Assembly: GCF_011516945.1 (NCBI RefSeq) | Contig: NZ_WOTH01000010.1 | Location: 1-64,000, forward strand | Length of the DNA stretch: 64,000 bases | Source: Acetobacter estunensis | GTDB lineage: Bacteria > Pseudomonadota > Alphaproteobacteria > Acetobacterales > Acetobacteraceae | Reading direction: 5' to 3' | Part shown: one piece after another, positions 1 through 64,000 of the stretch | Layout of the letters: each line of letters opens with the position of its first letter | How positions within the stretch are numbered: position 1 is the first letter of the stretch | The notes under the pieces: generated by a model | Database searches by the model: none | The model's input: only the letters and a program-made list of their open reading frames with translations | What the model was told of the DNA's origin: nothing | Program-made: the position numbers and the translations under genes

Positions 1-127
1 ATCTGCCTCCAGAGGCAAAATGCCGTTGTCATTCCAGATCAGACGCACAGGACACAGCTCTCAGAACAGAGAATAACACTCTTCAGACAAAATGTGAGAA
101 ATCCGCGTCGACGTTAACGGCGCACAC
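1..127. other. Upstream stretch of the Hint gene, no intact gene
   Basis: No start codon here opens the frame of the downstream Hint-domain gene. That frame is closed by a TAA at 74-76 and by an ATG-TGA at 92-97. From 98 it is open and reads straight into the protein. The other two forward frames are open for about 120 bases but show no recognisable protein. The stretch therefore holds either a leader or a damaged 5' part of the next gene. Confidence 0.4.
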
Positions 128-1624
128 TTGACCATCGACACCAACGCCCATGTGGCAGGTAAGATCGATATGGGAACCAGTGGTTCCACCCTTACGCTGG
201 AGAACACCAGTGGTAAGTGGGTCTATGAAGCCAATCTGCCCGGCGAAGACATTTCCGCAGGTGGCGACCAGTATTACACATACCCCGCACTGCAGAATGC
301 CATTATCACGAACTTTGGCTCCAATTCCGCGATCTGCGCCCAGAACATTCCCGGCGGTTATAGCAACAACATGGGAATCCCGGACAGCTATACGTCCAGT
401 TCCACGCTCATCATTAGAAAAGACAACTCTATCCCAACAGTAGCGACCCCAGCCAATCCGCATGCTAATAACGGCGTCGGCTATATCGGTGTCCCCGTTG
501 CTGTAACGGCTGGCTGCGGCGATCAGTCAATTTACACCAATCCGAACGATCCCTGTCAGATCGAAGGCTGCTTTCTTGCCGGCACCCACATCCTGACGCG
601 CGCTGGCGAGAAGCTGGTGGAGACTCTGGTCGACGGAGACGAGATCGCGGTGATCGAAAACGGTGAGACGGTCTATCGTCCGCTGGCATGGCTCGGTCGT
701 TCGCACGCCGATGTCGCGGCGCTGGATTTCGACCCCGACGCCTATCCGGTCCGCATCCGCAAGGACGCGTTCGGTGACAACATGCCGCACCGCGATCTGC
801 TGGTGACGTCCGAGCACAGCATCTTCATCGACGGTCGTCTCGTGCCGGTCCGCATGCTGGTCAATGGCCGCTCCATCACGGTCGAGCGCTCCATCACCGA
901 TTACGACTTCTATCATGTCGAGCTTGAGCAGCATGGTGTGATCGTCTCCGAAGGTCTGGCCACCGAGAGCTATCTCGACACCGGTAACCGCGGCACGTTC
1001 GAGAACTCGGTGGTGCGCACACTGCGTCCGCACTTCGCTGGCGGCATCACCATTTCTGGCGGCAAGAGCTGGGAAAGCAACGCGGCCGCTCCGCTGACCA
1101 CGGATCGCGAGACGGTCGAGCCGATCTGGCACCGTCTGGCCGCCCGCGCCGAGGAGCTGGGACTTGCCTCCGACGCCGCGCCGGTAACCACCACGGAAGA
1201 GACCAACATTCGTCTGGTCACGGAAAACGGTCGCGAGATCCGTCCGGTGCGTCACGCTGGTAACACCTACAGCTTCATGGTGCCGGGTGACGTGACGTCT
1301 GTGCGTATCGCCACCAACGCCTCACGTCCGGCGGATGTGGTCGGCCCGTTCTGCGATGACCGCCGTCAGCTTGGTGTGGTTGTGGGCGACGTCAACGTGA
1401 CGGCTGGTCGCAGCCGCCACAGCGTCAGCGCCCATCTGACGGCCACGGCTCTTGAGGGCTGGCAGGCATGGGAAGGCGGCGTGGGTCGCTGGACCGACGG
1501 CAACGCGGTACTTGATCTGGGTGCTGCTGGCGACAATCTGTTCGCCCGCATGGTCGAGATCGAAGTGCTGACTGGCGGTCCCTACATCGTCGAGACAGCC
1601 GAAAGCGGCGCTCAGGTCGCCTGA
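128..1624 (+). CDS. Hint (Hedgehog/intein, Hint_2) domain-containing protein
   Basis: 498 residues from a TTG codon. The Hint domain spans about residues 146-290: a leading Cys148 in the GCFLAGTHI block, a VTSEH block with His230, and the closing SYLDTGNR motif of the Hint_2 type common in acetic acid bacteria. Residues 1-145 are Gly/Thr/Asn-rich and resemble the short beta-strand repeats of secreted surface proteins. About 200 residues of uncharacterised sequence follow the Hint core. Hint domains self-process proteins; whether this one does is not known. No ATG or good ribosome site supports the start, the frame is blocked just upstream, and no signal peptide is visible, so the 5' end may be lost or frameshifted. 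A strong terminator follows directly. Confidence 0.75.
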   Translation: MTIDTNAHVAGKIDMGTSGSTLTLENTSGKWVYEANLPGEDISAGGDQYYTYPALQNAIITNFGSNSAICAQNIPGGYSNNMGIPDSYTSSSTLIIRKDNSIPTVATPANPHANNGVGYIGVPVAVTAGCGDQSIYTNPNDPCQIEGCFLAGTHILTRAGEKLVETLVDGDEIAVIENGETVYRPLAWLGRSHADVAALDFDPDAYPVRIRKDAFGDNMPHRDLLVTSEHSIFIDGRLVPVRMLVNGRSITVERSITDYDFYHVELEQHGVIVSEGLATESYLDTGNRGTFENSVVRTLRPHFAGGITISGGKSWESNAAAPLTTDRETVEPIWHRLAARAEELGLASDAAPVTTTEETNIRLVTENGREIRPVRHAGNTYSFMVPGDVTSVRIATNASRPADVVGPFCDDRRQLGVVVGDVNVTAGRSRHSVSAHLTATALEGWQAWEGGVGRWTDGNAVLDLGAAGDNLFARMVEIEVLTGGPYIVETAESGAQVA

Positions 1625-1665
1625 TCGCGCATTGATCGGACACCTCCAGCCTTCGGACTGGAAAG

Positions 1666-1692
1666 AAAGGGGGGCTTCGGCTCCCCTTTTCT
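1666..1692 (+). terminator. Rho-independent terminator after the Hint gene
   Basis: A 10-bp stem (1666-1675 with 1680-1689, one G-T pair) closes on a TTCG tetraloop and runs into T residues. It lies about 40 bases after the Hint gene stop and isolates it from the regulator gene. Confidence 0.85.
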
Positions 1693-1989
1693 TGTTTGGG
1701 ACCGTGAGCGGAAATGTGTCAGCCCTGTCCGGTCAGCCGCCGAATGGTCACATTCTCCCGTCTGTGCGCACAAAAAACGACATCTTTTCCCGTCACACGC
1801 GGTCCCGCCTGACGAAGCCGGAATGTTCTCCCTGAAGTATTCACGGTCATGAAACCGTTTGGTGCCATGTTCACGTGCCGATCCGTGCCCGTTTCTGCCC
1901 ATAGCAGACAATTGGCACAGCCCGGCACACCGTTGCCCGACGCGCCTGAACACCGGCCGTCGCCAGCCGGAATGGAAAGACAGGGATTG

Positions 1990-4047
1990 ATGGGCGTGTT
2001 TGATCATACCAAACCGGGAGTGCGGAAAGCCGAAGCTTCCATCCTGCGACTTGACCTGATGAGCGTGATGTCCGTGCAGATGCTCGACGGCACGTCACTG
2101 ACACCGACCGGGGCCAAGACCCGCGGGCTTCTGGCCATACTCGCCCTCTCCGATCGCCGCCCCGTCACCCGCAGGGCTCTGGCGGGGCTCCTGTGGAGCA
2201 TGCGCTCTGAGGAACAGGCCCGCGCTTCTTTGCGGCAGGAAATTCATCGCCTGACCGAAGCGCTCAGCCCCTTAGGCACCGACATTCTCGATGTGCAGCG
2301 TCACGCCCTGTCGCTCAAACCCGTGCTGACCAGCGTGGACGCCGAGCGTTACCTCAACGCCACTCCCTCCAACATCCTGCGCCTGCCCGAAACCGACACC
2401 CTGCTGCTGTCGGACCTGGACGGCGTCGATCCGGCTCTGGACGAATGGTTGGCACATCAGCGCGACCGCCTGCGTCATCATCTGATTTCCACCCTCGAAC
2501 AGGCCCAGAGCACTCTTTCGGACCCCGATCAGCGCCTGTCCGCCGCCAACCGGCTCCTGCACGTCGATCGCCTGAACGAGACGGGATGGCGCACTCTCCT
2601 GCGGGAACTGGCACGCCGCAACGACAGCAGCACGGCCCTGCTGACGGCGGAACAGTGTCTCACCACCTTCCGCGACAGCCTGCACACTGAGCCGAGCGCT
2701 GCCACCATGGCAGTTATTTCCGAAGTGCGGCATCTGGCCAATACACTTGCCCACGACATGGACGCGCCTCCAACGGCAAGAGCGTCAACGACCACAACCC
2801 TTCCCGCAGCGCGTGATATCGCCAGCGTCGCCTTTACGTTTCCCGATCGGACGACACCTCTGTTCCCTCTGGTGGAGTCGGTGTTCGATCAGGCAACCGC
2901 CGGCCTCGCACGATTCGGTTTTCTTGCCCTGTTTCCGCCCTCTCCCAAGGAATCCGAGGATCAGGGCGGACCGCATCACACCCATGACTACCAGATCGAA
3001 CTGAAGATCAGACCCACCACCCCGCCTCCAAGCAAGGCGCCTTCCCCCTCTGCCCGGCTGGTGGTGCGTGTGACGGACCAGCGTCGGGACAATCTCATCA
3101 TCTGGGCCGAACGGTTCACAATCACGGCTGACAATGCCGACGCGATCGGAGCTTTTCTCGTCACGGAAATTGCCTGGCGTATTGCCATGGCCGAAGCCCG
3201 CAACGCCGCCAGTCGCCCGGCCCATGAACTCTCGCCCCTCGAACTTGGCCTGCGCGCTTTCGCGCTGACCAGCCGCAACGATCCTGCCGTGCTGCCGCAA
3301 GCCCGTGACATGCTGTCCGATGCGCTGGATCACCTTCCTGAAAATCCGTTCCTGCTTCTGATCGCGGCGCTCAACGGGCTCCTCAGTTCAACGGAGATCC
3401 CCTCTCCCCAACAGGCGGCTGAAGCACGCACACGCGGAATCGAAGCAGCCCGCAAACTGACGCAACTCCTGCCGGAAACGGTGATCGGTCGCCTGCTTCT
3501 CGCACGCCTTCAGATGGACGATCCGTCCACATTGACGTTCGGACGCCAGCTTCTCATCGAGACGCTTCCGTCCTGCTCTGGCAGCGGCATCGGTGTCATC
3601 GTCGATGCCTATGCAACCCTGCTGGCAGGACAGGCGCAAAAAGCTGCCCGAACTCTTCTGGCCTTCCGTCAGCAGCATCCAACCCACCCTTTCTTCGATC
3701 TGCTGGACACGGACTTCATGCTGATCTTTCTCCTTGGCGGAGAGTTCAAGGAGGCGGCCGAGCGGGGACGCACATCACTCAGTGCAGCTCCAACACGGGT
3801 ATCCATGCTCGTTCTGCACGCCGCCACACTCGTTGCCCTGCGGGAAAAAGGACACAAAGATGTCAGTGACGAGCTGGACGCCACACGCGCTCAACTCAGT
3901 CGTCTTGCCCCGACACTTTCTCCGGAAGACGTCCTCGCGCATCATGCCACTCTTCCATCTCCTTTGGCCGAAACGCTGCTCTCCCTGCTGCGACAGGCAG
4001 GGCTGCCCGCCTCGCCGGAACAGAAAGGGGAGCAATGCTTGGCGTGA
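1990..4047 (+). CDS. BTAD/SARP-like transcriptional regulator with C-terminal repeats
   Basis: 685 residues from this ATG. The N-terminal 110 residues look like the winged-helix DNA-binding domain of SARP/OmpR-type activators (TRGLLAILALS, then a basic helix around LRQEIHRL). A bacterial transcriptional activation (BTAD) helical domain follows to about residue 240. The middle (about 270-420) resembles the TolB-like segment often joined to such regulators, and the last 250 residues are helical and TPR-like. I chose the ATG at 1990 because AGGGA lies a few bases upstream; in-frame ATGs at 1849 and 1972 would add 47 or 6 residues of non-conserved sequence. The target is unknown. It stands alone between the terminated Hint gene and a lipoprotein gene. 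Confidence 0.75.
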   Translation: MGVFDHTKPGVRKAEASILRLDLMSVMSVQMLDGTSLTPTGAKTRGLLAILALSDRRPVTRRALAGLLWSMRSEEQARASLRQEIHRLTEALSPLGTDILDVQRHALSLKPVLTSVDAERYLNATPSNILRLPETDTLLLSDLDGVDPALDEWLAHQRDRLRHHLISTLEQAQSTLSDPDQRLSAANRLLHVDRLNETGWRTLLRELARRNDSSTALLTAEQCLTTFRDSLHTEPSAATMAVISEVRHLANTLAHDMDAPPTARASTTTTLPAARDIASVAFTFPDRTTPLFPLVESVFDQATAGLARFGFLALFPPSPKESEDQGGPHHTHDYQIELKIRPTTPPPSKAPSPSARLVVRVTDQRRDNLIIWAERFTITADNADAIGAFLVTEIAWRIAMAEARNAASRPAHELSPLELGLRAFALTSRNDPAVLPQARDMLSDALDHLPENPFLLLIAALNGLLSSTEIPSPQQAAEARTRGIEAARKLTQLLPETVIGRLLLARLQMDDPSTLTFGRQLLIETLPSCSGSGIGVIVDAYATLLAGQAQKAARTLLAFRQQHPTHPFFDLLDTDFMLIFLLGGEFKEAAERGRTSLSAAPTRVSMLVLHAATLVALREKGHKDVSDELDATRAQLSRLAPTLSPEDVLAHHATLPSPLAETLLSLLRQAGLPASPEQKGEQCLA

Positions 4048-4189
4048 TCCGGCCAACGGGATATGAAGGCAGCGGAGAGAGGGGGTGTTACGCCCCGGTC
4101 CGCCGCGCTCTGGTCCACACGCTCTGAATCGGGAAACGTGTGAACGGGGATGACGGCTCGCAGGTCTTGCACAGGAGACGCAGCAGCAT

Positions 4190-4705
4190 ATGGTCACTTC
4201 CCGCGTTCGCAGGCGCTTCCGGGGCACCGGTCGCCTCTCCGGCCTGACATCGGCAGCACTGGCTGCCCTGCTGCTTGCCGCATGTTCCAGCCATGACAAG
4301 GCCAGCGAACTCACCGCGCCACGCAATCACCTCCTGAGCGAAGATCGCAGCGCCACCGGAGGCGACGACCAGCTTTCCGGCGGCGTGAACGCCTATTTGT
4401 GGCGCGGCGCGCTCGATACGCTGTCCTTCATGCCGATCGCCAGCGCGGATGCGGTGGGCGGGTTCATCCTGACCGACTGGTACACACCGCCGGCTGACCG
4501 TGACGAGCGCTTCAAGATCACAGCCTATATTCTCGACCGGCGACTGCGTTCGGATGCGCTGCGTCTGACCGTGTTCCGTCAGGTCCGTGAAGGCAACGAG
4601 TGGGTCGATATGCCGCCCGCCGCCAACACGGCCTCCGACATCACCACCAAGGTTCTCACCCGCGCCCGTCAGCTTCGCGCCGAGAACGGCAACCGCGATA
4701 ACTGA
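4190..4705 (+). CDS. DUF3576 lipoprotein
   Basis: 171 residues. A basic N-terminus and a hydrophobic stretch end in a lipobox (LLAAC), so this is probably a lipoprotein anchored in the envelope. The rest matches the alphaproteobacterial DUF3576 type: NAYLWRGALDTLSFMP, then GGFILTDWY, then a region of alternating beta strands. AGGAG lies upstream of the ATG. It precedes leuS and lptE on the same strand with a 78-base gap, so it may be transcribed with them. Biochemical function is unknown; the lptE neighbourhood only loosely suggests an outer-membrane role. Confidence 0.85.
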   Translation: MVTSRVRRRFRGTGRLSGLTSAALAALLLAACSSHDKASELTAPRNHLLSEDRSATGGDDQLSGGVNAYLWRGALDTLSFMPIASADAVGGFILTDWYTPPADRDERFKITAYILDRRLRSDALRLTVFRQVREGNEWVDMPPAANTASDITTKVLTRARQLRAENGNRDN

Positions 4706-4783
4706 TCGGTTGCCCTCCGCTTCCTCTTTCTTGTCGGCAGCCCTCACAGGCTGCCCTTTCGCCTTTTCGGACTGCCCAGATTC

Positions 4784-7402
4784 ATGACCGCTGACGCTTC
4801 TCCCGCCCATTACGATTTCCATTCCGTCGAGCGCCGCTGGCAGGAGGAATGGGCGAAGAACAGCGTCTTTACCGTGCCGGACGTGCCCCCCGCCGACCGG
4901 CCGAAATATTACGTGCTGGAGATGTTCCCTTATCCCTCCGGCCAGTTGCACATGGGGCATGTGCGCAACTACGCGCTGGGCGATGTCGTGGCCCGCTACA
5001 AGCGCGCACGCGGCTTTTCCGTGCTGCACCCGATGGGCTGGGACGCGTTCGGCCTGCCCGCTGAAAACGCGGCCCGCGAACGCGGCGTGCATCCGAAGGA
5101 ATGGACGCTCGCCAACATCGCCGCCATGCGCGAAACCCTCAAGCGGCTGGGCTTCTCCCTGAACTGGGACCGCGAAATCGCCACCTGCCTGCCGGACTAT
5201 TACGGCAAACAGCAGAAAATCTTCCTCGATTTCCTTGCCGCCGGTCTGGTGGATCGCCGCGAATCCTGGGTGAACTGGGATCCGGTGGACCACACCGTGC
5301 TGGCCAACGAGCAGGTGGTGGACGGCCGTGGCTGGCGCTCCGGCGCACTGATCGAGAAAAAGAAGCTCTCGCAGTGGTTCCTGAAAATCACCCAGTTCGC
5401 ACCGGATCTGCTGGACGGTCTGAAAACGCTGGAGCGCTGGCCCGAGCGTGTGCGCGTGATGCAGGAACGCTGGATCGGTCGCTCCGAAGGTGCGCGTCTG
5501 CGCTTCCCGCTGGCGCATCCGCCGGAAGGGCTGGACGCGGAACTGAACTCCGTCGAGGTCTTCACCACACGTCCCGACACACTGTTTGGCATGTCTTTCC
5601 TCGCGATTGCGCCCGACCATCCGCTGGCGGCTAAGGTGGCGGAAACCAATGCGGACGCCGCCGAATTCATCGCGGAATGTCGCCGTCTCGGCACGTCGGT
5701 CGAAGCAGTGGAAACCGCCGAGAAACGCGGCTTCGACACCGGGTTGAAAGTCGCGCATCCGTTCCTGCCGGACGCCGCCTTCCCTGTGTGGATCGCCAAT
5801 TTCGTGCTGATGGATTACGGCACGGGCGCACTGTTCGGCTGCCCGTCGGGCGATCAGCGCGATCTCGATTTTGCGCGCAAATACAACCTGCCCGTCACGC
5901 CGGTCGTGCTGCCTGCCGGTGAGACCGCCGACACCTACCGCATCATGGACAAGGCGTGGACGGGCGACGGCACCATGATCAATTCCGGCTTTCTCGACGG
6001 GCTGTCCTGCGCAGACGCCCGCAAGGAAGCCATCGCGCGCCTTGAGGGACTCGGCGTCGGCTCCGGCGTGGTCAACTGGCGTCTGCGGGATTGGGGTGTG
6101 TCCCGTCAGCGCTACTGGGGCTGCCCGATCCCCATCATCCATTGCAAAAGCTGCGGCGCCGTGCCCGTGCCGGACGAACAGCTTCCGGTGGAACTGCCCG
6201 ACGACGTTACGTTCGATCGTCCGGGTAACCCGCTCGACCATCATCCCACGTGGAAACACGTGGCCTGCCCGAAATGCGGCAAGCCCGCCACGCGCGAGAC
6301 GGACACGTTCGACACGTTCGTGGACAGCTCATGGTATTTCGCGCGCTTCACAGCCCCACACACCGCCACACCCACGAACAAGGCGGCCGCTGACGGCTGG
6401 CTGGCCGTGGACCAGTATATTGGCGGCATCGAGCACGCGATCCTGCATCTGCTCTACGCACGCTTCTTCACCAAGGCGATGAAGCAGACCGGCTATCTGG
6501 ATGTGAGCGAGCCGTTCGCGGGCCTGTTCACGCAGGGCATGGTCAACCACGAGAGCTACAAGGACCAAAACGGCAACTGGCTCTATCCTGAAGAAGTGGA
6601 GCGCAGCGGCACCAGCGCCACACACCGCGAAACCGGTACGCCCGTGACCATCGGGCGTGTCGAGAAAATGTCCAAGTCCAAGCGCAACACGGTGGCCCCT
6701 TCCGCCATCATCGACCGCTTCGGAGCCGACACGGCGCGCTGGTTTGTGCTGTCCGACAGCCCGCCGGAACGCGACATGGAGTGGACGGAGGCCGGTGTGG
6801 CCGGTGCCGGACGTTTCGTGCAGCGCCTGTTCCGCATTGTCACGCAGGTCGCCGCTTCCTGCCCGGTCGATGCTGCCCCCGCCGCCGAAATGCCCGAGGC
6901 CGTGGACACGTTGCGCCGCACGACACACCGCACCATCGTGGCCGTGACGGAAGCGCTCGAAGCCTTCGCTGTGAATGTGGCCGTGGCCCGCCTGCATGAA
7001 CTGACCTCGGCCCTCGCGGACGGTGAACGCGCCGCCGATCAGCCCGGCATGGCGTTCGCCCGCCGTGAAGCCGCCCGCACGCTCTGCCTGCTGAGCGCGC
7101 CCATGATGCCGCATCTGGCCGAGGAACTGTTCGCCATCATCGCACCGGGCGCCGGTATGGTGGTGGCGCAGGCGTGGCCGGAAGCCGACCCTGCCCTGCT
7201 GACCGTCACCCGCGTGAAACTGGCTGTGCAGATCATGGGCAAGCTGCGCGGCACGATCGAAGCGGAGCCGGACGAGGACGCGGCCACTGTCATCGCGCGC
7301 GCGGAAGCGGAGCCGAACGTGGCGCGACTGCTGGAAGGGCAGAAGATCGTCAAGCGCATCCATGTGCCCAACCGCATCGTCAACTTCGTGGTGGCACGCT
7401 GA
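4784..7402 (+). CDS. leuS: Leucyl-tRNA synthetase
   Basis: 872 residues, the normal bacterial length. This class I synthetase charges tRNA-Leu with leucine. The HIGH signature appears as HMGH within the [10 protein letters not shown] block near residue 55, the KMSKS loop as EKMSKSKRN near residue 625, and a CP1 editing domain lies between them. Two Cys pairs (CKSC and CPKC, about residues 455-505) fit the zinc-binding insertion. The anticodon-binding C-terminus is complete. The stop is separated from the lptE start by one base, so the two are likely co-translated. Confidence 0.98.
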
Positions 7403-7403
7403 A

Positions 7404-8105
7404 ATGAACGGAAACCGCACGACGCTGTCTCGCAGGACGCTGACGCTCGCTGGCCTCCTGCTGCTGCCCGCCAGCCTCGGCGCGTGCGGTTTCCATCCGC
7501 TCTACGAAGACACGAAATCCCATCCGGGCGTGAGCGAGCAGCTCAAGCGCGTCTATGTCGCTGGCATCCCCGAGCGGTTCGGACAGCTTGTCCGCCTGTC
7601 ACTGCAATCGGAGCTGGCCGGTGCCGATCCGGAACACCCCGATGGCTACACGCTTCAGGTCAATCCCTCACTCGATATCGAGTCGGTGGACATCCATCAG
7701 GACAACACATCCGGACGTGTGCGTATCATCGGACGGGCGCACTGGGCACTCTACACGGTGGAACAGTATCCCAAGTTTCTGGCGCAGGGCGACGCCTCCA
7801 CTCTGGACGGCATGAGCAACACCTTCGAGCAGTATTTCGCCCAGAGTCTGAATCTGCAAACCGTTCAGGCCCGCGTGGCCAAGACACTGGCAGAGGATGT
7901 CACCCAGCAACTCGCGATCTGGTTCGAGACCCACGCCCCCACCGAAAAGAGCAACCGCTCGGCTCCGGTGTATTACCAGACGCCCAATGCCATGCCGAAC
8001 TCCTCGGACCAGCAGCCCGTGGAGAAGAGCGGCGCGGACGGCATCCCGGCGCTGGCCACCGGACGGCTTGAACTCGATGACGACAACAGCGTCACCGGCC
8101 AGTAA
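7404..8105 (+). CDS. lptE: LPS assembly lipoprotein LptE
   Basis: 233 residues. A hydrophobic signal ends in the lipobox LGAC, followed by GFHPLYE, the typical start of mature alphaproteobacterial LptE. LptE plugs the LptD barrel in the outer membrane and helps insert lipopolysaccharide. The ATG lies one base after the leuS stop; upstream in-frame codons overlap leuS and lack the signal. The leuS-lptE-holA order is conserved in many proteobacteria. The C-terminal 50 residues are polar and less conserved. Confidence 0.93.
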   Translation: MNGNRTTLSRRTLTLAGLLLLPASLGACGFHPLYEDTKSHPGVSEQLKRVYVAGIPERFGQLVRLSLQSELAGADPEHPDGYTLQVNPSLDIESVDIHQDNTSGRVRIIGRAHWALYTVEQYPKFLAQGDASTLDGMSNTFEQYFAQSLNLQTVQARVAKTLAEDVTQQLAIWFETHAPTEKSNRSAPVYYQTPNAMPNSSDQQPVEKSGADGIPALATGRLELDDDNSVTGQ

Positions 8106-8135
8106 CATGGGCCGCACGCAAGCGGCCCATCCCTC

Positions 8136-9161
8136 ATGGTGAAGATCGACGGTCGATCTCTGGGCAAGGTTCTGGGCGCTCCCGACAACTGGCGCTTCGT
8201 GCTGCTGCACGGCGATGACACCGGCCTGATCCGCGAATACGCCACAACGCTCGTCCGTACGGCCGCCGGTTCGCTGGACGATCCGTTCCGCGTTTCGGTC
8301 CTTGCCCGCGAGGACCAGTCGCGTCTGGAGGAAGAAGCCACGGCGCTCTCCCTCGACGGTGGTCGGCGCGTGGTCTGGGTGCGCGAAGCCGGAGACGGGC
8401 TGGCCGCCGCCATGACCGCCATTCTCGACGGTCCCGCCGGCAGTCTCGTGGTGATGGAGGCCGGCTCCCTTCCCGCGCGCGGCAAGCTGCGCAAGCTGGC
8501 GGAATCCCGCACCGATTCCGCCTCCATCGGCTGTTACCCCGAAGAAGGCCGCGCCCTTGAAGGCTCCGTGCGACGCATGTTCGAAGAACGCAAGGTGCGC
8601 GTCACGAGCGAGGCTCTCGGATGGCTCGCCACCCATCTTGGCTCCGACCGTGCGGGCGTGCGCAACGAGATCGAGAAACTTGCGCTCTATGCCGGTGAAG
8701 GTGGCGAACTGGCGTTGGAAGATGTACAGCTCTGCATGGGGGATTCCGGCGCGGCTTCCGTGGAAGACGCGGTGTTTCTTGCCACCGAAGGAGACCGGGA
8801 AGGCACCGATCTGGCGCTGGAGCGCGCCCTTTCGGAAGGCGCCAATCCCGTGGCCGTCGCCCGCGTGTTGCTGAACCACATCGGTCGGCTGCGGCGCGTG
8901 CAGGCGCAGATCGCAGGCGGTCAGTCCCGCCCCGATGCCCTAAAGACGCTACGCCCACCTGTCTTTTTTCGCAAGCAGACGGCCTTCAACCGCGCGCTTG
9001 ATCTCTGGCCGCTCGATGCGCTGAACGATCTGGCCCGCCGCACGCAGGCTTTTGAGCTGTCGTGCAAGCAGACGGGGGCGATGGATCTGCTGCTGTGCCG
9101 CCGCCATCTTGCGGGCATTGCGGCGATGGCGGCTGGTCGGAGGCGGCGGGGGCACCGGTAA
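8136..9161 (+). CDS. holA: DNA polymerase III subunit delta
   Basis: 341 residues, the usual HolA length. Delta opens the beta sliding clamp within the clamp loader. The N-terminus (MVKIDGRSL, then FVLLHGDDTGLI) has the modified P-loop region typical of HolA, which does not hydrolyse ATP. The LGSDRAGVRNEIEKLALY segment and the C-terminal collar helices are in place. It starts 30 bases after lptE and is probably the last gene of the leuS-lptE-holA unit. Confidence 0.95.
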   Translation: MVKIDGRSLGKVLGAPDNWRFVLLHGDDTGLIREYATTLVRTAAGSLDDPFRVSVLAREDQSRLEEEATALSLDGGRRVVWVREAGDGLAAAMTAILDGPAGSLVVMEAGSLPARGKLRKLAESRTDSASIGCYPEEGRALEGSVRRMFEERKVRVTSEALGWLATHLGSDRAGVRNEIEKLALYAGEGGELALEDVQLCMGDSGAASVEDAVFLATEGDREGTDLALERALSEGANPVAVARVLLNHIGRLRRVQAQIAGGQSRPDALKTLRPPVFFRKQTAFNRALDLWPLDALNDLARRTQAFELSCKQTGAMDLLLCRRHLAGIAAMAAGRRRRGHR

Positions 9162-9184
9162 GGAGTGCGTGGTGCGCCGGAGTC

Positions 9185-9225
9185 AAGGGCGCTGCCCTTG
9201 GACCCGCCAAAGGCCGTGGGCCTTT
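9185..9225. repeat. Paired short hairpins, candidate interspersed repeat
   Basis: Two adjacent perfect hairpins follow holA: AAGGGC-GCT-GCCCTT (9185-9199) and AAAGGCC-GTG-GGCCTTT (9209-9225), joined by GACCCGCC and followed by GGAAACC. As I recall, sequence of this style recurs between genes in Acetobacteraceae and Rhodospirillales; I could not search for copies. It could also help end holA transcription, though no T-run follows. Confidence 0.45.
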
Positions 9226-9380
9226 GGAAACCGGTTACGCGGAGTGTGTTTGTTCGGTGGGGTGACTGTTAAGGGGGGGAAAGCTGACGGTCCGACTACG
9301 GTTCATCTGAATGTGCAACTGGACACGCCAGGACAGCCGTCATGCCGTCGGAGCAATATAGAGAACCATTATCGCGTGGG

Positions 9381-9605
9381 TCAGTCCGAGAGGGCAATGA
9401 CGATTTTCCCGACATGGCTACCAGTCATGAGATGGTCAAATGCCTCCCTTGCCCGAGCAAAGGGAAACACACTGTCGATCACAGGCCTCAGGCCGGACGC
9501 GGTCCATGCGCGCGCAAGGTCTTTCAGCGTCGGTCTGTCACCCACAGGGGACGTTACATAGAACGGGCACAGATATCCGCTAAAGCCCGGAATCCCCGAA
9601 CGAGA
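9381..9605 (-). pseudogene. C-terminal remnant of a medium-chain zinc-type alcohol dehydrogenase
   Basis: Read on the minus strand, this stretch encodes the characteristic end of an MDR dehydrogenase: GLRPVIDSVFPFARAREAF, then HLMTGSHVGKIVI, closing at a TGA at 9383-9381. About 70 codons are open, but there is no N-terminal catalytic domain or Rossmann core and no start. The upper boundary (about 9605) is approximate. The fragment lies directly downstream of an intact MDR quinone reductase gene on the same strand, but their sequences differ, so it is a second gene that was lost rather than a tandem copy. Confidence 0.7.
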
Positions 9606-9670
9606 CGGTCTGATGGAAGCCGAATGACAGCTGTGCGGCGAGGATAAGCCGGAGTTGCCTTGCCGCCTTA

Positions 9671-10660
9671 TCAGTCGACCACCCGAACAAGTACCTTGCC
9701 AGTGACGGCCCCTTGTTCGAGAGCGGTGTGTGAGTCTGCTGTGCGGTGGAGGGGCACGATCAGGCCAATCACAGGCTTGTAGGCTTTTGCTTCGAGACAG
9801 GCGGTGATGTCGATGATAGCAGCCTGCTTGGCCGACAACGGCACGGTGTAGATATAGACGAACCGGAAGACGGCACCGGCGATCATCGCGCGCAGCAGCG
9901 GGATCGAACTTTCATCCGCCGCGTCGCGCATCGCGTAGGAGCTGATGACTCCACCGTTCGCCAGACAGGCGAGATCCAGGTCGAGGTTCTCGACGAGATT
10001 GACGTCGACAATCCGATCAATGCCTTTGCCCGCCGTGGCGTCCCGTATCCTGGCCGGGACGTCTTCGCCGCGCAGGTTGAGAACTAAATCAGCTCCAGCT
10101 TCACGTGCGATTGCCTCGTGCTGCGGTTTGCGGACCGTCGTCGCAACCCACGCTCCCGCCCATTTGGCGAGATGGATCGCGGCCGATCCGACCACCCCGG
10201 CACCGCCATGAACCAGAACCCGCCGGCCCTTGAGGTCTCCGTCGGCAAAGAGGCAGCGATGCGCGGTCAACGCCGGAATGCCAAGAGATGCGCCGATTTC
10301 ATACGACGTCGCGGCCGGCAGCGGCACCGCATTGGCGGAAGGAACGACGACATAATCAGCCGCTGTTCCCTCGGCACGACCTGCCTGCGCTTCAAAGATC
10401 CACACACGTTCCCCAATCCTTGATGCCGGGACGCCCATACCCACAGCTTCGATCACACCGGCACCATCCTGGTGAGGAATGATGCGTTCATAGGGCATAA
10501 CAGACGAGAACCCGGTCCGTGCCTTCATATCGGTCGGATTGACGCCAGACATGTGTACGCGCACGAGAACGTCGCCCGCCTTGGGCGAGGGTGTCGGGAG
10601 GTTGCCGAGGATCAGGACATCGTCCGCCGCACCCTGGCGGTCGTAGTAAATGGCACGCAT
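9671..10660 (-). CDS. Zinc-independent quinone oxidoreductase / MDR family dehydrogenase
   Basis: 329 residues. The N-terminal GroES-like domain (MRAIYYDRQG, then VHMSGVNPTDMK) lacks the zinc-ligand pattern of alcohol dehydrogenases. The Rossmann segment VLVHGGAGVVGSAAIHLAKW fits NADPH binding of the QOR/zeta-crystallin class, which reduces quinones or enones. The ATG at 10660 has AGGA nine bases upstream. It is divergent from an HxlR-type regulator with a 127-base shared promoter region, the usual arrangement for redox-stress or electrophile-responsive pairs. The true substrate is unknown. Confidence 0.88.
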   Translation of the reverse strand: MRAIYYDRQGAADDVLILGNLPTPSPKAGDVLVRVHMSGVNPTDMKARTGFSSVMPYERIIPHQDGAGVIEAVGMGVPASRIGERVWIFEAQAGRAEGTAADYVVVPSANAVPLPAATSYEIGASLGIPALTAHRCLFADGDLKGRRVLVHGGAGVVGSAAIHLAKWAGAWVATTVRKPQHEAIAREAGADLVLNLRGEDVPARIRDATAGKGIDRIVDVNLVENLDLDLACLANGGVISSYAMRDAADESSIPLLRAMIAGAVFRFVYIYTVPLSAKQAAIIDITACLEAKAYKPVIGLIVPLHRTADSHTALEQGAVTGKVLVRVVD

Positions 10661-10787
10661 GATCAATTCCTACTGTTGGAGAACGCCACAAAGCGGACGC
10701 TACAGAGCAGAAAATCTTCACATGCAGGCATTTATACAAGAAGGCACTCATTTGATATATAGGGGTAAAGAGTATACTATTGGCCTT
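10661..10787. promoter_or_regulatory. Shared divergent promoter of the quinone reductase and HxlR genes
   Basis: This 127-base AT-rich gap separates two divergent starts. It contains the perfect 8-base palindrome AGTATACT at 10771-10778, ten bases before the regulator ATG, which is a plausible operator for a dimeric HxlR protein. No operator consensus was tested, so the site is inferred from position and symmetry. Confidence 0.4.
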
Positions 10788-11114
10788 ATGACATCAGATC
10801 CGAAGCCTTTTCGCTGTGCCGTCGAAGTCACAGTCGAAGTTGCCGGCGGCAAATGGAAGCCGCTGATCCTTCATTATCTCCTCGGCGGGACGAAGCGGTT
10901 CGGTGAACTACGCCGCCTGATTGGTGGGGTGACGCAACGCTCGCTCACGCTCCAACTCCGGCAGTTGGAAGAACATGGCGTGATCCGTCGTGAGGTGTTC
11001 GCGGAAGTGCCTCCCCGGGTTGAATACTCGCTCACGGAGCGGGGCAGGACGCTTGCGCCTGTCTTGGAAGCGATGAAGCTGTGGGGCGAAAATTACGCGG
11101 CTCAACAGCTATAG
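10788..11114 (+). CDS. HxlR family winged-helix regulator
   Basis: 108 residues. It carries the HxlR core: a Cys near the N-terminus (FRCAVEVTVEVAGGKWKPLI), GGTKRFGELRRLIGGVTQR and the wing EHGVIRREVF. The family senses electrophiles or redox state through the N-terminal Cys (here Cys9) and usually controls the adjacent divergent oxidoreductase, as the neighbouring quinone reductase suggests. The start was chosen at MTSDPKPF; the upstream open frame runs through AT-rich promoter sequence. Confidence 0.88.
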   Translation: MTSDPKPFRCAVEVTVEVAGGKWKPLILHYLLGGTKRFGELRRLIGGVTQRSLTLQLRQLEEHGVIRREVFAEVPPRVEYSLTERGRTLAPVLEAMKLWGENYAAQQL

Positions 11115-11411
11115 GCGAGCCGCGCGGGTCTGACAGAACCCAATCCTCGCGCGCCATGTAGCCATGTCCGCGTCGGGGAAACTCAGGGCTGCGCTCGGCG
11201 TCCGAAACGAGGTGTGGGCCGTCTGTCTGTTCAACATGGACGGAGCAGGCAGGTAGATAAGGGGGGAATCTGGTTAATCCGCTTCTAGACAAATACTTCC
11301 AGAAGCGGACAACGCGAAGTAAGTCACAAATCTAACATGAATGAGCGCATGAATTCCCTCATAATTACAAAAAGAAGGTATTCACCGTTTCTGCCACTAC
11401 AAGAAAAGTAG
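11115..11411. other. Intergenic accessory stretch, no gene
   Basis: About 300 bases without a convincing gene. A 9-bp inverted repeat (TCCGCTTCT 11278-11286 with AGAAGCGGA 11301-11309) surrounds a 14-base loop. Base composition falls toward A+T after about 11280, unlike the flanking core genes. Nothing else was recognised. Confidence 0.5.
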
Positions 11412-11630
11412 TCAGCTAACCGCCCGCAGTTTTTTACGATGCTTTTGATGTACCGCAGCATTAGACGCATCGAGTGCAGCTTTAACTGCAATTTCGATGA
11501 GTTTGCTCGGGCCGTTCACTGCTTTCGCTCGAACTAGCAGGGCAGCCCCGCCGCTTACCATGTTGCCACTCTCAGCCATGACCTTGCTGTACAGAGGATC
11601 AGTCGCGGAGTTGTCGTTCGCATTCCCCAT
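11412..11630 (-). CDS. Small hypothetical protein
   Basis: 72 residues. GGAG lies eight bases before the ATG, which favours translation. The protein has a polar N-terminus, an Ala-rich helical middle and a basic C-terminus (HQKHRKKLR). No family was recognised. It sits alone in an AT-richer patch between core genes and may be a small transferred gene. An overlapping open frame on the other strand has less protein-like composition. Confidence 0.5.
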   Translation of the reverse strand: MGNANDNSATDPLYSKVMAESGNMVSGGAALLVRAKAVNGPSKLIEIAVKAALDASNAAVHQKHRKKLRAVS

Positions 11631-11850
11631 TAAGCCGCTCCCAAGATTTAAGTTTCACCGGATAACAACGCAGGCTCGTATTTTAGGTGATTACGAGACC
11701 ATTAAGTTTGTGGTGATGCGACGGTCTAATTTCAAGAGGTACGACGTCTCGCTGCGAAATTATGTCTGCTTTGCGGCAAACTGTTTACAGGACTAGATGA
11801 CCGACATGAGGCGGTAGCCGACATCCCCACACAAGCCACACCAACAACCA

Positions 11851-13071
11851 TTATCCCCTGCCCAACACCTCCAGCCCCCGCTCCAAATCCCCAATCAGAT
11901 CCGCCGCATCATCCAGCCCAATCGCCAGCCGGAACGTCGGCCCCACCGGCAACGCGCCCTCACGCGAACGCACCACACCGCCCGTCGTGGGCAGCACAAG
12001 ACTTTCATACCCGCCCCATGACGCGCCGATCCCGAAGCGTGTCAGTCCGTTGACCAGCCGTTCCATGGCCGCGCGGTCAAAGCGCGCATTGAGTTCCACC
12101 GAGAAGAGCGGCCCCGCGCCGGTGAAATCGCGCGACCAGATCGCGTGTCCCGGATGATCTGGCATTGCCGGATGCAACACACGCGCCACCTCCTCGCGCC
12201 CCTGCAACCATTGCGCCACGCGGTAGGCCGTGCGGGCCTGTCGGGCGAGACGCACGCCCATGGTGCGCAGCCCGCGGAGGGTGAGCCAGCAGTCATCCGG
12301 TCCGGCAAGCTGCCCCAACTGAATGGCGGCATCGCGCAGACGATGCCAGTCCGGCTCATTCGCCACCGTGATCGCCCCGAGGATCGCGTCCGAATGACCG
12401 GCTGGGTATTTCGTCAGCGCCTGAATGGACACATCCACACCAAGCGCGAACGGCGCGGTGATGCCACAGCCCCATGTGTTGTCGAGCAGAACCTTCGCGC
12501 CATGCTCGTGCGCCACGTGGGCGATCATGGGCAGATCCTGCATTTCGAACGTATGGCTGCCGGGGCTTTCGGTGAACACGACGCTTGTGTTCGGACGAAT
12601 CAGCCCGTGCAGAGCCTCTTCCGACAGAACGGGATCGTAATAGGTCGTTTCCACACCGAAGCGTTTGAGCATCGTGTCCGCAAAACGCCGTGTGGGGCCA
12701 TAGCAGGAATCGGGAATCAGACAGTGATCGCCCGCCGCCGTCCAGACGAGCAGCGCCGTGGTGCAGGCCGCAAGGCCGGAGGAAACGATCTGCGTGTCCG
12801 TGCCACCTTCGATGATGGCAATCGCACGCTCCAGATCGTGCTGGTTGGCGGATCCCATCGCGCCATAAATCGGCTCATGCTCGTAGCGCCTGCGCCCCAC
12901 CCGGCTCATGGCCGCCAGATCGGGAAACAGAAGCGTGGACGCGCGCGAAACGGGCGCGTTGACGGGTGTGCCGTGATCGGGATCGGACACATCAGGACGT
13001 GAAAGCCGCACCAGCAGGCTGTTCAGCCGCTCCCATCCAGCGGCGACGCGATCTTCTTCACTGATTGTCAT
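11851..13071 (-). CDS. metC: Cystathionine beta-lyase / Cys-Met metabolism PLP enzyme
   Basis: 406 residues from the ATG at 13071, which has GGAG upstream. PLP-dependent transsulfuration enzyme; beta-lyase cleaves cystathionine to homocysteine, pyruvate and ammonia. The PLP lysine lies in LTKYPAGHSD, the phosphate-binding segment in SSGLAACTTALLVW, and LLDNTWG is the cofactor Asp region. The start overlaps the sulfurtransferase stop by four bases (ATGA), indicating translational coupling. The family also contains gamma-synthases and lyases; the YEHEPIYGAMG stretch and context favour beta-lyase. Confidence 0.88.
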   Translation of the reverse strand: MTISEEDRVAAGWERLNSLLVRLSRPDVSDPDHGTPVNAPVSRASTLLFPDLAAMSRVGRRRYEHEPIYGAMGSANQHDLERAIAIIEGGTDTQIVSSGLAACTTALLVWTAAGDHCLIPDSCYGPTRRFADTMLKRFGVETTYYDPVLSEEALHGLIRPNTSVVFTESPGSHTFEMQDLPMIAHVAHEHGAKVLLDNTWGCGITAPFALGVDVSIQALTKYPAGHSDAILGAITVANEPDWHRLRDAAIQLGQLAGPDDCWLTLRGLRTMGVRLARQARTAYRVAQWLQGREEVARVLHPAMPDHPGHAIWSRDFTGAGPLFSVELNARFDRAAMERLVNGLTRFGIGASWGGYESLVLPTTGGVVRSREGALPVGPTFRLAIGLDDAADLIGDLERGLEVLGRG

Positions 13072-13928
13072 GATGTTGTCTCCGCGCCGGTTTCGATGGG
13101 TGCGCCTGCGGTTGCCGCCCATTCCGCCCATGATCCGTCATAGAGCGACACCGGTCCAAGCCCTACCACCGTCGCCGCGACCACAAGGACAGACGCCGTC
13201 ATGCCTGAGCCACAACTGGCGACAAGCGGCGTTCCCGGTTTTGCGCCAGCCTTGGCAAATCGTGTGCCCAGACGCTCGGGAGAAAGGAAATGGCGGGTGG
13301 GATCGAGCAGTTCGCCAAATGGCAGGTTGCGGCTTCCGGGCATATGCCCGGAGGAAAGACCGGCTCGCGGCTCGGGCGCGGTGCCTTCGAAACGTCCTTT
13401 CGAACGCGCATCCAGAATGACGGTGCCATCGGGCGCAGCGCACAGACTCAGCATATCCCCCAGTCCACGCAGAGAGGACACCGTAAGTCGCGGCGTGTAC
13501 GTCGTGGCCGTTATCGGTGGCGTGGCTCCGCTTTCCACATCGCCCCCAGCCTCCCGCCATGCTGGCAGACCGCCATCGAGCACCTGCACACGGTCATGAC
13601 CGAACAGGCGAAACAACCACCACGCGCGGCAGGAGGACGCAATGTTCCCCTGATCGTACACGACGATGGCCTGCTCCCGCGTCAGGCCGAGTTCACCCGC
13701 CAGCCGTGCGAAACGGCCCGCAGCAGGGGCCATATGCGGCAGGGAGGTGCCTGGATCGGAGAAGCGTTCGATGTCGAAGCGACGGGCGCCCGGAATACGG
13801 GCGGTGGCAAATCCCAGCTCGGGATCGGTCGTCTCACCCGGAAGCAGGGCCGTGGCGTCAAGAACCACCACGTCCTTCGTCTTGAGGAGAGAATGAAGAT
13901 CGGACGCCCTGATGAGGGGGACGGTCAT
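13068..13928 (-). CDS. sseA: Thiosulfate / 3-mercaptopyruvate sulfurtransferase
   Basis: 286 residues from the ATG at 13928 (AGGAG nine bases upstream). Two tandem rhodanese domains; the catalytic Cys is in SCGSGMTAS near residue 240, whose CG[ST]G pattern is typical of 3-mercaptopyruvate sulfurtransferases. These enzymes move sulfane sulfur from mercaptopyruvate or thiosulfate to acceptors. It is the middle gene of an XRE-sulfurtransferase-lyase operon, overlapping the lyase by four bases, so it probably acts in cysteine/methionine sulfur handling. Confidence 0.9.
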   Translation of the reverse strand: MTVPLIRASDLHSLLKTKDVVVLDATALLPGETTDPELGFATARIPGARRFDIERFSDPGTSLPHMAPAAGRFARLAGELGLTREQAIVVYDQGNIASSCRAWWLFRLFGHDRVQVLDGGLPAWREAGGDVESGATPPITATTYTPRLTVSSLRGLGDMLSLCAAPDGTVILDARSKGRFEGTAPEPRAGLSSGHMPGSRNLPFGELLDPTRHFLSPERLGTRFAKAGAKPGTPLVASCGSGMTASVLVVAATVVGLGPVSLYDGSWAEWAATAGAPIETGAETTS

Positions 13929-13972
13929 GGGCTGGGCTCCTCTCCGCTCACATGCGAAAGGCGCCCAGTGAA

Positions 13973-14845
13973 TCACCGCAGCCCGTGCCGCGCAAGCAGG
14001 TCACGCAGCCGCTCCGCCGCCTCACGCCCCTTGAGCGACTCTTTCCACAGCACCTCGATGACACGCTGATGCGCGTTCACCGCTTCCGGCGCGCTGGTGA
14101 CCAGCGAGACGCCGGTGGTTGCGGCCGGGAAGGCGTCGCACCGGAACGGGTTGATCGCCAGCATCATGCGCTCACGACCCCGCAGAAGCATGCAGTTGGT
14201 GGAACTGTCCACATCGCCCAGCAGACTGAACTGCAACCCGATCGGCTCGGCCTCGATCATCTCGATGATATTCGCAATTTCCTGAGCCGCAACGCGACGC
14301 GCCTCTGTTTGCAGGCTCTCGTCCATGGCCATGCCTTCACCCACGCCACGCACGAGAAAACGCTCGACGGCCGCTTCGCTCAGCATCGTGATCATCGTCG
14401 GTCGGCGCTGGCGATAGAGTTCCTTGCGTGACGCCATGATGGCGACATGCTGCTCCACCAGTTGCTGGTCGTCCGTCTGCTCGGCAATGGCACGGGTAAG
14501 CACGGAATCGTAAACGTCCGACGTGACGAGATACGCCACCGGATCGGCAATCTGGAGGATCTGGTCCGCCGCCTCCTCCATCTGGCGTACGCGCTCGAAG
14601 AAGCTGAGGGGACGGCTGTAATATTCGACGCCGATACCCAGCAGCGTCAGGGGCGAGACCTTGAGCAGTTCGGCCAGCCTCTGGACCGTGTCGAGCTTGA
14701 TGACCTCGCCTTTTTCATACCGGTACAGCGCGGCGCGCGAAACGCCGAGGCGCGCGGCAATCTCATCCGCACGCATACCCGATTCCAGACGAAAGGCGCG
14801 TAGCTGCTGTCCGATCTCACCCAGACGCATAGTCACAGCAGCCAT
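13973..14845 (-). CDS. XRE-family helix-turn-helix regulator
   Basis: 290 residues. A lambda-repressor-like HTH fills residues 7-70 (IGQQLRAFRLESG, then ISRAALYRYEKGE-type turn: VSRAALYRYEKGE). The remaining 200 residues form a helical domain I do not recognise, presumably ligand-sensing or dimerising. GGAG lies nine bases before the ATG. It is the first gene of a three-gene operon with a sulfurtransferase and a cystathionine beta-lyase, 44 bases ahead of the former. A 21-base dyad 50 bases upstream is a candidate autoregulatory site. Confidence 0.85.
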   Translation of the reverse strand: MAAVTMRLGEIGQQLRAFRLESGMRADEIAARLGVSRAALYRYEKGEVIKLDTVQRLAELLKVSPLTLLGIGVEYYSRPLSFFERVRQMEEAADQILQIADPVAYLVTSDVYDSVLTRAIAEQTDDQQLVEQHVAIMASRKELYRQRRPTMITMLSEAAVERFLVRGVGEGMAMDESLQTEARRVAAQEIANIIEMIEAEPIGLQFSLLGDVDSSTNCMLLRGRERMMLAINPFRCDAFPAATTGVSLVTSAPEAVNAHQRVIEVLWKESLKGREAAERLRDLLARHGLR

Positions 14846-14894
14846 ATCTGCTTGCTCCTTGTTGTTTGATTTTTTTGTCGCAACCGACGGAACC

Positions 14895-14915
14895 TTAACG
14901 TCAATAATACGTTAA
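14895..14915. promoter_or_regulatory. Dyad operator candidate upstream of the XRE operon
   Basis: TTAACG (14895-14900) and CGTTAA (14910-14915) form a perfect 6-base dyad spaced by nine AT-rich bases, about 50 bases before the XRE start. The spacing places the half-sites about 1.5 helical turns apart. It is the clearest symmetrical element in the 294-base gap to the next gene. Confidence 0.5.
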
Positions 14916-15139
14916 TTCCCGTTTTTGTAAAGGAGTCGCATTTAACAGCCGCTCGGGGATATTTCGCAGTCCGCCGGACATTTCACGACATGGGATTACA
15001 TTTTGATACACGTCTGGCTGCCCTGCTGTTGCCAAGAAGCGAAAAACCGTCACATTGATTTTCAATATGTCCTGCAGGCGCGTGGCGTACTGGCTTCTCC
15101 CGAACAGGATGAGGACAAAATCCAGGGTTCCGGAGCGTC

Positions 15140-16207
15140 ATGAACGCCGAACGCATCATCACCGGCCTGTTAATTTTCGGTGTGGCCTACGGGTGCGTGA
15201 TCGTCATCGCGCCCTTTCTCTCCGCCATCGCATGGGCGGCCATCCTTACCTATGTGACCTGGCCGATCCTGCTGTGGCATCGTCGCCATATGGGGCCGGT
15301 CGCCGCCGCCCTGTGCATGACATTGCTCTCAAGCGTGGGCATCCTCGTGCCGCTCGTCCTCGTGGCGTCCAAAGGACTGGCGGAAGCACCGCGCGTCGTC
15401 ACCAAGGTCACGGACATCCTTCTGCCCAGCCTCCATTTGCCGGAAGTTCCCCGCTGGCTGGCCCGCCTGCCTCTCATGGGAGACGAAATCACCCGGACAT
15501 GGGTGAAGGTGGGACAGGATCTCAGCCATGTCGGCCAGAGCCTGCGGCCTTATGCCGGCGACATCGCACAATCGGTGATTACGCTGCTGGTGCAGGTGGC
15601 CAGCGGCGGGCTGCAACTGGCCATGGCACTGTTCATCGCCTTCTTCTTCTGGCTCAGCGGCGATTCGCTGGGGCATACCATCCGCCAACTCATAGAGCGC
15701 GTCGCCCTTCACCACGCCGACAGGATGCTGATGATCGTGGGCGGCACCGTGCGCGGCACGGTCTACGGTATTCTCGGCACAGCCCTTGTGCAGGGCGTGC
15801 TGACGGGCATCGGGCTGGCGGTTGTGCATGTGCCCGAACCCATTCTTCTCGCCGTTCTGGCAACCCTGATGTCGGTGTTGCCCATCGGCGCTCCCTTAGT
15901 GTGGGTACCGGCTGCGATCTGGCTGGTCGCGATCCATCACCCGTGGCGCGGCATCATTCTGGCGCTCTACGGCGTGATTTTCATCTCGGGAGCCGATCAC
16001 ATCATTCGCCCGATTTTCATCTCCCGCGGCGCACAACTTCCCTACCTGCTGACCCTTATCGGCGTGATCGGCGGCGTTCTGGAGTTTGGCGGGCTGGGAA
16101 TCTTTCTCGGACCCGTCCTTCTGGCCGTGGGCTATACCCTCACCGCCGAGTTTGCAGCGGGCCAGATCGCGGGACGATCTGAGACGCCAGGAGACCATGA
16201 GGCATGA
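15140..16207 (+). CDS. AI-2E family (PerM-type) transporter
   Basis: 355 residues with about eight hydrophobic segments in the AI-2E/PerM pattern: two near the N-terminus, a soluble middle (about residues 80-145), then the conserved C-terminal block with YGVIFISGADHIIRP near residue 280. Members export small molecules such as AI-2 or act as ion antiporters; substrate cannot be told. It overlaps the downstream phosphatase-fold gene by four bases (ATGA). The gap upstream (14916-15139) shows only the XRE operator side. Confidence 0.87.
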   Translation: MNAERIITGLLIFGVAYGCVIVIAPFLSAIAWAAILTYVTWPILLWHRRHMGPVAAALCMTLLSSVGILVPLVLVASKGLAEAPRVVTKVTDILLPSLHLPEVPRWLARLPLMGDEITRTWVKVGQDLSHVGQSLRPYAGDIAQSVITLLVQVASGGLQLAMALFIAFFFWLSGDSLGHTIRQLIERVALHHADRMLMIVGGTVRGTVYGILGTALVQGVLTGIGLAVVHVPEPILLAVLATLMSVLPIGAPLVWVPAAIWLVAIHHPWRGIILALYGVIFISGADHIIRPIFISRGAQLPYLLTLIGVIGGVLEFGGLGIFLGPVLLAVGYTLTAEFAAGQIAGRSETPGDHEA

Positions 16208-16914
16208 AGACCAACACCCTCCGCAAACGGATTCTCCGGCGCCCTCTGCGCAGATTGCATAACCGCCCGCACGTGACCGTCCATACCGGACGGACGGCGG
16301 AAGCATCGGTTCGCATCATCAGCTGGAACCTGTTGCACAGTATCGGCGCGGGCGTGAACGATGTGGTCGAACTGATCAAACTCGAACAGCCCGATCTCCT
16401 GCTCATGCAGGAAGCCACAGCCGAGATCGACCGGCTGCCCGGGCTGGTGGGCGGGTATTACGCCCGTGCGCCATTGCCCGGACGCATCCACGGCGTGGCC
16501 TGCTGGAGCCGCCGTCCCTTTTCGCGTGCGCCGCGCTCCTGCGTCATTCCCTCCGGGCCGATCGTCCGGCGTGTGGCGCAGATCATCCGCCTGCCGGATC
16601 TGACGGTGGCGAATGTCCACCTTTCGCATGGGCAGATCATGAACCGGCGCCAATTGCGGCGCCTCGCGGCTGTGCTGCCGCTTCCCGCCGCCATTCTGGG
16701 GGATTTCAATTTGGTCGGCCCGACCCTTGTGCCCGGCTTTTCCGATGTCGGACCACGCGCGCCGACCCACAAGATGGTCGATCTCGTGCCCATTCGCCTC
16801 GACCGCTGCCTTGTCCGGGGCGCAAGCTGCGAGGACTGTGAGGTTCTGCCAATTTTCGCGTCCGATCACCGGCCGATCATGGTCACGCTCCGCCCGCACA
16901 TGCTGACGGCCTAG
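16204..16914 (+). CDS. Endonuclease/exonuclease/phosphatase family protein
   Basis: 236 residues. The EEP fold is shown by SWNLLH near the N-terminus, the catalytic Glu in LLMQEATAEIDR, ILGDFNLVGPTL and the terminal SDHRPIMV with its catalytic Asp-His pair. These are metal-dependent phosphodiesterases acting on nucleic acids or phospholipids. The basic N-terminus (about 25 residues) is not a clear signal peptide. Coupled to the AI-2E gene through an ATGA overlap. Confidence 0.88.
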   Translation: MKTNTLRKRILRRPLRRLHNRPHVTVHTGRTAEASVRIISWNLLHSIGAGVNDVVELIKLEQPDLLLMQEATAEIDRLPGLVGGYYARAPLPGRIHGVACWSRRPFSRAPRSCVIPSGPIVRRVAQIIRLPDLTVANVHLSHGQIMNRRQLRRLAAVLPLPAAILGDFNLVGPTLVPGFSDVGPRAPTHKMVDLVPIRLDRCLVRGASCEDCEVLPIFASDHRPIMVTLRPHMLTA

Positions 16915-16930
16915 CCGTCCGCCTGAAAGA

Positions 16931-18298
16931 TCAGATTGCGCGGGAGTGACGCCCCGGCCCTGCGTCCTGCCCCGCCAGATACCGGTCGAAGACGGCGGCG
17001 ACATTGCGAATGAACGGACGGCCCCGCTCGGTCACCCGCAGGCGATCACCTTCCATCTCCACCAATCCGTCCGCCACGAAACGGCTCAACCGCTCACGCT
17101 CCAGCGCGAAGTCTTCCGGCGCGAAGGCTCCAAGGTCTACGCCCAGATCGCACATCAAGCGTTCGATCAGGCGACCGCGAAGGCGATCATCGTCCGTGCA
17201 GGCCACACCTCGCGCCACAGGCAGCCCCGGCGACTCGGCCAGTGCCTTCCCCCATGCGGCGGCAGAAACGATGTTCTGCGTAAAGCCTCCGGGCAGCGAG
17301 GAAATGGCGGAAGCGCCCACCCCTACGAGATGCGCGGCGTCATCGGCCGTATACCCTTGGAAATTACGCCGCAGACTCCCGTTTCGCGCGGCCTGAGCCA
17401 TGCGATCATGTGGCAGAACATAATGATCCAGTCCGACAGGGAGATAGCCAGCCTCCTGCAACGTGCGGTCGATGCCGTTGCGCTGTGCGATCCGCGCATC
17501 CCGTCCGGGCAGTTCCGCCTCCGGCATGAGTTGCTGACGCTTCAGCTTCCACGGCACATGCGCATAGCCAAAAACGGCCAGGCGATCTGGCTTGAGAGCC
17601 GCCGTCTGACGCGCCGTGGCGCACACGCTTTCTGTAGTCTGGCGCGGCAGACCATAGATGAGATCGATATTGATGCTCGTAAAGCCCGATTCGCGGAGGG
17701 ACTCCACGCAGGCGCGGGTCTGTTCGAACGTCTGGATGCGCCCGCAAGCCTGTTGCACGGCAGGTTCCAGATCCTGCACGCCCAGACTGCCGCGATTACA
17801 GCCAAGTTCGCTCAGAAAACGCGCCATTGACGGTGTGAAATGCCGTGGGTCGAGTTCCACGCCAATCTCGGCATCCGGCTGAATGTCGAAAAGAGCATGC
17901 AGGCACCGGAAAATGGTGCGAAAAGCGCTTTCCGGCAGGGTGGTGGGAGTGCCTCCCCCGAAGTGGATATGCGCAACCGGCGGCCGCCTGTTTTTCGGTG
18001 CCGCAATCAGACCCGCTACGCGTGTCAGTTCCTCGCAAAGCTGATCGCCATAGGCGCTGCGAGCACTCTCGCTGCGCATGACGGAGGTGTTGCAGCCGCA
18101 AAAGCCGCACAACTCGTCACAGAAGGGGACATGCAGATAAAGCGAAAGCGCCTCGCCAACCGGGAGTTCACCCAGCCAGCGCGACGCTTCGGCCGATCCC
18201 ACCGCATCCGAGAAACGGACAGCGGTGGGGTAACTTGTGTAGCGCGGAAGATTGCCGTCGTAGCGTTCAAGCAACTCCGGCGTTACCGCGTCCGACAC
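16931..18298 (-). CDS. hemN: Oxygen-independent coproporphyrinogen III oxidase
   Basis: 455 residues. Radical SAM enzyme converting coproporphyrinogen III to protoporphyrinogen IX without oxygen. The Fe-S motif is FCDELCGFCGCN (Cys-x3-Cys-x2-Cys), with HFGGGTPT for SAM binding, LIYGLPRQT, and GVGASAISSLPG as in true HemN rather than HemW. A GTG start lies two bases after the ompW stop, so ompW-hemN form one operon under an FNR box. The oxygen-dependent counterpart hemF lies about 4 kb away on the other strand. Confidence 0.95.
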   Translation of the reverse strand: MSDAVTPELLERYDGNLPRYTSYPTAVRFSDAVGSAEASRWLGELPVGEALSLYLHVPFCDELCGFCGCNTSVMRSESARSAYGDQLCEELTRVAGLIAAPKNRRPPVAHIHFGGGTPTTLPESAFRTIFRCLHALFDIQPDAEIGVELDPRHFTPSMARFLSELGCNRGSLGVQDLEPAVQQACGRIQTFEQTRACVESLRESGFTSINIDLIYGLPRQTTESVCATARQTAALKPDRLAVFGYAHVPWKLKRQQLMPEAELPGRDARIAQRNGIDRTLQEAGYLPVGLDHYVLPHDRMAQAARNGSLRRNFQGYTADDAAHLVGVGASAISSLPGGFTQNIVSAAAWGKALAESPGLPVARGVACTDDDRLRGRLIERLMCDLGVDLGAFAPEDFALERERLSRFVADGLVEMEGDRLRVTERGRPFIRNVAAVFDRYLAGQDAGPGRHSRAI

Positions 18299-18300
18299 GA

Positions 18301-19218
18301 TCAGAAACGGTAAGCGATACCGGCGGAGACCACGGTCGGATCAAGCGACTCTTTGGCGTGCGCCTTCACCTGACCAGCACCAGAGCCCCACTTCTCCCAA
18401 GCATGCATACGAATGAACATCTGCTTCACGTCCACATTGAGGAACCAGTTGCCCACGATCTGGTAATCGAAACCGGCATTGATGGACGGTCCACCGGTAA
18501 AGCCCGCATTCAATCGGCCTTTGCCCAGATTGTTGTTACCAACCCACAGATTGCCACCGTTCATGTTGTGGAACCACAGCGCCGTACCACCTACACCGAC
18601 ATACGGGTTGAAGCGCTTATGCGGACGGAAATGCCACGCCACCGTCAGGGTGGGCGGCAGCACCCACGCGCTACCCAGATCGGTCTGGTGATGACCAAGC
18701 GCACCGGCCAGAGCGCCACCCGAAGCCGAAACTTCATGACGGGTGCTGGTGGCGATCAGATCGAGCGACAGGTTGTCGGTCAGGAAGTATTCCAGCGTCA
18801 GCTCAGGCATCGCCTGATTGGTGGCGCCTGTGTGGGTACCTGCCATCCGCGTCATGTGGTTCACGCCAAGAGGAGGAGCGCTGACGGATACATGCTTGTT
18901 GTCACGGTCTTCCGGCAGAACGCCCACACCCGACAGACGCACCATAAAATCGCCACGACCCAGACCGATCTTCTCGCCTGCGCAGGCTTCCTCGGAGCGA
19001 CCGATCCAGTGCTCGAAAGCATTGCAGTTGCTGCCACGATTGACGGGCTCGGCCATCGGACGGGCAACCGGAGCGGAGACATACGCCGTTCCCGGTGCGG
19101 GAGCAGGTGTTGCTGGCGAAACGGCTGCCTGTACGCTGGCACTCTGGGCATGGGCGGTGCCGCAAAGCGCGCTGGCGGCCAGAAGGGTCGCGGCCAGCAG
19201 GGAACGGGGCTTCGTCAT
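18301..19218 (-). CDS. ompW: OmpW family outer membrane protein
   Basis: 305 residues from the ATG at 19218. A signal peptide (LLAATLLAASALCGTAHAQ) precedes a Pro/Ala linker and a small beta-barrel of the OmpW type: GDFMVRLSGVGVLPED, YFLTDNLSLDLIAT, PPTLTVAWHFRPH, YVGVGGT and a terminal AGIAYRF with the C-terminal Phe. OmpW is an 8-stranded pore for hydrophobic molecules and is FNR-activated in enterobacteria. A 60-residue insert between the signal peptide and the barrel (about 30-90) is longer than in E. coli. It leads the ompW-hemN operon. Confidence 0.9.
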   Translation of the reverse strand: MTKPRSLLAATLLAASALCGTAHAQSASVQAAVSPATPAPAPGTAYVSAPVARPMAEPVNRGSNCNAFEHWIGRSEEACAGEKIGLGRGDFMVRLSGVGVLPEDRDNKHVSVSAPPLGVNHMTRMAGTHTGATNQAMPELTLEYFLTDNLSLDLIATSTRHEVSASGGALAGALGHHQTDLGSAWVLPPTLTVAWHFRPHKRFNPYVGVGGTALWFHNMNGGNLWVGNNNLGKGRLNAGFTGGPSINAGFDYQIVGNWFLNVDVKQMFIRMHAWEKWGSGAGQVKAHAKESLDPTVVSAGIAYRF

Positions 19219-19286
19219 CGTGTGATCCACTCGTGTTTCTGAAATGTAATATGGCTGCCAAGACCACGGACGGACGGTTAACAACC

Positions 19287-19300
19287 TTGATCTGGATCAA
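19287..19300 (-). promoter_or_regulatory. FNR box upstream of ompW-hemN
   Basis: TTGAT-CTGG-ATCAA matches the FNR consensus TTGAT-N4-ATCAA exactly. It ends 68 bases before the ompW start. The FNR-type regulator encoded divergently just upstream carries the ETVSR recognition helix that reads this sequence, so activation of ompW-hemN under low oxygen is a well-supported inference. Confidence 0.85.
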
Positions 19301-19529
19301 CTCTTCGGGAACTTCCACACCTATGAGGCTTTTGTACAACAGGTAGCCGTGACAGCCTTTGCGTGACGGTTCACTGCTCTGCGACGCACTCAAGACGCAG
19401 GGCAGCGCCCGAGCCACACTGAGCGCGCCTTGAAAAGACAGAAAAAAGGTGGAGAAGCCATGCGTCTCCATCGCACCCACAGACGAGTCGAAGCGACTTT
19501 CGTGGCTGCAAAAGCGTGACTTTCATGCA

Positions 19530-19543
19530 ATGATTCATATCAA
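19530..19543 (+). promoter_or_regulatory. Near-consensus FNR box upstream of the fnr gene
   Basis: ATGAT-TCAT-ATCAA differs from the FNR consensus at one base of the left half-site. It lies about 100 bases before the fnr ATG, suggesting autoregulation. The rest of the ompW-fnr gap (19301-19529) shows no other feature. Confidence 0.6.
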
Positions 19544-19644
19544 GCGATATCTGCGCTTCAGGGGGTGTGATCGCTGCCCGGACGCGTTAAACAGCAGCAA
19601 TCTTGCGATATTCATTGCTTCCGGCTGGGAGAAGGAAAAACCGA

Positions 19645-20409
19645 ATGCCCCCCTCTCTGACCAGCGCAATCGCCACACCACGCCCGCGCCGACTTGTCGT
19701 GGCCGGCACGGAAGGTTGCGCAACCTGCGCAATCTGCGAAGTGCGGGCCAATGGCATATGCAGCGCCCTGAACGACCCCGAACTTGAACGGCTGGCGCAG
19801 GTCGCGGTGAAAGTGGTTATTCCACCCGGTCAGATTTTCATTGAGGAAGGTGCCCGCGCGGACGAGTTCTTCAATGTCACCTCCGGCACTGTGAAACTGT
19901 TCAAATCCCTGCCCGATGGACGGCGACAGATCACGGGATTCGTCTCCGTGGGACATTTTCTCGGGCTGGCAGTCTCCAAGACCTATGCCTTCGGGGCGGA
20001 AGCCATTGATCAGGTGCGCCTGTGCCGTTTTTCCCGCACGCGCCTCGATCCTGTGATCAATGAGATTCCACGTCTGGAGCGTCGTCTGCTGAGCGAAGCC
20101 GCCAATGAACTGGTGGCAGCACAGGAACAGATGCTGCTTTTGGGCCGCAAGACGGCCCGTGAGCGGGTGGCAAGCTTCCTTCAGGAGTTGCTGGAAAAAG
20201 AATATGGGGATTCGCCCGCGCCCGGCGCGTGGATCAGCTTTCCCATGACACGTGCCGATATCGCGGACTATCTCGGGCTGACGGTCGAAACCGTCAGCCG
20301 CACGCTCAGCGGGCTGCGCCGGGAAGGGCTGATCACGGTCCGCAACGGACACGAGATCAGCATCATCACCCCCTCGCGGCTGCACGCCATCGCACGCGGC
20401 GAGGGTTGA
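19645..20409 (+). CDS. fnr: FNR-type Crp/Fnr regulator with Fe-S cysteines
   Basis: 254 residues. Cys25, Cys28, Cys31 and Cys39 near the N-terminus plus Cys127 in the sensory domain (QVRLCRF) fit the 4Fe-4S ligand pattern of oxygen-sensing FNR proteins. A cyclic-nucleotide-like beta roll fills residues 45-150, a dimer helix follows, and the HTH contains ADIADYLGLTVETVSRTL, with the Glu-Ser-Arg readout of TTGAT. AAGGA lies upstream of the ATG. The divergent ompW-hemN operon carries a perfect FNR box. With oxygen the cluster would break down and activity would drop. Confidence 0.93.
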   Translation: MPPSLTSAIATPRPRRLVVAGTEGCATCAICEVRANGICSALNDPELERLAQVAVKVVIPPGQIFIEEGARADEFFNVTSGTVKLFKSLPDGRRQITGFVSVGHFLGLAVSKTYAFGAEAIDQVRLCRFSRTRLDPVINEIPRLERRLLSEAANELVAAQEQMLLLGRKTARERVASFLQELLEKEYGDSPAPGAWISFPMTRADIADYLGLTVETVSRTLSGLRREGLITVRNGHEISIITPSRLHAIARGEG

Positions 20410-20413
20410 TCTT

Positions 20414-21172
20414 TCAGGACGTAGCGCCGCTCGCCCTCAGTTCCGTCACCAGATCGTCCGGTGTCTCCGCATCGGGGGACACACCCCGCAGCGTCGTCCA
20501 GTTCTGGCGGGACACCAGCCCATAGGCTTCGTCGCAATAGGTGGTGAAGAACGACCACGACATGCGCCGCGCCGCGCCCCATGTGTTGAGATACAGCCAC
20601 TCGCTGTCATAGCCATGGATCCACACGGCGTGGCCGCCTGCGATCCGGTTATCGAAAGACGGATCGACCACCCAGTCTCCATCGCCTTCACAGGCGAACT
20701 CCGGCAGTTGCAACCCGATATACAGGCCCCCCAGCATGGCAATCGCACGATTGACCGAAGCGGTGTCGGTCGGATCGACTGCGCCGTAGGCCGTCAGATA
20801 ATCGCGCGTCTGGCCTGGACGCTCGTAGCCTTCGCGGCACCAACGGGCGAGCACATCCAGTTCCACGCCCCCCTGATCGGTAGAAGGTACACCCGGCACA
20901 TAGCCGGATTCGGCGCTGTAATTGGCGATGACCTGCGCCTCGGCAAGCGTGATCGGTGTCAGCGCCGCTCCCGTCCATGTCAGAATGGCTGAGGCCACGG
21001 ACACCTGCGTACAGCACCCCAGCCGATCATTGGCCCACATGGGCCAGACAGCGTTGGGCGCCCAGTTGATGGCAGCCGGGGGCTGGGGGAGGCGATAGTG
21101 AAGCGGGGCAGCAAGACGATAGGTGCGGGGATCATGACGCGCGGGCTTCTTGCCCAGCTTGCGCTTGGTCAT
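20414..21172 (-). CDS. Papain-like (C1-type) cysteine peptidase-like protein
   Basis: 252 residues, no signal peptide. A candidate catalytic Cys lies in DRLGCCTQVSVASA (about 55), the His in GGHAVWIHGYD (about 190) and the Asn in YLNTWGAARRMSWSF, giving the order and spacing of papain-fold enzymes. The motif around the Cys departs from classical papain (QGxCGSCW), so activity is unproven. Similar single genes occur near phage-derived loci. Its start lies just behind a strong 14-bp hairpin that contains the only good ribosome site. Confidence 0.65.
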   Translation of the reverse strand: MTKRKLGKKPARHDPRTYRLAAPLHYRLPQPPAAINWAPNAVWPMWANDRLGCCTQVSVASAILTWTGAALTPITLAEAQVIANYSAESGYVPGVPSTDQGGVELDVLARWCREGYERPGQTRDYLTAYGAVDPTDTASVNRAIAMLGGLYIGLQLPEFACEGDGDWVVDPSFDNRIAGGHAVWIHGYDSEWLYLNTWGAARRMSWSFFTTYCDEAYGLVSRQNWTTLRGVSPDAETPDDLVTELRASGATS

Positions 21173-21176
21173 GGTG

Positions 21177-21215
21177 CGTAGGTTCTCCGGCTGAAAAAGA
21201 CCCGGAGAACCTACG
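21177..21215 (-). promoter_or_regulatory. 14-bp hairpin enclosing the ribosome site of the papain-like gene
   Basis: A perfect 14-base inverted repeat (21177-21190 with 21202-21215) with an 11-base loop ends four bases before the start codon of the papain-like gene. GGAG, the best Shine-Dalgarno candidate, lies inside the stem. Neither flank has a T-run, so it does not look like an ordinary terminator for the upstream mtnP gene. Confidence 0.55.
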
Positions 21216-21248
21216 TGTCCCTGCCCTTACACTGGCGAAAGGTTTATT

Positions 21249-22148
21249 TCAGCCCGCCTTGAGCACACGGGACGCCACGGCTTCCAGCTTGCTCACCAGC
21301 GCCGGATCGCGCGCCTCCGGCGCGGTGATGAGGGCATATTCCAGCGCCCGGTCGCACCCTGCCGGACACAGGCCACGCGGCGCGCCAAGAGCCGGGATCA
21401 TAGCCTTGATGAGCGCGCGGGCGTGGTCGGCGTTCTGCTTCATAACGCGCACCACGGCATCCACCGTCACGCTGTCATGATCCTGGTGCCAGCAGTCATA
21501 ATCGGTCACCATCGCAACGGTCGCGTAACAGATCTCCGCCTCCCGGGCGAGCTTGGCCTCGGGCATGTTGGTCATACCGATCACGGAGCACCCCCACTGA
21601 CGGTACAGTTCGCTTTCGGCGCGGGTGGAGAACTGCGGTCCCTCCATCACCAGATACGTGCCGCCCCGCGTATGAGCAATTCCCATCTCGGTCAGCTTCG
21701 CCTGCGCCACGTCGCCGATGCGCGGGCATACCGGATCGGCCACCGAGACATGCGCCACGCAGCCAGTGTCGAAAAAGCTCTTTTCCCGCGCGAAGCTACG
21801 GTCGATGAACTGATCGACGATCACGAAATGCCCCGGCGGCAGTTCCTCACGCAGCGATCCCACGGCGGAGAGCGAGACGATGTCGGTCACGCCCGACATC
21901 TTCATGGCCGCCACGTTCGCACGGTAGTTCAAGCGCGAAGGGGGAAGCGGGTGACCGCGCCCGTGACGGGGCAGGAACACGCACCGCACACCATCGAGCG
22001 TGCCGAACAGCAGTTCATCGGACGGCGCACCCCAAGGCGTCTCGACCTTGCGCCATTCCTTGTTCTCAAGACCGGCGATTTCATACAGGCCGGAGCCGCC
22101 GATGATGCCGATAACCGGCTGGACCGCCTGCGCGGGATTGGTGGACAT
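21249..22148 (-). CDS. mtnP: S-methyl-5'-thioadenosine phosphorylase
   Basis: 299 residues from the ATG at 22148. The N-terminus [15 protein letters not shown], phosphate-binding FLPRHGRGH and [17 protein letters not shown], and the [22 protein letters not shown]-type substrate pocket (Met-Pro-Glu) identify MTAP of the purine nucleoside phosphorylase superfamily. It splits methylthioadenosine to adenine and methylthioribose-1-phosphate, feeding methionine salvage. The longer frame to 22271 runs into the hemF promoter region and is unlikely. Confidence 0.93.
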
Positions 22149-22309
22149 GGAACCAGACACTCCGTTTCGGGCCAGAACAGAAGCGCAGAGCCATACCAGA
22201 AGCCACCTCCCGCGCCCACTACCGCCATCCATCGGCTGTCGGGTCTTGCAATGCGGATGGGGATGGCGCACCCCTGTGGCCCAAGCGCAACAGAGAAGAT
22301 TTTCCGGTC

Positions 22310-23242
22310 ATGGCAGACGCCCCCTCCTTCCCCGGCACCCCTTCCGATCTGGCGGAACACGAAGCGCTGGAACCGCAGGCCCGCGCGTGGTTCGAGACCT
22401 TGCGTGACCGCCTTTGCGGCGTGTTCGAAGCCTTGGAGGACGAGGCCGCCGCACGCGGCTCCCCCACGCTGAACGGGCGCGAGCAGGCGGGACGTTTCGA
22501 GCGCACGCCCTGGTCACGCGAGGCGGACGCGGATGCTCATACCGAAGGCGGCGGCGTGATGAGCATCATGCGCGGGCGCGTGTTCGAGAAAGTGGGGGTC
22601 AACGTCTCCACCGTACGCGGCGAGCTCAGTCCGGAGTTCCGCAAATCCATCCCCGGCGCGGCGGAAGACCCACGTTTCTTCGCCACCGGCGTCAGTCTCG
22701 TGGCCCATATGTGCAACCCGCTGGTGCCCGCCGCCCATTTCAACACGCGCATGATCGTCACCACGCAGGGTTGGTTCGGCGGTGGGGGCGACATCACCCC
22801 CATGTTTCCCGAAAGCGAGGAAGCACAGGATGACGCTGCCCATTTTCACGCAGCATTCCGCACGGCCTGCGAAAAACACGACCCGGAATATTACCCGCGC
22901 TTCAAGGCGTGGTGCGACAAATACTTCTATCTTCCGCACCGGCAGGAACCGCGGGGACTGGGCGGCATTTTCTATGACCGGCTCGACAGCGGAAACCCGT
23001 CCATGGATTTTGCGTTCACCCGCGATGTGGGACTGGCGTTTCTCGAATCTTTTCCCGCCATCGTGCGTTCGCGCATGATGGAGCCATGGACTCCCGCACA
23101 ACGCGAGGCCCAACTCGTGCGGCGCGGGCGTTATGTGGAGTTCAACCTTCTGCACGACCGCGGCACCCTGTTCGGCCTGCGGACGGGCGGAAACACCGAA
23201 GCCATTCTCATGAGCATGCCGCCCGAAGTGAAATGGGCCTGA
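22310..23242 (+). CDS. hemF: Oxygen-dependent coproporphyrinogen III oxidase
   Basis: 310 residues. Converts coproporphyrinogen III to protoporphyrinogen IX with oxygen. Family blocks are present in order: [56 protein letters not shown] and [18 protein letters not shown] near the C-terminus. The start is divergent from mtnP with a 160-base gap. No FNR box was seen in front of it, in contrast to hemN. Confidence 0.96.
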
Positions 23243-23312
23243 AATCGCCTTGACCGAATGGTCATCTTTTCGGTCGAGACTGATCCGATCACAAAAAGGA
23301 GAGTGCCCCGCA

Positions 23313-24455
23313 TTGACGGACGCCGCCCCTGACCCAAACGTCCTCTCTCCCGTGCGGCCTGCGGCATCGCGCACATCCTCTTCCGGTCGCCGCGCCCTGC
23401 TGCGCGCGTCCCTCGGGGCGGCCTGCGCCACATCTTTCATACGGGCGGCGCACGCCTCCGGTCTGCCGGACATACAGGCCATTGCCGCCAATGCGACGAC
23501 AAATTCCCTTCCCGCCTCCCTGATCGTGGCGGGAAGTGCCGAGACCGGTCCCGGTCGCTGGGCGCCTCTGCTCGCACCGGCACTGGAATCCGCTCTCCCC
23601 GCGGACGGACCGATCCCGCTGCATGTCAGCGCGGGACAGGACGGCGTCACTGGAGCGAACCTGTTCGACGCCCAGAACAATGGAGAACCGGGCGCCGCCC
23701 TGCTCGTTTCCGGGTCCGCCATGGTGGCCGCGCTTGCGGGCGATTCCCGTGTTCATTTCGATTATCAGCGCTGGCTGCCTGTTTTCCTCGCCCTCGGCGC
23801 GCCTGTCGTTGTCGGTCATGTGGATCTGCACCGCTCTCTGGGTGCCCTCCTGCGCGACCATCCGGTCCGCGTGGCCGTCACGCACCCGACAGGTGTGGAG
23901 TTGCCCACCCTTCTGGCGCTGTCTTTGCTGTCCCTGCATGTCATTCCCGTCCGGGGTCTTGCCGCCGCGCCCGATGCGCTGGCGGCCCTGCGACAGAGAC
24001 AGGTGGATGTGGTGCAGCTTTCCGCACGGGACGCGGACGCGAACACTCTCGCGGAGCTGAAAAAAGACGGTTTCGAACCGATTTTCACGCTCGCATCCCA
24101 CATGCGCTCCGGCATCCCGGACCTGCCAAGTGCCTTCCTCTCCCTACGGGGCCGCCTGCCTTCCGATCCGCTCTATTCCGCCTGTCTGGCCACGGCGATG
24201 GCCGCGTCGATCGAGACCGCCCTCGTGCTGCCCATGCTCACGCCGCCGGCACAGGCCGCCCGCTGGCGTCATGCGGCCCAACTGGCCGCGCAGGATGCGA
24301 ATGTCCAATCCGAGACGCAGGCATCCGCCATTCAGCTTGTCGCCGGGATGGACTCAGCCGAGCCCTACAGGAAAATCACGCCCGACCTGTCCGCCGTTCT
24401 GGCGCTGCGACGCTGGCTCGCGCTGCACTCCGCCGAGTGGCGCCACGTCGGCTGA
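23313..24455 (+). CDS. Tat-exported TctC-like periplasmic binding protein
   Basis: 380 residues from a TTG at 23313, which has AAGGAG upstream; a TTG at 23250 is the outermost option. The N-terminus has a twin-arginine-like segment (SGRRALLRASLG) and an Ala-rich cleavage region, so export is likely. The mature part has the layout of tripartite tricarboxylate (TctC/Bug) binding proteins, but key ligand motifs are weak and no TctA/TctB membrane partners are nearby. It follows hemF after 70 bases. Its last 102 bases overlap the end of the opposite glycosyltransferase gene. Function is uncertain. Confidence 0.6.
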   Translation: MTDAAPDPNVLSPVRPAASRTSSSGRRALLRASLGAACATSFIRAAHASGLPDIQAIAANATTNSLPASLIVAGSAETGPGRWAPLLAPALESALPADGPIPLHVSAGQDGVTGANLFDAQNNGEPGAALLVSGSAMVAALAGDSRVHFDYQRWLPVFLALGAPVVVGHVDLHRSLGALLRDHPVRVAVTHPTGVELPTLLALSLLSLHVIPVRGLAAAPDALAALRQRQVDVVQLSARDADANTLAELKKDGFEPIFTLASHMRSGIPDLPSAFLSLRGRLPSDPLYSACLATAMAASIETALVLPMLTPPAQAARWRHAAQLAAQDANVQSETQASAIQLVAGMDSAEPYRKITPDLSAVLALRRWLALHSAEWRHVG

Positions 24456-26711
24456 ATGCCGATCATTTTCTCCGAGCGCGGTCAGGAGACTGCGGGAAAA
24501 GGCCGCCGGTGAATACCGCGCCGCGATAAAGGCGCGCCCGTCCCGCGAGCGCTTCGTCCACATCCCGTCCTCCGTGAGCAGGGCAAAGAGCGCTGTGGCA
24601 AAAGCCCCGGTGTCGTCCGTCACCGTTGCCACATCGGACAGATCCGTGATTCCTTCCGCGCCGATCACGGTGGTGACCAGCGGCAGCCCCTGATGCAGGG
24701 CTTCGAGCACCTTGTTCTTCACGCCTGCCCCGAAACGCAGAGGGACAGCCGCCGCCCGCGACGTCGCGTAGAGTTCATGCAGCGCCTCTTCCGACACGGC
24801 TCCCGTGACACGGGTGTGAGTGTCCGCCAAGGCACGCACCTCCTCCGTGGGATTGGCGCCCGCGAGAATCAGGTGCGCGTCGGGCAAGCGCGCCCGGAGG
24901 CGCGGCATGATGTCGCGCACCAGCCAGATGGCCGCGTCCACATTGGGCGGATGGGCAAAGCCGCCCACGAACAACACAGTATGCCCGCGAGGTGGCTGAC
25001 GTTCCATCAGATCGGGGCGATAGCAGAACGGCACGATGGCGTAAGGATGTGCCTGCGGGACACGTTCGCGCACCAGCGCCGCTTCCGGTTCCGAGAGGTA
25101 GATGACGGACTCCACCTGCCTCCACAGGGATGTTTCCAATTCTTCCATGGCGGCGGCGGCCTGTTCCACTTCCATGCTGCCCGTTACTTCGGCTTCACGC
25201 TGGAGCCGCAGGAAGTGAATATCGTGTCCATAATAGGACAGACGCGCCTGCGTGTGGGCTTTGACATCGGGTAGGAAATCGCGCGTGATCGTGGGTCGCA
25301 TGAGCAGCACATGATCGAGATCGGGGCCATTGCGCGCGATCCATTTCGGAAAATCGTCCGGCTCGGAACAGTCGATGACATTCACACCCCGCGCCAACAG
25401 TGCGTAGGTATAGGCATTGCGCACACGGTTCTCGGGCCAGAAGACCACCAGCCACCCGGCCGTCAGAAGGGCGTCGATCACACACAATGTGGCGCGCGAG
25501 CCGGCATCGCGGTCCGGTTCGGGCACATAATGGTCGATAATGAGAATGGTGCGACGGTCATGCGCGTGGACCGATGCCCGTAGAAAATGCGTGGCCGGTG
25601 CGTAATGTTTTGCCTCCAGCACCTCTTTCCAGCGTGTGAGCATCCGTTCGCGATTACGCACCTGAAACGCCTTGACGCCGGATGTCTCATCCGTGCCGTG
25701 CGAGACACCTTCATGATGGACCACGACCGAGCGGGGCTCGTACACGACCCGCAAGCCTGCCGTACGAACACGAAAAGCCAGATCCGTATCTTCGTAATAC
25801 GCTGGGGCAAATATCTCATCAAAACCACCGAGGGCATCGAAGACGGCTCGCGGCAGCATGATCGACGCGCCGGATATGTAGTCTACCTCGCGCGGCCAGT
25901 CATAGGCCGAGCGATCCGGGTCCATATCATTGCGCCCGAAGTTCCAGCCGGACGCATCGTTCCAGATAATGCCACCCGCTTCCTGAAGTCGCCCATCGGG
26001 AAAAAGGAGCTTTGAGCCTGTCAGGCCGATGGAGGGATCCCTTTGCAGCCGCTCAACCAGCGCATCGAACGCATCGGGGTGCACTTCCGTATCGTTGTTG
26101 AGGAAATGCACGAAGGTGCCAGCGCTTTTCCTCGCCGCATCGTTACAATTTTTCAGAAAGCCCAGATTCTCGGTCCGGCGAATCAACACCAGACCGGCAA
26201 TGTCGGCCAGTTGCGCCACCGAAGGATCGCCGGATGCATCCTCCGCCACAATGACTTCATAGGGACAGGTCGGCGGATGGCGACAGATGGAACGCAGGCA
26301 GCGCAGGGTGACCGGCACCTGTCCATAGGTCGGGATGACGATACTCAGCACCGGACGCGCATGACGTGGAAATCGCAATGCGACCGGCGGTTCCGGGACA
26401 GGACACACCGCAACCAGAGTGGCGGGAGGCGCGTCTTCCTTCGCGGACTGTGCAGCTCCCGGTGCTGTTCGGTTTTCAGGACGCTTCTTTCGACGTTTCA
26501 GCCGCGCGATCTGCTTGACGCAGTGGCGCAACGGAGCCGTCAGGCGCCATGACGTGCTGGTCTCATAAGCGGTGATCCACTGCCGCAACACCTCCACCTC
26601 GTCCTGTCGGGATGCGACGCGCAGACGCGCGATTTCCTTACGCAGCCGAGTCAGTTCGGCCTCCTGCGGGGAAAAAGGAACATCGGGAGGAGAAAGAGGC
26701 GAATGAGGCAC
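24354..26711 (-). CDS. Two-domain glycosyltransferase (GT2 plus GT4-like)
   Basis: 785 residues from a GTG. Residues 1-75 are coiled-coil-like and basic. A GT2 domain follows at about 128-330 (LSIVIPTYGQ, then HFLNNDTEVHP for metal and sugar nucleotide, and GGFDEIFAPAYYEDTDL). The C-terminal half (about 380-750) is a GT1/GT4-type Rossmann domain with GAGVKNKVLEALHQGLP, the nucleotide-sugar binding block. Two active sites suggest it adds two sugars or builds a repeat of a surface polysaccharide. There is no membrane segment. The last 34 codons overlap the neighbouring convergent gene, so the original stop may have been lost. Confidence 0.85.
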   Translation of the reverse strand: MPHSPLSPPDVPFSPQEAELTRLRKEIARLRVASRQDEVEVLRQWITAYETSTSWRLTAPLRHCVKQIARLKRRKKRPENRTAPGAAQSAKEDAPPATLVAVCPVPEPPVALRFPRHARPVLSIVIPTYGQVPVTLRCLRSICRHPPTCPYEVIVAEDASGDPSVAQLADIAGLVLIRRTENLGFLKNCNDAARKSAGTFVHFLNNDTEVHPDAFDALVERLQRDPSIGLTGSKLLFPDGRLQEAGGIIWNDASGWNFGRNDMDPDRSAYDWPREVDYISGASIMLPRAVFDALGGFDEIFAPAYYEDTDLAFRVRTAGLRVVYEPRSVVVHHEGVSHGTDETSGVKAFQVRNRERMLTRWKEVLEAKHYAPATHFLRASVHAHDRRTILIIDHYVPEPDRDAGSRATLCVIDALLTAGWLVVFWPENRVRNAYTYALLARGVNVIDCSEPDDFPKWIARNGPDLDHVLLMRPTITRDFLPDVKAHTQARLSYYGHDIHFLRLQREAEVTGSMEVEQAAAAMEELETSLWRQVESVIYLSEPEAALVRERVPQAHPYAIVPFCYRPDLMERQPPRGHTVLFVGGFAHPPNVDAAIWLVRDIMPRLRARLPDAHLILAGANPTEEVRALADTHTRVTGAVSEEALHELYATSRAAAVPLRFGAGVKNKVLEALHQGLPLVTTVIGAEGITDLSDVATVTDDTGAFATALFALLTEDGMWTKRSRDGRAFIAARYSPAAFSRSLLTALGENDRHSADVAPLGGVQREPASQRQNGGQVGRDFPVGLG

Positions 26712-26842
26712 GTCAGCAGTCCGTCTGGCGGAGGGGCCGGAACGCGCGCCTTACAGCGGAGAAGAGAGAAGACCCGTCAGGCCTCCACGCACGTCACGAA
26801 GTCCGATACCCCGGAACCCGCCTGCGGCAAACACCCGCACCG

Positions 26843-27262
26843 TTAATTGACGTCACCCATATCCGGCGTGCGGACCACCAGTTCCATCTCGATTTCCACA
26901 TCTGGACGGTCAAACCCATCCACGATGAGCACCGTCGTCGCGGGCCGGTTCTCCCCGAGCGCATCGCGCATGAAGGGCGCGCAGGAGGATAACTGGCCCG
27001 CATCCTTGACGAGATAGACCACCCGCACGACGTCATCGAGCGAGATCCCGCGTTCGGACAGCACCTCGCTCCCGGTACTGAAGGCCAACCGGCACTGCTC
27101 GGCGATGCGCTTGGGGAAACAGCCCTTGCGTCGGTCATAACCGCGCACATTGCGCACACGCAGACCGCCACGGGCCCGTTCGCAGCGCGGAGGGGTCATT
27201 TCGGGACAGAATGTCTGGTCGGAGGAATCATGTGCCTTGGCTAAGGCCGATGCGGGCGTCAT
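26843..27262 (-). CDS. RidA/YjgF-like protein
   Basis: 139 residues. The C-terminal two thirds follow the Rid fold: LAFSTGSEVLSERGISLDDV, VVRVVYLVKDAG, and the closing VEIEMELVV strand. Rid proteins hydrolyse reactive imines from PLP enzymes or bind small ligands. The N-terminal 45 residues are Cys/Arg-rich and unlike RidA, and the RSxVxV catalytic Arg region is altered (RPATTVLIV), so deaminase activity is uncertain. It stands alone between the glycosyltransferase and the PTS operon. Confidence 0.75.
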   Translation of the reverse strand: MTPASALAKAHDSSDQTFCPEMTPPRCERARGGLRVRNVRGYDRRKGCFPKRIAEQCRLAFSTGSEVLSERGISLDDVVRVVYLVKDAGQLSSCAPFMRDALGENRPATTVLIVDGFDRPDVEIEMELVVRTPDMGDVN

Positions 27263-27317
27263 TGCAGCCTCGTCTTCCGTTCAGTCATGAAAATGACATA
27301 ATGTCCATGAGAGGAAA

Positions 27318-27818
27318 ATGAAAGATGTTTCTGTGCAGCAACGCTTGCCGTCCACGGAGAATGTGACCTCCCAGCACTTCCACGCGGGATGCAGCGCCCG
27401 CAACGGCGCTGGTGTGCTCATTTTCGGGCCTCCCGGCGCGGGCAAGTCCGACCTGCTCCTGCGTCTGCTCGGCCGCGGCCACGACCTTGTCGCCGATGAC
27501 CGCGTGGAACTGACGGATGGAGTGGCCTGCGCGTCCGAGCCTCTGCGCGGACTGATCGAGGTGCGCGGATGGGGCATTGTCCAACGCGCCTATCTGCCGG
27601 CCGTCCGCGCTGTCCTCGCGGTCCATCTGGTTCCAGCGGACACGCCCATTTCCCGCATGCCGGAAGAAAACGCGCGCTGCCCTCTCACGGACCTTCCGCT
27701 GTTGCGTCTGCATGGCCTGCACGTCTCCGCGCCCGAGCGGGTGGACATCGCGCTGGACTGCCTCACGGGCCGAGCCCTTCTCCTGCCGCAAGGCTGCATG
27801 CCGGGTGACGATGGCTGA
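27318..27818 (+). CDS. hprK: HPr kinase/phosphorylase, short alphaproteobacterial type
   Basis: 166 residues, the catalytic domain alone, as is normal in alphaproteobacteria; Gram-positive HprK is about twice as long. The Walker A motif GPPGAGKS covers residues 37-44, LVADDRVEL is the catalytic Asp/second motif, and [13 protein letters not shown] is the HprK signature. It phosphorylates or dephosphorylates the regulatory Ser of HPr, here Ser54 of the HPr gene two genes downstream. It opens the run hprK-rapZ-EIIA-HPr-EI. Confidence 0.92.
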
Positions 27819-28018
27819 ACGCGACAAAATGATGTCGGCACTATGGCAGCATCTGGTATGGGATGGGTTCGGACTCCACGTGGGCAGCCCTCCCGCCGGA
27901 CAGACGGTCCGGTGCAGCCGCCCTCTTTGGGGTTAAGCCGTCGGCACGGCGCTTTGCCTGCCATCTTTTTCACGGGGCTCTTCCGGCCCCCGCCACATCA
28001 GGGTGCCTGTCGGGTTTC

Positions 28019-29026
28019 ATGGTGACACCTCAGATTTCCGATGACACGCCATCTCGGCACATTCTCCTTGTCACCGGCCTCTCGGGGGCTGGAAAATCCT
28101 CCATTCTGAGGATTCTGGAGGATCTGGGGCACGAGGTGATCGACAACCCGCCGCTGGGGATGCTTGATGAGATCGTGGCGCGGGGAGACCGCCCCATCGC
28201 CATCGGCGTGGACTCGCGCACCCGTGGGTTCGATGCCTCCGCCGTGCTGGAAGCCGTCAGCCGCCTGCGCCTCAATCCGCATCTGCGCGCCGAACTGCTC
28301 TACGCCACCGCCGATGAGAGCACGTTGCTGCGCCGCTACACCGCCACGCGCCGCCGCCACCCACTCGCTCCCCATGGCAGCGTGACGGAAGGCATTGACG
28401 CCGAGATTGCGCTGACCGCCCGATTACGCACCTGTGCCGACGTGCTGCTCGACACCACCGACCTCTCCGCCCCGGAGTTGCGCCGGGTGATCGAGACCCG
28501 CTTCGGCACATGGCACAACGGACCCGATGAGGGGCTGACGCTGGTGCTCATGTCATTTGCTTTCCCCTCCGGTCTGCCACGCGAAGCCGACATGGTGTTC
28601 GATGCGCGCTTCCTGAGAAATCCCTATTACGACCCCGCACTCGCCCCATTGACCGGCCTTGAGGGCACCGTGGCCGAGCATGTGGAAACCGACCCGGACT
28701 ATCAGCCCTTCCTCAACCAGATCCTGAAAATGCTGCATCTGGTCGTCCCGCGCTTCGTGCAGGAAGGCAAAAAATACGCCACCGTCGCCATCGGCTGTTC
28801 CGGCGGACGCCATCGCTCCGTCACACTGGTGGAAGATCTGGCCCACCGTCTGGCCAACCCCTTGGGTGGACTGGAAGGCGAAGGCCCGATCGCCGTGGTG
28901 CATCGCGAGCTTGCCCGTCAGGCGCACGGCGCAAACGCCGCATGGCGCTGGGCACGCCGCCCCGCCGACAGCGACACGGACACGACCCGACAGGTCAGCC
29001 CGGTCGCGGCACAAGGAAACGCATGA
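28019..29026 (+). CDS. rapZ: RNase adapter / nucleotide-binding protein RapZ
   Basis: 335 residues from the ATG at 28019. P-loop GLSGAGKSS at 20-28, the FGxWHNGPDEGLTLVLMSFAFPSGLP centre (short parts only) and the C-terminal AIGCSGGRHRSVTLVE block typical of RapZ. In enterobacteria RapZ controls the glucosamine-6-phosphate synthase pathway through small RNAs; the alphaproteobacterial role is unclear. A 52-residue upstream extension of the frame has no family match. The last 40 residues are Ala/Arg-rich. The 200-base gap after hprK holds no clear gene. Confidence 0.93.
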   Translation: MVTPQISDDTPSRHILLVTGLSGAGKSSILRILEDLGHEVIDNPPLGMLDEIVARGDRPIAIGVDSRTRGFDASAVLEAVSRLRLNPHLRAELLYATADESTLLRRYTATRRRHPLAPHGSVTEGIDAEIALTARLRTCADVLLDTTDLSAPELRRVIETRFGTWHNGPDEGLTLVLMSFAFPSGLPREADMVFDARFLRNPYYDPALAPLTGLEGTVAEHVETDPDYQPFLNQILKMLHLVVPRFVQEGKKYATVAIGCSGGRHRSVTLVEDLAHRLANPLGGLEGEGPIAVVHRELARQAHGANAAWRWARRPADSDTDTTRQVSPVAAQGNA

Positions 29027-29027
29027 C

Positions 29028-29540
29028 ATGATAGGCATTGTCCTGGTCACGCAGGGCGCGCTCGGGGAAGCCCTGCGCGAAACCATGGAACACGTCGTCG
29101 GCCCTCAGCACCGGCTCGCCACCGTTGCCGTCGGCGCGCACGACGATCTGTGCGCCCGTCGCCGGGAACTGGAACAGCGTGTGGCCGAAGTGGACGGCGG
29201 CGATGGCGTGATGCTGGTGACGGACATGTTCGGCAGCACACCCGCCAATCTGGCCGTCGCCATGACGCGCCCCGGCGAGATCGAAGTGCTGGGCGGCGCC
29301 AATTTGCCCATGCTGGTCAAGCTGGCCCAGCTCCGAGAAGACCACACGCTGGCGGAATGCACGCTGCTGGCCGAGCAGGCCGCGCACAAATACATCAACT
29401 GCGCCTCCCAGCTTCCCGCCCGCTGCCTTGAGGGCGCGCGCCGCTGCGCTGAGGAAGCGGCTTCAGGCCATGAAATCACACCCGTGCCACCGCGCCTTTC
29501 GGTCGCCCTGCCCGCGCTTGAAACGTGCAAGGGCCTGTAA
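29028..29540 (+). CDS. Mannose-type PTS EIIA, phospho-His replaced by Gln
   Basis: 170 residues. The fold is the EIIA-Man/ManX class: IGIVLVTQG at the N-terminus, MEHVVGPQ, GVMLVTDMFGSTPANLA and EIEVLGGANLPMLVKL. In the family the residue two before the Gly of the first motif is the His that receives phosphate from HPr (VTHG); here it is Gln9 (codon CAG). It lies in the usual slot between rapZ and HPr, starting one base after the rapZ stop and overlapping the HPr start (TAATG). The last 30 residues are an unusual extension. With the His absent, phosphotransfer by the normal route looks impossible, so a binding or signalling role is more likely. Confidence 0.88.
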   Translation: MIGIVLVTQGALGEALRETMEHVVGPQHRLATVAVGAHDDLCARRRELEQRVAEVDGGDGVMLVTDMFGSTPANLAVAMTRPGEIEVLGGANLPMLVKLAQLREDHTLAECTLLAEQAAHKYINCASQLPARCLEGARRCAEEAASGHEITPVPPRLSVALPALETCKGL

Positions 29541-29845
29541 TGGACGGCTCGCACGGCACGGCCCCGCTCACCCGCACTCTCACCATCGTCAACGCCAAGG
29601 GGTTGCACGCCCGGGCCTCGGCCAAGTTCGTGACCGAAGCCGAGAAGTGGAACGCCGACATCACCGTGGAACATGGTGGCGAAAGCGTGCCCGCCTGTTC
29701 CATCATGGGGCTGATGATGCTCGGCGCGGGGCATGGCGCCGATCTGACGCTTCACGCCACCGGTCCGCAGGCCGCGCAGGCGCTCGACGCGCTTGCGGCC
29801 CTCGTGAGCAGTGGCTTTGGGGAAGACGGACAGACTGCGGCGTAA
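29540..29845 (+). CDS. ptsH: Phosphocarrier protein HPr
   Basis: 101 residues. The catalytic His23 lies in GLHARASAKF and the regulatory Ser54 in ACSIMGLMML, the site HprK acts on. HPr carries phosphate from EI to EIIA proteins. It overlaps the EIIA stop by one base and is followed 21 bases on by ptsI. No EIIB/EIIC permease is in the window, which fits a regulatory, non-transporting PTS. Confidence 0.95.
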   Translation: MDGSHGTAPLTRTLTIVNAKGLHARASAKFVTEAEKWNADITVEHGGESVPACSIMGLMMLGAGHGADLTLHATGPQAAQALDALAALVSSGFGEDGQTAA

Positions 29846-29866
29846 GGCACGCGACCAGAGGACCAT

Positions 29867-31702
29867 ATGATCGAGCGGACACGGACGGACGGGCGACAGC
29901 ATTCCACCACTGAGGAAGCGACAGACCCGCACCTGACGAAAGGCCAGCCCATCGGCCCCGGGGTAGCCATCGGTCCGGCCTATATCGTCCGTGACGATCC
30001 CTCCCCCGAGCCGGAAATCCTCCGCAGCGAGCACACACCCGCGCAGGAAGCCGAGCGCTTTACCGAGGCCGTGAACCGCTCCATCGGGCAACTCGTCACC
30101 CTGCGCCGCCGCATCGAACGACTGCCCGAGGAAAGTCAGGTCGAAATCGGCCCGTTGCTGGAGGTCTATCGCCGGATGCTCGGCCCCTCGCGCCTCCAGC
30201 GCGAGGTCATGCGGCATATCGAGGACGGACTGACGGCGGAAGCCGCCGTTCATATCAGCACCGACGCCCTGCGCGAGCAGATGCTCGCCATGCTCGAAGG
30301 ACAGGAATCCGGCACGGACGAGGCCGCCGCCCTGCGCCGCCGCGCCGATGAGATCCGCGAGATCGGCCGTCGCCTGATCCGTAACCTCCTGCGCCGCGCC
30401 TATGTCTCGCTCTCCAAGGTGCCGGCGGGCTCCATCCTTATCAGCCGCACGCTCCAGCCCGCCGACGCCGCGCTGATCGACCCGTCGCGCATTGCCGCCG
30501 TGGTGACGGAGGATGGCGGCACCACCGGGCATTCCGCCATCATGCTGCGGGCATTGGGTATCCCCTCCGTCATGGGCGCGGAGGACATTCTCGACGGGCT
30601 GGAAACTGGCGCGACGCTGGTGGTGGACGGCAATGAAGGCACCGTCCGCATCATGCCCACGCCGACCGAACTGCGCCGCGCGCGGCGGCAGGTTACGGCC
30701 TATGCCCGCAAGCGGCAGGAACTGGGGCGGCTGCGACGTCTGACGTCACGTATGGCCAGCGGGGAGAAAATCTCGCTTCAGGCCAATATGGAACTGCCCG
30801 CCGAACTGCCGCTGGTCGCACAATCGGGTGCGGCGGGCATCGGACTGCTGCGCACCGAGTTCCTGTTCCTCAACGCCGAGACCCTGCCAGACGAAGACAC
30901 ACAGTTCGACATCTACGCCTCCGTCGTCTCCGCCATGGGCGCCGACCCGACAACCATCCGCGTGCTGGACTGGGGCGGCGAAAAGCCAAGCGAGGCGCTG
31001 GCCCGCATGAATGGCAATGGCGAGGAACCGGAGGAAAACCCGGCGCTCGGCTTGCGCGGGCTGCGGCTGCTGCTGGAACACCCGCACCTGCTGGAAACGC
31101 AGTTCTCCGCCATTCTTCGCGCCGCCGCCAAGGGGCCGGTGCGCGTGCTGCTGCCCATGGTCACCGTAGCGTCGGAGGTGATCGCCGCCCGCGAGATTTA
31201 TGAACGCGTGGCGCGGCGGCTCAAACGCAAAGGGGTGGAGACGGGCGATGCGCTGCCGCCACTGGGTATCATGATCGAGACGCCCGCCGCCGCCCTGACT
31301 GCGGGCGCGCTGGCGCAGCATGCGGATTTTCTGGCACTCGGCACCAACGATCTGACCATGTACACTACCGCCGCCGACCGCTCTTCCGCCGAGGTGGCGG
31401 CTCTGTGTGACCCACTGCACCCCGCCGTGCTGCGGATGATGGCCGAGACCATCACCGCCGGATTGGTGGAGCGGCGTCCAGTCTCGATCTGCGGCGAAAT
31501 GGCGGGCGATCCGAAGATGACGCCGCTGTTGATCGGCATGGGTTGCCGCGCGTTTTCCATGACGCCTTCCGCCGTGCCGCGTGTGAAACAGGTGGTGCGC
31601 GCTATGCGGCATGAGGACTGCCGCCAGTTGGCGCGGCGCGTGCTGGCGGAGACGGATGTGGGGGTTATTCGGGAGATGTTGGAAGAATTTAGCGAAAAAT
31701 AA
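29867..31702 (+). CDS. ptsI: PTS enzyme I (PEP-protein phosphotransferase)
   Basis: 611 residues, longer at the N-terminus than enterobacterial EI (about 575) and without a GAF domain, so it is PtsI rather than PtsP. It takes phosphate from PEP and passes it to HPr. The phospho-His is His222 in EDGGTTGHSAIML, and the PEP-binding C-terminal domain keeps GLLRTEFLFL, LALGTNDLTMYT and the catalytic Cys in SICGEMAGDP. The start at 29867 has no strong ribosome site; an inner start near LTKGQPIGPG is possible. It closes the operon and is followed by a hairpin. Confidence 0.95.
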   Translation: MIERTRTDGRQHSTTEEATDPHLTKGQPIGPGVAIGPAYIVRDDPSPEPEILRSEHTPAQEAERFTEAVNRSIGQLVTLRRRIERLPEESQVEIGPLLEVYRRMLGPSRLQREVMRHIEDGLTAEAAVHISTDALREQMLAMLEGQESGTDEAAALRRRADEIREIGRRLIRNLLRRAYVSLSKVPAGSILISRTLQPADAALIDPSRIAAVVTEDGGTTGHSAIMLRALGIPSVMGAEDILDGLETGATLVVDGNEGTVRIMPTPTELRRARRQVTAYARKRQELGRLRRLTSRMASGEKISLQANMELPAELPLVAQSGAAGIGLLRTEFLFLNAETLPDEDTQFDIYASVVSAMGADPTTIRVLDWGGEKPSEALARMNGNGEEPEENPALGLRGLRLLLEHPHLLETQFSAILRAAAKGPVRVLLPMVTVASEVIAAREIYERVARRLKRKGVETGDALPPLGIMIETPAAALTAGALAQHADFLALGTNDLTMYTTAADRSSAEVAALCDPLHPAVLRMMAETITAGLVERRPVSICGEMAGDPKMTPLLIGMGCRAFSMTPSAVPRVKQVVRAMRHEDCRQLARRVLAETDVGVIREMLEEFSEK

Positions 31703-31726
31703 TCAAGTAATATGTTCAATAGATAT

Positions 31727-31752
31727 GGGGCGACAAAGTCGTCGCCCCGCTT
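31727..31752 (+). terminator. Terminator-like hairpin after ptsI
   Basis: An 8-bp GC-rich stem (GGGGCGAC with GTCGCCCC) and 6-base loop lies 25 bases after the ptsI stop and just before the end of the convergent ilvD. It is followed on the plus strand by GCTTTCC, a weak T-tract. It probably ends the PTS operon. Confidence 0.6.
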
Positions 31753-31755
31753 TCC

Positions 31756-33618
31756 TCATCGCGCCACACGTCGCACAATCTGCCCCAGATCCCGCACAGC
31801 ACCCCGCGCCGCGCTCGTCGTCAGCGCGGCGTAGGCCTGCAACGCCGTGGACACCACGCGATCCCGCGCGGGTTTCCATGCCGCATCACCCAGATCGTCC
31901 ATACGGACGCGACGGGCCGACATTTCAGAATCCGCCACTGCCGTTTTCAGTACGCGGTTGGGAATGTCGATCTCGATGATGTCGCCATCCTGAATCAGCC
32001 CGATTGCGCCGCCCTCCGCTGCTTCCGGTGAGATATGGCCGATCGACAGACCCGAGCTTCCGCCCGAGAAGCGTCCATCCGTGATCAGCGCACAGGACTC
32101 CGCCAACCCCTTCGATTTGAGGTAGCTGGTGGGATACAGCATCTCCTGCATGCCCGGCCCACCCTTCGGTCCTTCGTAGCGGATCACCACCACGTCACCG
32201 GCCTTGATGCGATCACCAAGAATGGCGGACACGGCAGCGTCCTGACTCTCGAACACGCGCGCGGGGCCGGAGAAGGTCAGCAGCCCCTCCGCCACACCCG
32301 CCGTTTTCACGATGGCGCCGTCTTCGGCAATGTTGCCGTACAGCACGGCCAGACCGCCTTCCTTGCTGAAAGCGTGGTCGCCCTTGCGGATGGCGCCTTT
32401 CTCGCGGTCGAGGTCCAGCTCCTTGTAGCGGCTGGCCTGCGAGAACGCTTGCGTCGTCCGCACACCACCGGGAGCTGCGCGGTAGAATGTTCTGGCCTCA
32501 TCCGTGGCGGTCTCACCCACGATGTCCCACTGCGCGAGCGCGTCATGCAGCGTGGCCGCGTGGACCATCGGCACGTCACGGTGCAGCAGGTTCATGCGGT
32601 CCAGTTCGCCAAGGATGGCCTGCACACCGCCCGCACGGTGGACGTTTTCCATGTGCACATCGGCCTTGGACGGAGCGACCTTGCACAGGTTCGGCACGCG
32701 GCGCGACAGACGATCAATGTCCGCCATGGTGAACGGCACTTCGCCTTCATGGGCCGCAGCCAGAAGGTGAAGCACGGTGTTGGTGGAACCACCCATGGCG
32801 ATGTCCACGGTCATGGCGTTCTCGAACGCCTCGAACGTGGCGATGGAACGCGGCAGGACGCGGCTGTCTCCACCCTCGTAATAACGCTTGGCCAGATCCA
32901 CAATCAGGCGACCGGCCTTGAGAAACAGTTCGCGCCGGTCCGCGTGGGTGGCGACAAGGCTGCCATTGCCCGGCAGCGACAGGCCCAGCGCTTCGGTCAG
33001 GCAGTTCATGGAGTTGGCGGTGAACATGCCCGAGCAGGAGCCGCAGGTCGGGCAGGCCGAGCGCTCGATGGTGTCGGACTCGTCCTGCGTGACATTGGGG
33101 TTGGCGGCCGCGACCATGGACGTGACGAGATCGACGGCCTTGTCGATTTCGCCCTCTTTCACATGACCGGCCTCCATCGGGCCGCCGGAGACGAACACGA
33201 CAGGGATGTTCAGCCGCATGGCCGCCATCAGCATGCCGGGCGTGATCTTGTCGCAGTTGCTGATGCACACTAGCGCGTCAGCCGCGTGGGCGTTGACCAT
33301 GTATTCCACAGCGTCCGCGATCAGCTCGCGCGAAGGCAGGCTGTAGAGCATCCCGCCATGGCCCATGGCGATGCCGTCATCGACCGCGATGGTGTTGAAC
33401 TCGCGCCCGATGCCGCCGGCCTCCTCGATCGCACCGCACACGAGCTGGCCCAGATCCTTGAGGTGGACATGGCCCGGCACGAACTGGGTGAAGGAATTGG
33501 CCACAGCGATAATGGGCTTGCCGAAATCGCCGTCCTTCATGCCCGTCGCACGCCACAGGCTACGGGCGCCGGCCATGTTGCGGCCATGGGTGGTGGTGCG
33601 GGAGCGGTAGGCGGGCAT
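31756..33618 (-). CDS. ilvD: Dihydroxy-acid dehydratase
   Basis: 620 residues, near the E. coli length. The penultimate enzyme of valine and isoleucine synthesis, dehydrating 2,3-dihydroxy acids to 2-keto acids with an Fe-S cluster. Cluster motifs include [13 protein letters not shown] and [16 protein letters not shown]. The start MPAYRSRTT matches the family; the frame extends 16 codons further upstream without support. Convergent with the PTS operon; no leader peptide or attenuator was seen. Confidence 0.97.
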
Positions 33619-33795
33619 GTCTCGTGTTCTTTCGCTCTGGACGTGATGGCCTTGGCGTGCGGCCACGTTTCATATGGGGGCTATAGCCGGAAAAACAGCA
33701 GGCGTCAGCCTCGCGCGCTCACCCAATAAGGCACGGACACGCAGCACCGTTTGACAGCATGGCACAAACTCAGGGCCGTGCCGGGAAGGCCGGCG

Positions 33796-34965
33796 TCAAC
33801 CGGCCGCGTGCCAGTTGCCGTCCTTCTTATAGGCCATGTCCATGTCCGCAATGATGCTGTCGAACTCGGGCGACCGCAGCACCATGACGCTACGTTCAAA
33901 GGGCTGACCCGTGCTGAACGCCGTGTGGAGCTTGCGGTTCAGGGCGCGATTGAACACGCCCGGACCGGTTTTGTAGGCGATGTAGAGATCCTTGAAGAGG
34001 TAGCTGTTGCGGTAGAGCGACAGCATGCAGTCCGCCAGAATCGGGCTGTTGCGGCGGCTGCCGAAGAAATCGTTGTGAACGTAGTAATTGTCGGTCACGA
34101 AGAAGACGTGAGAGGGCTTTTTCACCGCGAGCGCTTCCAGCTCTTCGGGCGCGGTGATGCGAATGTCCGCGTCCAGCCACCAGCCCCCCAGTTCCTGAAT
34201 GACATGCACACGCAGGAAATCGGCCGCTTCCGCCGGGTGGCGGGCATTCAGAAACAGATCCTGCGCCTCCCGCCCGTAGCGCTCATAGAGCCACTGGGCG
34301 GCATCGTCGCGGTCGAACATACGGACATCGAAGGCTTCCAGTTCCTCGCGATGATAGGCGAGATTCTGTTCGACTTCCTCGGGGCGGTTGCTGTCCCAGT
34401 ACATGTAAATGGAAGGGGGAATGGTCTGCTCTTCGGGAGGACGCGCCGGCATTTTCGGCTCGGGCAGAACGGAGAGCGCCGTCTCCAGATAAAGCACGTC
34501 CACTTCCTCACCCGTGTGGAAGGCTTCGAAGCAGTTGCCCATGCGCTCCAGTCCGCCCTTGGGGTCGTGCTGTCGCCACGCGACCATGATGCCGCAGATG
34601 TAGTCATGAATGGGTTTGGACAACCGCTCAAGTTGCTCAAGCTCATCGTCGGGCGGGGTCAGACCGGCCTTGAGCATGCACAGCAGGCGCGCCTGAAGCA
34701 ACGAGGACGCCAGCGGATACTCGCGCGGATGTTTGGAATGGAGGTTGAAGGCAAGGCCATAAAAATAGGCCGCTTCCCGCACCAGCTTGTGCATATGCAG
34801 GATATTGGCCAGCGCAAAAGCATGTTCGACAGTCGCCGCGCCATGCTTGTGGTAATAATTCATGGCCTGATGATCGTGCGCGAAATCCTCCAACGTGAAG
34901 TCGGAAGTCTTTTCCATTGGAAGCGTCAGGTAAGTCGCTTCGGTTTCCGCTGTATCAACCACCAT
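33796..34965 (-). CDS. DXD-containing glycosyltransferase (GT32-like)
   Basis: 389 residues, soluble. Residues 30-165 are helical and may form repeats. The catalytic part starts at about 180: IPPSIYMYWDS, then HPAEAADFLRVHVIQELGG, then WWLDADIRI carrying the metal-binding DXD. This is the pattern of capsular or mannosyl-type sugar transferases (GT32). The acceptor is unknown and there are no polysaccharide genes next to it; it lies between ilvD and purF, apparently alone. The gap downstream of its stop is ordinary; the 187 bases between it and purF hold an imperfect inverted repeat (35106-35139). Confidence 0.75.
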   Translation of the reverse strand: MVVDTAETEATYLTLPMEKTSDFTLEDFAHDHQAMNYYHKHGAATVEHAFALANILHMHKLVREAAYFYGLAFNLHSKHPREYPLASSLLQARLLCMLKAGLTPPDDELEQLERLSKPIHDYICGIMVAWRQHDPKGGLERMGNCFEAFHTGEEVDVLYLETALSVLPEPKMPARPPEEQTIPPSIYMYWDSNRPEEVEQNLAYHREELEAFDVRMFDRDDAAQWLYERYGREAQDLFLNARHPAEAADFLRVHVIQELGGWWLDADIRITAPEELEALAVKKPSHVFFVTDNYYVHNDFFGSRRNSPILADCMLSLYRNSYLFKDLYIAYKTGPGVFNRALNRKLHTAFSTGQPFERSVMVLRSPEFDSIIADMDMAYKKDGNWHAAG

Positions 34966-35152
34966 GATCCGATCTTTTTCAGCCCGTCCGGCCCCGAAAC
35001 CTCAGCAGACGGGCAATGAGACAAACCCCTGCGATATCGGACATTCTTTCCGCAGCGTCCAGACCCTGCACACCCATGCTGTCATGCTCACCTGAAAGGA
35101 TGAATTTTTCCGTACGTCCTCCATGCGACGCACGGAAAATCCATGTTCCGGT

Positions 35153-36610
35153 TCAGGCGGTACCCACGCCGCACTCGGCATCATGGTCCACCAGCTTGAT
35201 GGGATAATCCCCGGTGAAGCAGGCATCGCAATAACGGCTGCGCGTCGCGTCACGCTTTTCATGCCCAAGGGCACGATAGAGGCCATCGAAGGAGATGAAC
35301 GCCAAACTGTCCACACCCAGAAGTTCCGCCATCTTGGGCAGGTCGTGCTGGGCGGCAAGCAGCTTGGAGCGCTCGGGCGTGTCGATGCCATAGAAACAGG
35401 AATGTTTCGTGGGCGGCGAGGAAATGCGCAGATGCACCTCGGCAGCGCCCGCGGCACGCACCATGTCCACGATCTTGCGCGAGGTCGTGCCGCGCACGAT
35501 GGAATCGTCCACGAGAATGACGCGCTTGCCCTCCAGCACCGGCTTGTTGGGCGAATGTTTCATCCGCACGCCAAGGTTACGGATCTGATCCGTGGGCTCG
35601 ATGAAGGTGCGACCGACATAGTGGTTGCGGATGATGCCCAACTCGAAGGGAATGCCGCTTTCCTGCGAATAGCCCATGGCGGATGGCACGCCGGAATCCG
35701 GCACCGGCACCACCACATCGGCTTCCACCGCGCTTTCGCGCGCCAGTTCCACGCCGATCTGCTTGCGTGCGTCATAGACGGCCACGCCATCCAGAACCGA
35801 GTCGGGACGGGCGAAATAGATGTATTCGAACACACAGAACCGCGGACGCTCGGGAGCGAACGGACGTACCGAGCGCACGCCGCTCTTGTCGATGATGACG
35901 ACTTCACCCGGCTCCACGTCGCGCACGAACTCCGCGCCCACGATGTCGAGTCCGCAACTCTCCGAAGACAGCACCCAGCCCGTCGCGTCATCCGTTGCGC
36001 CCGGCAGGCGGCCCAACACCAGCGGACGGACGCCCAGCGGGTCGCGCACACCCATCACGCAGTCGCGCGACATCACCACCAGCGAATACGCGCCCTGCAC
36101 CTGCTTGAGCGCGTCGATCAGGCGGTCCTCCACCGTCGCGTAGAGCGAGATGGCGATCAGGTGGATGAACACTTCCGTGTCCGTGGTGGATTGAAACAGG
36201 CAGCCGCGACGGATCAGAGCGCGGCGAATGGCGTGGGCGTTGGTCAGGTTACCATTATGCGCGACCGCCAAACCGCCGAACTCGAACTCCGCGAACAAAG
36301 GCTGCACATTGCGCAGCAGCGTGTCGCCCGTGGTGGAGTAGCGGTTGTGCCCCACAGCACAGCTTCCCGGCAGCGCCGCCATGACGCGCGGATCGTGGAA
36401 CACGTCGCCCACCAGTCCAAGGCCGCGATGCGAAGAGAATTTGTGGCCGTCATAACTGACGATGCCCGATGCCTCCTGTCCACGGTGCTGGAGCGCATGC
36501 AGGCCGAGCGCCGTGATGGCGGCGGCGTCAGCGACATTCCACACTCCGAAGACGGCGCATTCCTCCTGGAACTTGTCATTCTCAGGGAACAGGGAAAGCC
36601 TTACGGACAT
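35153..36610 (-). CDS. purF: Amidophosphoribosyltransferase
   Basis: 485 residues from the ATG at 36610. First committed step of purine synthesis: PRPP and glutamine to phosphoribosylamine. The nucleophile Cys follows a short propeptide (EECAVFGV), and the PRPP loop is VILVDDSIVRGTTS. Cys residues in RFCVFEYIYF, HSCFYGID and YCDACF match the Fe-S cluster ligands of the Bacillus-type enzyme, which needs propeptide removal; E. coli PurF lacks these. Longer upstream frames overlap cvpA and are not supported. It sits 61 bases after cvpA, as in other proteobacteria. Confidence 0.96.
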   Translation of the reverse strand: MSVRLSLFPENDKFQEECAVFGVWNVADAAAITALGLHALQHRGQEASGIVSYDGHKFSSHRGLGLVGDVFHDPRVMAALPGSCAVGHNRYSTTGDTLLRNVQPLFAEFEFGGLAVAHNGNLTNAHAIRRALIRRGCLFQSTTDTEVFIHLIAISLYATVEDRLIDALKQVQGAYSLVVMSRDCVMGVRDPLGVRPLVLGRLPGATDDATGWVLSSESCGLDIVGAEFVRDVEPGEVVIIDKSGVRSVRPFAPERPRFCVFEYIYFARPDSVLDGVAVYDARKQIGVELARESAVEADVVVPVPDSGVPSAMGYSQESGIPFELGIIRNHYVGRTFIEPTDQIRNLGVRMKHSPNKPVLEGKRVILVDDSIVRGTTSRKIVDMVRAAGAAEVHLRISSPPTKHSCFYGIDTPERSKLLAAQHDLPKMAELLGVDSLAFISFDGLYRALGHEKRDATRSRYCDACFTGDYPIKLVDHDAECGVGTA

Positions 36611-36671
36611 TCGATCTTCATCCTTCTCCCCCCGCGTCTCCTCCGGACGGGTCGGCCTCAACGTGCAGGGG

Positions 36672-37337
36672 TCAATCAGGGTCAGCATTGCCGGGCGCTT
36701 CCGGCTTGCGGAGGTCATGACGCGGGCGGTCGCCCTGCGCAAGGCCCGTCGGAGCAAATCTCGACATCCAAGGGGCAATATAGGGTGCAGCCGACGCGAT
36801 TCCACCCATCGGCCGCGTTTCATCGGAGAAGGATGAGGTTTTCGCCACACTGGAAAGCACCCATCCACTGGCGATGTACAACGCCACGATGAGCGCGCCC
36901 CCCTTCACCAGTCCGAACACGCCACCCAATAGCCGGTCCACGCCCGCCAGCGGGGAGGCAAGAATGAGCCGCGCCACCCACGACGACGCCAGCGCCCATC
37001 CCAGAAGCACAGCGAGGAACACCACGCCGAACGCCACGCTCTCCGCAAGTTCCGCCGGCTGCACGGTGGGAATGGCCCATTGCCGGGCCGCATGGTGCCA
37101 CGCCAGCGCTGCCAGCAGGGCCGCCACCCAGCCGCCCAATCCCAGCACGGCGCGCGACAGCCCCTTGCGCAGCCCGAGCAGTAGCGAGACCACGAGCACG
37201 ACTTCCACCACCACGGCGGGCGCACCCAACGGATTGACGGCGACAGCGTGAGCCGCAGCGTTTGCGGCCCCGCCGATCGTGGCCCAATCGGGCACGTACT
37301 GCACCGCTGTATGGGCATACCAATCGGACGCGGACAT
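36672..37337 (-). CDS. cvpA: CvpA family membrane protein
   Basis: 221 residues with four or five hydrophobic segments between about residues 35 and 165 (VVVEVVLVVSLLLGLRKG, GGWVAALLAALAW, FGVVFLAVLLGWAL, GVFGLVKGGALIVALYIAS). CvpA is an inner-membrane protein linked to colicin V production and envelope homeostasis; its position ahead of purF is conserved. The last 50 residues are polar. Both genes are likely one transcript. Confidence 0.9.
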   Translation of the reverse strand: MSASDWYAHTAVQYVPDWATIGGAANAAAHAVAVNPLGAPAVVVEVVLVVSLLLGLRKGLSRAVLGLGGWVAALLAALAWHHAARQWAIPTVQPAELAESVAFGVVFLAVLLGWALASSWVARLILASPLAGVDRLLGGVFGLVKGGALIVALYIASGWVLSSVAKTSSFSDETRPMGGIASAAPYIAPWMSRFAPTGLAQGDRPRHDLRKPEAPGNADPD

Positions 37338-37465
37338 CAGCGCGTTGCCGCCTCTGCGTCCGCAGCGCCGGAATAGGACTTAGGAAAAAGGAAACGCTCA
37401 GCCGCCTGCATCGGGAGGCTTATGCCACTGCGGATTGCTGGCTGTCACCGTCGAAGAGAGGGCAA

Positions 37466-37846
37466 TCAGGGAAGTTTGCTCGTCGCCACACGCCAGGGCC
37501 TCTTGCGCGCCATTTTCGGACGCCCCGGCAAAAGGCTGAGCTTCAGGCTGAGTTCGCCCATCTCGATCCGGGCATGCAGTTCGTTCCAGATCGTGTCGGG
37601 ATCCACGCCCTGATCCTTCCACAACGCCACAAGCCCTTCGAGAAAGCGCGCGCTGCTGTCCACAACAGTCGTCCTGTCCTGCATCATGGCGGCTGCCGCG
37701 CAGACAGCGGCTTCGCCCCCCAGTTCACAGGCCAGCGTCCGGGTGCGCAGAGACCGTATCTCCGGCGAGACGGGCTGCTCCCCGTCCGCCTTCCGTTCGA
37801 GAAATGGCGCGAGGGTTGCAGCGGCGCCGGGCTGTGATCCTGTCAT
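37466..37846 (-). CDS. Hypothetical protein downstream of the GH108 gene
   Basis: 126 residues from the inner ATG at 37846; the frame also opens with TTG at 37882. No family recognised. It is helical and Ala-rich, with two blocks that look folded (CAAAAMMQDRTTVVD and WNELHARIEMGELSL) and a basic C-terminus. It lies about 60 bases after the muramidase-like gene on the same strand and may be its partner. No signal peptide or membrane segment is visible. GGGAG sits too close to this ATG, so the start is uncertain. The 128 bases between its stop and cvpA show no feature. Confidence 0.5.
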   Translation of the reverse strand: MTGSQPGAAATLAPFLERKADGEQPVSPEIRSLRTRTLACELGGEAAVCAAAAMMQDRTTVVDSSARFLEGLVALWKDQGVDPDTIWNELHARIEMGELSLKLSLLPGRPKMARKRPWRVATSKLP

Positions 37847-37904
37847 TCTCCCATCATGACGACGATCGGGAGGCGGGGTCAATCACGCAAGCGCGATCAC
37901 ACGC

Positions 37905-38678
37905 TCATGCCTGCCCGGTCCAAGAGGGTGTCGCGGCCTCCCGCACAGCGGCGGCACTGACCATTGCGAGTGCCGTTTCGGTGCGCCGGCGCGTGCGCGC
38001 CAGCCAGCCGCGGCCCCATCGCCGGAAGCCGACCTTGGCGCGATAATCCCGGGTCTGCATGCCTGAGAGCACCAGCACCATGAGCAGTCCCATGCCGTCG
38101 CGACGCGCAAGGGCCCGCCGCACTTCCGGACCGATTCCGCTGCTGGGCGGCAGGCCGAGGCGCTCATGCAGGATGGACAGACCATCGGGATCCAACTGTG
38201 AGAGCAGGTCTTCCATGGTGACGCTGGCCAATGCCGCCAGTGAACGGGGCCCGATCTGCCCGTCGGGTGTTGCACCGACCATGCGCTGCAGAAGCGAAGC
38301 GGAAGGATAAAGGCCGCAGTTCCAGCCGAAATCGAACACCATCAGGTCAAGTCCCGCCGGAAGCGCGGAACAGCCGAGCGGATTCCAGAAGCGCGAGCGG
38401 GCAATCGCATCGAACGTGGCAAGATCGAGCGTGCGCATATCCTCGGCCGTCGGAACCGCCGGTTTCATCCATGCCGCGAGAAGAGCGGCCGAAACGCCAT
38501 GACAACTCCCAATCAGCGTGCCGCGACCGCCCTTGTCATCGGGCAGCCAGTTTCCGGCATCCTTGGGGTCGTCGCTGTACCCTCCCTCGGCAGTACGAAC
38601 GAAATCGAGGCAGGCATCGAAATTCTGGCCGGTCAAAGGGACGGTCTCCGGGGCTGGCAGGGATTTCCGGTCGGGCAC
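37905..38678 (-). CDS. GH108-family muramidase-like protein
   Basis: 257 residues. The signature VRTAEGGYSDDPKDAGNW near residue 30 carries the catalytic Glu of glycoside hydrolase family 108, found in phage endolysins and in the TtsA-type enzymes that help secrete toxins. Further family features are SRFWNPLG and GLDLMVFDFGWNCG. There is no signal peptide, as for holin-dependent or export-coupled lysins. No holin or other phage genes are adjacent, so it may be a domesticated lysin. The C-terminal 60 residues are basic. Confidence 0.8.
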   Translation of the reverse strand: MPDRKSLPAPETVPLTGQNFDACLDFVRTAEGGYSDDPKDAGNWLPDDKGGRGTLIGSCHGVSAALLAAWMKPAVPTAEDMRTLDLATFDAIARSRFWNPLGCSALPAGLDLMVFDFGWNCGLYPSASLLQRMVGATPDGQIGPRSLAALASVTMEDLLSQLDPDGLSILHERLGLPPSSGIGPEVRRALARRDGMGLLMVLVLSGMQTRDYRAKVGFRRWGRGWLARTRRRTETALAMVSAAAVREAATPSWTGQA

Positions 38679-38743
38679 GCTGCAATCGCGCCCGACAGCG
38701 GGTTTTCCCCAACCTAACCGTCTCCATTGGTCCAGCCTTCACC

Positions 38744-39232
38744 TCACGGCATGCGCTGCGGAACAAGAATATCGGCAAACCGTCCCTTCATCGCCGCCAG
38801 CGCATCGGCCACCGACAGACGCACCTGAATGCCCCGACCGCCCCCGTTCATGAGAATACACGGCAGGCTTTCCGCCTCCTGCGCCACCACGGTCGGCACC
38901 ACGCGACGCTGCCCGAAAGGGCTGATCCCACCCAGTCTGTAACCGGTGATCCGCTCGGCATCCGGCTGCTTCATCATCGCTGCGCTGCGTCCCGAAAAAG
39001 CTGCCGCCAGTTTTTTCATGCTGAGTTCCCGCGCCACGGGAATGACGGCGCAGACGGGCTTGCCGTCCACCTCGGCCATCAGCGTCTTGAAGACCCGCTC
39101 CTCCGGCTCTCCCACAGCCGCCGCCGCATGCACGCCGAGTTTTCCGACCGAAGGGTCATACTCATATTCAAGCGTCTCGAAAGTGATCCCCTGCCGCCGG
39201 AGAAATGCGGTTGCGGGGGTGGTCCTGCTCAT
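38744..39232 (-). CDS. ybaK: YbaK/EbsC-type Cys-tRNA(Pro) deacylase
   Basis: 162 residues, the normal YbaK length. It removes Cys wrongly attached to tRNA-Pro. The catalytic Lys lies in ERVFKTLMAEV, followed by VIPVARELSMKKLA and the GYRLGGISPFGQRR block typical of YbaK. It sits about 70 bases after the helicase gene on the same strand. Confidence 0.92.
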   Translation of the reverse strand: MSRTTPATAFLRRQGITFETLEYEYDPSVGKLGVHAAAAVGEPEERVFKTLMAEVDGKPVCAVIPVARELSMKKLAAAFSGRSAAMMKQPDAERITGYRLGGISPFGQRRVVPTVVAQEAESLPCILMNGGGRGIQVRLSVADALAAMKGRFADILVPQRMP

Positions 39233-39257
39233 TGTCCTGCTCCGGTCACGTCACATG

Positions 39258-39289
39258 AGAAGGGCGGGACCTGACGGCCCCGCCCTTCT
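39258..39289 (-). terminator. GC-rich hairpin between the helicase and ybaK genes
   Basis: An 11-bp inverted repeat (39258-39268 with 39279-39289) follows the helicase stop. It may reduce read-through into ybaK or stabilise the upstream message. It lacks a T-run, so rho-independent termination is doubtful. Confidence 0.4.
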
Positions 39290-39302
39290 GCATAATCTTG
39301 CC

Positions 39303-40589
39303 TCACGCGACGACGCGGCGTCCACGACTGCGACCACCGCCGCCTCCCGGGGCGCCACCCCGGCCCGACGGGCCACCTCGACCGCCGCCACCGCCACGAC
39401 CTCGGCCACCTCCCCCCAGCACGGGAGGACGCAGCTTGGAGTGTTCGGCCACATCGGAATGATAGGGATGATCGCGCACCACCGGAACATCCTTGCCGAT
39501 CGTGCGTTCGATGTCGCGCAGCCACGCGCGCTGCTCGGGATCGCAGAAGGAGACGGCCCAGCCTTCACGTCCCGCACGCGCCGTACGACCGATACGATGC
39601 ACATAACTCTCGGGAATGTTGGGCAGATCGTAGTTGAAGACATGACTCACATCGTCAACATCGATACCACGTGCCGCGATGTCGGTCGCCACCAGCACCT
39701 TGACGGTGCCGGCACGGAAACCCGCCATGGCCCGCTCACGCGCGCCCTGCGACTTGTTGCCGTGAATGGCCTCAGCCGTGATGTCATTGCGATTGAGGAA
39801 CTCGGCCACCTTGTTGGCCTCGTGCTTCATCAGCGTGAACACCACCGCACGGACAACCTTGGGCGACTCCAGCAACATCAGGAGCGCGTCCTTTTTCTTG
39901 TCCGGCTCCACGAACATCACGGCCTGACGGATGCGATCCACCGTGCTGGACGGCGGCGTCACTTCCACCGTCACCGGATCGCGCAACAGGCTGCCCGCAA
40001 GTTCGGTGATGCTCTGCGGCATGGTGGCCGAGAACAGCAGTGTCTGACGATCACGCGGCAGCGACGCCACGATGCGGCGGATATCGCGCACGAAGCCCAT
40101 GTCGAGCATCCGGTCGGCCTCATCGAGGACGAGGATTTCCAAGCCGTGCAGGTCGATATAGCCCTGCCCCATCAGGTCGAGAAGACGACCGGGAGCTGCG
40201 ACAAGCACATCCACACCGCGGCGCATGGCCTCGATCTGGCGTCCCTGTCCCACACCGCCGAAGATGACGGTGTGGGTAAACTTCATGTGGCGCGCGTAGG
40301 CCTTGAAGCTCTCATCGATCTGAGACGCCAGTTCGCGCGTGGGGGCAAGCACCAGGGTGCGCGCGCCTTTGGGCGCGGCCGGCTTCCGGTGCGTGAGAAG
40401 ATGATGGAGAATGGGCAGGGCAAAAGCCGCTGTCTTTCCCGTGCCCGTCTGGGCAAGCCCGAGAAGATCCCGTCCTTCGAGCAGGTGCGGTATGGACTGC
40501 GCCTGAATCGGGGTCGGTTGCGTGTAGCCCTCCTCGGCAAGTGCCCTCAGTAACGGCTCGGCCAGCCGGAGGTCGGCAAACGTGGTCAT
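39303..40589 (-). CDS. DEAD-box RNA helicase (RhlE-like)
   Basis: 428 residues from MTTFADLRL. Q-motif and motifs in order: PTPIQAQSIP, AQTGTGKTAAF, PTRELASQI, VLDEADRMLDMG, SATMP, GIDVDDVSHVFNYDLP and HRIGRTARAG. RhlE/CsdA-type helicases unwind structured RNA, often in ribosome assembly or cold adaptation. The last 35 residues form a Gly/Arg-rich RGG-like tail. A 90-nt in-frame upstream extension has no support. The 281-base gap upstream (40590-40871) shows no gene; a long 5' leader is possible. Confidence 0.93.
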   Translation of the reverse strand: MTTFADLRLAEPLLRALAEEGYTQPTPIQAQSIPHLLEGRDLLGLAQTGTGKTAAFALPILHHLLTHRKPAAPKGARTLVLAPTRELASQIDESFKAYARHMKFTHTVIFGGVGQGRQIEAMRRGVDVLVAAPGRLLDLMGQGYIDLHGLEILVLDEADRMLDMGFVRDIRRIVASLPRDRQTLLFSATMPQSITELAGSLLRDPVTVEVTPPSSTVDRIRQAVMFVEPDKKKDALLMLLESPKVVRAVVFTLMKHEANKVAEFLNRNDITAEAIHGNKSQGARERAMAGFRAGTVKVLVATDIAARGIDVDDVSHVFNYDLPNIPESYVHRIGRTARAGREGWAVSFCDPEQRAWLRDIERTIGKDVPVVRDHPYHSDVAEHSKLRPPVLGGGGRGRGGGGGRGGPSGRGGAPGGGGGRSRGRRVVA

Positions 40590-40871
40590 CAGATAAAAAC
40601 ACCTCCGGGTGTGTTCTGGAGTGTCGGGAGTCTGTCCCGACGTCATCTTGGGATCCGAGAGGCACGACATCCCACCCACAACAGAGCGTTTTCGCTCTTA
40701 TCAGGATGGGTCTCAGGCTTTCCGGTCCGCAATCAACCGGGACGTGCACACTATGGGATATGGTGACTTCCGGCCGTGATCATTGCGTCCAGTTCATGGG
40801 CCGTATCCGGAAAACAAGTATCTTACATACATGAAATTGCCACGATGTTCAATATGCGATTGCCTCTCAGC

Positions 40872-41780
40872 TTAGGGATTTCCGACCACACTCCGCGCCA
40901 TCGCGACAGCCCCGTCAATGGCATGAGCAGACGGCAGAAAAGGCAGCCCACACATCTCTTCAGGCCACCGGGAAAGCAAGGTTTCCGCCAACCCACCAAC
41001 CAGTCCCAGCGGCAGAGCTTCCCACTGCGCTCCGGCAAGAAGGGCACGCCCGATTTCAGCAACTTCCCTTGCTGCCGCATCAAGAATACGACCCGATACG
41101 TCCTCTCCCTCCTGCGCCAAAGCCACCACTAACGGCGTCACACTGGCGAACTCAGCCGCCGTGGCCCCCACACTCCACGTAAGCGGGTCTTTTTCCCCTT
41201 CCCGGGCAAGATGCGCCCGCAACCTTCGTGCAAGCCGTGAGGTCGACCGCCGCCCATCTGCCACCTTCAACATGTGACGAATTGCAACAAGCCCGATCCA
41301 CGCGCCGCCTCCCTCATCGCTCTGGGGGAAGCCCCATCCACCCACACGGCGCGTTTCCTCACCACGCAACGCGAATCCGACAGTGCCAGTGCCCACTGCC
41401 ACAATGGCCCCATCTCTGCCCTCATGTGCTCCAAGGCAGGAGGTGAAGGCATCGGTGCGAATGGCCATCTCGGCAAATTCGGGACAGAGCGCCCGGACGC
41501 GTGCGGCGCAACCGCTCACCTCAGCCCCCGCCAGCCCAGCCCCTGCCACCAGTCGCAGTGCACCGGACGTCACCATATCGGCTGACAGCCCCGCCTGCGC
41601 GAGCGCCTCCTGACAGGCAGCCCGGATGGAGTTCACGGCCTGCGCCGTATCGCTCGCGATATTGGCCGGACCGCCGCGCACTTCGCTCAGCGTGCGCCCC
41701 TTCGGCGTGACAAGCCGCAGAACCGTCTTGCTCGCACCGCCGTCGATGCCCACCAGAAGTGTCTGCGGCGTGTTCTTCAC
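40872..41780 (-). CDS. BadF/BadG-type ATPase, N-acetylglucosamine-kinase-like
   Basis: 302 residues from a GTG. The ASKHA fold shows in VGIDGGASKTVLRL (phosphate 1), AIVAVGTGTVGFAL (phosphate 2) and GLVGGLAETLLSRWP (adenosine). GGWGFPQSDEGGGAWIG resembles N-acetylglucosamine kinases, which is the best guess; a different sugar or an activator role is possible. The start overlaps the metW stop (GTGA), so it is the third gene of metX-metW-kinase. Confidence 0.85.
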   Translation of the reverse strand: MKNTPQTLLVGIDGGASKTVLRLVTPKGRTLSEVRGGPANIASDTAQAVNSIRAACQEALAQAGLSADMVTSGALRLVAGAGLAGAEVSGCAARVRALCPEFAEMAIRTDAFTSCLGAHEGRDGAIVAVGTGTVGFALRGEETRRVGGWGFPQSDEGGGAWIGLVAIRHMLKVADGRRSTSRLARRLRAHLAREGEKDPLTWSVGATAAEFASVTPLVVALAQEGEDVSGRILDAAAREVAEIGRALLAGAQWEALPLGLVGGLAETLLSRWPEEMCGLPFLPSAHAIDGAVAMARSVVGNP

Positions 41781-42412
41781 GACCGTTTCAGACGAGCGCC
41801 ACGCGAGGCGGAGCGACCTTTACCCAGCAGAAACAGCGCCTGTTCGCCAAACAGGTTGGCCAACCGGATGGAACGTCGCCATGGGGCGCGCTCGCCCTCT
41901 TCGTCTACTGCCATCCATTCATGGACACGGTAGCCATCTTCCCGACAGAGGGCGAGAAAGTCACGAATGGTGCAGGGATGGATGTTGGGCGTGGCATACC
42001 ACGGCGTGTTCCAGACCGCCGTGTTGGGCATACGCCCGTTCAACAGCAGCTTGAGCCGTAATTCCCAGTGCCCGAAATTGGGAAAGGACACGATGGCGTG
42101 TTCCCCGATGCGCAGCATCTGCCGCAGCACCTCACGCGGGCGCTCCACAGCCTGCAAGGTGCGCTGAAGCACCACATAGTCGAAGCTGTTGTCGGGGTAA
42201 TGCGCCAGATCGTGATCCGCATCGCCATGCACCACGGGCAATCCGTGCGCCACGGCGCGCGTGACCTCGCCCATGTCGATCTCGATGCCCTGCGCGTCGC
42301 ACCCGCGCGTGCGGTAGAGATGATCGATCAGCGAGCCATCCCCGCTGCCGACATCCAGCACCCGCGTGCCGGGCGTAATCATGCCCGCGATCAGTCTTTG
42401 GTCCAGCCGCAT
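41777..42412 (-). CDS. metW: Methionine biosynthesis protein MetW
   Basis: 211 residues. A SAM-dependent methyltransferase-like fold (RVLDVGSGDGSLIDHL, then VSFPNFGHWELRLKLL and NTPWYATPNIHPCTI). MetW partners with MetX in alphaproteobacterial methionine synthesis. It starts one base after the metX stop, the usual pair. The upstream extension of its frame overlaps metX and is not supported. Confidence 0.94.
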   Translation of the reverse strand: MRLDQRLIAGMITPGTRVLDVGSGDGSLIDHLYRTRGCDAQGIEIDMGEVTRAVAHGLPVVHGDADHDLAHYPDNSFDYVVLQRTLQAVERPREVLRQMLRIGEHAIVSFPNFGHWELRLKLLLNGRMPNTAVWNTPWYATPNIHPCTIRDFLALCREDGYRVHEWMAVDEEGERAPWRRSIRLANLFGEQALFLLGKGRSASRGARLKRS

Positions 42413-42413
42413 G

Positions 42414-43616
42414 TCAGCCCGCTCCTCCCCTGACCCGTGCAGGCAGGTCCGCATGTTCCGCCACACCCGAGAGGAAACCGCGCACCGTGCGGTCGAAATC
42501 CGGCTCATCGAGCAGGAAGGCGTCATGCCCCTTGTCCGTCTCGATCTCCACGGAGGAGACATTGGCCCCCGCCCGCATCAGCGCGCGCACCAGCGTGCGG
42601 GACTGGGAGGTGGGAAACAGCCAGTCGGACGAGAACGACACGACACAGAACCGCGTGCGCGTGCCCGCAAAGGCATCTGCCAGATCGCCGTCGCTCTCGG
42701 CGGCAATGTCCATCCAGTCCATCGCGCGGGTGATGGTGAGATAGGAATTGGCATCGAACCGCCGCACGAAGCTCGACCCCTGATGCCGCAGATAGGACTC
42801 GACCTCGAAAATCTCACCGAACATCGACAGAGAGCCACCACTGCACGGCTGGTTGGGCGTGCCGTCGGATTTGCGGACACGTCGCCCGAACTTTCGCGTC
42901 AGCGCGTCCTCCGAAAGATAGGTGATGTGCGCCATCATCCGCGCCACGGCGAGGCCGCGCGCGGGAATGACACCCGCTTCCCAGTAGCGCCCTCCGTGCC
43001 AGTCCGGGTCCGCGAAGATGGCCTGACGGCTGACCTCGTTGAACGCGATGTTCTGCGCCGAATGGAATGCGGATGTCGCGATCGGCATCGCCGCCTTCAC
43101 CATCTCGGGATAGGTCGTGGCCCATTCCAGCACCTGCATCCCGCCCATGGACCCGCCCACCACGGCAAACAGATGCTCGATCCCCAGACTGCGCACCAGA
43201 GCGTGCTGGGCGCGCACCATGTCGCGGATGGTGATGGGAGGAAACTCCGTGCCCCATGGTTCCGCGTCCGACGCCCCACGTGGCGAGCGCGGTCCGGTCG
43301 AGCCCATGCAACCGCCCAGCACATTGGAGCAGATGACAAAGAAACGGTCCGTGTCGATGGGGCGTCCCGGCCCCACCATGCGCTCCCACCAGCCACGCCG
43401 CCCCGTCACCGGATGCGTCTCCGCCACGTATTGATCGCCCGTCAGCGCGTGGCAAATGAGAATGGCGTTGTCGCGGGCCTCCGACAGCGTGCCGTAGGTC
43501 CGATAGGCGATCTCCACTGGCGCAAGCGTCATCCCGCAATCGAGCGTGAGACCTTCGGGGAAATGCGCGCGCTCATGCTCCACCACGGGAGCCGGAGCTA
43601 TGACTGTCTGATCCAT
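42414..43616 (-). CDS. metX: Homoserine O-acetyltransferase
   Basis: 400 residues from [10 protein letters not shown]. An alpha/beta hydrolase that activates homoserine with acetyl-CoA, first committed step to methionine. The nucleophile Ser lies in [14 protein letters not shown]; an Asp (SSDWLFP) and His (GHDAFLLD) complete the triad. [16 protein letters not shown] is the N-terminal family block. Some members use succinyl-CoA; that was not decided. I looked for a SAM riboswitch in the 96 bases upstream and recognised none. Confidence 0.94.
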
Positions 43617-43712
43617 GTTCCGGGCTTTCCACAGAGTGTCCGCCACATAGGGGCCAAATGACGCCGCGATCAAGCCGGATCACCCCACCGTGTCCGGCCC
43701 GACCCTCCGATG

Positions 43713-44441
43713 TCAGGGTTGCTCCTGCTCGTGTTCACCTTGCGCGATGCGTTGCTGCACCGCCTGCCGCCACGGCGCATCCTTGGGAGCCGCATCGAGA
43801 GCACGGCGATAAAGGTCGAGGCTGTCCGCACTGATATGCCCGGTTGCCCGGACCTGTTCCTCCGCCACTTCGATCGCCAGATCGGGCGCAAACCCGAGAT
43901 CGAGAGCCTTGCGCCACGCGGTCGCGGCATCCGCGTCATGCCCGCGCGCGGCCTCGGCCTGCCCCAGCAGGATATAGCCCTGTCGCAGACTGGGATCGTC
44001 GGCCGCCATGGTGGCCAACATCGCCTTGAGCTTGTCGATGGCCTCACCGGCCTTGGCGTCGCGCGCTTTGATCGCTTCCAGACGAGGCGCCAGCGGCTGA
44101 GCCGGAAAGCCCGGATGCCCCCCTGTGAGATAAAGCCCCACCGCCACTACGGGGATCAGCATCAACGCGACCACCACGCCCCAGCGTTTCGCCCGCTCGG
44201 TCGTGTCCGCAGGTGCGCGGTCAGCCACGAGAATGCGCCGCTGGATCTCGGTCTGCGCCACGATATGTTCCGCAGGCGCGATCATCCCCGACGCCAGATC
44301 GCGATCCAGTTCCACAAGCTGCGCCTCATGCAGCGCCAGCGCGGCGCTACGCTCGTCCCGCGCCACCGCACGGCGCCACAATGTCAGAAAAGCCGGCAGC
44401 AGTGTGATAACCGCCAGCGCGAGAAAACTCATCCAGATCAT
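43713..44441 (-). CDS. ccmI: Cytochrome c biogenesis protein CcmI
   Basis: 242 residues. Two membrane segments (FLALAVITLLPAFLTLW and VVVALMLIPVVAVGLYL) flank a basic cytoplasmic loop, with a TPR-like periplasmic tail after residue 120. CcmI holds apocytochrome c for the heme ligation complex. It ends the ccm operon, 33 bases after ccmH. Confidence 0.88.
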   Translation of the reverse strand: MIWMSFLALAVITLLPAFLTLWRRAVARDERSAALALHEAQLVELDRDLASGMIAPAEHIVAQTEIQRRILVADRAPADTTERAKRWGVVVALMLIPVVAVGLYLTGGHPGFPAQPLAPRLEAIKARDAKAGEAIDKLKAMLATMAADDPSLRQGYILLGQAEAARGHDADAATAWRKALDLGFAPDLAIEVAEEQVRATGHISADSLDLYRRALDAAPKDAPWRQAVQQRIAQGEHEQEQP

Positions 44442-44474
44442 ACCGTCGTCTTCTCGCTCTTGATGGATCGGACT

Positions 44475-44954
44475 TCACGCATCACGCCGCACCTCATCCA
44501 GCCGCGCCCGCTCCTCCTCGCTCAACGGCGCGGATTCGGGCGTGGAACGCCGACGAAACACGCGCAGCGCCGCGATCACACCCACGAGCAGCGCAAGCAG
44601 CGGCATGCCCCAAAGCAGCAACGTACTGATGGTGATCGGTGGGCTGAGGCGAATGAAGTTGCCATAGCGCGCCACCATCCAGTCGATGATCTGCCGGTCG
44701 CTCTCGCCTTTGGCCACATGCTCACGCACCACTTTGCGCAGATCCCGCGCCAGCCCCGCGCTGCTGTCCTCAATGGATTCGTTCTGGCACACCAGACAGC
44801 GCAACTGCGCCCCGATGGCCTCCGCCCGCGCTTCTTCCCTCGGATCGGGCAGCATCTCAGCGGGATCGTCCACTGCCAGCGCCGCCATGGGAGCCGCGAC
44901 AAGCAGCACCGCCAGAAGCGGCAGAACGCAGCGCAGACGCGCGAGGCTCCTCAT
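44475..44954 (-). CDS. ccmH: Cytochrome c maturation protein CcmH
   Basis: 159 residues. Signal peptide, then the redox motif RCLVCQNESIEDS (CxxC), helical bundle and one C-terminal membrane segment (LLLWGMPLLALLVGVIAAL). It reduces the haem-binding cysteines of apocytochrome c. It is the shorter CcmH/CycL form; TPR functions are in the separate ccmI. Starts inside the ccmG stop (ATGA). Confidence 0.93.
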   Translation of the reverse strand: MRSLARLRCVLPLLAVLLVAAPMAALAVDDPAEMLPDPREEARAEAIGAQLRCLVCQNESIEDSSAGLARDLRKVVREHVAKGESDRQIIDWMVARYGNFIRLSPPITISTLLLWGMPLLALLVGVIAALRVFRRRSTPESAPLSEEERARLDEVRRDA

Positions 44955-45529
44955 CGTGCCACCTTCGTCAGCGCAGCGTTCAGGCTCGTCCGCACATCTT
45001 CATTGTCCAGCCCGGCAGCGCTGTGCCAGACGATCAGGCCTCCCGGCGCGATCAGGAAACTCTCCGGCACGCCCGAGACGCCCCAGTCGATCGCCACCCG
45101 TCCCTCACGGTCGCTGCCGATACGGGCATACGGATTGCCAGCGTGTTTCAGCAGCCCCGCCGCGTTCTCGGGCTTGTCCTTGTAGGCCACGCCCCAAATC
45201 GGCACCTGTTTCTGCAGATCGAGCAGCGCCTGCATCTCCGCGATGCACGGAATGCACCATGAAGCGAAGAAATTGATCAGCACCGGGCTTTTGAGTGTAC
45301 GCAGATCAGCCGCCGCAAACCCTGTCCCCGGCGGCTGATCCACCAGCGTGAAGTCCGGCACGGGCCGCCCCGTCACAGGTGCGTTGATGTCATGCGGGTT
45401 GAACGCACCGGTCTGCATCCCCGACAGCATCTTCCAGAACGCCACGCCGCATACGCCGGCGCCCACCAAAGGCAGGCCCATCATCAGACGCCGCCGCGTC
45501 ACATTGTTGCGCTGCTGCTCATCGCTCAT
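44951..45529 (-). CDS. ccmG: Thiol:disulfide interchange protein CcmG (DsbE)
   Basis: 192 residues from MSDEQQRNN. A membrane anchor is followed by a thioredoxin fold with FFASWCIPCIAEM as active site and the VSGVPESFLIAPGG cis-Pro loop. It supplies electrons to CcmH. It overlaps the ccmF and ccmH genes by four bases each (ATGA). Confidence 0.93.
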   Translation of the reverse strand: MSDEQQRNNVTRRRLMMGLPLVGAGVCGVAFWKMLSGMQTGAFNPHDINAPVTGRPVPDFTLVDQPPGTGFAAADLRTLKSPVLINFFASWCIPCIAEMQALLDLQKQVPIWGVAYKDKPENAAGLLKHAGNPYARIGSDREGRVAIDWGVSGVPESFLIAPGGLIVWHSAAGLDNEDVRTSLNAALTKVAR

Positions 45530-47505
45530 TGTGCGGCCACCGTTCCAGCCAGAGGGGCGCGACGCGGTGCGCCCACACGCATCCGGCGATCCGACAGCGA
45601 CAACGCGCCGCCAAACGCCATGATCAGCGCCCCGAACCACATCCACGGGGCGAGCGGATTGTAGTGCAGCCGCAGCACATAGGTCGGGTCCGCATCCGTG
45701 CCGTGCTTGTCACCAATCACGCCATACAGATCCGACAGCCCGTTGGTGTGGATCGCCACATCCGTCGTCGTCTGGTTCTGTGCGTTGAAACTGCGCTTGG
45801 AAGGATGCATCACCGTCACCAGATGGCCATGCCGGCGGATTTCGATGGTGCCTTCCATGGCCATGTAATTCGGGCCGGGCGCCATCTTCACGCCTGTCAG
45901 TGTCCAGTCATACCCCGCCATGTGCTCGGTCTGCCCGACATGCACCTCCACAATCCGGTGCTGCGCCTGCGACATCGCCGCCAGCCCCAGCACCGTCACG
46001 CCCACGCCCGCATGAGCCATGGCCGTGCCGAACACCGCGCGCGGCAGGTTACGCGCCCGCTGGAAGCTCTGGGCCAGCGGCGCCTTGAACAGCGCGATCC
46101 GCCCCGCGATATCCGTCACGCTGGAGCCGATCACCCACACCGCCGCCGTTGCGCACAGGATGGGCAGCACGCCCGACAGACCGAAGAGCGACACGGCAAA
46201 CGCCACGAGTGTCGCCAGCGCCGCCGCCCACAGGCGTTTCATCACCGGCCAGAGCTGCGCACGCTTCCACGGCAGCATCGGGCCGAAGCCCATGAAAATG
46301 AACAGCGGAATGGCCAGCGGAATGGTCGCGGCGTCAAAGAACGGCTTGCCCACCGAGATCGTCTTGCCGAACAGCAGCGACATGAACGGCGGATACATCG
46401 TGCCCGTCAGCACCACCGCACACAGCGAGCACAGCAGCACGTTGTTGAGCACCAACGCCCCTTCGCGCGACACCGGCGCGAACAGGCCACCCGTCGTGAG
46501 CGACGGCGCGCGCCATGCGAACAGCACCAGCGAACCGCCGATCACCACGCCCAGCAGCGCCAGAATGAAGATGCCGCGCGCCGGATCCTGCGCGAAGGCG
46601 TGGACCGAATTCAGAATGCCCGAACGCACAAGGAACGTGCCCGAAAGCGAGAAGGAGAACGTGCCGATGGCCAGCAGCACGGTCCAGATCTTCAGCGCCT
46701 CACGCTTCTCCACCACGATAGCCGAGTGCATCAGCGCCGTACCGGACAGCCACGGGATGAGAGAGGCGTTTTCCACCGGATCCCAGAACCAGTAACCGCC
46801 CCAGCCCAGCACGTAGTAGGACCACCACGATCCCATCGCGATGCCCAGCGTGAGAAAGGACCACGCCGCCACCGCCCATGGCCGCACCCAGCGTCCCCAT
46901 GCCGCATCGACGCGCCCTTCGATCAGGGCGGCAATGGCAAAGGCAAACGGCACGGCAAAGCCGACATAACCCGTGTAGAGAACCGGCGGATGGAAGGCGA
47001 GGCCGGGGTCCTGCAACAGCGGGTTCATGCCCTGCCCGTCCAGAGGGGCGGGCCAGACACGGTCGAACGGGTCCGAGGTGGTGAGACAGAACAGTTCGAA
47101 ACCCGCGGCCACACCGCCCAGCACCGCAATCACCCGCGCCCGCAGGGCGGACGGCAGATTGCGCCCGAATCCGGCGACGGCGGCGCCGCAGATCCCCAGA
47201 ATGAGCGCCCAGAGCAGGATGGAGCCTTCGTGGTTCCCCCATACGCCCGTGATCTTGTAGAGCAGCGGCTTGGAGACCGCGCTGTTCTCCACAATATTGG
47301 CGACCGAGAAATCATCCGTCACCGCCGCGTTCACCAGACAGGCGAACGCCGCCACCAGCGCCAGCAACTGCCCGACGGCAAGGCCGGGTGCGAGCGCCAT
47401 CAGGCGGCGGTCGCGCTTCCGCGCCCCACGAAGCGGCAGGATGGCCTGCGCCAGAGCAAACACGCAGGCCAGCGCCAGCGCAAAACGACCCAGTTCGGGA
47501 CTCAT
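45526..47505 (-). CDS. ccmF: Heme lyase CcmF
   Basis: 659 residues, many membrane segments. The haem-handling WWD segment is WGGYWFWDPVENASLIPW, with conserved WGNHEGSILLW upstream and a large periplasmic loop near the C-terminus (VHVGQTEHMAGYDW). CcmF with CcmH and CcmI attaches haem to cytochrome c. It follows ccmE after 55 bases. Confidence 0.96.
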   Translation of the reverse strand: MSPELGRFALALACVFALAQAILPLRGARKRDRRLMALAPGLAVGQLLALVAAFACLVNAAVTDDFSVANIVENSAVSKPLLYKITGVWGNHEGSILLWALILGICGAAVAGFGRNLPSALRARVIAVLGGVAAGFELFCLTTSDPFDRVWPAPLDGQGMNPLLQDPGLAFHPPVLYTGYVGFAVPFAFAIAALIEGRVDAAWGRWVRPWAVAAWSFLTLGIAMGSWWSYYVLGWGGYWFWDPVENASLIPWLSGTALMHSAIVVEKREALKIWTVLLAIGTFSFSLSGTFLVRSGILNSVHAFAQDPARGIFILALLGVVIGGSLVLFAWRAPSLTTGGLFAPVSREGALVLNNVLLCSLCAVVLTGTMYPPFMSLLFGKTISVGKPFFDAATIPLAIPLFIFMGFGPMLPWKRAQLWPVMKRLWAAALATLVAFAVSLFGLSGVLPILCATAAVWVIGSSVTDIAGRIALFKAPLAQSFQRARNLPRAVFGTAMAHAGVGVTVLGLAAMSQAQHRIVEVHVGQTEHMAGYDWTLTGVKMAPGPNYMAMEGTIEIRRHGHLVTVMHPSKRSFNAQNQTTTDVAIHTNGLSDLYGVIGDKHGTDADPTYVLRLHYNPLAPWMWFGALIMAFGGALSLSDRRMRVGAPRRAPLAGTVAAQ

Positions 47506-47560
47506 ACAGCTTCACTCCAGCCCGAACGGCACCACATCGTCACAACCAACACATTCGCCC

Positions 47561-48079
47561 TCACCGCGTCTGTCCCGCGGCCTTGGAATCCTTGGATGTC
47601 ATGGCGTTCCAGCTTGCGGCATTGGGTGGCGGCCCGAATTTCGGATCCCATTTGCCGGATTTCTGCAACGCTTCCGCCACTTCCTTGGGCATGTAGGTCT
47701 CATCGTGCTTGGCCAGCACCTCGGACGCGGTGAACGTGCCGTCAGGAGCCATGGAACCCACAGCCACCACACTCTGCCCCTCTCGGAACAGGTCGGGCAG
47801 GATGCCTTCGAAGCGTACGGTCACGGCGGCCTGACCGTCCGTGACGTCAAAGATGTTCACCGGCGTCTCGCCATGGCGCTCACGGCGCACGGAGCCTGCC
47901 ACAACCATGCCGCCCAGCCGCACCGTGCGGTCAGTGGCAGGCGGCTGCGCCTTGACCTGCGAGGGCGCCATGAAAAGCTGGATGTTGGACGAAAACGCCG
48001 AGAGCGTGAGCGCGGCGGCCGAGCCGAGGCCCACCACGCAGGCGATCACCAGCCACAGGCGACGGGTCTTGCGTTTCAT
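47561..48079 (-). CDS. ccmE: Periplasmic heme chaperone CcmE
   Basis: 172 residues. One N-terminal membrane anchor and an OB-fold domain. The covalent haem-binding His is in VLAKHDETYMPKEV, with the supporting Tyr. It hands haem to CcmF. It overlaps ccmD by four bases. Confidence 0.94.
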   Translation of the reverse strand: MKRKTRRLWLVIACVVGLGSAAALTLSAFSSNIQLFMAPSQVKAQPPATDRTVRLGGMVVAGSVRRERHGETPVNIFDVTDGQAAVTVRFEGILPDLFREGQSVVAVGSMAPDGTFTASEVLAKHDETYMPKEVAEALQKSGKWDPKFGPPPNAASWNAMTSKDSKAAGQTR

Positions 48080-48246
48080 GCCGAACCTCCGGCCTGTCCG
48101 CGCCGGGGCGTTCCACCGCGCGCGGCCTCAAGCGACGCCAACCGCGCCCGATCCCGTCGCAGACGCAACGCGGCACCGATGGAGAGAACAAGCGCCACGC
48201 CCAGTGCTAAGCCATAGGACGCCAGAATGTAGGGAAGATGCGTCAT
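48076..48246 (-). CDS. ccmD: Heme exporter accessory protein CcmD
   Basis: 56 residues. One membrane segment (YGLALGVALVLSIGAAL), then a basic cytoplasmic tail with the RRDRARLASLE helix usual in CcmD. It releases haem-loaded CcmE from CcmABC. ATGA overlaps join it to ccmC and ccmE on both sides. Confidence 0.88.
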   Translation of the reverse strand: MTHLPYILASYGLALGVALVLSIGAALRLRRDRARLASLEAARGGTPRRGQAGGSA

Positions 48247-49046
48247 GCCGCCTGCTCCGTTGCCGCGTCCCGCGCACGACGCGGGCTGGACAGCAGCGCA
48301 CGTATGCGACTCTCCATCACCCCTGCCCGCAGACGCGCCACCACGATGGCGGCAAAACCGAGCGTGAAGCCAAGGGTGGAGATGGCCAGCGGCCAGAGCA
48401 TGGAGTGTGACATGGTGGGCGCACCGGTCAGTGTGATGCTGTCGGGCTGATGAAGTGTGTTCCACCACTGCACGCTGAACTTGATGATCGGCAGATCCAC
48501 GCCCCCTGCCAGCGCAAGAATGGCGGCCGCCCTGTAGCCACGCTGCGGATCGTCGAAGGCACGGATCAGCGCGATGTGCCCGAGATAGAGAAAGAACAGC
48601 ACCAGCACAGAGGTCAGGCGCGCGTCCCACACCCACCATGTGCCCCACATCGGCTTGCCCCACAGGGAACCAGTCGCCAGACACACTGCCGTCACGCACG
48701 CACCCACCGGCCCGATCTCGACCGCCGCCAGATCGGCCAGCGGATGCCGCCACACCAGCGAGAGCACCGAACAGACCACCAGCGCGAAATAGCCCGAGGA
48801 CGCCAGCCACGCGCAGGGCACATGCACATACATGATGCGCACCGAATCCCCCTGCTGCCAGTCAGCCGGGGAGAAGAACAGCCCCCAGCCCAGCCCAACG
48901 AGCGTCAGCACCAGCGCGGGCCATGTCAGCCACGGCTGCATCCGATCCCCCAGACGCAGGAAGCGACCGGGGTTGGCATAGCGATGAAACAGGGCTCCGG
49001 CCCGTCCGGTGAGTGTCGGCGTCGCGCTCAAATTCCGTCCGTTCAT
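48243..49046 (-). CDS. ccmC: Heme exporter protein CcmC
   Basis: 267 residues, six membrane segments. The haem-binding WWD segment is WGTWWVWDARLTS near residue 140, and PIIKFSVQWWNTLHQP the second conserved block. It is the first gene of the ccm cluster; ccmA and ccmB are not in the window. The N-terminal 35 residues are an extension common in alphaproteobacteria. Confidence 0.95.
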   Translation of the reverse strand: MNGRNLSATPTLTGRAGALFHRYANPGRFLRLGDRMQPWLTWPALVLTLVGLGWGLFFSPADWQQGDSVRIMYVHVPCAWLASSGYFALVVCSVLSLVWRHPLADLAAVEIGPVGACVTAVCLATGSLWGKPMWGTWWVWDARLTSVLVLFFLYLGHIALIRAFDDPQRGYRAAAILALAGGVDLPIIKFSVQWWNTLHQPDSITLTGAPTMSHSMLWPLAISTLGFTLGFAAIVVARLRAGVMESRIRALLSSPRRARDAATEQAA

Positions 49047-49238
49047 GTCGGGGCGTCCGCAAGGAATAGCCCGAAGGATTGATCGCCCCTTATGGCGCAG
49101 CGTCCGCGCGCGCGAAAGACGGCCACAAAACCGGGCAGGGGTCGTGCGAGCGCTCCTCCTACACTATCATCGCGTCCCTGACACGGCCCGCCCCCTGCAT
49201 GGGCGGCCCTCCTTCTGGTCAACGCGGAGCCCTCTTTC

Positions 49239-49532
49239 ATGCTGTTCGCCATCATCTGCACCGACAAACCCGGCTGTTTCGAAACCCGCTCGGCCACCCG
49301 TCCGGACCATCTGGCCTATCTCAAATCCCATGCGGAGCGCATCCAGTTCGCTGGCCCCATGATGGGACCGGACGGCAAGCCATCGGGCAGCATCGTCATG
49401 CTGGAAGCGGACGATCTCGCCACCGCCCGGGGTTTCGCCGCCGCCGATCCTTACGCCAAGGTGGACCTGTTCGAGAGTGTGATCGTCCGCCCGCTGCGCA
49501 CGGTGTTCCGCGATGGAGCGCTCGCGGAATGA
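49239..49532 (+). CDS. YciI family protein
   Basis: 97 residues with the YciI fold: FAIICTDKPG, HLAYLKSHAERIQFAGPM, and DDLATARGFAAADPYAKVDLF with the conserved catalytic-like Asp. Function unknown; distant relatives are dehydrogenase-like or ferredoxin-like dimers. ATGA overlap joins it to the EVE gene. Confidence 0.9.
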   Translation: MLFAIICTDKPGCFETRSATRPDHLAYLKSHAERIQFAGPMMGPDGKPSGSIVMLEADDLATARGFAAADPYAKVDLFESVIVRPLRTVFRDGALAE

Positions 49533-49963
49533 CCACCGCGCCGCGTGGCTACTGGCTCATCAAGTCCGAGCTGGACGCCTTTTCATGGGATGAGCAGGTC
49601 ACGAACGACGTGGAGCCTTGGACCGGGGTGCGCAACCATCAGGCCAAAAAGAATCTCGCGGCCATGAAGAAGGGCGACCGCGCTTTCTTCTACCACTCCA
49701 ATGTGGGCCGCGAGATCGTGGGTGTGGTGGAAGTCGCGCGGGAAGCCTATCCCGATCCCACCGCCGAATCCGGCGCATGGGTGTGCGTGGATGTCAAAAC
49801 CGTCGCCCCCATGCCTCGGCCGATAACACTGGCGGAAATCAAGGCCACTCCTGCGCTCACGGACCTCGCTCTGGTGCGGCAGTCACGCCTGTCCGTCGTG
49901 CCGGTCTCCCCTGAACACTGGACCATTCTGTGCGACATGGGTGGCTGGGGCGGATGCGACTGA
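49529..49963 (+). CDS. EVE domain-containing protein
   Basis: 144 residues, almost entirely one EVE (PUA-like) domain: GYWLIKSELDAFSWDEQ, TGVRNHQAKKNLAAMKKGD, and the aromatic-cage segment FFYHSNVGREIVGVVEV. The domain can bind modified bases in nucleic acids. Coupled to yciI by an ATGA overlap. The stop is directly followed by a 138-base repeat-like segment. Confidence 0.92.
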   Translation: MTTAPRGYWLIKSELDAFSWDEQVTNDVEPWTGVRNHQAKKNLAAMKKGDRAFFYHSNVGREIVGVVEVAREAYPDPTAESGAWVCVDVKTVAPMPRPITLAEIKATPALTDLALVRQSRLSVVPVSPEHWTILCDMGGWGGCD

Positions 49964-50100
49964 TACCAGCATTCTCGGAAACTGGGGTTTGTCTCGCCTC
50001 GGCAGAAATCACAGACTCCCGGCTTCCCAAGGTCACGGTCTTTGGTGGGGTGGCTCCATTTAGCTGCCGCCGAAAAGGTCAATCGTAAGGGCGTTGGTAT
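49963..50100. repeat. Candidate MITE or decayed insertion-sequence end
   Basis: A 138-base non-coding segment starts with ATACCA (49963-49968) and ends with TGGTAT (50095-50100), a perfect 6-base inverted terminal match of a kind seen in AAB insertion sequences. It abuts the EVE stop and lies close to the end of the opposite KirBac gene. Internal sequence does not encode a transposase; a flanking target duplication could not be settled. Confidence 0.35.
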
Positions 50101-50108
50101 AGCCGCCG

Positions 50109-51173
50109 TCAGCCGACCGGGGCATCCTCCTCCGCGTGCTTGCGTTCCTCGGTATCGTGGAAGCGGGAATAATCCACGGCAATGCCGCCGTTGGGCCGCG
50201 TATGCACGATGTCCACGAAGCGATGGTTCCACAGAACACGATCGAACGCATAGGCCGTCCGGGCAAACACGGTCTGCCCCATGGCCTCGTCCGTGCCGGT
50301 CACCGTCACCACGATCTCGGCCTCTTCCGAATCCAGTTCCTTGAGTGAGTGCTGGTGCAACGGACTTGTCTCGGTGATGACATGCGCCAGCACAAAGGCA
50401 AAACGCAGCACCGGCACATGCGCCTGCACCAGAAGCAGCGGCTCGAACTGACGCTCCAGATGACCATCCGCCGTGACCGTCAGGCGGGATAGCGCCACCT
50501 CCACATCCAGCGACAGGATCACGCTGCGGCGACAGTTGGCCAGCCGGATGCACAGCGCGGACACGCCATTCTCGTCCGAGATCACCGCCTGATTGCTGAA
50601 CATGATCCGCGCCTTGGGGCGAGCGATACGGGCGAACACGGCTCCCGTGGCCAGCGCGTTGATCATCATGCCCAGCAGCGCCTCGACCGAGACGACGGAA
50701 TTGGTCCATGTCCCGGTGGGCGACCACACGCCATATCCGATGGTGGAGAGCGTCTGCACGCTGAAGAAGAACAGATCCGCCAGATCGGGCGCGTGCGGAC
50801 CGCTCACCTCACCCGGCGCGATGGCATAAAGCAGAGCGAAGGCAAGATTGATGAGCACATAGGCCAGAAAGGCCCAACCCACGAAAGCACCCCAGCTTGC
50901 GGTCAGGGCGTGATGATAAAGGTCCGACCACATGGCGTCATGCACGCCCACGCGCACCACATCGTCATGTGTCTTGTCTTCCAGTGCGTGCGCACGGAAA
51001 CGCCGGACCGCCTCCCGCGTGGTGATCCGCTTCGCGTCCCCTTGATCCTTCCCGCCAGTCTCGCGGGCCGCCTTCGGAGCGGCCACCGCTTCATCGGGAA
51101 CTCCCTTCTCTCCCCATGTCCGCCCCTCGGAGGAGGTGTCGTGCGCATTCAGACGCCGCCAGATCTTCTTCAC
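50109..51173 (-). CDS. Inward-rectifier potassium channel (KirBac)
   Basis: 354 residues. Two membrane segments (WGAFVGWAFLAYVLINLAF and SVVSVEALLGMMINALATGA) surround a pore loop with selectivity filter TIGYG (144-148). The cytoplasmic C-terminal immunoglobulin-like domain starts at RIARPKARIMFSNQAVI. These are prokaryotic K+ channels gated by lipids or ions. The hydrophilic N-terminal 60 residues before the slide helix exceed those of KirBac1.1 and are charged. The gene stands alone. Confidence 0.93.
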   Translation of the reverse strand: MKKIWRRLNAHDTSSEGRTWGEKGVPDEAVAAPKAARETGGKDQGDAKRITTREAVRRFRAHALEDKTHDDVVRVGVHDAMWSDLYHHALTASWGAFVGWAFLAYVLINLAFALLYAIAPGEVSGPHAPDLADLFFFSVQTLSTIGYGVWSPTGTWTNSVVSVEALLGMMINALATGAVFARIARPKARIMFSNQAVISDENGVSALCIRLANCRRSVILSLDVEVALSRLTVTADGHLERQFEPLLLVQAHVPVLRFAFVLAHVITETSPLHQHSLKELDSEEAEIVVTVTGTDEAMGQTVFARTAYAFDRVLWNHRFVDIVHTRPNGGIAVDYSRFHDTEERKHAEEDAPVG

Positions 51174-51352
51174 CGTTGCCTCTTACTTTCTTCGATGAAC
51201 GAGCCGGGCCATCGAACCACCCCTTTCCCTCACCGATAAGCCGCCCCCATCGTCCTGACCATGGGAGGCCCACGCATGGAACCCCCGCATTCCATGCCGT
51301 GACACATGCGCGTTATCGTCGCGTCTCCAGCCTCAGCCGAAAGAGACCGCCC

Positions 51353-52690
51353 GTGAAGTCTGCTGCCCCTACCGCCCTGCGCGGACGCATCGTCACTTTC
51401 CGCGCCGATCCTTTCGCAACCGATCCCTCCTCCGCTCTGTTGATCGAAGAGGACGGCCTTATCCTGATGGAAAACGGCCAGATCAACGCCGTGGGGTCCT
51501 ACGACCGACTCCGCCATCGGCTTTCTCCCGACACGACACTCGTGTCTTACGGCAAGGCACTGATTTCGGCGGGCTTCATCGACACGCATGTGCACTACCC
51601 CCAGCTTCCCGTCATCGCGTCATGGGGCGAGCAGCTACCACAATGGCTGGAGCGCTATGTCTTTCCCGCCGAGGCCGCCTTTGCAGACCCGCAGCTTGCC
51701 CGTGACGTAGCCCGGCGCTTCCTGCGTGAACTCATGCGCGCAGGCACCACCACAGCCTGCGCGTACTGCACGGTGCATCCCCAGTCGGTTGACGCATTCT
51801 TTACCGAATCCGAGCGTCTAGGCACCCGCATGATCGCCGGCAAGGTGCTGATGGATCGCAACGCACCTGCCGAGTTGCGCGACACAGCTGCCAGCGGCCA
51901 TGCTGAGTCGAGCGCCCTGATCGCCCGCTGGCACGGTCGAGGCCGTCAGCTTTATGCCGTCACACCCCGCTTTGCCATCACCAGCACACCAGAACAGCTC
52001 GAAGCGGCGGGCGATCTCCTGCGCACGCATGACGGCGTGTATCTGCAAACGCATCTGGCGGAGAACATGGAGGAAATCGCCACCGTGCGCCGCCTTTTCC
52101 CCGAACGCAGCTCCTATCTGGATGTCTATGACCACGCCGGACTGCTCGGCCCGCGCTCGGTGTTCGGCCATGCCATTCACATGACGGAGACCGATTTCTG
52201 CCGCTGTCACGAGACGGACTCTGCCCTTGCCCATTGCCCCACATCCAATCTGTTCCTCGGCAGTGGGTTGTTTCGGGTGTTTGACGCGCTCGATCGCCGT
52301 CGCCCGGTGCGTGTGGGGCTGGGCACGGACATTGGCGCCGGCACCTCGCTTTCGCATCTCCGCACCATGGGCGAAGCCTACAAGGTCGCGCAGTTGACGG
52401 GGCGAAGCCTGCATCCGGCGCAGGCGCTCTGGCTCGCGACAGCCGGGGCCGCCCGCTCGCTGTCACTGGACACGCAGATCGGCACGATTGCGCCCGGAAT
52501 GGAAGCCGATCTGTGCGTGCTCGATCCCTGCGCCACGCCCCTCCTGCGCTACCGCACGGAGCGTTGCGCAAGCATTGAGGAATTGCTCTTCGTATTGATG
52601 ACATTGGGGGATGAGCGTTGCGTGAAAGCCACATGGGTGGCGGGTCGCCTCATTCATGAAAATGCTGGCGACACAAGCTCCGAACGGTGA
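51353..52690 (+). CDS. guaD: Guanine deaminase
   Basis: 445 residues from a GTG. Amidohydrolase that converts guanine to xanthine. Zinc ligands are in DTHVHYPQ, YLQTHLAEN, HAIHM and GLGTDIGAGTS; the hallmark GuaD segment ASWGEQLPQWLERYVFP is present. The TAA-to-GTG start was chosen because upstream sequence has no family match. No purine transporter is adjacent; it may serve purine salvage. Confidence 0.92.
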   Translation: MKSAAPTALRGRIVTFRADPFATDPSSALLIEEDGLILMENGQINAVGSYDRLRHRLSPDTTLVSYGKALISAGFIDTHVHYPQLPVIASWGEQLPQWLERYVFPAEAAFADPQLARDVARRFLRELMRAGTTTACAYCTVHPQSVDAFFTESERLGTRMIAGKVLMDRNAPAELRDTAASGHAESSALIARWHGRGRQLYAVTPRFAITSTPEQLEAAGDLLRTHDGVYLQTHLAENMEEIATVRRLFPERSSYLDVYDHAGLLGPRSVFGHAIHMTETDFCRCHETDSALAHCPTSNLFLGSGLFRVFDALDRRRPVRVGLGTDIGAGTSLSHLRTMGEAYKVAQLTGRSLHPAQALWLATAGAARSLSLDTQIGTIAPGMEADLCVLDPCATPLLRYRTERCASIEELLFVLMTLGDERCVKATWVAGRLIHENAGDTSSER

Positions 52691-52729
52691 TGGCGCACGT
52701 TTTTCCACACCCCATGCACAAAAGACACA

Positions 52730-52758
52730 CTGCAACAGAACTGCAATATTAATGTCAC
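52730..52758 (+). promoter_or_regulatory. Pho-box-like direct repeats upstream of the porin gene
   Basis: Three seven-base repeats with an exact 11-base period, CTGCAAC, CTGCAAT and ATGTCAC, lie 72-100 bases before the porin start. The pattern and spacing match PhoB sites (CTGTCAT repeats with 4-base gaps), although each repeat differs from the consensus at one or more bases. The porin family is phosphate-related, which supports the reading. Confidence 0.5.
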
Positions 52759-52830
52759 CGAGCCTTCACCCCGTTACGCGAGGAGAAAGATTACCACCCG
52801 GTCATCCCACTGCGCCGGATAGCGAGAGAG

Positions 52831-54489
52831 ATGACCCTGTCCCCCCGTTCTGTTCTGCTTGCCCTGACCATGCTGAGCGGCGCCTCAGCCGTCATGGTTC
52901 ACCCCGCCAACGCTACAACGTCCGACAGCGCGGAAGTTGCAGCCCTTCGTCGTGAAATGGCCGAGATGCGCCGCGAGATGTCGGTGATGCGCTCCGAACT
53001 GCGCACGCAGGCACCCTCAGCGGCCAAGGCCGCTCATGGGCGCCATGTCGCGGCCAGGCACACGGCCCCCAACTACAACAGCGCGCCTGAGCAAGGCATT
53101 GCCTTCAATCAGCCTGCCAAGGTTTCCTACCACGCCTCTGGCGATGGTCGTCCCGTATCGGATCGCGGCATCGTCAGTTCGTGGGAAGACTTCAAACGTG
53201 CGTCCGCCGACACTGAAGTGGTGCAGGTCGGCGGCATGAAGATCGGCTTCCCCGGCGGTCGCCCGACCATCCAGTCCGAAGACGGCAAATACGCTTTCTC
53301 CATCGGTCTGGCCTTCCATGAAGACTTCGGTGGCTTCATGGGCGTGAGCGGTGCCGGCACTCAGGCTAAATCCAGCCAGAAGTTCAACTCCTTCACCTCC
53401 AACGCCCGTCGTCTGCGTGTGCCGATGACCTTCCGCTACAAAGACTGGGTGGCCAACGTCACACCAGACTTCGGTGCGGGCAACAACGACGGCACCGTTG
53501 GCCTCTATGAAGGCAACCTGAACTACGCCGGACTGCGCAACACCATCCTGACCGTCGGTTACTTCCAGCCGCGTGTGACGGAAGAAGACGCCGAGAGCTC
53601 CAACGACTTCGAAATGATGGAGCGTCCGGGCATCACCGACATGGTGCGTAGCATCGCAGCCGGTGACGCCCGCTTCTCAATCGGCGGCATGCATTACGAA
53701 AAGCGCTGGTGGGTGGGTGCCTACTTCACCGGTCAACAGTTCGGCGGTCGTAACGCCAGCGGTTACTATGGCGGCGACGGCAACATCAATGACAGCCAGA
53801 CGGGCGGCCTCGTCCGCGCGGCCGGTCGTCCGGTGGCCACCAAGGACTGGGATGTTCACCTGGGCATTTCCGCCATTTCGGCTTTCAAGCCAAGCAATGG
53901 CACCCATGGTCGTTCGTTCAGCCTGAGCCAGCGCCCCGAGGTCAATCTCGGGGAATCCAGCATGCTCAGCACCGGCACCATCACGAATGTGGCCCAGGTC
54001 TGGGCGGCGGGTCCTGAGTTCGCAATGCGCTGGAAGCGGTTCGTGCTCAAAGGTGAGTACTATCATGTCGGCGTGACACGCGGTCATGAGACGCTGGGCG
54101 GGCAGGCCATGCACTCGCTCAACTTCGACGGCTGGTATGTCGCGGCCAACTACACGCTCTTCGGCAAGGCCCGCGCCTACAACATCAAGGAAGGCGCCTT
54201 CGCCGCTCCGGGTGTTCCGGAATCGCAGGAGTTCAACCCGGCTCATGGAACATGGGGCGCGCTGGAAATCTCCGGTCGCTACAGCGAAGCGGACCTCAAC
54301 AGCCGCGTCAACTCGGCCGATGGTATCCGTGGTGGACGCCAGCAGGTCTGGTCGGGTGGCCTGAACTGGTACCCCAACCGCCACTTCCGTGTGATGGTCG
54401 ATTTCAACCACTTCACCGACGCCCACACGTCTCTGACCATCGCGCGCCACGGCAACTCGCTTGCCGCCCGCGTGCAGGCCGCTTTCTGA
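52831..54489 (+). CDS. OprO/OprP-type outer membrane porin
   Basis: 552 residues. A signal peptide of about 28 residues, then a short coiled coil rich in Arg/Met (ALRREMAEMRREM), a linker, and a 16-strand-like barrel ending in Phe (ARVQAAF). KYAFSIGLAFHEDFGG and YFQPRVTEEDAESSNDFEMMERP correspond to the OprO/OprP segments. OprP carries phosphate; OprO prefers polyphosphate. Candidate Pho boxes precede it and a strong terminator follows. It could also serve another anion. Confidence 0.83.
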   Translation: MTLSPRSVLLALTMLSGASAVMVHPANATTSDSAEVAALRREMAEMRREMSVMRSELRTQAPSAAKAAHGRHVAARHTAPNYNSAPEQGIAFNQPAKVSYHASGDGRPVSDRGIVSSWEDFKRASADTEVVQVGGMKIGFPGGRPTIQSEDGKYAFSIGLAFHEDFGGFMGVSGAGTQAKSSQKFNSFTSNARRLRVPMTFRYKDWVANVTPDFGAGNNDGTVGLYEGNLNYAGLRNTILTVGYFQPRVTEEDAESSNDFEMMERPGITDMVRSIAAGDARFSIGGMHYEKRWWVGAYFTGQQFGGRNASGYYGGDGNINDSQTGGLVRAAGRPVATKDWDVHLGISAISAFKPSNGTHGRSFSLSQRPEVNLGESSMLSTGTITNVAQVWAAGPEFAMRWKRFVLKGEYYHVGVTRGHETLGGQAMHSLNFDGWYVAANYTLFGKARAYNIKEGAFAAPGVPESQEFNPAHGTWGALEISGRYSEADLNSRVNSADGIRGGRQQVWSGGLNWYPNRHFRVMVDFNHFTDAHTSLTIARHGNSLAARVQAAF

Positions 54490-54517
54490 AGACACGTCAA
54501 ACTGTCGGCAGAGTGCC

Positions 54518-54550
54518 AAAGGGTGGGAGCTTTAGGCTCCCACCCTTTTT
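54518..54550 (+). terminator. Rho-independent terminator after the porin gene
   Basis: A 13-bp stem (54518-54530 with 54536-54548) with a 5-base loop is followed by T residues, 28 bases after the porin stop. This closes the porin transcription unit before the Rieske gene. Confidence 0.88.
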
Positions 54551-54712
54551 CCTTTTGTAAAAACAGTTCTGAATTGATGACGATTTTTCAAATGTCACGA
54601 AGCATTACAATTTCGCTCGAAACTTAAATTCCGCCCAAAAACCTCTTTGCGCTTACATTTCATTTATCCCACTGCGGCATCCGAAACCATTCTCGGGAGA
54701 CGCATTCCGCCC

Positions 54713-55792
54713 ATGACACCGATTTATCCTTTTTCGTCTGTTTCTCAGCCCTATCCACAACACCAGTGGTACATCGCCGGATGGAGTGGAGAAATCACCA
54801 CAACTCCGCTGCGTCGGAAAATGTTCGGTCGGGATCTTCTGCTCCTGCGCACCCGCAATGGAGACGTTAAAGCTCTTACAGCCCTGTGCCCTCATCGTCA
54901 GATGCCGCTCTGTGCCGATAACCAGAAAGCCGATCGACTGATCTGCCCCTATCACGGCGCGACATTTGACCAACAAGGACACTGCGTAAGCCTGCCGTTT
55001 CAGACACACATTCCCCAAGGAATGGACCTGACACCCTTCCCCGTCGTCGAGCAGGCCCCTTTTGTGTGGATCTGGGCTGCTCCGGAAGAACCCGCAGACA
55101 TGAGCCGCCTGCCGGACACAAGCATCTTATTCCCCGCCGATGACAAGAAAATTCTGTTTGGAACGGGCACATGCCATGTGCGTGCCCGATCGCAGATCGT
55201 GCTCGAAAACCTGTTCGATCAGTCGCACATCAGTTTCACGCACCCCAAGACACTCGGCACGCGCGACATTGAAAACGGTCCCACCAAAGCCTGTTCCATC
55301 GTCGAAGAACCGAACCGGATCTCCTTTCAGCATCCCGCCAGAAAGCATCCGACATCCCCCGATATCGCAGCGCTCTTTCCAAACATCGGCCCCATTACAA
55401 GCGTGCAGAGTCGCGCCGAATTGTTCGGTGTTTCCCTTGTGGTCGCGGCAGGATCGGAAATCATTTCCTGCAATCAGGAAGGGCAACCCGGACAGACAAT
55501 GGGCCGGCTGGAGTTCCTTCACGGCATCACACCGGAAACCGACACCAGCACGCACTATCACTTCGCCATCCTGCGTGATTTTTCCACTGACTGCGATGAA
55601 CTTTCGGATCTCTATTCCGAACGAAACCGCTCAGTGATTACAGAAGATATTCGCATCCTCGATGCCATAGAACCGCATCTTTCCACAGCTGACGGGCGTC
55701 ACGAACCCAACTTCACAAGCGACGCCGAAGCCATCCATATCCGTAGACGGATCGAAGCTCTCATCCGCGAGGAGAGCACGGTGATGGACTGA
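54713..55792 (+). CDS. Rieske-type non-haem iron oxygenase
   Basis: 359 residues. The 2Fe-2S cluster sits in CPHRQMPL and CPYHGATFD (about residues 61-84). The mononuclear iron site is NLFDQSHISFTH, with the paired His and Asp expected of ring-hydroxylating or O-demethylating oxygenases (vanillate demethylase/phthalate dioxygenase group). No ferredoxin or reductase partner is adjacent, so electrons must come from elsewhere. The ATG has GGGAGA upstream. Substrate unknown. Transcribed alone behind the porin terminator. Confidence 0.83.
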   Translation: MTPIYPFSSVSQPYPQHQWYIAGWSGEITTTPLRRKMFGRDLLLLRTRNGDVKALTALCPHRQMPLCADNQKADRLICPYHGATFDQQGHCVSLPFQTHIPQGMDLTPFPVVEQAPFVWIWAAPEEPADMSRLPDTSILFPADDKKILFGTGTCHVRARSQIVLENLFDQSHISFTHPKTLGTRDIENGPTKACSIVEEPNRISFQHPARKHPTSPDIAALFPNIGPITSVQSRAELFGVSLVVAAGSEIISCNQEGQPGQTMGRLEFLHGITPETDTSTHYHFAILRDFSTDCDELSDLYSERNRSVITEDIRILDAIEPHLSTADGRHEPNFTSDAEAIHIRRRIEALIREESTVMD

Positions 55793-55879
55793 TCTTGGCC
55801 GCCACCGCCCCGTGAAATCCACCTTTCAGGAAGCTGACCCCGCTCGCAACGCAGAGAAGGCGAAACGTCCTACCGGCCG

Positions 55880-57439
55880 TTACCGCGCCAAAATGGCAGT
55901 TTGTCCTCCAGCCACAAGATTCTCGAATTTCTGCGGCGCCACCGATGAAATGCCACCAGCGGGTTCTGGATGATGCAGATGATCATACTGAAAGACATCG
56001 AACGTCATGGTGTCATCGGGCGTCGGCAAGAGTCTGTCATTCCACCCACCACCCAGAGCGCGAATCAGCCCCACGGACGCCTGAACGGACCGCACCGCCA
56101 CCTGAACTTCCGCAATCCGTGCATCGAGGGCAGCCTCCTGCGCCACAATGGAGTCGAGATAGTTCGAGAGACCGCCCTTGTAGAGCGTCATGGTCATGTC
56201 CTGCATGTCCATAGCCGTATGGACCGCCGCCTTCAGCCGCATGTCCTCCTCACGAAAGAGGTGCATACGGGACTGTTCGTCCTCGACCTCCCGAAATCCA
56301 GCCAAAACGGTTGACCGATAATCGTCGCGTGTCTCCCGATAGGCCGCCCAGGAATATTGCAACGCCGCCCGTCTCAAGCCGCCTTCAAAGATTGGCATCG
56401 ACGCCGTTGCTCCGTAACTCCATGCGCTGTTCGCCAGTTTTGCAAGATCGAAGCCATTGGCATGAAACCCGCCATCTGCATGAAGAGAGATGTGCGGATA
56501 AAAGGCCGCTCGTGCCACGCCGATGGAGCGGTTGGCCTGTGCCATCACGCGCTCGGCCGCCGCAATATCAGGACGGCGCTGAAGAAGTTCGGATGGCACA
56601 CCCGACGGAACGCCCAGTTGTTGAAGAGAGAAACTCTGCGCCGGCTCCAGATGAAAACTTTCCGGAGCCGTGTTGGTGAGCACCGCAATGGCGTGCTCGG
56701 TGACCTCCCTCTGGGCACGAACATCCAGTTCCGCGGCTTGGGCCACGTAAAGACGGTTCTCCGCACGAGCGAGATCGAGGCGGGGAGCGGCCTGATTTTC
56801 AAGTTGCGTGCGCGTCATGTCCACGGCCTTCTGATAATAGGCGATGGACTGACGATAAATCGCATCCTGTGCATCATAACCACGCAGCGCGATGTAATCG
56901 CTGGCCACTTCCGCCTCCAGACTGAGCCGCGCGCCCGCAAACTCGGCCGCCTTCTGCTGGGCGGCGTATTTGCTCATCCGGACCTGATTGCGAATCTCAG
57001 ACCACAAGTCAGGCTCCCATGACACCAAACCGCCATAGAACTCATCCGTCTGCGTGGTCGCCCCCTTGTAGCGAAACAAAGCATCTGCGGACTGCTTGTT
57101 GTCGGAGGCGCCAAAAGCAAGACCCACATGCGGAAGCAGATCGGCACGGGCCCGCATGACCAATGCACGGGCCTGCACAAATCGTTCCGCCGCCGCCTGA
57201 AGGTCCGCATTTTGATCGATCGCGCGAGCTTCAAGCCCGTCCAGCACCGGATCACCGAACAGATGCCACCAGTCTGTGGGAAGCTGTGCATCCGCCGGCG
57301 TCGCCTGCGCGAAAGGCGCCTGTCCTGTCCAATTCTCCGGCACCACGAAGTGTGGGGCTTCATACCGCGGCGCAAGATCGCAGCCGGACAGCGCAAGGGC
57401 CGCGCACACACCGGCAGAATTACGAAGAGAGATCTTCAT
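55880..57439 (-). CDS. NodT-family RND efflux outer membrane lipoprotein
   Basis: 519 residues. Lipobox LSGC near residue 20, then a TolC-like barrel and long helices (ATGA overlap with the adaptor gene). Blocks include AQATPADAQLPTDWWHLFGDP and SELLQRRPDIAAAERVM. It forms the outer-membrane exit of the tripartite pump with the two genes upstream. Last gene of the operon. Confidence 0.93.
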   Translation of the reverse strand: MKISLRNSAGVCAALALSGCDLAPRYEAPHFVVPENWTGQAPFAQATPADAQLPTDWWHLFGDPVLDGLEARAIDQNADLQAAAERFVQARALVMRARADLLPHVGLAFGASDNKQSADALFRYKGATTQTDEFYGGLVSWEPDLWSEIRNQVRMSKYAAQQKAAEFAGARLSLEAEVASDYIALRGYDAQDAIYRQSIAYYQKAVDMTRTQLENQAAPRLDLARAENRLYVAQAAELDVRAQREVTEHAIAVLTNTAPESFHLEPAQSFSLQQLGVPSGVPSELLQRRPDIAAAERVMAQANRSIGVARAAFYPHISLHADGGFHANGFDLAKLANSAWSYGATASMPIFEGGLRRAALQYSWAAYRETRDDYRSTVLAGFREVEDEQSRMHLFREEDMRLKAAVHTAMDMQDMTMTLYKGGLSNYLDSIVAQEAALDARIAEVQVAVRSVQASVGLIRALGGGWNDRLLPTPDDTMTFDVFQYDHLHHPEPAGGISSVAPQKFENLVAGGQTAILAR

Positions 57440-58620
57440 CCGTCGATCTCCTCATCCGCATGCCCATAACCCTTCTCCGGCACGACCACCCGCACTTCCT
57501 GCCCTTCCAGAAGATCGGCTGGTGGATTGCGTATGATCCGATCCGAGGGCTGAAGCCCCGAGATCACATCGGTATGGGTGTCCGCCATGCGCCCCACCGT
57601 GATGGAGCGGAAATGCGCATGATTATCCGCCCCCACCACTGCCACCTGCATACCCTCTTCCTGAAACACCAGCGTCGCCGTGGGAATGCGCCACATATTC
57701 CCTTCTGCCGGAGCTTTCAGATACACGGACGCGAATGTTCCCGGCCAGAGCAGATGATCCGGATTTTCTATAGTAAATTCCGTCACGGCTGTGCGCGTGT
57801 TTGGATCGTATCCTTTCGCCACGGTCAGAAACTTGGCCTCGAACGTATGATCGGAAAACTGGGGCACGGACACCGTGGCGGTCAGTCCGGGCTTGAGCAT
57901 ATAAGAAAAAACCTCCGGCACAGAAACGAACAGACGCATTCTGTGCATGTCGGCCACAACGAACATCTGGCTCGCCTCGCCCCCTTCCTTGTGTTCTCCC
58001 CCGCCCACACTGACATAGTCACCCACATTGATATCGCGCGAGGTCACCGTTCCATCGAAAGGTGCCACAATCGTCTTGAATTTTTCCAATGCGGAAAAAC
58101 GATCGAGATTATGCTGGGAGGCTTCCATCTCCGCATAGCCCGATTTGCGGTTTGCGTCCGCAACCGAAACGGACTGTCCCGAAACCGCCTGCGATTTCGC
58201 CATAGCGTGCCAGCGCCCGGCACTCACGACAGCAAGGTTGTACTTCGCTGCCTGCGCATCGAGATCGGCACGAGCCTGCGCGTATTGCGCGTCAAGACCC
58301 GGTGCATTGATCTCAGCCAATGTGTCTCCAGCTTTCACATCGGCACCGAAGTCCTTATACCACATCTTCACATATCCGGAGGCCTGTGGGTAAATCGGGG
58401 CCTGATACCAGGCATCAATGGTGCCCGGCAGCGTGATGGCAAGCGTTTTGGCGCCCGGTTCGGGTGTCACGACCTCAACATCTGGAACGGCGTTGTAAAC
58501 CGTTGTTGTCCTGACTTCATGGGAAGCGTGCAGACGCTCCACCACGACATATCCGCACGCCACCACGAGAGCGAGACCACACGCGGACATTGCCGCATGC
58601 TGACGGAACGAGCGGGCCAT
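57436..58620 (-). CDS. RND efflux periplasmic adaptor subunit
   Basis: 394 residues. N-terminal membrane anchor, a biotinyl-lipoyl domain (GYVKMWYKDFGADVKAGD), a helical hairpin and a beta-barrel domain (GTVTSRDINVGDYVSVGGG). It bridges pump and outer-membrane channel. Overlaps both neighbours (TAATG with the pump, ATGA with the channel). The frame continues upstream inside the pump gene but without family match. Confidence 0.93.
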   Translation of the reverse strand: MARSFRQHAAMSACGLALVVACGYVVVERLHASHEVRTTTVYNAVPDVEVVTPEPGAKTLAITLPGTIDAWYQAPIYPQASGYVKMWYKDFGADVKAGDTLAEINAPGLDAQYAQARADLDAQAAKYNLAVVSAGRWHAMAKSQAVSGQSVSVADANRKSGYAEMEASQHNLDRFSALEKFKTIVAPFDGTVTSRDINVGDYVSVGGGEHKEGGEASQMFVVADMHRMRLFVSVPEVFSYMLKPGLTATVSVPQFSDHTFEAKFLTVAKGYDPNTRTAVTEFTIENPDHLLWPGTFASVYLKAPAEGNMWRIPTATLVFQEEGMQVAVVGADNHAHFRSITVGRMADTHTDVISGLQPSDRIIRNPPADLLEGQEVRVVVPEKGYGHADEEIDG

Positions 58621-61600
58621 TACACGGTCTCCTTGCGAAGGGTCTTGCGTCCATAAAGAATGGCATAGACGCAGGGAACAAAAAGAAGAGTCGAGATCGT
58701 GGCGACAATCAGTCCCCCGATTACGGCTTTGCCAAGCGGAGCATTCTGCGAATTGCTGATCGCCATCGGAACCATGCCGACAATCATTGCGCTGGCGGTC
58801 ATGATCACAGGACGGATGCGGCCATAACCAGCCTCCAGCGCAGCACGTAGCGGCTCTCCATGTTCCTCGAGCCGTTCTCGGGCATAAGACACCACGAGGA
58901 TGGAATTGGCCGTGGCCGTTCCCATGCACATGATGGCTCCAGTCAATGCCGGAACGGAGAGGTGCGTGCGTGTAAGGAACAGGCTCCACGCAATCCCCGC
59001 CAGCGCCCCGGGAAGAGCCGAGATGATAATGAAAGGATCAAGCCATGATTGGAAATTTACAACGATCAGCAGATAGATCAGGACAATCGAGAACACGAGT
59101 CCGCCCACGAGTTCGGCATACGCTGTGCTCATGGTTGCGGCCTGTCCTTCGATATCCACAGCCGCACCACGTGGCACACTTCCCCGCATGGAATCCACGG
59201 CTGCCTGAACATCCTTGAACACACTGCCCAAGTCCCGTCCTTCGGCCGAAACATAGATGTCAAAGGCCGGCATGGAATTGTAGTGCGAGACTTCTCCGGG
59301 TGTACCGATGGCGCGAATCCGGCTCATGGCGCCCAAAAGCTGCATGCCTTTGCCCGAAGGATCCCCATCTCCCTTGTCCACAGGAATGGTCAGGAGATCG
59401 TTGTAGTGTGTAAGTTGATCCTGCGAGACATACGTATTCAACGTGAACGTGACGCCCATCTTTGGATCGAACCAGTATTGCGGATCCACCTGAGAGCTGC
59501 CGGAAAGAGTCATCAACTCATTATCCGCCAGACTTCCTTCCTCAATGCCTGTGGCCTGCTCAAAGGTACGGTCTCCCTCCACGAAAAGAGTCGGTGTACG
59601 CATCGTCTGCTGGAGGGAAATATCAGCAGCCCCCGATATCTTTCGGAAACGACCGGCCAACTGCACAGCGTAGTCATATCCTGCCTGCAGGTCGGGACCG
59701 GTCACCTTTACATCCAGTGGGGAGGGTGAGCCGAAATTGAGGATCTTGGCCGTCAGATCCGCAGGCTGGAACGTGAACACCGTTCCGGGAAAACTGGCGG
59801 ACAGGCCGCGACGAAGGACCGCGCGATAATCCCATACCGGTGACGCCTCGTCCGTGAGCGAAATTGTCAGGTCGCAATCCTGAGCGCCGAGCGTGGGCGT
59901 GGGAATGAACGCCTGATTATGAGGCCCTTCGGGAAGTCCGCAGTTGCTGACGACATCTCTTATCTTTCCCGGCAGGAGCTGCCCGATCCGGTCACTCACA
60001 AGAGTGGCGATACGTCCGGCCACTTCAATGCGGCTGCCCAAAGGCGCGCGCATGTGCATCTGCAACTGATCGGATTTGATCTCGGGAAAAAAGTCACGTC
60101 CCACCACCCCATACAGGCCACATGAGAGGATCGACACACCGAGAAACAGGCCCACGAACCGGCTCCGTCTTTCGATCAAACGCAAGAGAAGTATTCTGTA
60201 ATTTTCACGAAATGTCGTGAACTTGCGTTCGAATCCCTTCTGGAATCGTGTGAAGGCATTATATCCGTGAGGGAGTGCCTCATGCTCCTGTCCGTGCGCC
60301 CCAACCTGCACATGACCAGCGAAAAGGAACTTCGCCATGGTCGGCACGAGTGTGCGGGAGAGAATAAACGACGCCACCATCGCAAAGATGATGGCCTCGG
60401 CCATAGGCATGAACAGCCATCCGGCCACACCATCAAGGGCGAAGAGAGGCAGCCAGACGATGCATATGCAGGTCGTGGACACGAAAGTCGGGATGACGAT
60501 CTGGTTGGCAGCATCGATGATGGCCTCCTCCAGTTCCTTTCCCATCTCCAGATGTGTGTCGATGTTTTCGATCATCACCGTGGCGTCATCGACAAGAATA
60601 CCGACGGCCAGAGCCAGACCGCCCAGTGTCATCACGTTGATGGTCTGACCGGCCCAACCAAGCCCCACGATGGAACACAGGATGGCGAGAGGAATGGACG
60701 TCGCGATGATGACAGTAGAGCGCCACGACCCGAGAAAAAGCAGAACGACGAGCCCGGTGAGGATGGCCGCCGTCACCATCTCACGCAGAACATCTTCGAT
60801 AGAATCGACAACAAACCCGGATGCATCGCTGAGCACGCTCAATTTCGCGCTTGTCGGCAACACGGCCTGAAGACGCGGCATCAGGTTCTTCACGCCATTC
60901 ACCACATCGAGCGTAGACGCTTCACCGCTTTTCATGACCACCATGATGACGGACTGACGTCCCTTCACCAGTACGCTGTTCGTCTGGGGATGACCGCCGC
61001 GATACACATTGGCGACATCACGAATATAGACGACCGCATTGCCCGACCGCGTGATGGGAATGGCCGCAATGTCTTCGAGTGTGCGGGGAGCGGCATTGGT
61101 CTGCACCATCCAGTCGGTGGGGCCGATCTTCTGGTCACCTGCCGGTCGAACCACGTTCTGGCGGTCCAACGCGTTCTGCACATCCATGGCCGAGAGGTGA
61201 TGTGCCTGAAGCTGCATCTGGTTCAGGGCGATCATCACGAAATTGTCCATGCCACCGTAGGGTTGCGGCACGACGGCACCGGGCACTGTCACGAGAAGGG
61301 AACGCAACCGGATAAACGCCAGCTTGAACAGATCGGACGGCGTCATGGTGTCGGATGTGAGTTTGAGCGTGATGACGGGAACCGACGACGCTTCGAGCCG
61401 CATGATCATCGGCGCGGCGATATGTTCGGGAAGCTGCTGGATGACCGTCTGCGAGATAGCGGTCACGTCCGCTTCCGCCGCACCGATGTCGGTGCCGGGC
61501 TGGAAATATATTTTTACAATTCCACGCCCGTAATAGGAGTCTGCCTCCATGTGTTCGATGCCTTCGACGGTGGAGGTCACCCCCTGCTCGAAGTTGTACA

Positions 61601-61793
61601 TGATGCGTCCGGCAAACTCCTCGGGCAGCATGCCCGAATAGCTCCACACGACTGCAATGGCCGGTATCCGGATATTTGGAAACACGTCAGTCGGTGTTTT
61701 TCGTACCGAAAGAATGCCGAGGATCACGATAAGAATTGAAAGGACGATAAAGGTGTACGGCCGCTTCAGAGCGGTGACGACAATCGCGTTCAT
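58620..61793 (-). CDS. RND family efflux permease
   Basis: 1057 residues, two halves of six membrane segments and two large periplasmic loops. The N-terminus KRPYTFIVLSILIVILGIL and TPTDVFPNIRIPAIAV and the proton-relay LVDDATVMIENI near residue 400 fit hydrophobe/amphiphile exporters. Substrates could be solvents, drugs or organic acids. ATG chosen; AAGGAAG lies six bases upstream. First gene of the pump operon; no adjacent regulator. Confidence 0.95.
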   Translation of the reverse strand: MNAIVVTALKRPYTFIVLSILIVILGILSVRKTPTDVFPNIRIPAIAVVWSYSGMLPEEFAGRIMYNFEQGVTSTVEGIEHMEADSYYGRGIVKIYFQPGTDIGAAEADVTAISQTVIQQLPEHIAAPMIMRLEASSVPVITLKLTSDTMTPSDLFKLAFIRLRSLLVTVPGAVVPQPYGGMDNFVMIALNQMQLQAHHLSAMDVQNALDRQNVVRPAGDQKIGPTDWMVQTNAAPRTLEDIAAIPITRSGNAVVYIRDVANVYRGGHPQTNSVLVKGRQSVIMVVMKSGEASTLDVVNGVKNLMPRLQAVLPTSAKLSVLSDASGFVVDSIEDVLREMVTAAILTGLVVLLFLGSWRSTVIIATSIPLAILCSIVGLGWAGQTINVMTLGGLALAVGILVDDATVMIENIDTHLEMGKELEEAIIDAANQIVIPTFVSTTCICIVWLPLFALDGVAGWLFMPMAEAIIFAMVASFILSRTLVPTMAKFLFAGHVQVGAHGQEHEALPHGYNAFTRFQKGFERKFTTFRENYRILLLRLIERRSRFVGLFLGVSILSCGLYGVVGRDFFPEIKSDQLQMHMRAPLGSRIEVAGRIATLVSDRIGQLLPGKIRDVVSNCGLPEGPHNQAFIPTPTLGAQDCDLTISLTDEASPVWDYRAVLRRGLSASFPGTVFTFQPADLTAKILNFGSPSPLDVKVTGPDLQAGYDYAVQLAGRFRKISGAADISLQQTMRTPTLFVEGDRTFEQATGIEEGSLADNELMTLSGSSQVDPQYWFDPKMGVTFTLNTYVSQDQLTHYNDLLTIPVDKGDGDPSGKGMQLLGAMSRIRAIGTPGEVSHYNSMPAFDIYVSAEGRDLGSVFKDVQAAVDSMRGSVPRGAAVDIEGQAATMSTAYAELVGGLVFSIVLIYLLIVVNFQSWLDPFIIISALPGALAGIAWSLFLTRTHLSVPALTGAIMCMGTATANSILVVSYARERLEEHGEPLRAALEAGYGRIRPVIMTASAMIVGMVPMAISNSQNAPLGKAVIGGLIVATISTLLFVPCVYAILYGRKTLRKETV

Positions 61794-62140
61794 CAAGCTT
61801 CCTTGCCCTGAAAGAACGTGGACGTCTCACCCCGCCACATGCGGGAAGACTTTTCCTCCCGAAGCAGCGCCCTGCGTGTCGGCCCTGCGCGCTCCAGACA
61901 TATTATGACATACAATCATTTATGGAATACCTGCCATGCGTTGAACGCTTAAATTATTGTCACGTCTGCGTAATCAAGAGCACTGCTTTGCGCGTCAATT
62001 AGAGTGTCGCGGCCTTGCTAGCCATCAGGATGCGCCAGAAATGCCGCTCGACTGAGATCAAGCCCGGCACAGGAAACGCTATTGCGAAGCGTTATCAATA
62101 TCCCTATGTAGGTCTGACCACATAGTCATGAGGCGTGGGA
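61794..62140. promoter_or_regulatory. Divergent promoter region of the RND operon and bfd
   Basis: No gene in these 347 bases. Two odd palindromes, CATA-T-TATG near 61900 and GCGTT-G-AACGC (61938-61948), may be operators for the RND promoter. Just before bfd an interrupted hairpin (62103-62124: CTATGT and ACATAG around GGT/ACC) sits next to its ribosome site. No Fur or Irr consensus was recognised. Confidence 0.4.
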
Positions 62141-62380
62141 ATGTATGTCTGTGCCTGCAACGGTCTGACCGACAAGGATGTCCACGACGCCGTGGACGCC
62201 GGAGCGCGCAAACCGGGTGAAGTCTATGCCGCTCGCAAATGCCGCGCCCAATGCGGCAACTGCGTCAAGGGAGTTGTCTGCCTGCTACGCGAAGCCATGC
62301 GGAACCGGGAAACCATGCATCCCTTCACGGAAAAAATGCCCCCATCAGCCCCTCCGCCCGAAGGCCATGCGGTCGCCTAA
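62141..62380 (+). CDS. bfd: Bacterioferritin-associated ferredoxin
   Basis: 79 residues. The Bfd-type 2Fe-2S ligands Cys4, Cys6, Cys38 and Cys41 are present (MYVCACNGLTD and CRAQCGNC). Bfd docks on bacterioferritin and releases stored iron. A 25-residue Pro-rich tail after the core is unusual. No bacterioferritin gene is in the window. The start has GAGG upstream; GTG six bases earlier is an alternative. Confidence 0.88.
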   Translation: MYVCACNGLTDKDVHDAVDAGARKPGEVYAARKCRAQCGNCVKGVVCLLREAMRNRETMHPFTEKMPPSAPPPEGHAVA

Positions 62381-62551
62381 CGCCACGGGACATTCCCTTC
62401 CTATGAAGAAAACGGTGCAAGAACACTGTCTTAAACTCTTGCTTTCAGGATGGTCGCCAACGTTTCTGCTTTAGGGCACGGTCACGCTAGAATTGTCGTG
62501 ATGGGGTCTCAGCCAGAGACCGCTACACGCATTGCATGGTGACATCCGAAC
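62381..62551. other. Gap between bfd and the GtrB-like gene
   Basis: 171 bases with no feature except an ATG at 62536 that opens a 9-codon frame stopping in the glycosyltransferase start region. It may be a short leader or mark a base change at the glycosyltransferase 5' end. Confidence 0.3.
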
Positions 62552-63592
62552 TTGGCCTCTGACCGTCTTTCCCTCATCACCCCTTTCCATAATGAAGCGG
62601 AAGTTGTCGGGCATTTTGCACGAACCCTGCGCCCGATTCTGGATGCCATTGCCGATACGGAGTGGGAAATTCTCTGTATTGATGATGGAAGCACCGACAA
62701 CACCCTTTCCCTCCTTCTGGAGGAAGAAGCGAGGGATCCCCGCTTCCGGATCATCGAATTCTCCCGCAATTTCGGTAAGGAAGCCGCGCTGACCGCCGGC
62801 CTTGATCTGGCGACTGGACAGGCTGTGGTGGTCATGGACGCCGATCTCCAGGACCCACCCGAGCTGATTGGCCAGATGGTGGAAAAATGGCGGGCCGGTG
62901 CGGACGTCGTACAGGCCCGCAGAGTGGATCGCTCATCCGATTCCGTAACCAAGCGTGTGACTGCGTCGTGGTTCTATGCGCTCCACAACCGACTTGCCAC
63001 AATCCGCATTCCGGAAAATGTCGGTGATTTCCGGCTCATGGATCGCTGTGTGGTCTCTGCGTTGAAACAACTTCCCGAGCGCCAGAGGTTCATGAAAGGT
63101 CTTTTTGCATGGGTAGGTTTTCACACGGAGACACTCGATTACGTCCGCCCCACACGCTCTGCGGGCAGCACCAAGTTTTCAGGCGTGCGTCTGTGGAATT
63201 TCGCTATTGAGGGACTGACAAGCTTTTCCACCCTGCCGCTGCGTGTGTGGAGCTATATCGGGATGATCGGCGCATTCCTGACGTTGCTCTACGGATTTTT
63301 CATTGTCATCCGGACCATGGTCTTCGGAAATCCGGTGCCGGGCTATGCGTCCCTGTTCTTTGCCGTGACGTTTCTGGGCAGTCTCCAGATCATGAGTGTC
63401 GGCATACTTGGCGAATATATCGGTCGAATCTACATGGAGACCAAAGGACGCCCGATTTACGTGATCCGCCGCCTGCACGCATGCAAAAACGATACATCTC
63501 AAGGTTCAGGGCCGACCTTCACACTCAGCGATGATTTACCAAATCGCGCCATGATACCCGACGCAAACCACGGCACATCATCTTTCTCCTGA
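62552..63592 (+). CDS. GtrB-like family 2 glycosyltransferase
   Basis: 346 residues from a TTG. The GT2 domain carries LITPFHNEAEVV, ILCIDDGSTDNT and VVVMDADLQDPPELI, and two C-terminal membrane segments (IGMIGAFLTLLYGFFIVI and LFFAVTFLGSLQIM) with GEYIGRIYMETKGRP. This is the undecaprenyl-phosphate glucosyltransferase/dolichol-phosphate-mannose-synthase-like class, feeding a sugar to LPS or other surface glycans. The start has no ATG. The C-terminal 30 residues are antisense to the convergent membrane protein gene. Confidence 0.88.
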   Translation: MASDRLSLITPFHNEAEVVGHFARTLRPILDAIADTEWEILCIDDGSTDNTLSLLLEEEARDPRFRIIEFSRNFGKEAALTAGLDLATGQAVVVMDADLQDPPELIGQMVEKWRAGADVVQARRVDRSSDSVTKRVTASWFYALHNRLATIRIPENVGDFRLMDRCVVSALKQLPERQRFMKGLFAWVGFHTETLDYVRPTRSAGSTKFSGVRLWNFAIEGLTSFSTLPLRVWSYIGMIGAFLTLLYGFFIVIRTMVFGNPVPGYASLFFAVTFLGSLQIMSVGILGEYIGRIYMETKGRPIYVIRRLHACKNDTSQGSGPTFTLSDDLPNRAMIPDANHGTSSFS

Positions 63593-64000
63593 AGGCTCCA
63601 ATATCCTCTCGGAATCGTATTGGCTGCCAGAAGTTGTCCGTCCGGACCAACCTCAAGTGTCATACCACTGTTTTGCGCATAACCAGAACGCCAGCTTGCC
63701 TGACGCGCGGCGATAACCTCCCGGCTGACATGCCAGTCCGAGAGAAAAGGTACGGCACGAAAAGCCACAAGCAAAAGAAGAACAATCAGAAGTCCGGCCT
63801 GTCGAGCAAACCTGAAGGCACATCCTGTCAAACCGCCCAGAGTCAGAATGGCCAGCAGGAACATGCCACTGCGCATAGTGTGATGGCGTTCGCAGCATAG
63901 TATGCCGAACTGATGATAGGCCGAGACGACCGACATGGCGGCCCCACACATCAAGGCGACGAACCAACAGAGCAGAAGTCCTCTCCCCCGAAAGGCAGGT
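63499..64000 (-). CDS. Membrane protein, C-terminal part, cut by the window edge
   Basis: The frame runs open to the window end, so the gene starts beyond it. Three or four hydrophobic segments are visible (such as MFLLAILTLGGLTG and LLIVLLLLVAFRAVPF), followed by a polar 80-residue tail. It is convergent with the GtrB-like gene; by location it may be a GtrC-type membrane glycosyltransferase partner, but no family was recognised. Its last 94 bases overlap the end of the GtrB-like gene. Confidence 0.55.
   Translation of the reverse strand, partial: PAFRGRGLLLCWFVALMCGAAMSVVSAYHQFGILCCERHHTMRSGMFLLAILTLGGLTGCAFRFARQAGLLIVLLLLVAFRAVPFLSDWHVSREVIAARQASWRSGYAQNSGMTLEVGPDGQLLAANTIPRGYWSLQEKDDVPWFASGIMARFGKSSLSVKVGPEP

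What the first reader, a model, noticed from the sequence alone, without database searches (positions are those of the whole stretch)
29028..29540. PTS EIIA lacking its phospho-accepting histidine
The sequence places CAG (Gln9) where the mannose-type EIIA family has the His that takes phosphate from HPr (VTQG instead of VTHG). The fold motifs, start, spacing and operon position are intact, and HprK, HPr (His23, Ser54) and EI (His222, Cys) all keep their catalytic residues. If real, the EI-HPr relay ends in a protein that cannot be phosphorylated at the usual site, so the pathway may signal through HPr or through EIIA binding alone.
Basis: partly seen in the sequence, partly recalled or inferred. 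Interest (0 to 1): 0.72.

Follow-up and report, generated by a model that had tools for sequence, protein, structure and literature searches.

The report
Phosphotransfer protein missing its phosphate-accepting histidine
One branch of vinegar bacteria (Acetobacter) has replaced the single amino acid that should receive phosphate in the last protein of a nutrient-sensing relay, yet keeps that protein and the rest of the relay, which suggests the protein now signals by binding alone.

Summary
Codon 9 of the mannose-type EIIA gene (29028-29540; codon at 29052-29054) is CAG, Gln, where the family has its phospho-accepting His. It is not a sequencing error: 14 of 14 Acetobacter genomes that carry the gene, and 9 of 9 named Acetobacter records, have Gln (CAG or CAA), while 126 of 126 EIIAs examined from other Acetobacteraceae have His. 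The change is clade-fixed and one event suffices. The rest of the pocket is kept, the gene is under purifying selection (dN/dS roughly 0.10, similar to or below HPr and EI), and no substitute His was gained. EI, HPr and HprK keep their catalytic residues and occur in the same 14 of 49 genomes as EIIA. Two other EIIA classes and the mannose-type EIIB were searched and not found in these 14 genomes; further EIIA classes and EIIC were not searched. So the relay has no recognised phospho-accepting EIIA. Most likely the protein is a permanently dephospho-like partner that signals by binding, with HPr the last phosphorylated carrier. No target and no biochemistry is shown. It is a new variant of the known incomplete alphaproteobacterial regulatory PTS.

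The parts
27318..27818 (+). hprK: short alphaproteobacterial-type HPr serine kinase, 166 aa
   Evidence: Pfam Hpr_kinase_C; P-loop [13 protein letters not shown] and EVRGWGI motifs kept; strong matches in the same 14 of 49 Acetobacter genomes as EIIA
28019..29026 (+). rapZ (start chosen near the beginning of the Pfam match; a longer ORF from 27863 is open)
   Evidence: Pfam RapZ N and C domains, NCBIfam RapZ equivalog above cut-off
29028..29540 (+). mannose-type EIIA (ptsM/manX-like), 170 aa, His9 replaced by Gln
29052..29054 (+). codon 9, CAG (Gln), at the position of the phospho-accepting His
   Evidence: CAG in 17 and CAA in 6 of 23 Acetobacter rows, own window included
29223..29249 (+). 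codons 66-74, D-M-F-G-S-T-P-A-N, active-site loop retained
   Evidence: Asp66, Gly69, Ser70, Thr71, Pro72, Asn74 in 23 of 23 Acetobacter rows
29538..29542 (+). TAATG: EIIA stop overlaps the HPr start by one base, likely translational coupling
29540..29845 (+). HPr, 101 aa, His23 and Ser54 kept
   Evidence: Pfam PTS-HPr
29867..31702 (+). Enzyme I, 611 aa, only the three EI domains found by Pfam (no GAF), His222 and Cys542 kept
   Evidence: TIGR01417 above cut-off

Best explanation
A mannose-type EIIA lost its phospho-accepting histidine, most simply once, in the ancestor of the PTS-bearing Acetobacter branch, and has been kept since as a fixed His-to-Gln form. Shown: the substitution, its fixation in all carriers found, a fold model of the normal family, an otherwise intact pocket, purifying selection, co-occurrence with EI, HPr and HprK, and absence of the other EIIA classes that were searched. 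Inferred: EI still phosphorylates HPr from PEP and HprK still phosphorylates HPr-Ser54, so HPr is the last phosphorylated carrier; EIIA cannot take phosphate at the usual place and stands permanently in a dephospho-like form (Gln could keep a hydrogen bond to Asp66). It acts by binding: constitutively to a target that dephospho-EIIA binds in relatives (the candidate I found in print is the 2-oxoglutarate dehydrogenase E1, SucA), and/or to HPr, whose phosphorylation state then decides how much EIIA is free. The output would be set by HPr, not by EIIA phosphorylation.
For: Gln9 in 14 of 14 Acetobacter genomes with the gene and in 9 of 9 named records, against His in 126 of 126 other rows. CAG (17 rows) and CAA (6 rows) both occur, so the codon has changed synonymously while Gln stayed. 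Of 42 sites conserved at 95% or more in the other rows, only H9Q, L64V and G119A are replaced in every Acetobacter row. Median dN/dS of EIIA about 0.10 in the Gln clade, against 0.13 in one His-bearing genus (g42); in the Gln clade HPr 0.11-0.12, EI 0.14, RapZ 0.11, HprK 0.23. Strong matches of EI, HPr and HprK fall in exactly the same 14 of 49 genomes. The model matches E. coli IIA-Man 1pdo, Z 19.7, rmsd 2.4 over 127 residues. Gln rows form one clade with site 9 masked, support 100/100. In Brucella the homologue is phosphorylated by NPr in vitro, is predicted to use His9, binds SucA, and its dephospho form is proposed to be the binding form (PMC2937029).
Against: No binding partner, expression or phosphorylation data were found for Acetobacter. 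SucA's N-terminal domain is in 49 of 49 Acetobacter genomes whether or not they have this PTS, so this does not single SucA out. The cluster is absent from 35 of 49 genomes, so it is dispensable in the genus. Synonymous sites are near saturation (pS about 0.62; 2 of 45 EIIA pairs fully saturated), so the dN/dS values are rough. Not every EIIA class was searched (lactose and glucitol types were not), nor any EIIC.
Confidence: 0.6

Rival explanations
1. EIIA still takes phosphate, but at another residue (His22, Asp66, Ser70/Thr71 or a cysteine), so it remains a working phosphorelay end point.
For: His22 is in 23 of 23 Acetobacter and 126 of 126 other rows; Asp66, Ser70, Thr71 are retained in 23 of 23; EI and HPr keep their active residues.
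Against: No new His, Cys, Asp, Glu, Ser, Lys or Tyr is fixed in the Gln clade where fewer than 20% of relatives have it; of the residue types tested only Gln9, Thr19, Gly89 and Arg139 are (residues 1-140), so Thr19 is the one new hydroxyl. His22 is ancestral, lies near the end of helix 12-24 in the model, and aligns with Met in E. coli IIA-Man. Its distance from the pocket was not measured.
Confidence: 0.12
2. A relay in decay: loss of His9 is an early step toward loss of the whole PTS, as in the other Acetobacter, and EIIA is held only because its stop codon overlaps or abuts the HPr start.
For: The cluster is missing in 35 of 49 Acetobacter genomes; an HPr start overlaps or abuts the EIIA stop in the window and in 12 of 12 other Acetobacter loci scored; the stem of the Gln clade is long, 0.51 changes per column.
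Against: dN/dS about 0.10 and no internal stop in any of the 14 matches; EIIA is about as constrained as HPr and EI; pocket residues are kept. Translational coupling would not preserve the protein sequence. In a PPDK tree the 14 PTS-positive and 18 of the 35 PTS-negative genomes are each one side of a branch, so no repeated loss among Gln9 carriers is seen in that sample.
Confidence: 0.12
3. EIIA has become an HPr-binding sink or reader: it docks HPr (or HPr-His-P, which it cannot discharge) and so buffers or reports the HPr state, with no other target.
For: HPr and EIIA are neighbours, overlapping or abutting, and occur in the same 14 genomes; the pocket that meets HPr in the family is kept.
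Against: No interface data; only 3 of 40 conserved HPr sites are replaced in all 14 Acetobacter rows read, too few to argue for a remodelled interface.
Confidence: 0.16

Closest known systems
Incomplete regulatory PTS of alphaproteobacteria: hprK - ptsM/manX - ptsO cluster of Brucella, Sinorhizobium, Agrobacterium, Rhizobium (PMC2937029: abstract, sections 6, 15, 19 and passages; PMC3665714 and PMC13104625: passages)
   Same: Short HprK, mannose-type EIIA and HPr/NPr genes in one cluster in the same order; no mannose-type EIIB found here; same EIIA fold family.
   Different: There EIIA has His9 (predicted site) and the Brucella protein takes phosphate from NPr in vitro; EIIA-Ntr (PtsN) is a second acceptor; EI is the GAF-bearing EI-Ntr (PtsP). 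Here His9 is Gln, PtsN was not found, no GAF domain was found in EI, and EI and rapZ lie in the same gene row.
E. coli IIA-Man (ManX IIA domain, PDB 1pdo)
   Same: Fold (Z 19.7 over 127 residues); Gln9 aligns with its His and Asp66 with its Asp (usually numbered His10 and Asp67, numbering and roles recalled).
   Different: 27% identity; no mannose-type IIB found in Acetobacter; the His replaced.
   Same: EIIA-HPr order, pocket, HPr His and Ser, EI His.
   Different: His9 in 126 of 126 rows; the EI residue before the active His is Asp in 25 of 26 rows there and Gly in 13 of 13 Acetobacter rows.

Membership tests
PF03610 mannose-type PTS EIIA | Sequence profile above the curated cut-off | tested here: met
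   69.5 bits against 21.4
PF03610 mannose-type PTS EIIA | IIA-Man fold | tested here: met
   AlphaFold2 model, mean pLDDT 80.2 (95-97 in blocks over residues 1-60, under 50 for 148-170); 1pdo Z 19.7, rmsd 2.4, 127 aligned
PF03610 mannose-type PTS EIIA | Phospho-accepting His at the end of the first strand | tested here: not met
   Gln in 23 of 23 Acetobacter rows; His in 126 of 126 other rows. It is a sequence and fold member, not a catalytic member
PF03610 mannose-type PTS EIIA | Partner Asp and phosphate-loop residues | tested here: met
   Asp66, Gly69, Ser70, Thr71, Pro72, Asn74 in 23 of 23 rows; their roles are recalled from E. coli IIA-Man
PF03610 mannose-type PTS EIIA | Accepts phosphate from HPr | not testable with these tools
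   Needs purified proteins
NCBIfam TIGR00824 / AgaF EIIA models | Score over the curated cut-off | tested here: not met
   49.4 of 98.35 bits and 70.1 of 130 bits
Alphaproteobacterial incomplete regulatory PTS | hprK, mannose-type EIIA and HPr in one cluster | tested here: met
   strong matches of all three in the same 14 of 49 Acetobacter genomes
Alphaproteobacterial incomplete regulatory PTS | No EIIB/EIIC permease | tested here: inconclusive
   Mannose-type EIIB in 0 of 49 genomes; other EIIB and all EIIC families not searched
Alphaproteobacterial incomplete regulatory PTS | EIIA-Ntr (PtsN) as second terminal acceptor | tested here: not met
   PF00359 has no match in G000 or in 48 of 49 genomes; the one match lies in an 852-aa ORF that also matches HPr and EI
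Alphaproteobacterial incomplete regulatory PTS | EI of the GAF-bearing PtsP type | tested here: not met
   Pfam finds only the three EI domains in the 611-aa EI

The most novel reading that the evidence does not exclude
A naturally truncated PTS relay in which HPr is the last phosphorylated carrier and its former acceptor EIIA has been re-used, under selection, as a permanently dephospho-like binding protein: a natural version of the non-phosphorylatable EIIA mutants made in laboratories, fixed in a bacterial lineage through its speciation.
Probability: 0.4. Interest if true: 0.75.

Novelty: new variant of a known kind. Interest (0 to 1): 0.58.

Why it matters
What the mannose-type EIIA does in alphaproteobacteria without a sugar permease is largely open; in Brucella its gene could not be deleted and its dephospho form is proposed to bind SucA (PMC2937029). 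A lineage that has fixed a His-to-Gln form separates the binding role from the phosphate-acceptor role without engineering, so comparing Gln9 and His9 species or alleles in a harmless food bacterium tests directly which role matters. It also suggests that EI and HPr can be kept by selection with no recognised phospho-accepting EIIA.

Tried and rejected
Sequencing or assembly error: rejected, same residue in 14 of 14 genomes and 9 of 9 named records. Wrong start or frame: rejected, the MIG start lies one base after the rapZ stop and the N-terminus aligns from residue 1 in the relatives read. Pseudogene: rejected as sole explanation (no internal stops in the 14 matches, dN/dS about 0.10). A second EIIA paralogue carrying the His: PF03610 has one match in the genome. 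PtsN, glucose-type EIIA and mannose-type EIIB elsewhere: not found in the 14 carriers; lactose- and glucitol-type EIIA and EIIC were not searched (cap reached). Compensating new His: none. Co-occurrence of SucA with the PTS: uninformative, 49 of 49 genomes. Concerted change beside the EI and HPr active His (EI D221G, HPr A27S): suggestive only; one His9-bearing relative (L015) also has the Gly. Same Gln elsewhere: the CAR pattern hit 1 of 385 genomes of the class, our own (how many of the 385 carry an EIIA was not determined), and 4 of 397 in the family, all Acetobacter. The pattern is not fully sensitive (its CAY version finds 26 of 26 loci L015-L040 but 80 of 100 fetched stretches) and tests Gln only, so other replacements elsewhere are not excluded. 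The order of His9 loss and PTS loss in the genus is not settled: the PPDK tree has no outgroup and samples 18 of 35 PTS-negative genomes. Distances in the AlphaFold model (for example His22 to Gln9) were not measured; I looked for coordinates in the Python box and found none. Literature: the listings (two returned no paper) showed none on an EIIA lacking its His in Acetobacter; that covers only the open-licence library held.

Full report
What is there. The window lies in an Acetobacter genome; its EIIA is 99% identical to that of A. estunensis AV380. The gene row on the + strand is hprK (27318-27818), rapZ (28019-29026), EIIA (29028-29540), HPr (29540-29845) and EI (29867-31702). EIIA starts one base after the rapZ stop and its own stop overlaps the HPr start (TAATG). 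Codon 9 is CAG: MIGIVLVTQGALG.

Is it real? A protein search of named genomes, whose search words did not include residue 9, gave nine Acetobacter records (A. estunensis, oeni, musti, fallax, nitrogenifigens, sicerae, sacchari and two 'sp.'), and all nine have Gln9. A search of the genus found the gene in 14 of 49 genomes, 12 of 46 among those of good completeness and low contamination, and all 14 have Gln9. The codon is CAG in 17 and CAA in 6 of the 23 Acetobacter rows (these are the 14 genomes, own window included, plus the 9 named records, and the two sets overlap in species). In 397 genomes of the family, 343 have a match to the protein, 4 of them Acetobacter. I read residue 9 in 126 of the other 339: the best-scoring 26 (L015-L040) and 100 further ones from the printed list. 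All 126 have His. These are the closer relatives, not a random sample. A DNA pattern for the Gln form hit 4 of 397 family genomes, all Acetobacter, and 1 of 385 genomes of the class, our own.

History. In an EIIA tree of 85 different rows with site 9 masked (11 Gln, 74 His; every second one of the 100 fetched stretches was used), the Gln rows form one clade with support 100/100 on a stem of 0.51 changes per column: one event is enough. In a PPDK tree of 32 genomes (14 with the cluster; 18 of the 35 without; three more were dropped because their PPDK fragment was short and 14 were not sampled), each set is one side of a branch with support 100/100. As most of the sampled family has the gene, the other Acetobacter lineage most likely lost the cluster; the tree has no outgroup, so the order of events is open.

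Is it kept? Median dN/dS among ten Gln-clade rows is 0.10 for EIIA and 0.11 for HPr; among the seven with long loci EIIA 0.10, HPr 0.12, EI 0.14, RapZ 0.11, HprK 0.23; in six rows of one His-bearing genus EIIA is 0.13 and HPr 0.10. Synonymous differences are about 0.62 per site in the Gln clade, so the values are rough. Of 42 sites conserved at 95% or more in the other rows, three are replaced in every Acetobacter row: H9Q, L64V, G119A; residue 120, Arg in 123 of 126, is His in 19 of 23. The rest of the pocket is invariant. Strong matches of EI, HPr and HprK fall in exactly the same 14 of 49 genomes as EIIA. Weaker matches lie outside these: for EI a PPDK-like ORF in most genomes and one further ORF in G397; for HprK short stretches around the P-loop in six genomes, not identified; and in G117 an 852-aa ORF matching EIIA (fructose type), HPr and EI. 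All 14 carriers keep EI His and Cys, HPr His and Ser, and the HprK P-loop and signature.

Is there another acceptor? In the window's own genome PF03610 matches once. PF00359 (PtsN/fructose EIIA) matches in 1 of 49 Acetobacter genomes, G117, which lacks this cluster; PF00358 (glucose EIIA) in 0 of 49; PF03830 (mannose-type EIIB) in 0 of 49. The built-in controls gave matches in named genomes in each of these family searches. Lactose- and glucitol-type EIIA and EIIC were not searched. Within EIIA, over residues 1-146, the only His present in all 23 Acetobacter rows is His22, which is also in 126 of 126 His9 rows and lies near the end of helix 12-24; E. coli IIA-Man has Met there. So no substitute His was gained; Thr19 is the only newly fixed hydroxyl residue.

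Structure. The AlphaFold2 model (29 aligned sequences, mean pLDDT 80.2, tail 148-170 below 50) has the IIA-Man fold: E. coli 1pdo Z 19.7, rmsd 2.4 over 127 residues; Enterococcus 3ipr Z 20.2. In the sequence alignment Gln9 falls on the His and Asp66 on the Asp of E. coli IIA-Man (their catalytic roles are recalled).

How it may work. In Brucella the homologous EIIA (PtsM) takes phosphate from NPr in vitro, is predicted to use His9, binds SucA, and its dephospho form is proposed to inhibit 2-oxoglutarate dehydrogenase; ptsM could not be deleted (PMC2937029: abstract, sections 6, 15, 19 and passages). A 2026 review says ManX and PtsN appear to be the terminal acceptors of PtsO in alphaproteobacteria and that the unphosphorylated form predominates in known PtsN interactions (PMC13104625, passages). 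In the Acetobacter carriers both are gone as acceptors: PtsN was not found and EIIA has Gln9. The simplest reading is that EI and HPr keep a PEP- and HprK-dependent state on HPr, while EIIA is held in a dephospho-like form and acts by binding. That EI and HPr are still active, and what EIIA binds, are inferences. SucA's N-terminal domain is present in 49 of 49 Acetobacter genomes, with and without the PTS, so it stays a candidate only.

Verdict. Observation confirmed and extended to a clade; interpretation partly supported. The protein is a member of the EIIA-man family by sequence and fold but not by its catalytic residue, in a new variant of the incomplete regulatory PTS.

Noticed in passing
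L065, L095, L096 (genome G117, contig 180, about 3715-6177): One Acetobacter genome without the native cluster has an 852-aa ORF that matches PTS_EIIA_2, HPr and EI, apparently a fused fructose-type EIIA-HPr-EI protein, perhaps acquired.
   Followed up: no
L026 and L033 (unnamed family genomes G219 and G181, same genus g56): The Gly after the phospho-accepting His is Phe or Cys in two His-bearing EIIAs (THF, THC); 24 of the 26 rows L015-L040 have Gly.
   Followed up: no
window 29867-31702 (EI residue 221) and 29540-29845 (HPr residue 27): Clade-specific changes near the active His: EI Asp221 to Gly in 13 of 13 Acetobacter rows read (Asp in 25 of 26 others) and HPr Ala27 to Ser in 14 of 14 (Ala in 26 of 26 others).
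   Followed up: partly
window 29028-29540, residue 22: His22 of EIIA is invariant in all 149 Acetobacteraceae rows read but aligns with Met in E. coli IIA-Man; its role is unknown.
   Followed up: partly
window 29028-29540, residues 119-120: A Gly-Arg pair conserved in the family and also seen in E. coli IIA-Man is Ala-His or Ala-Arg in Acetobacter (Gly119 to Ala in 23 of 23 rows).
   Followed up: partly
genus Acetobacter: EIIA, HPr, EI and HprK are present together in 14 and absent together from 35 of 49 species genomes.
   Followed up: partly
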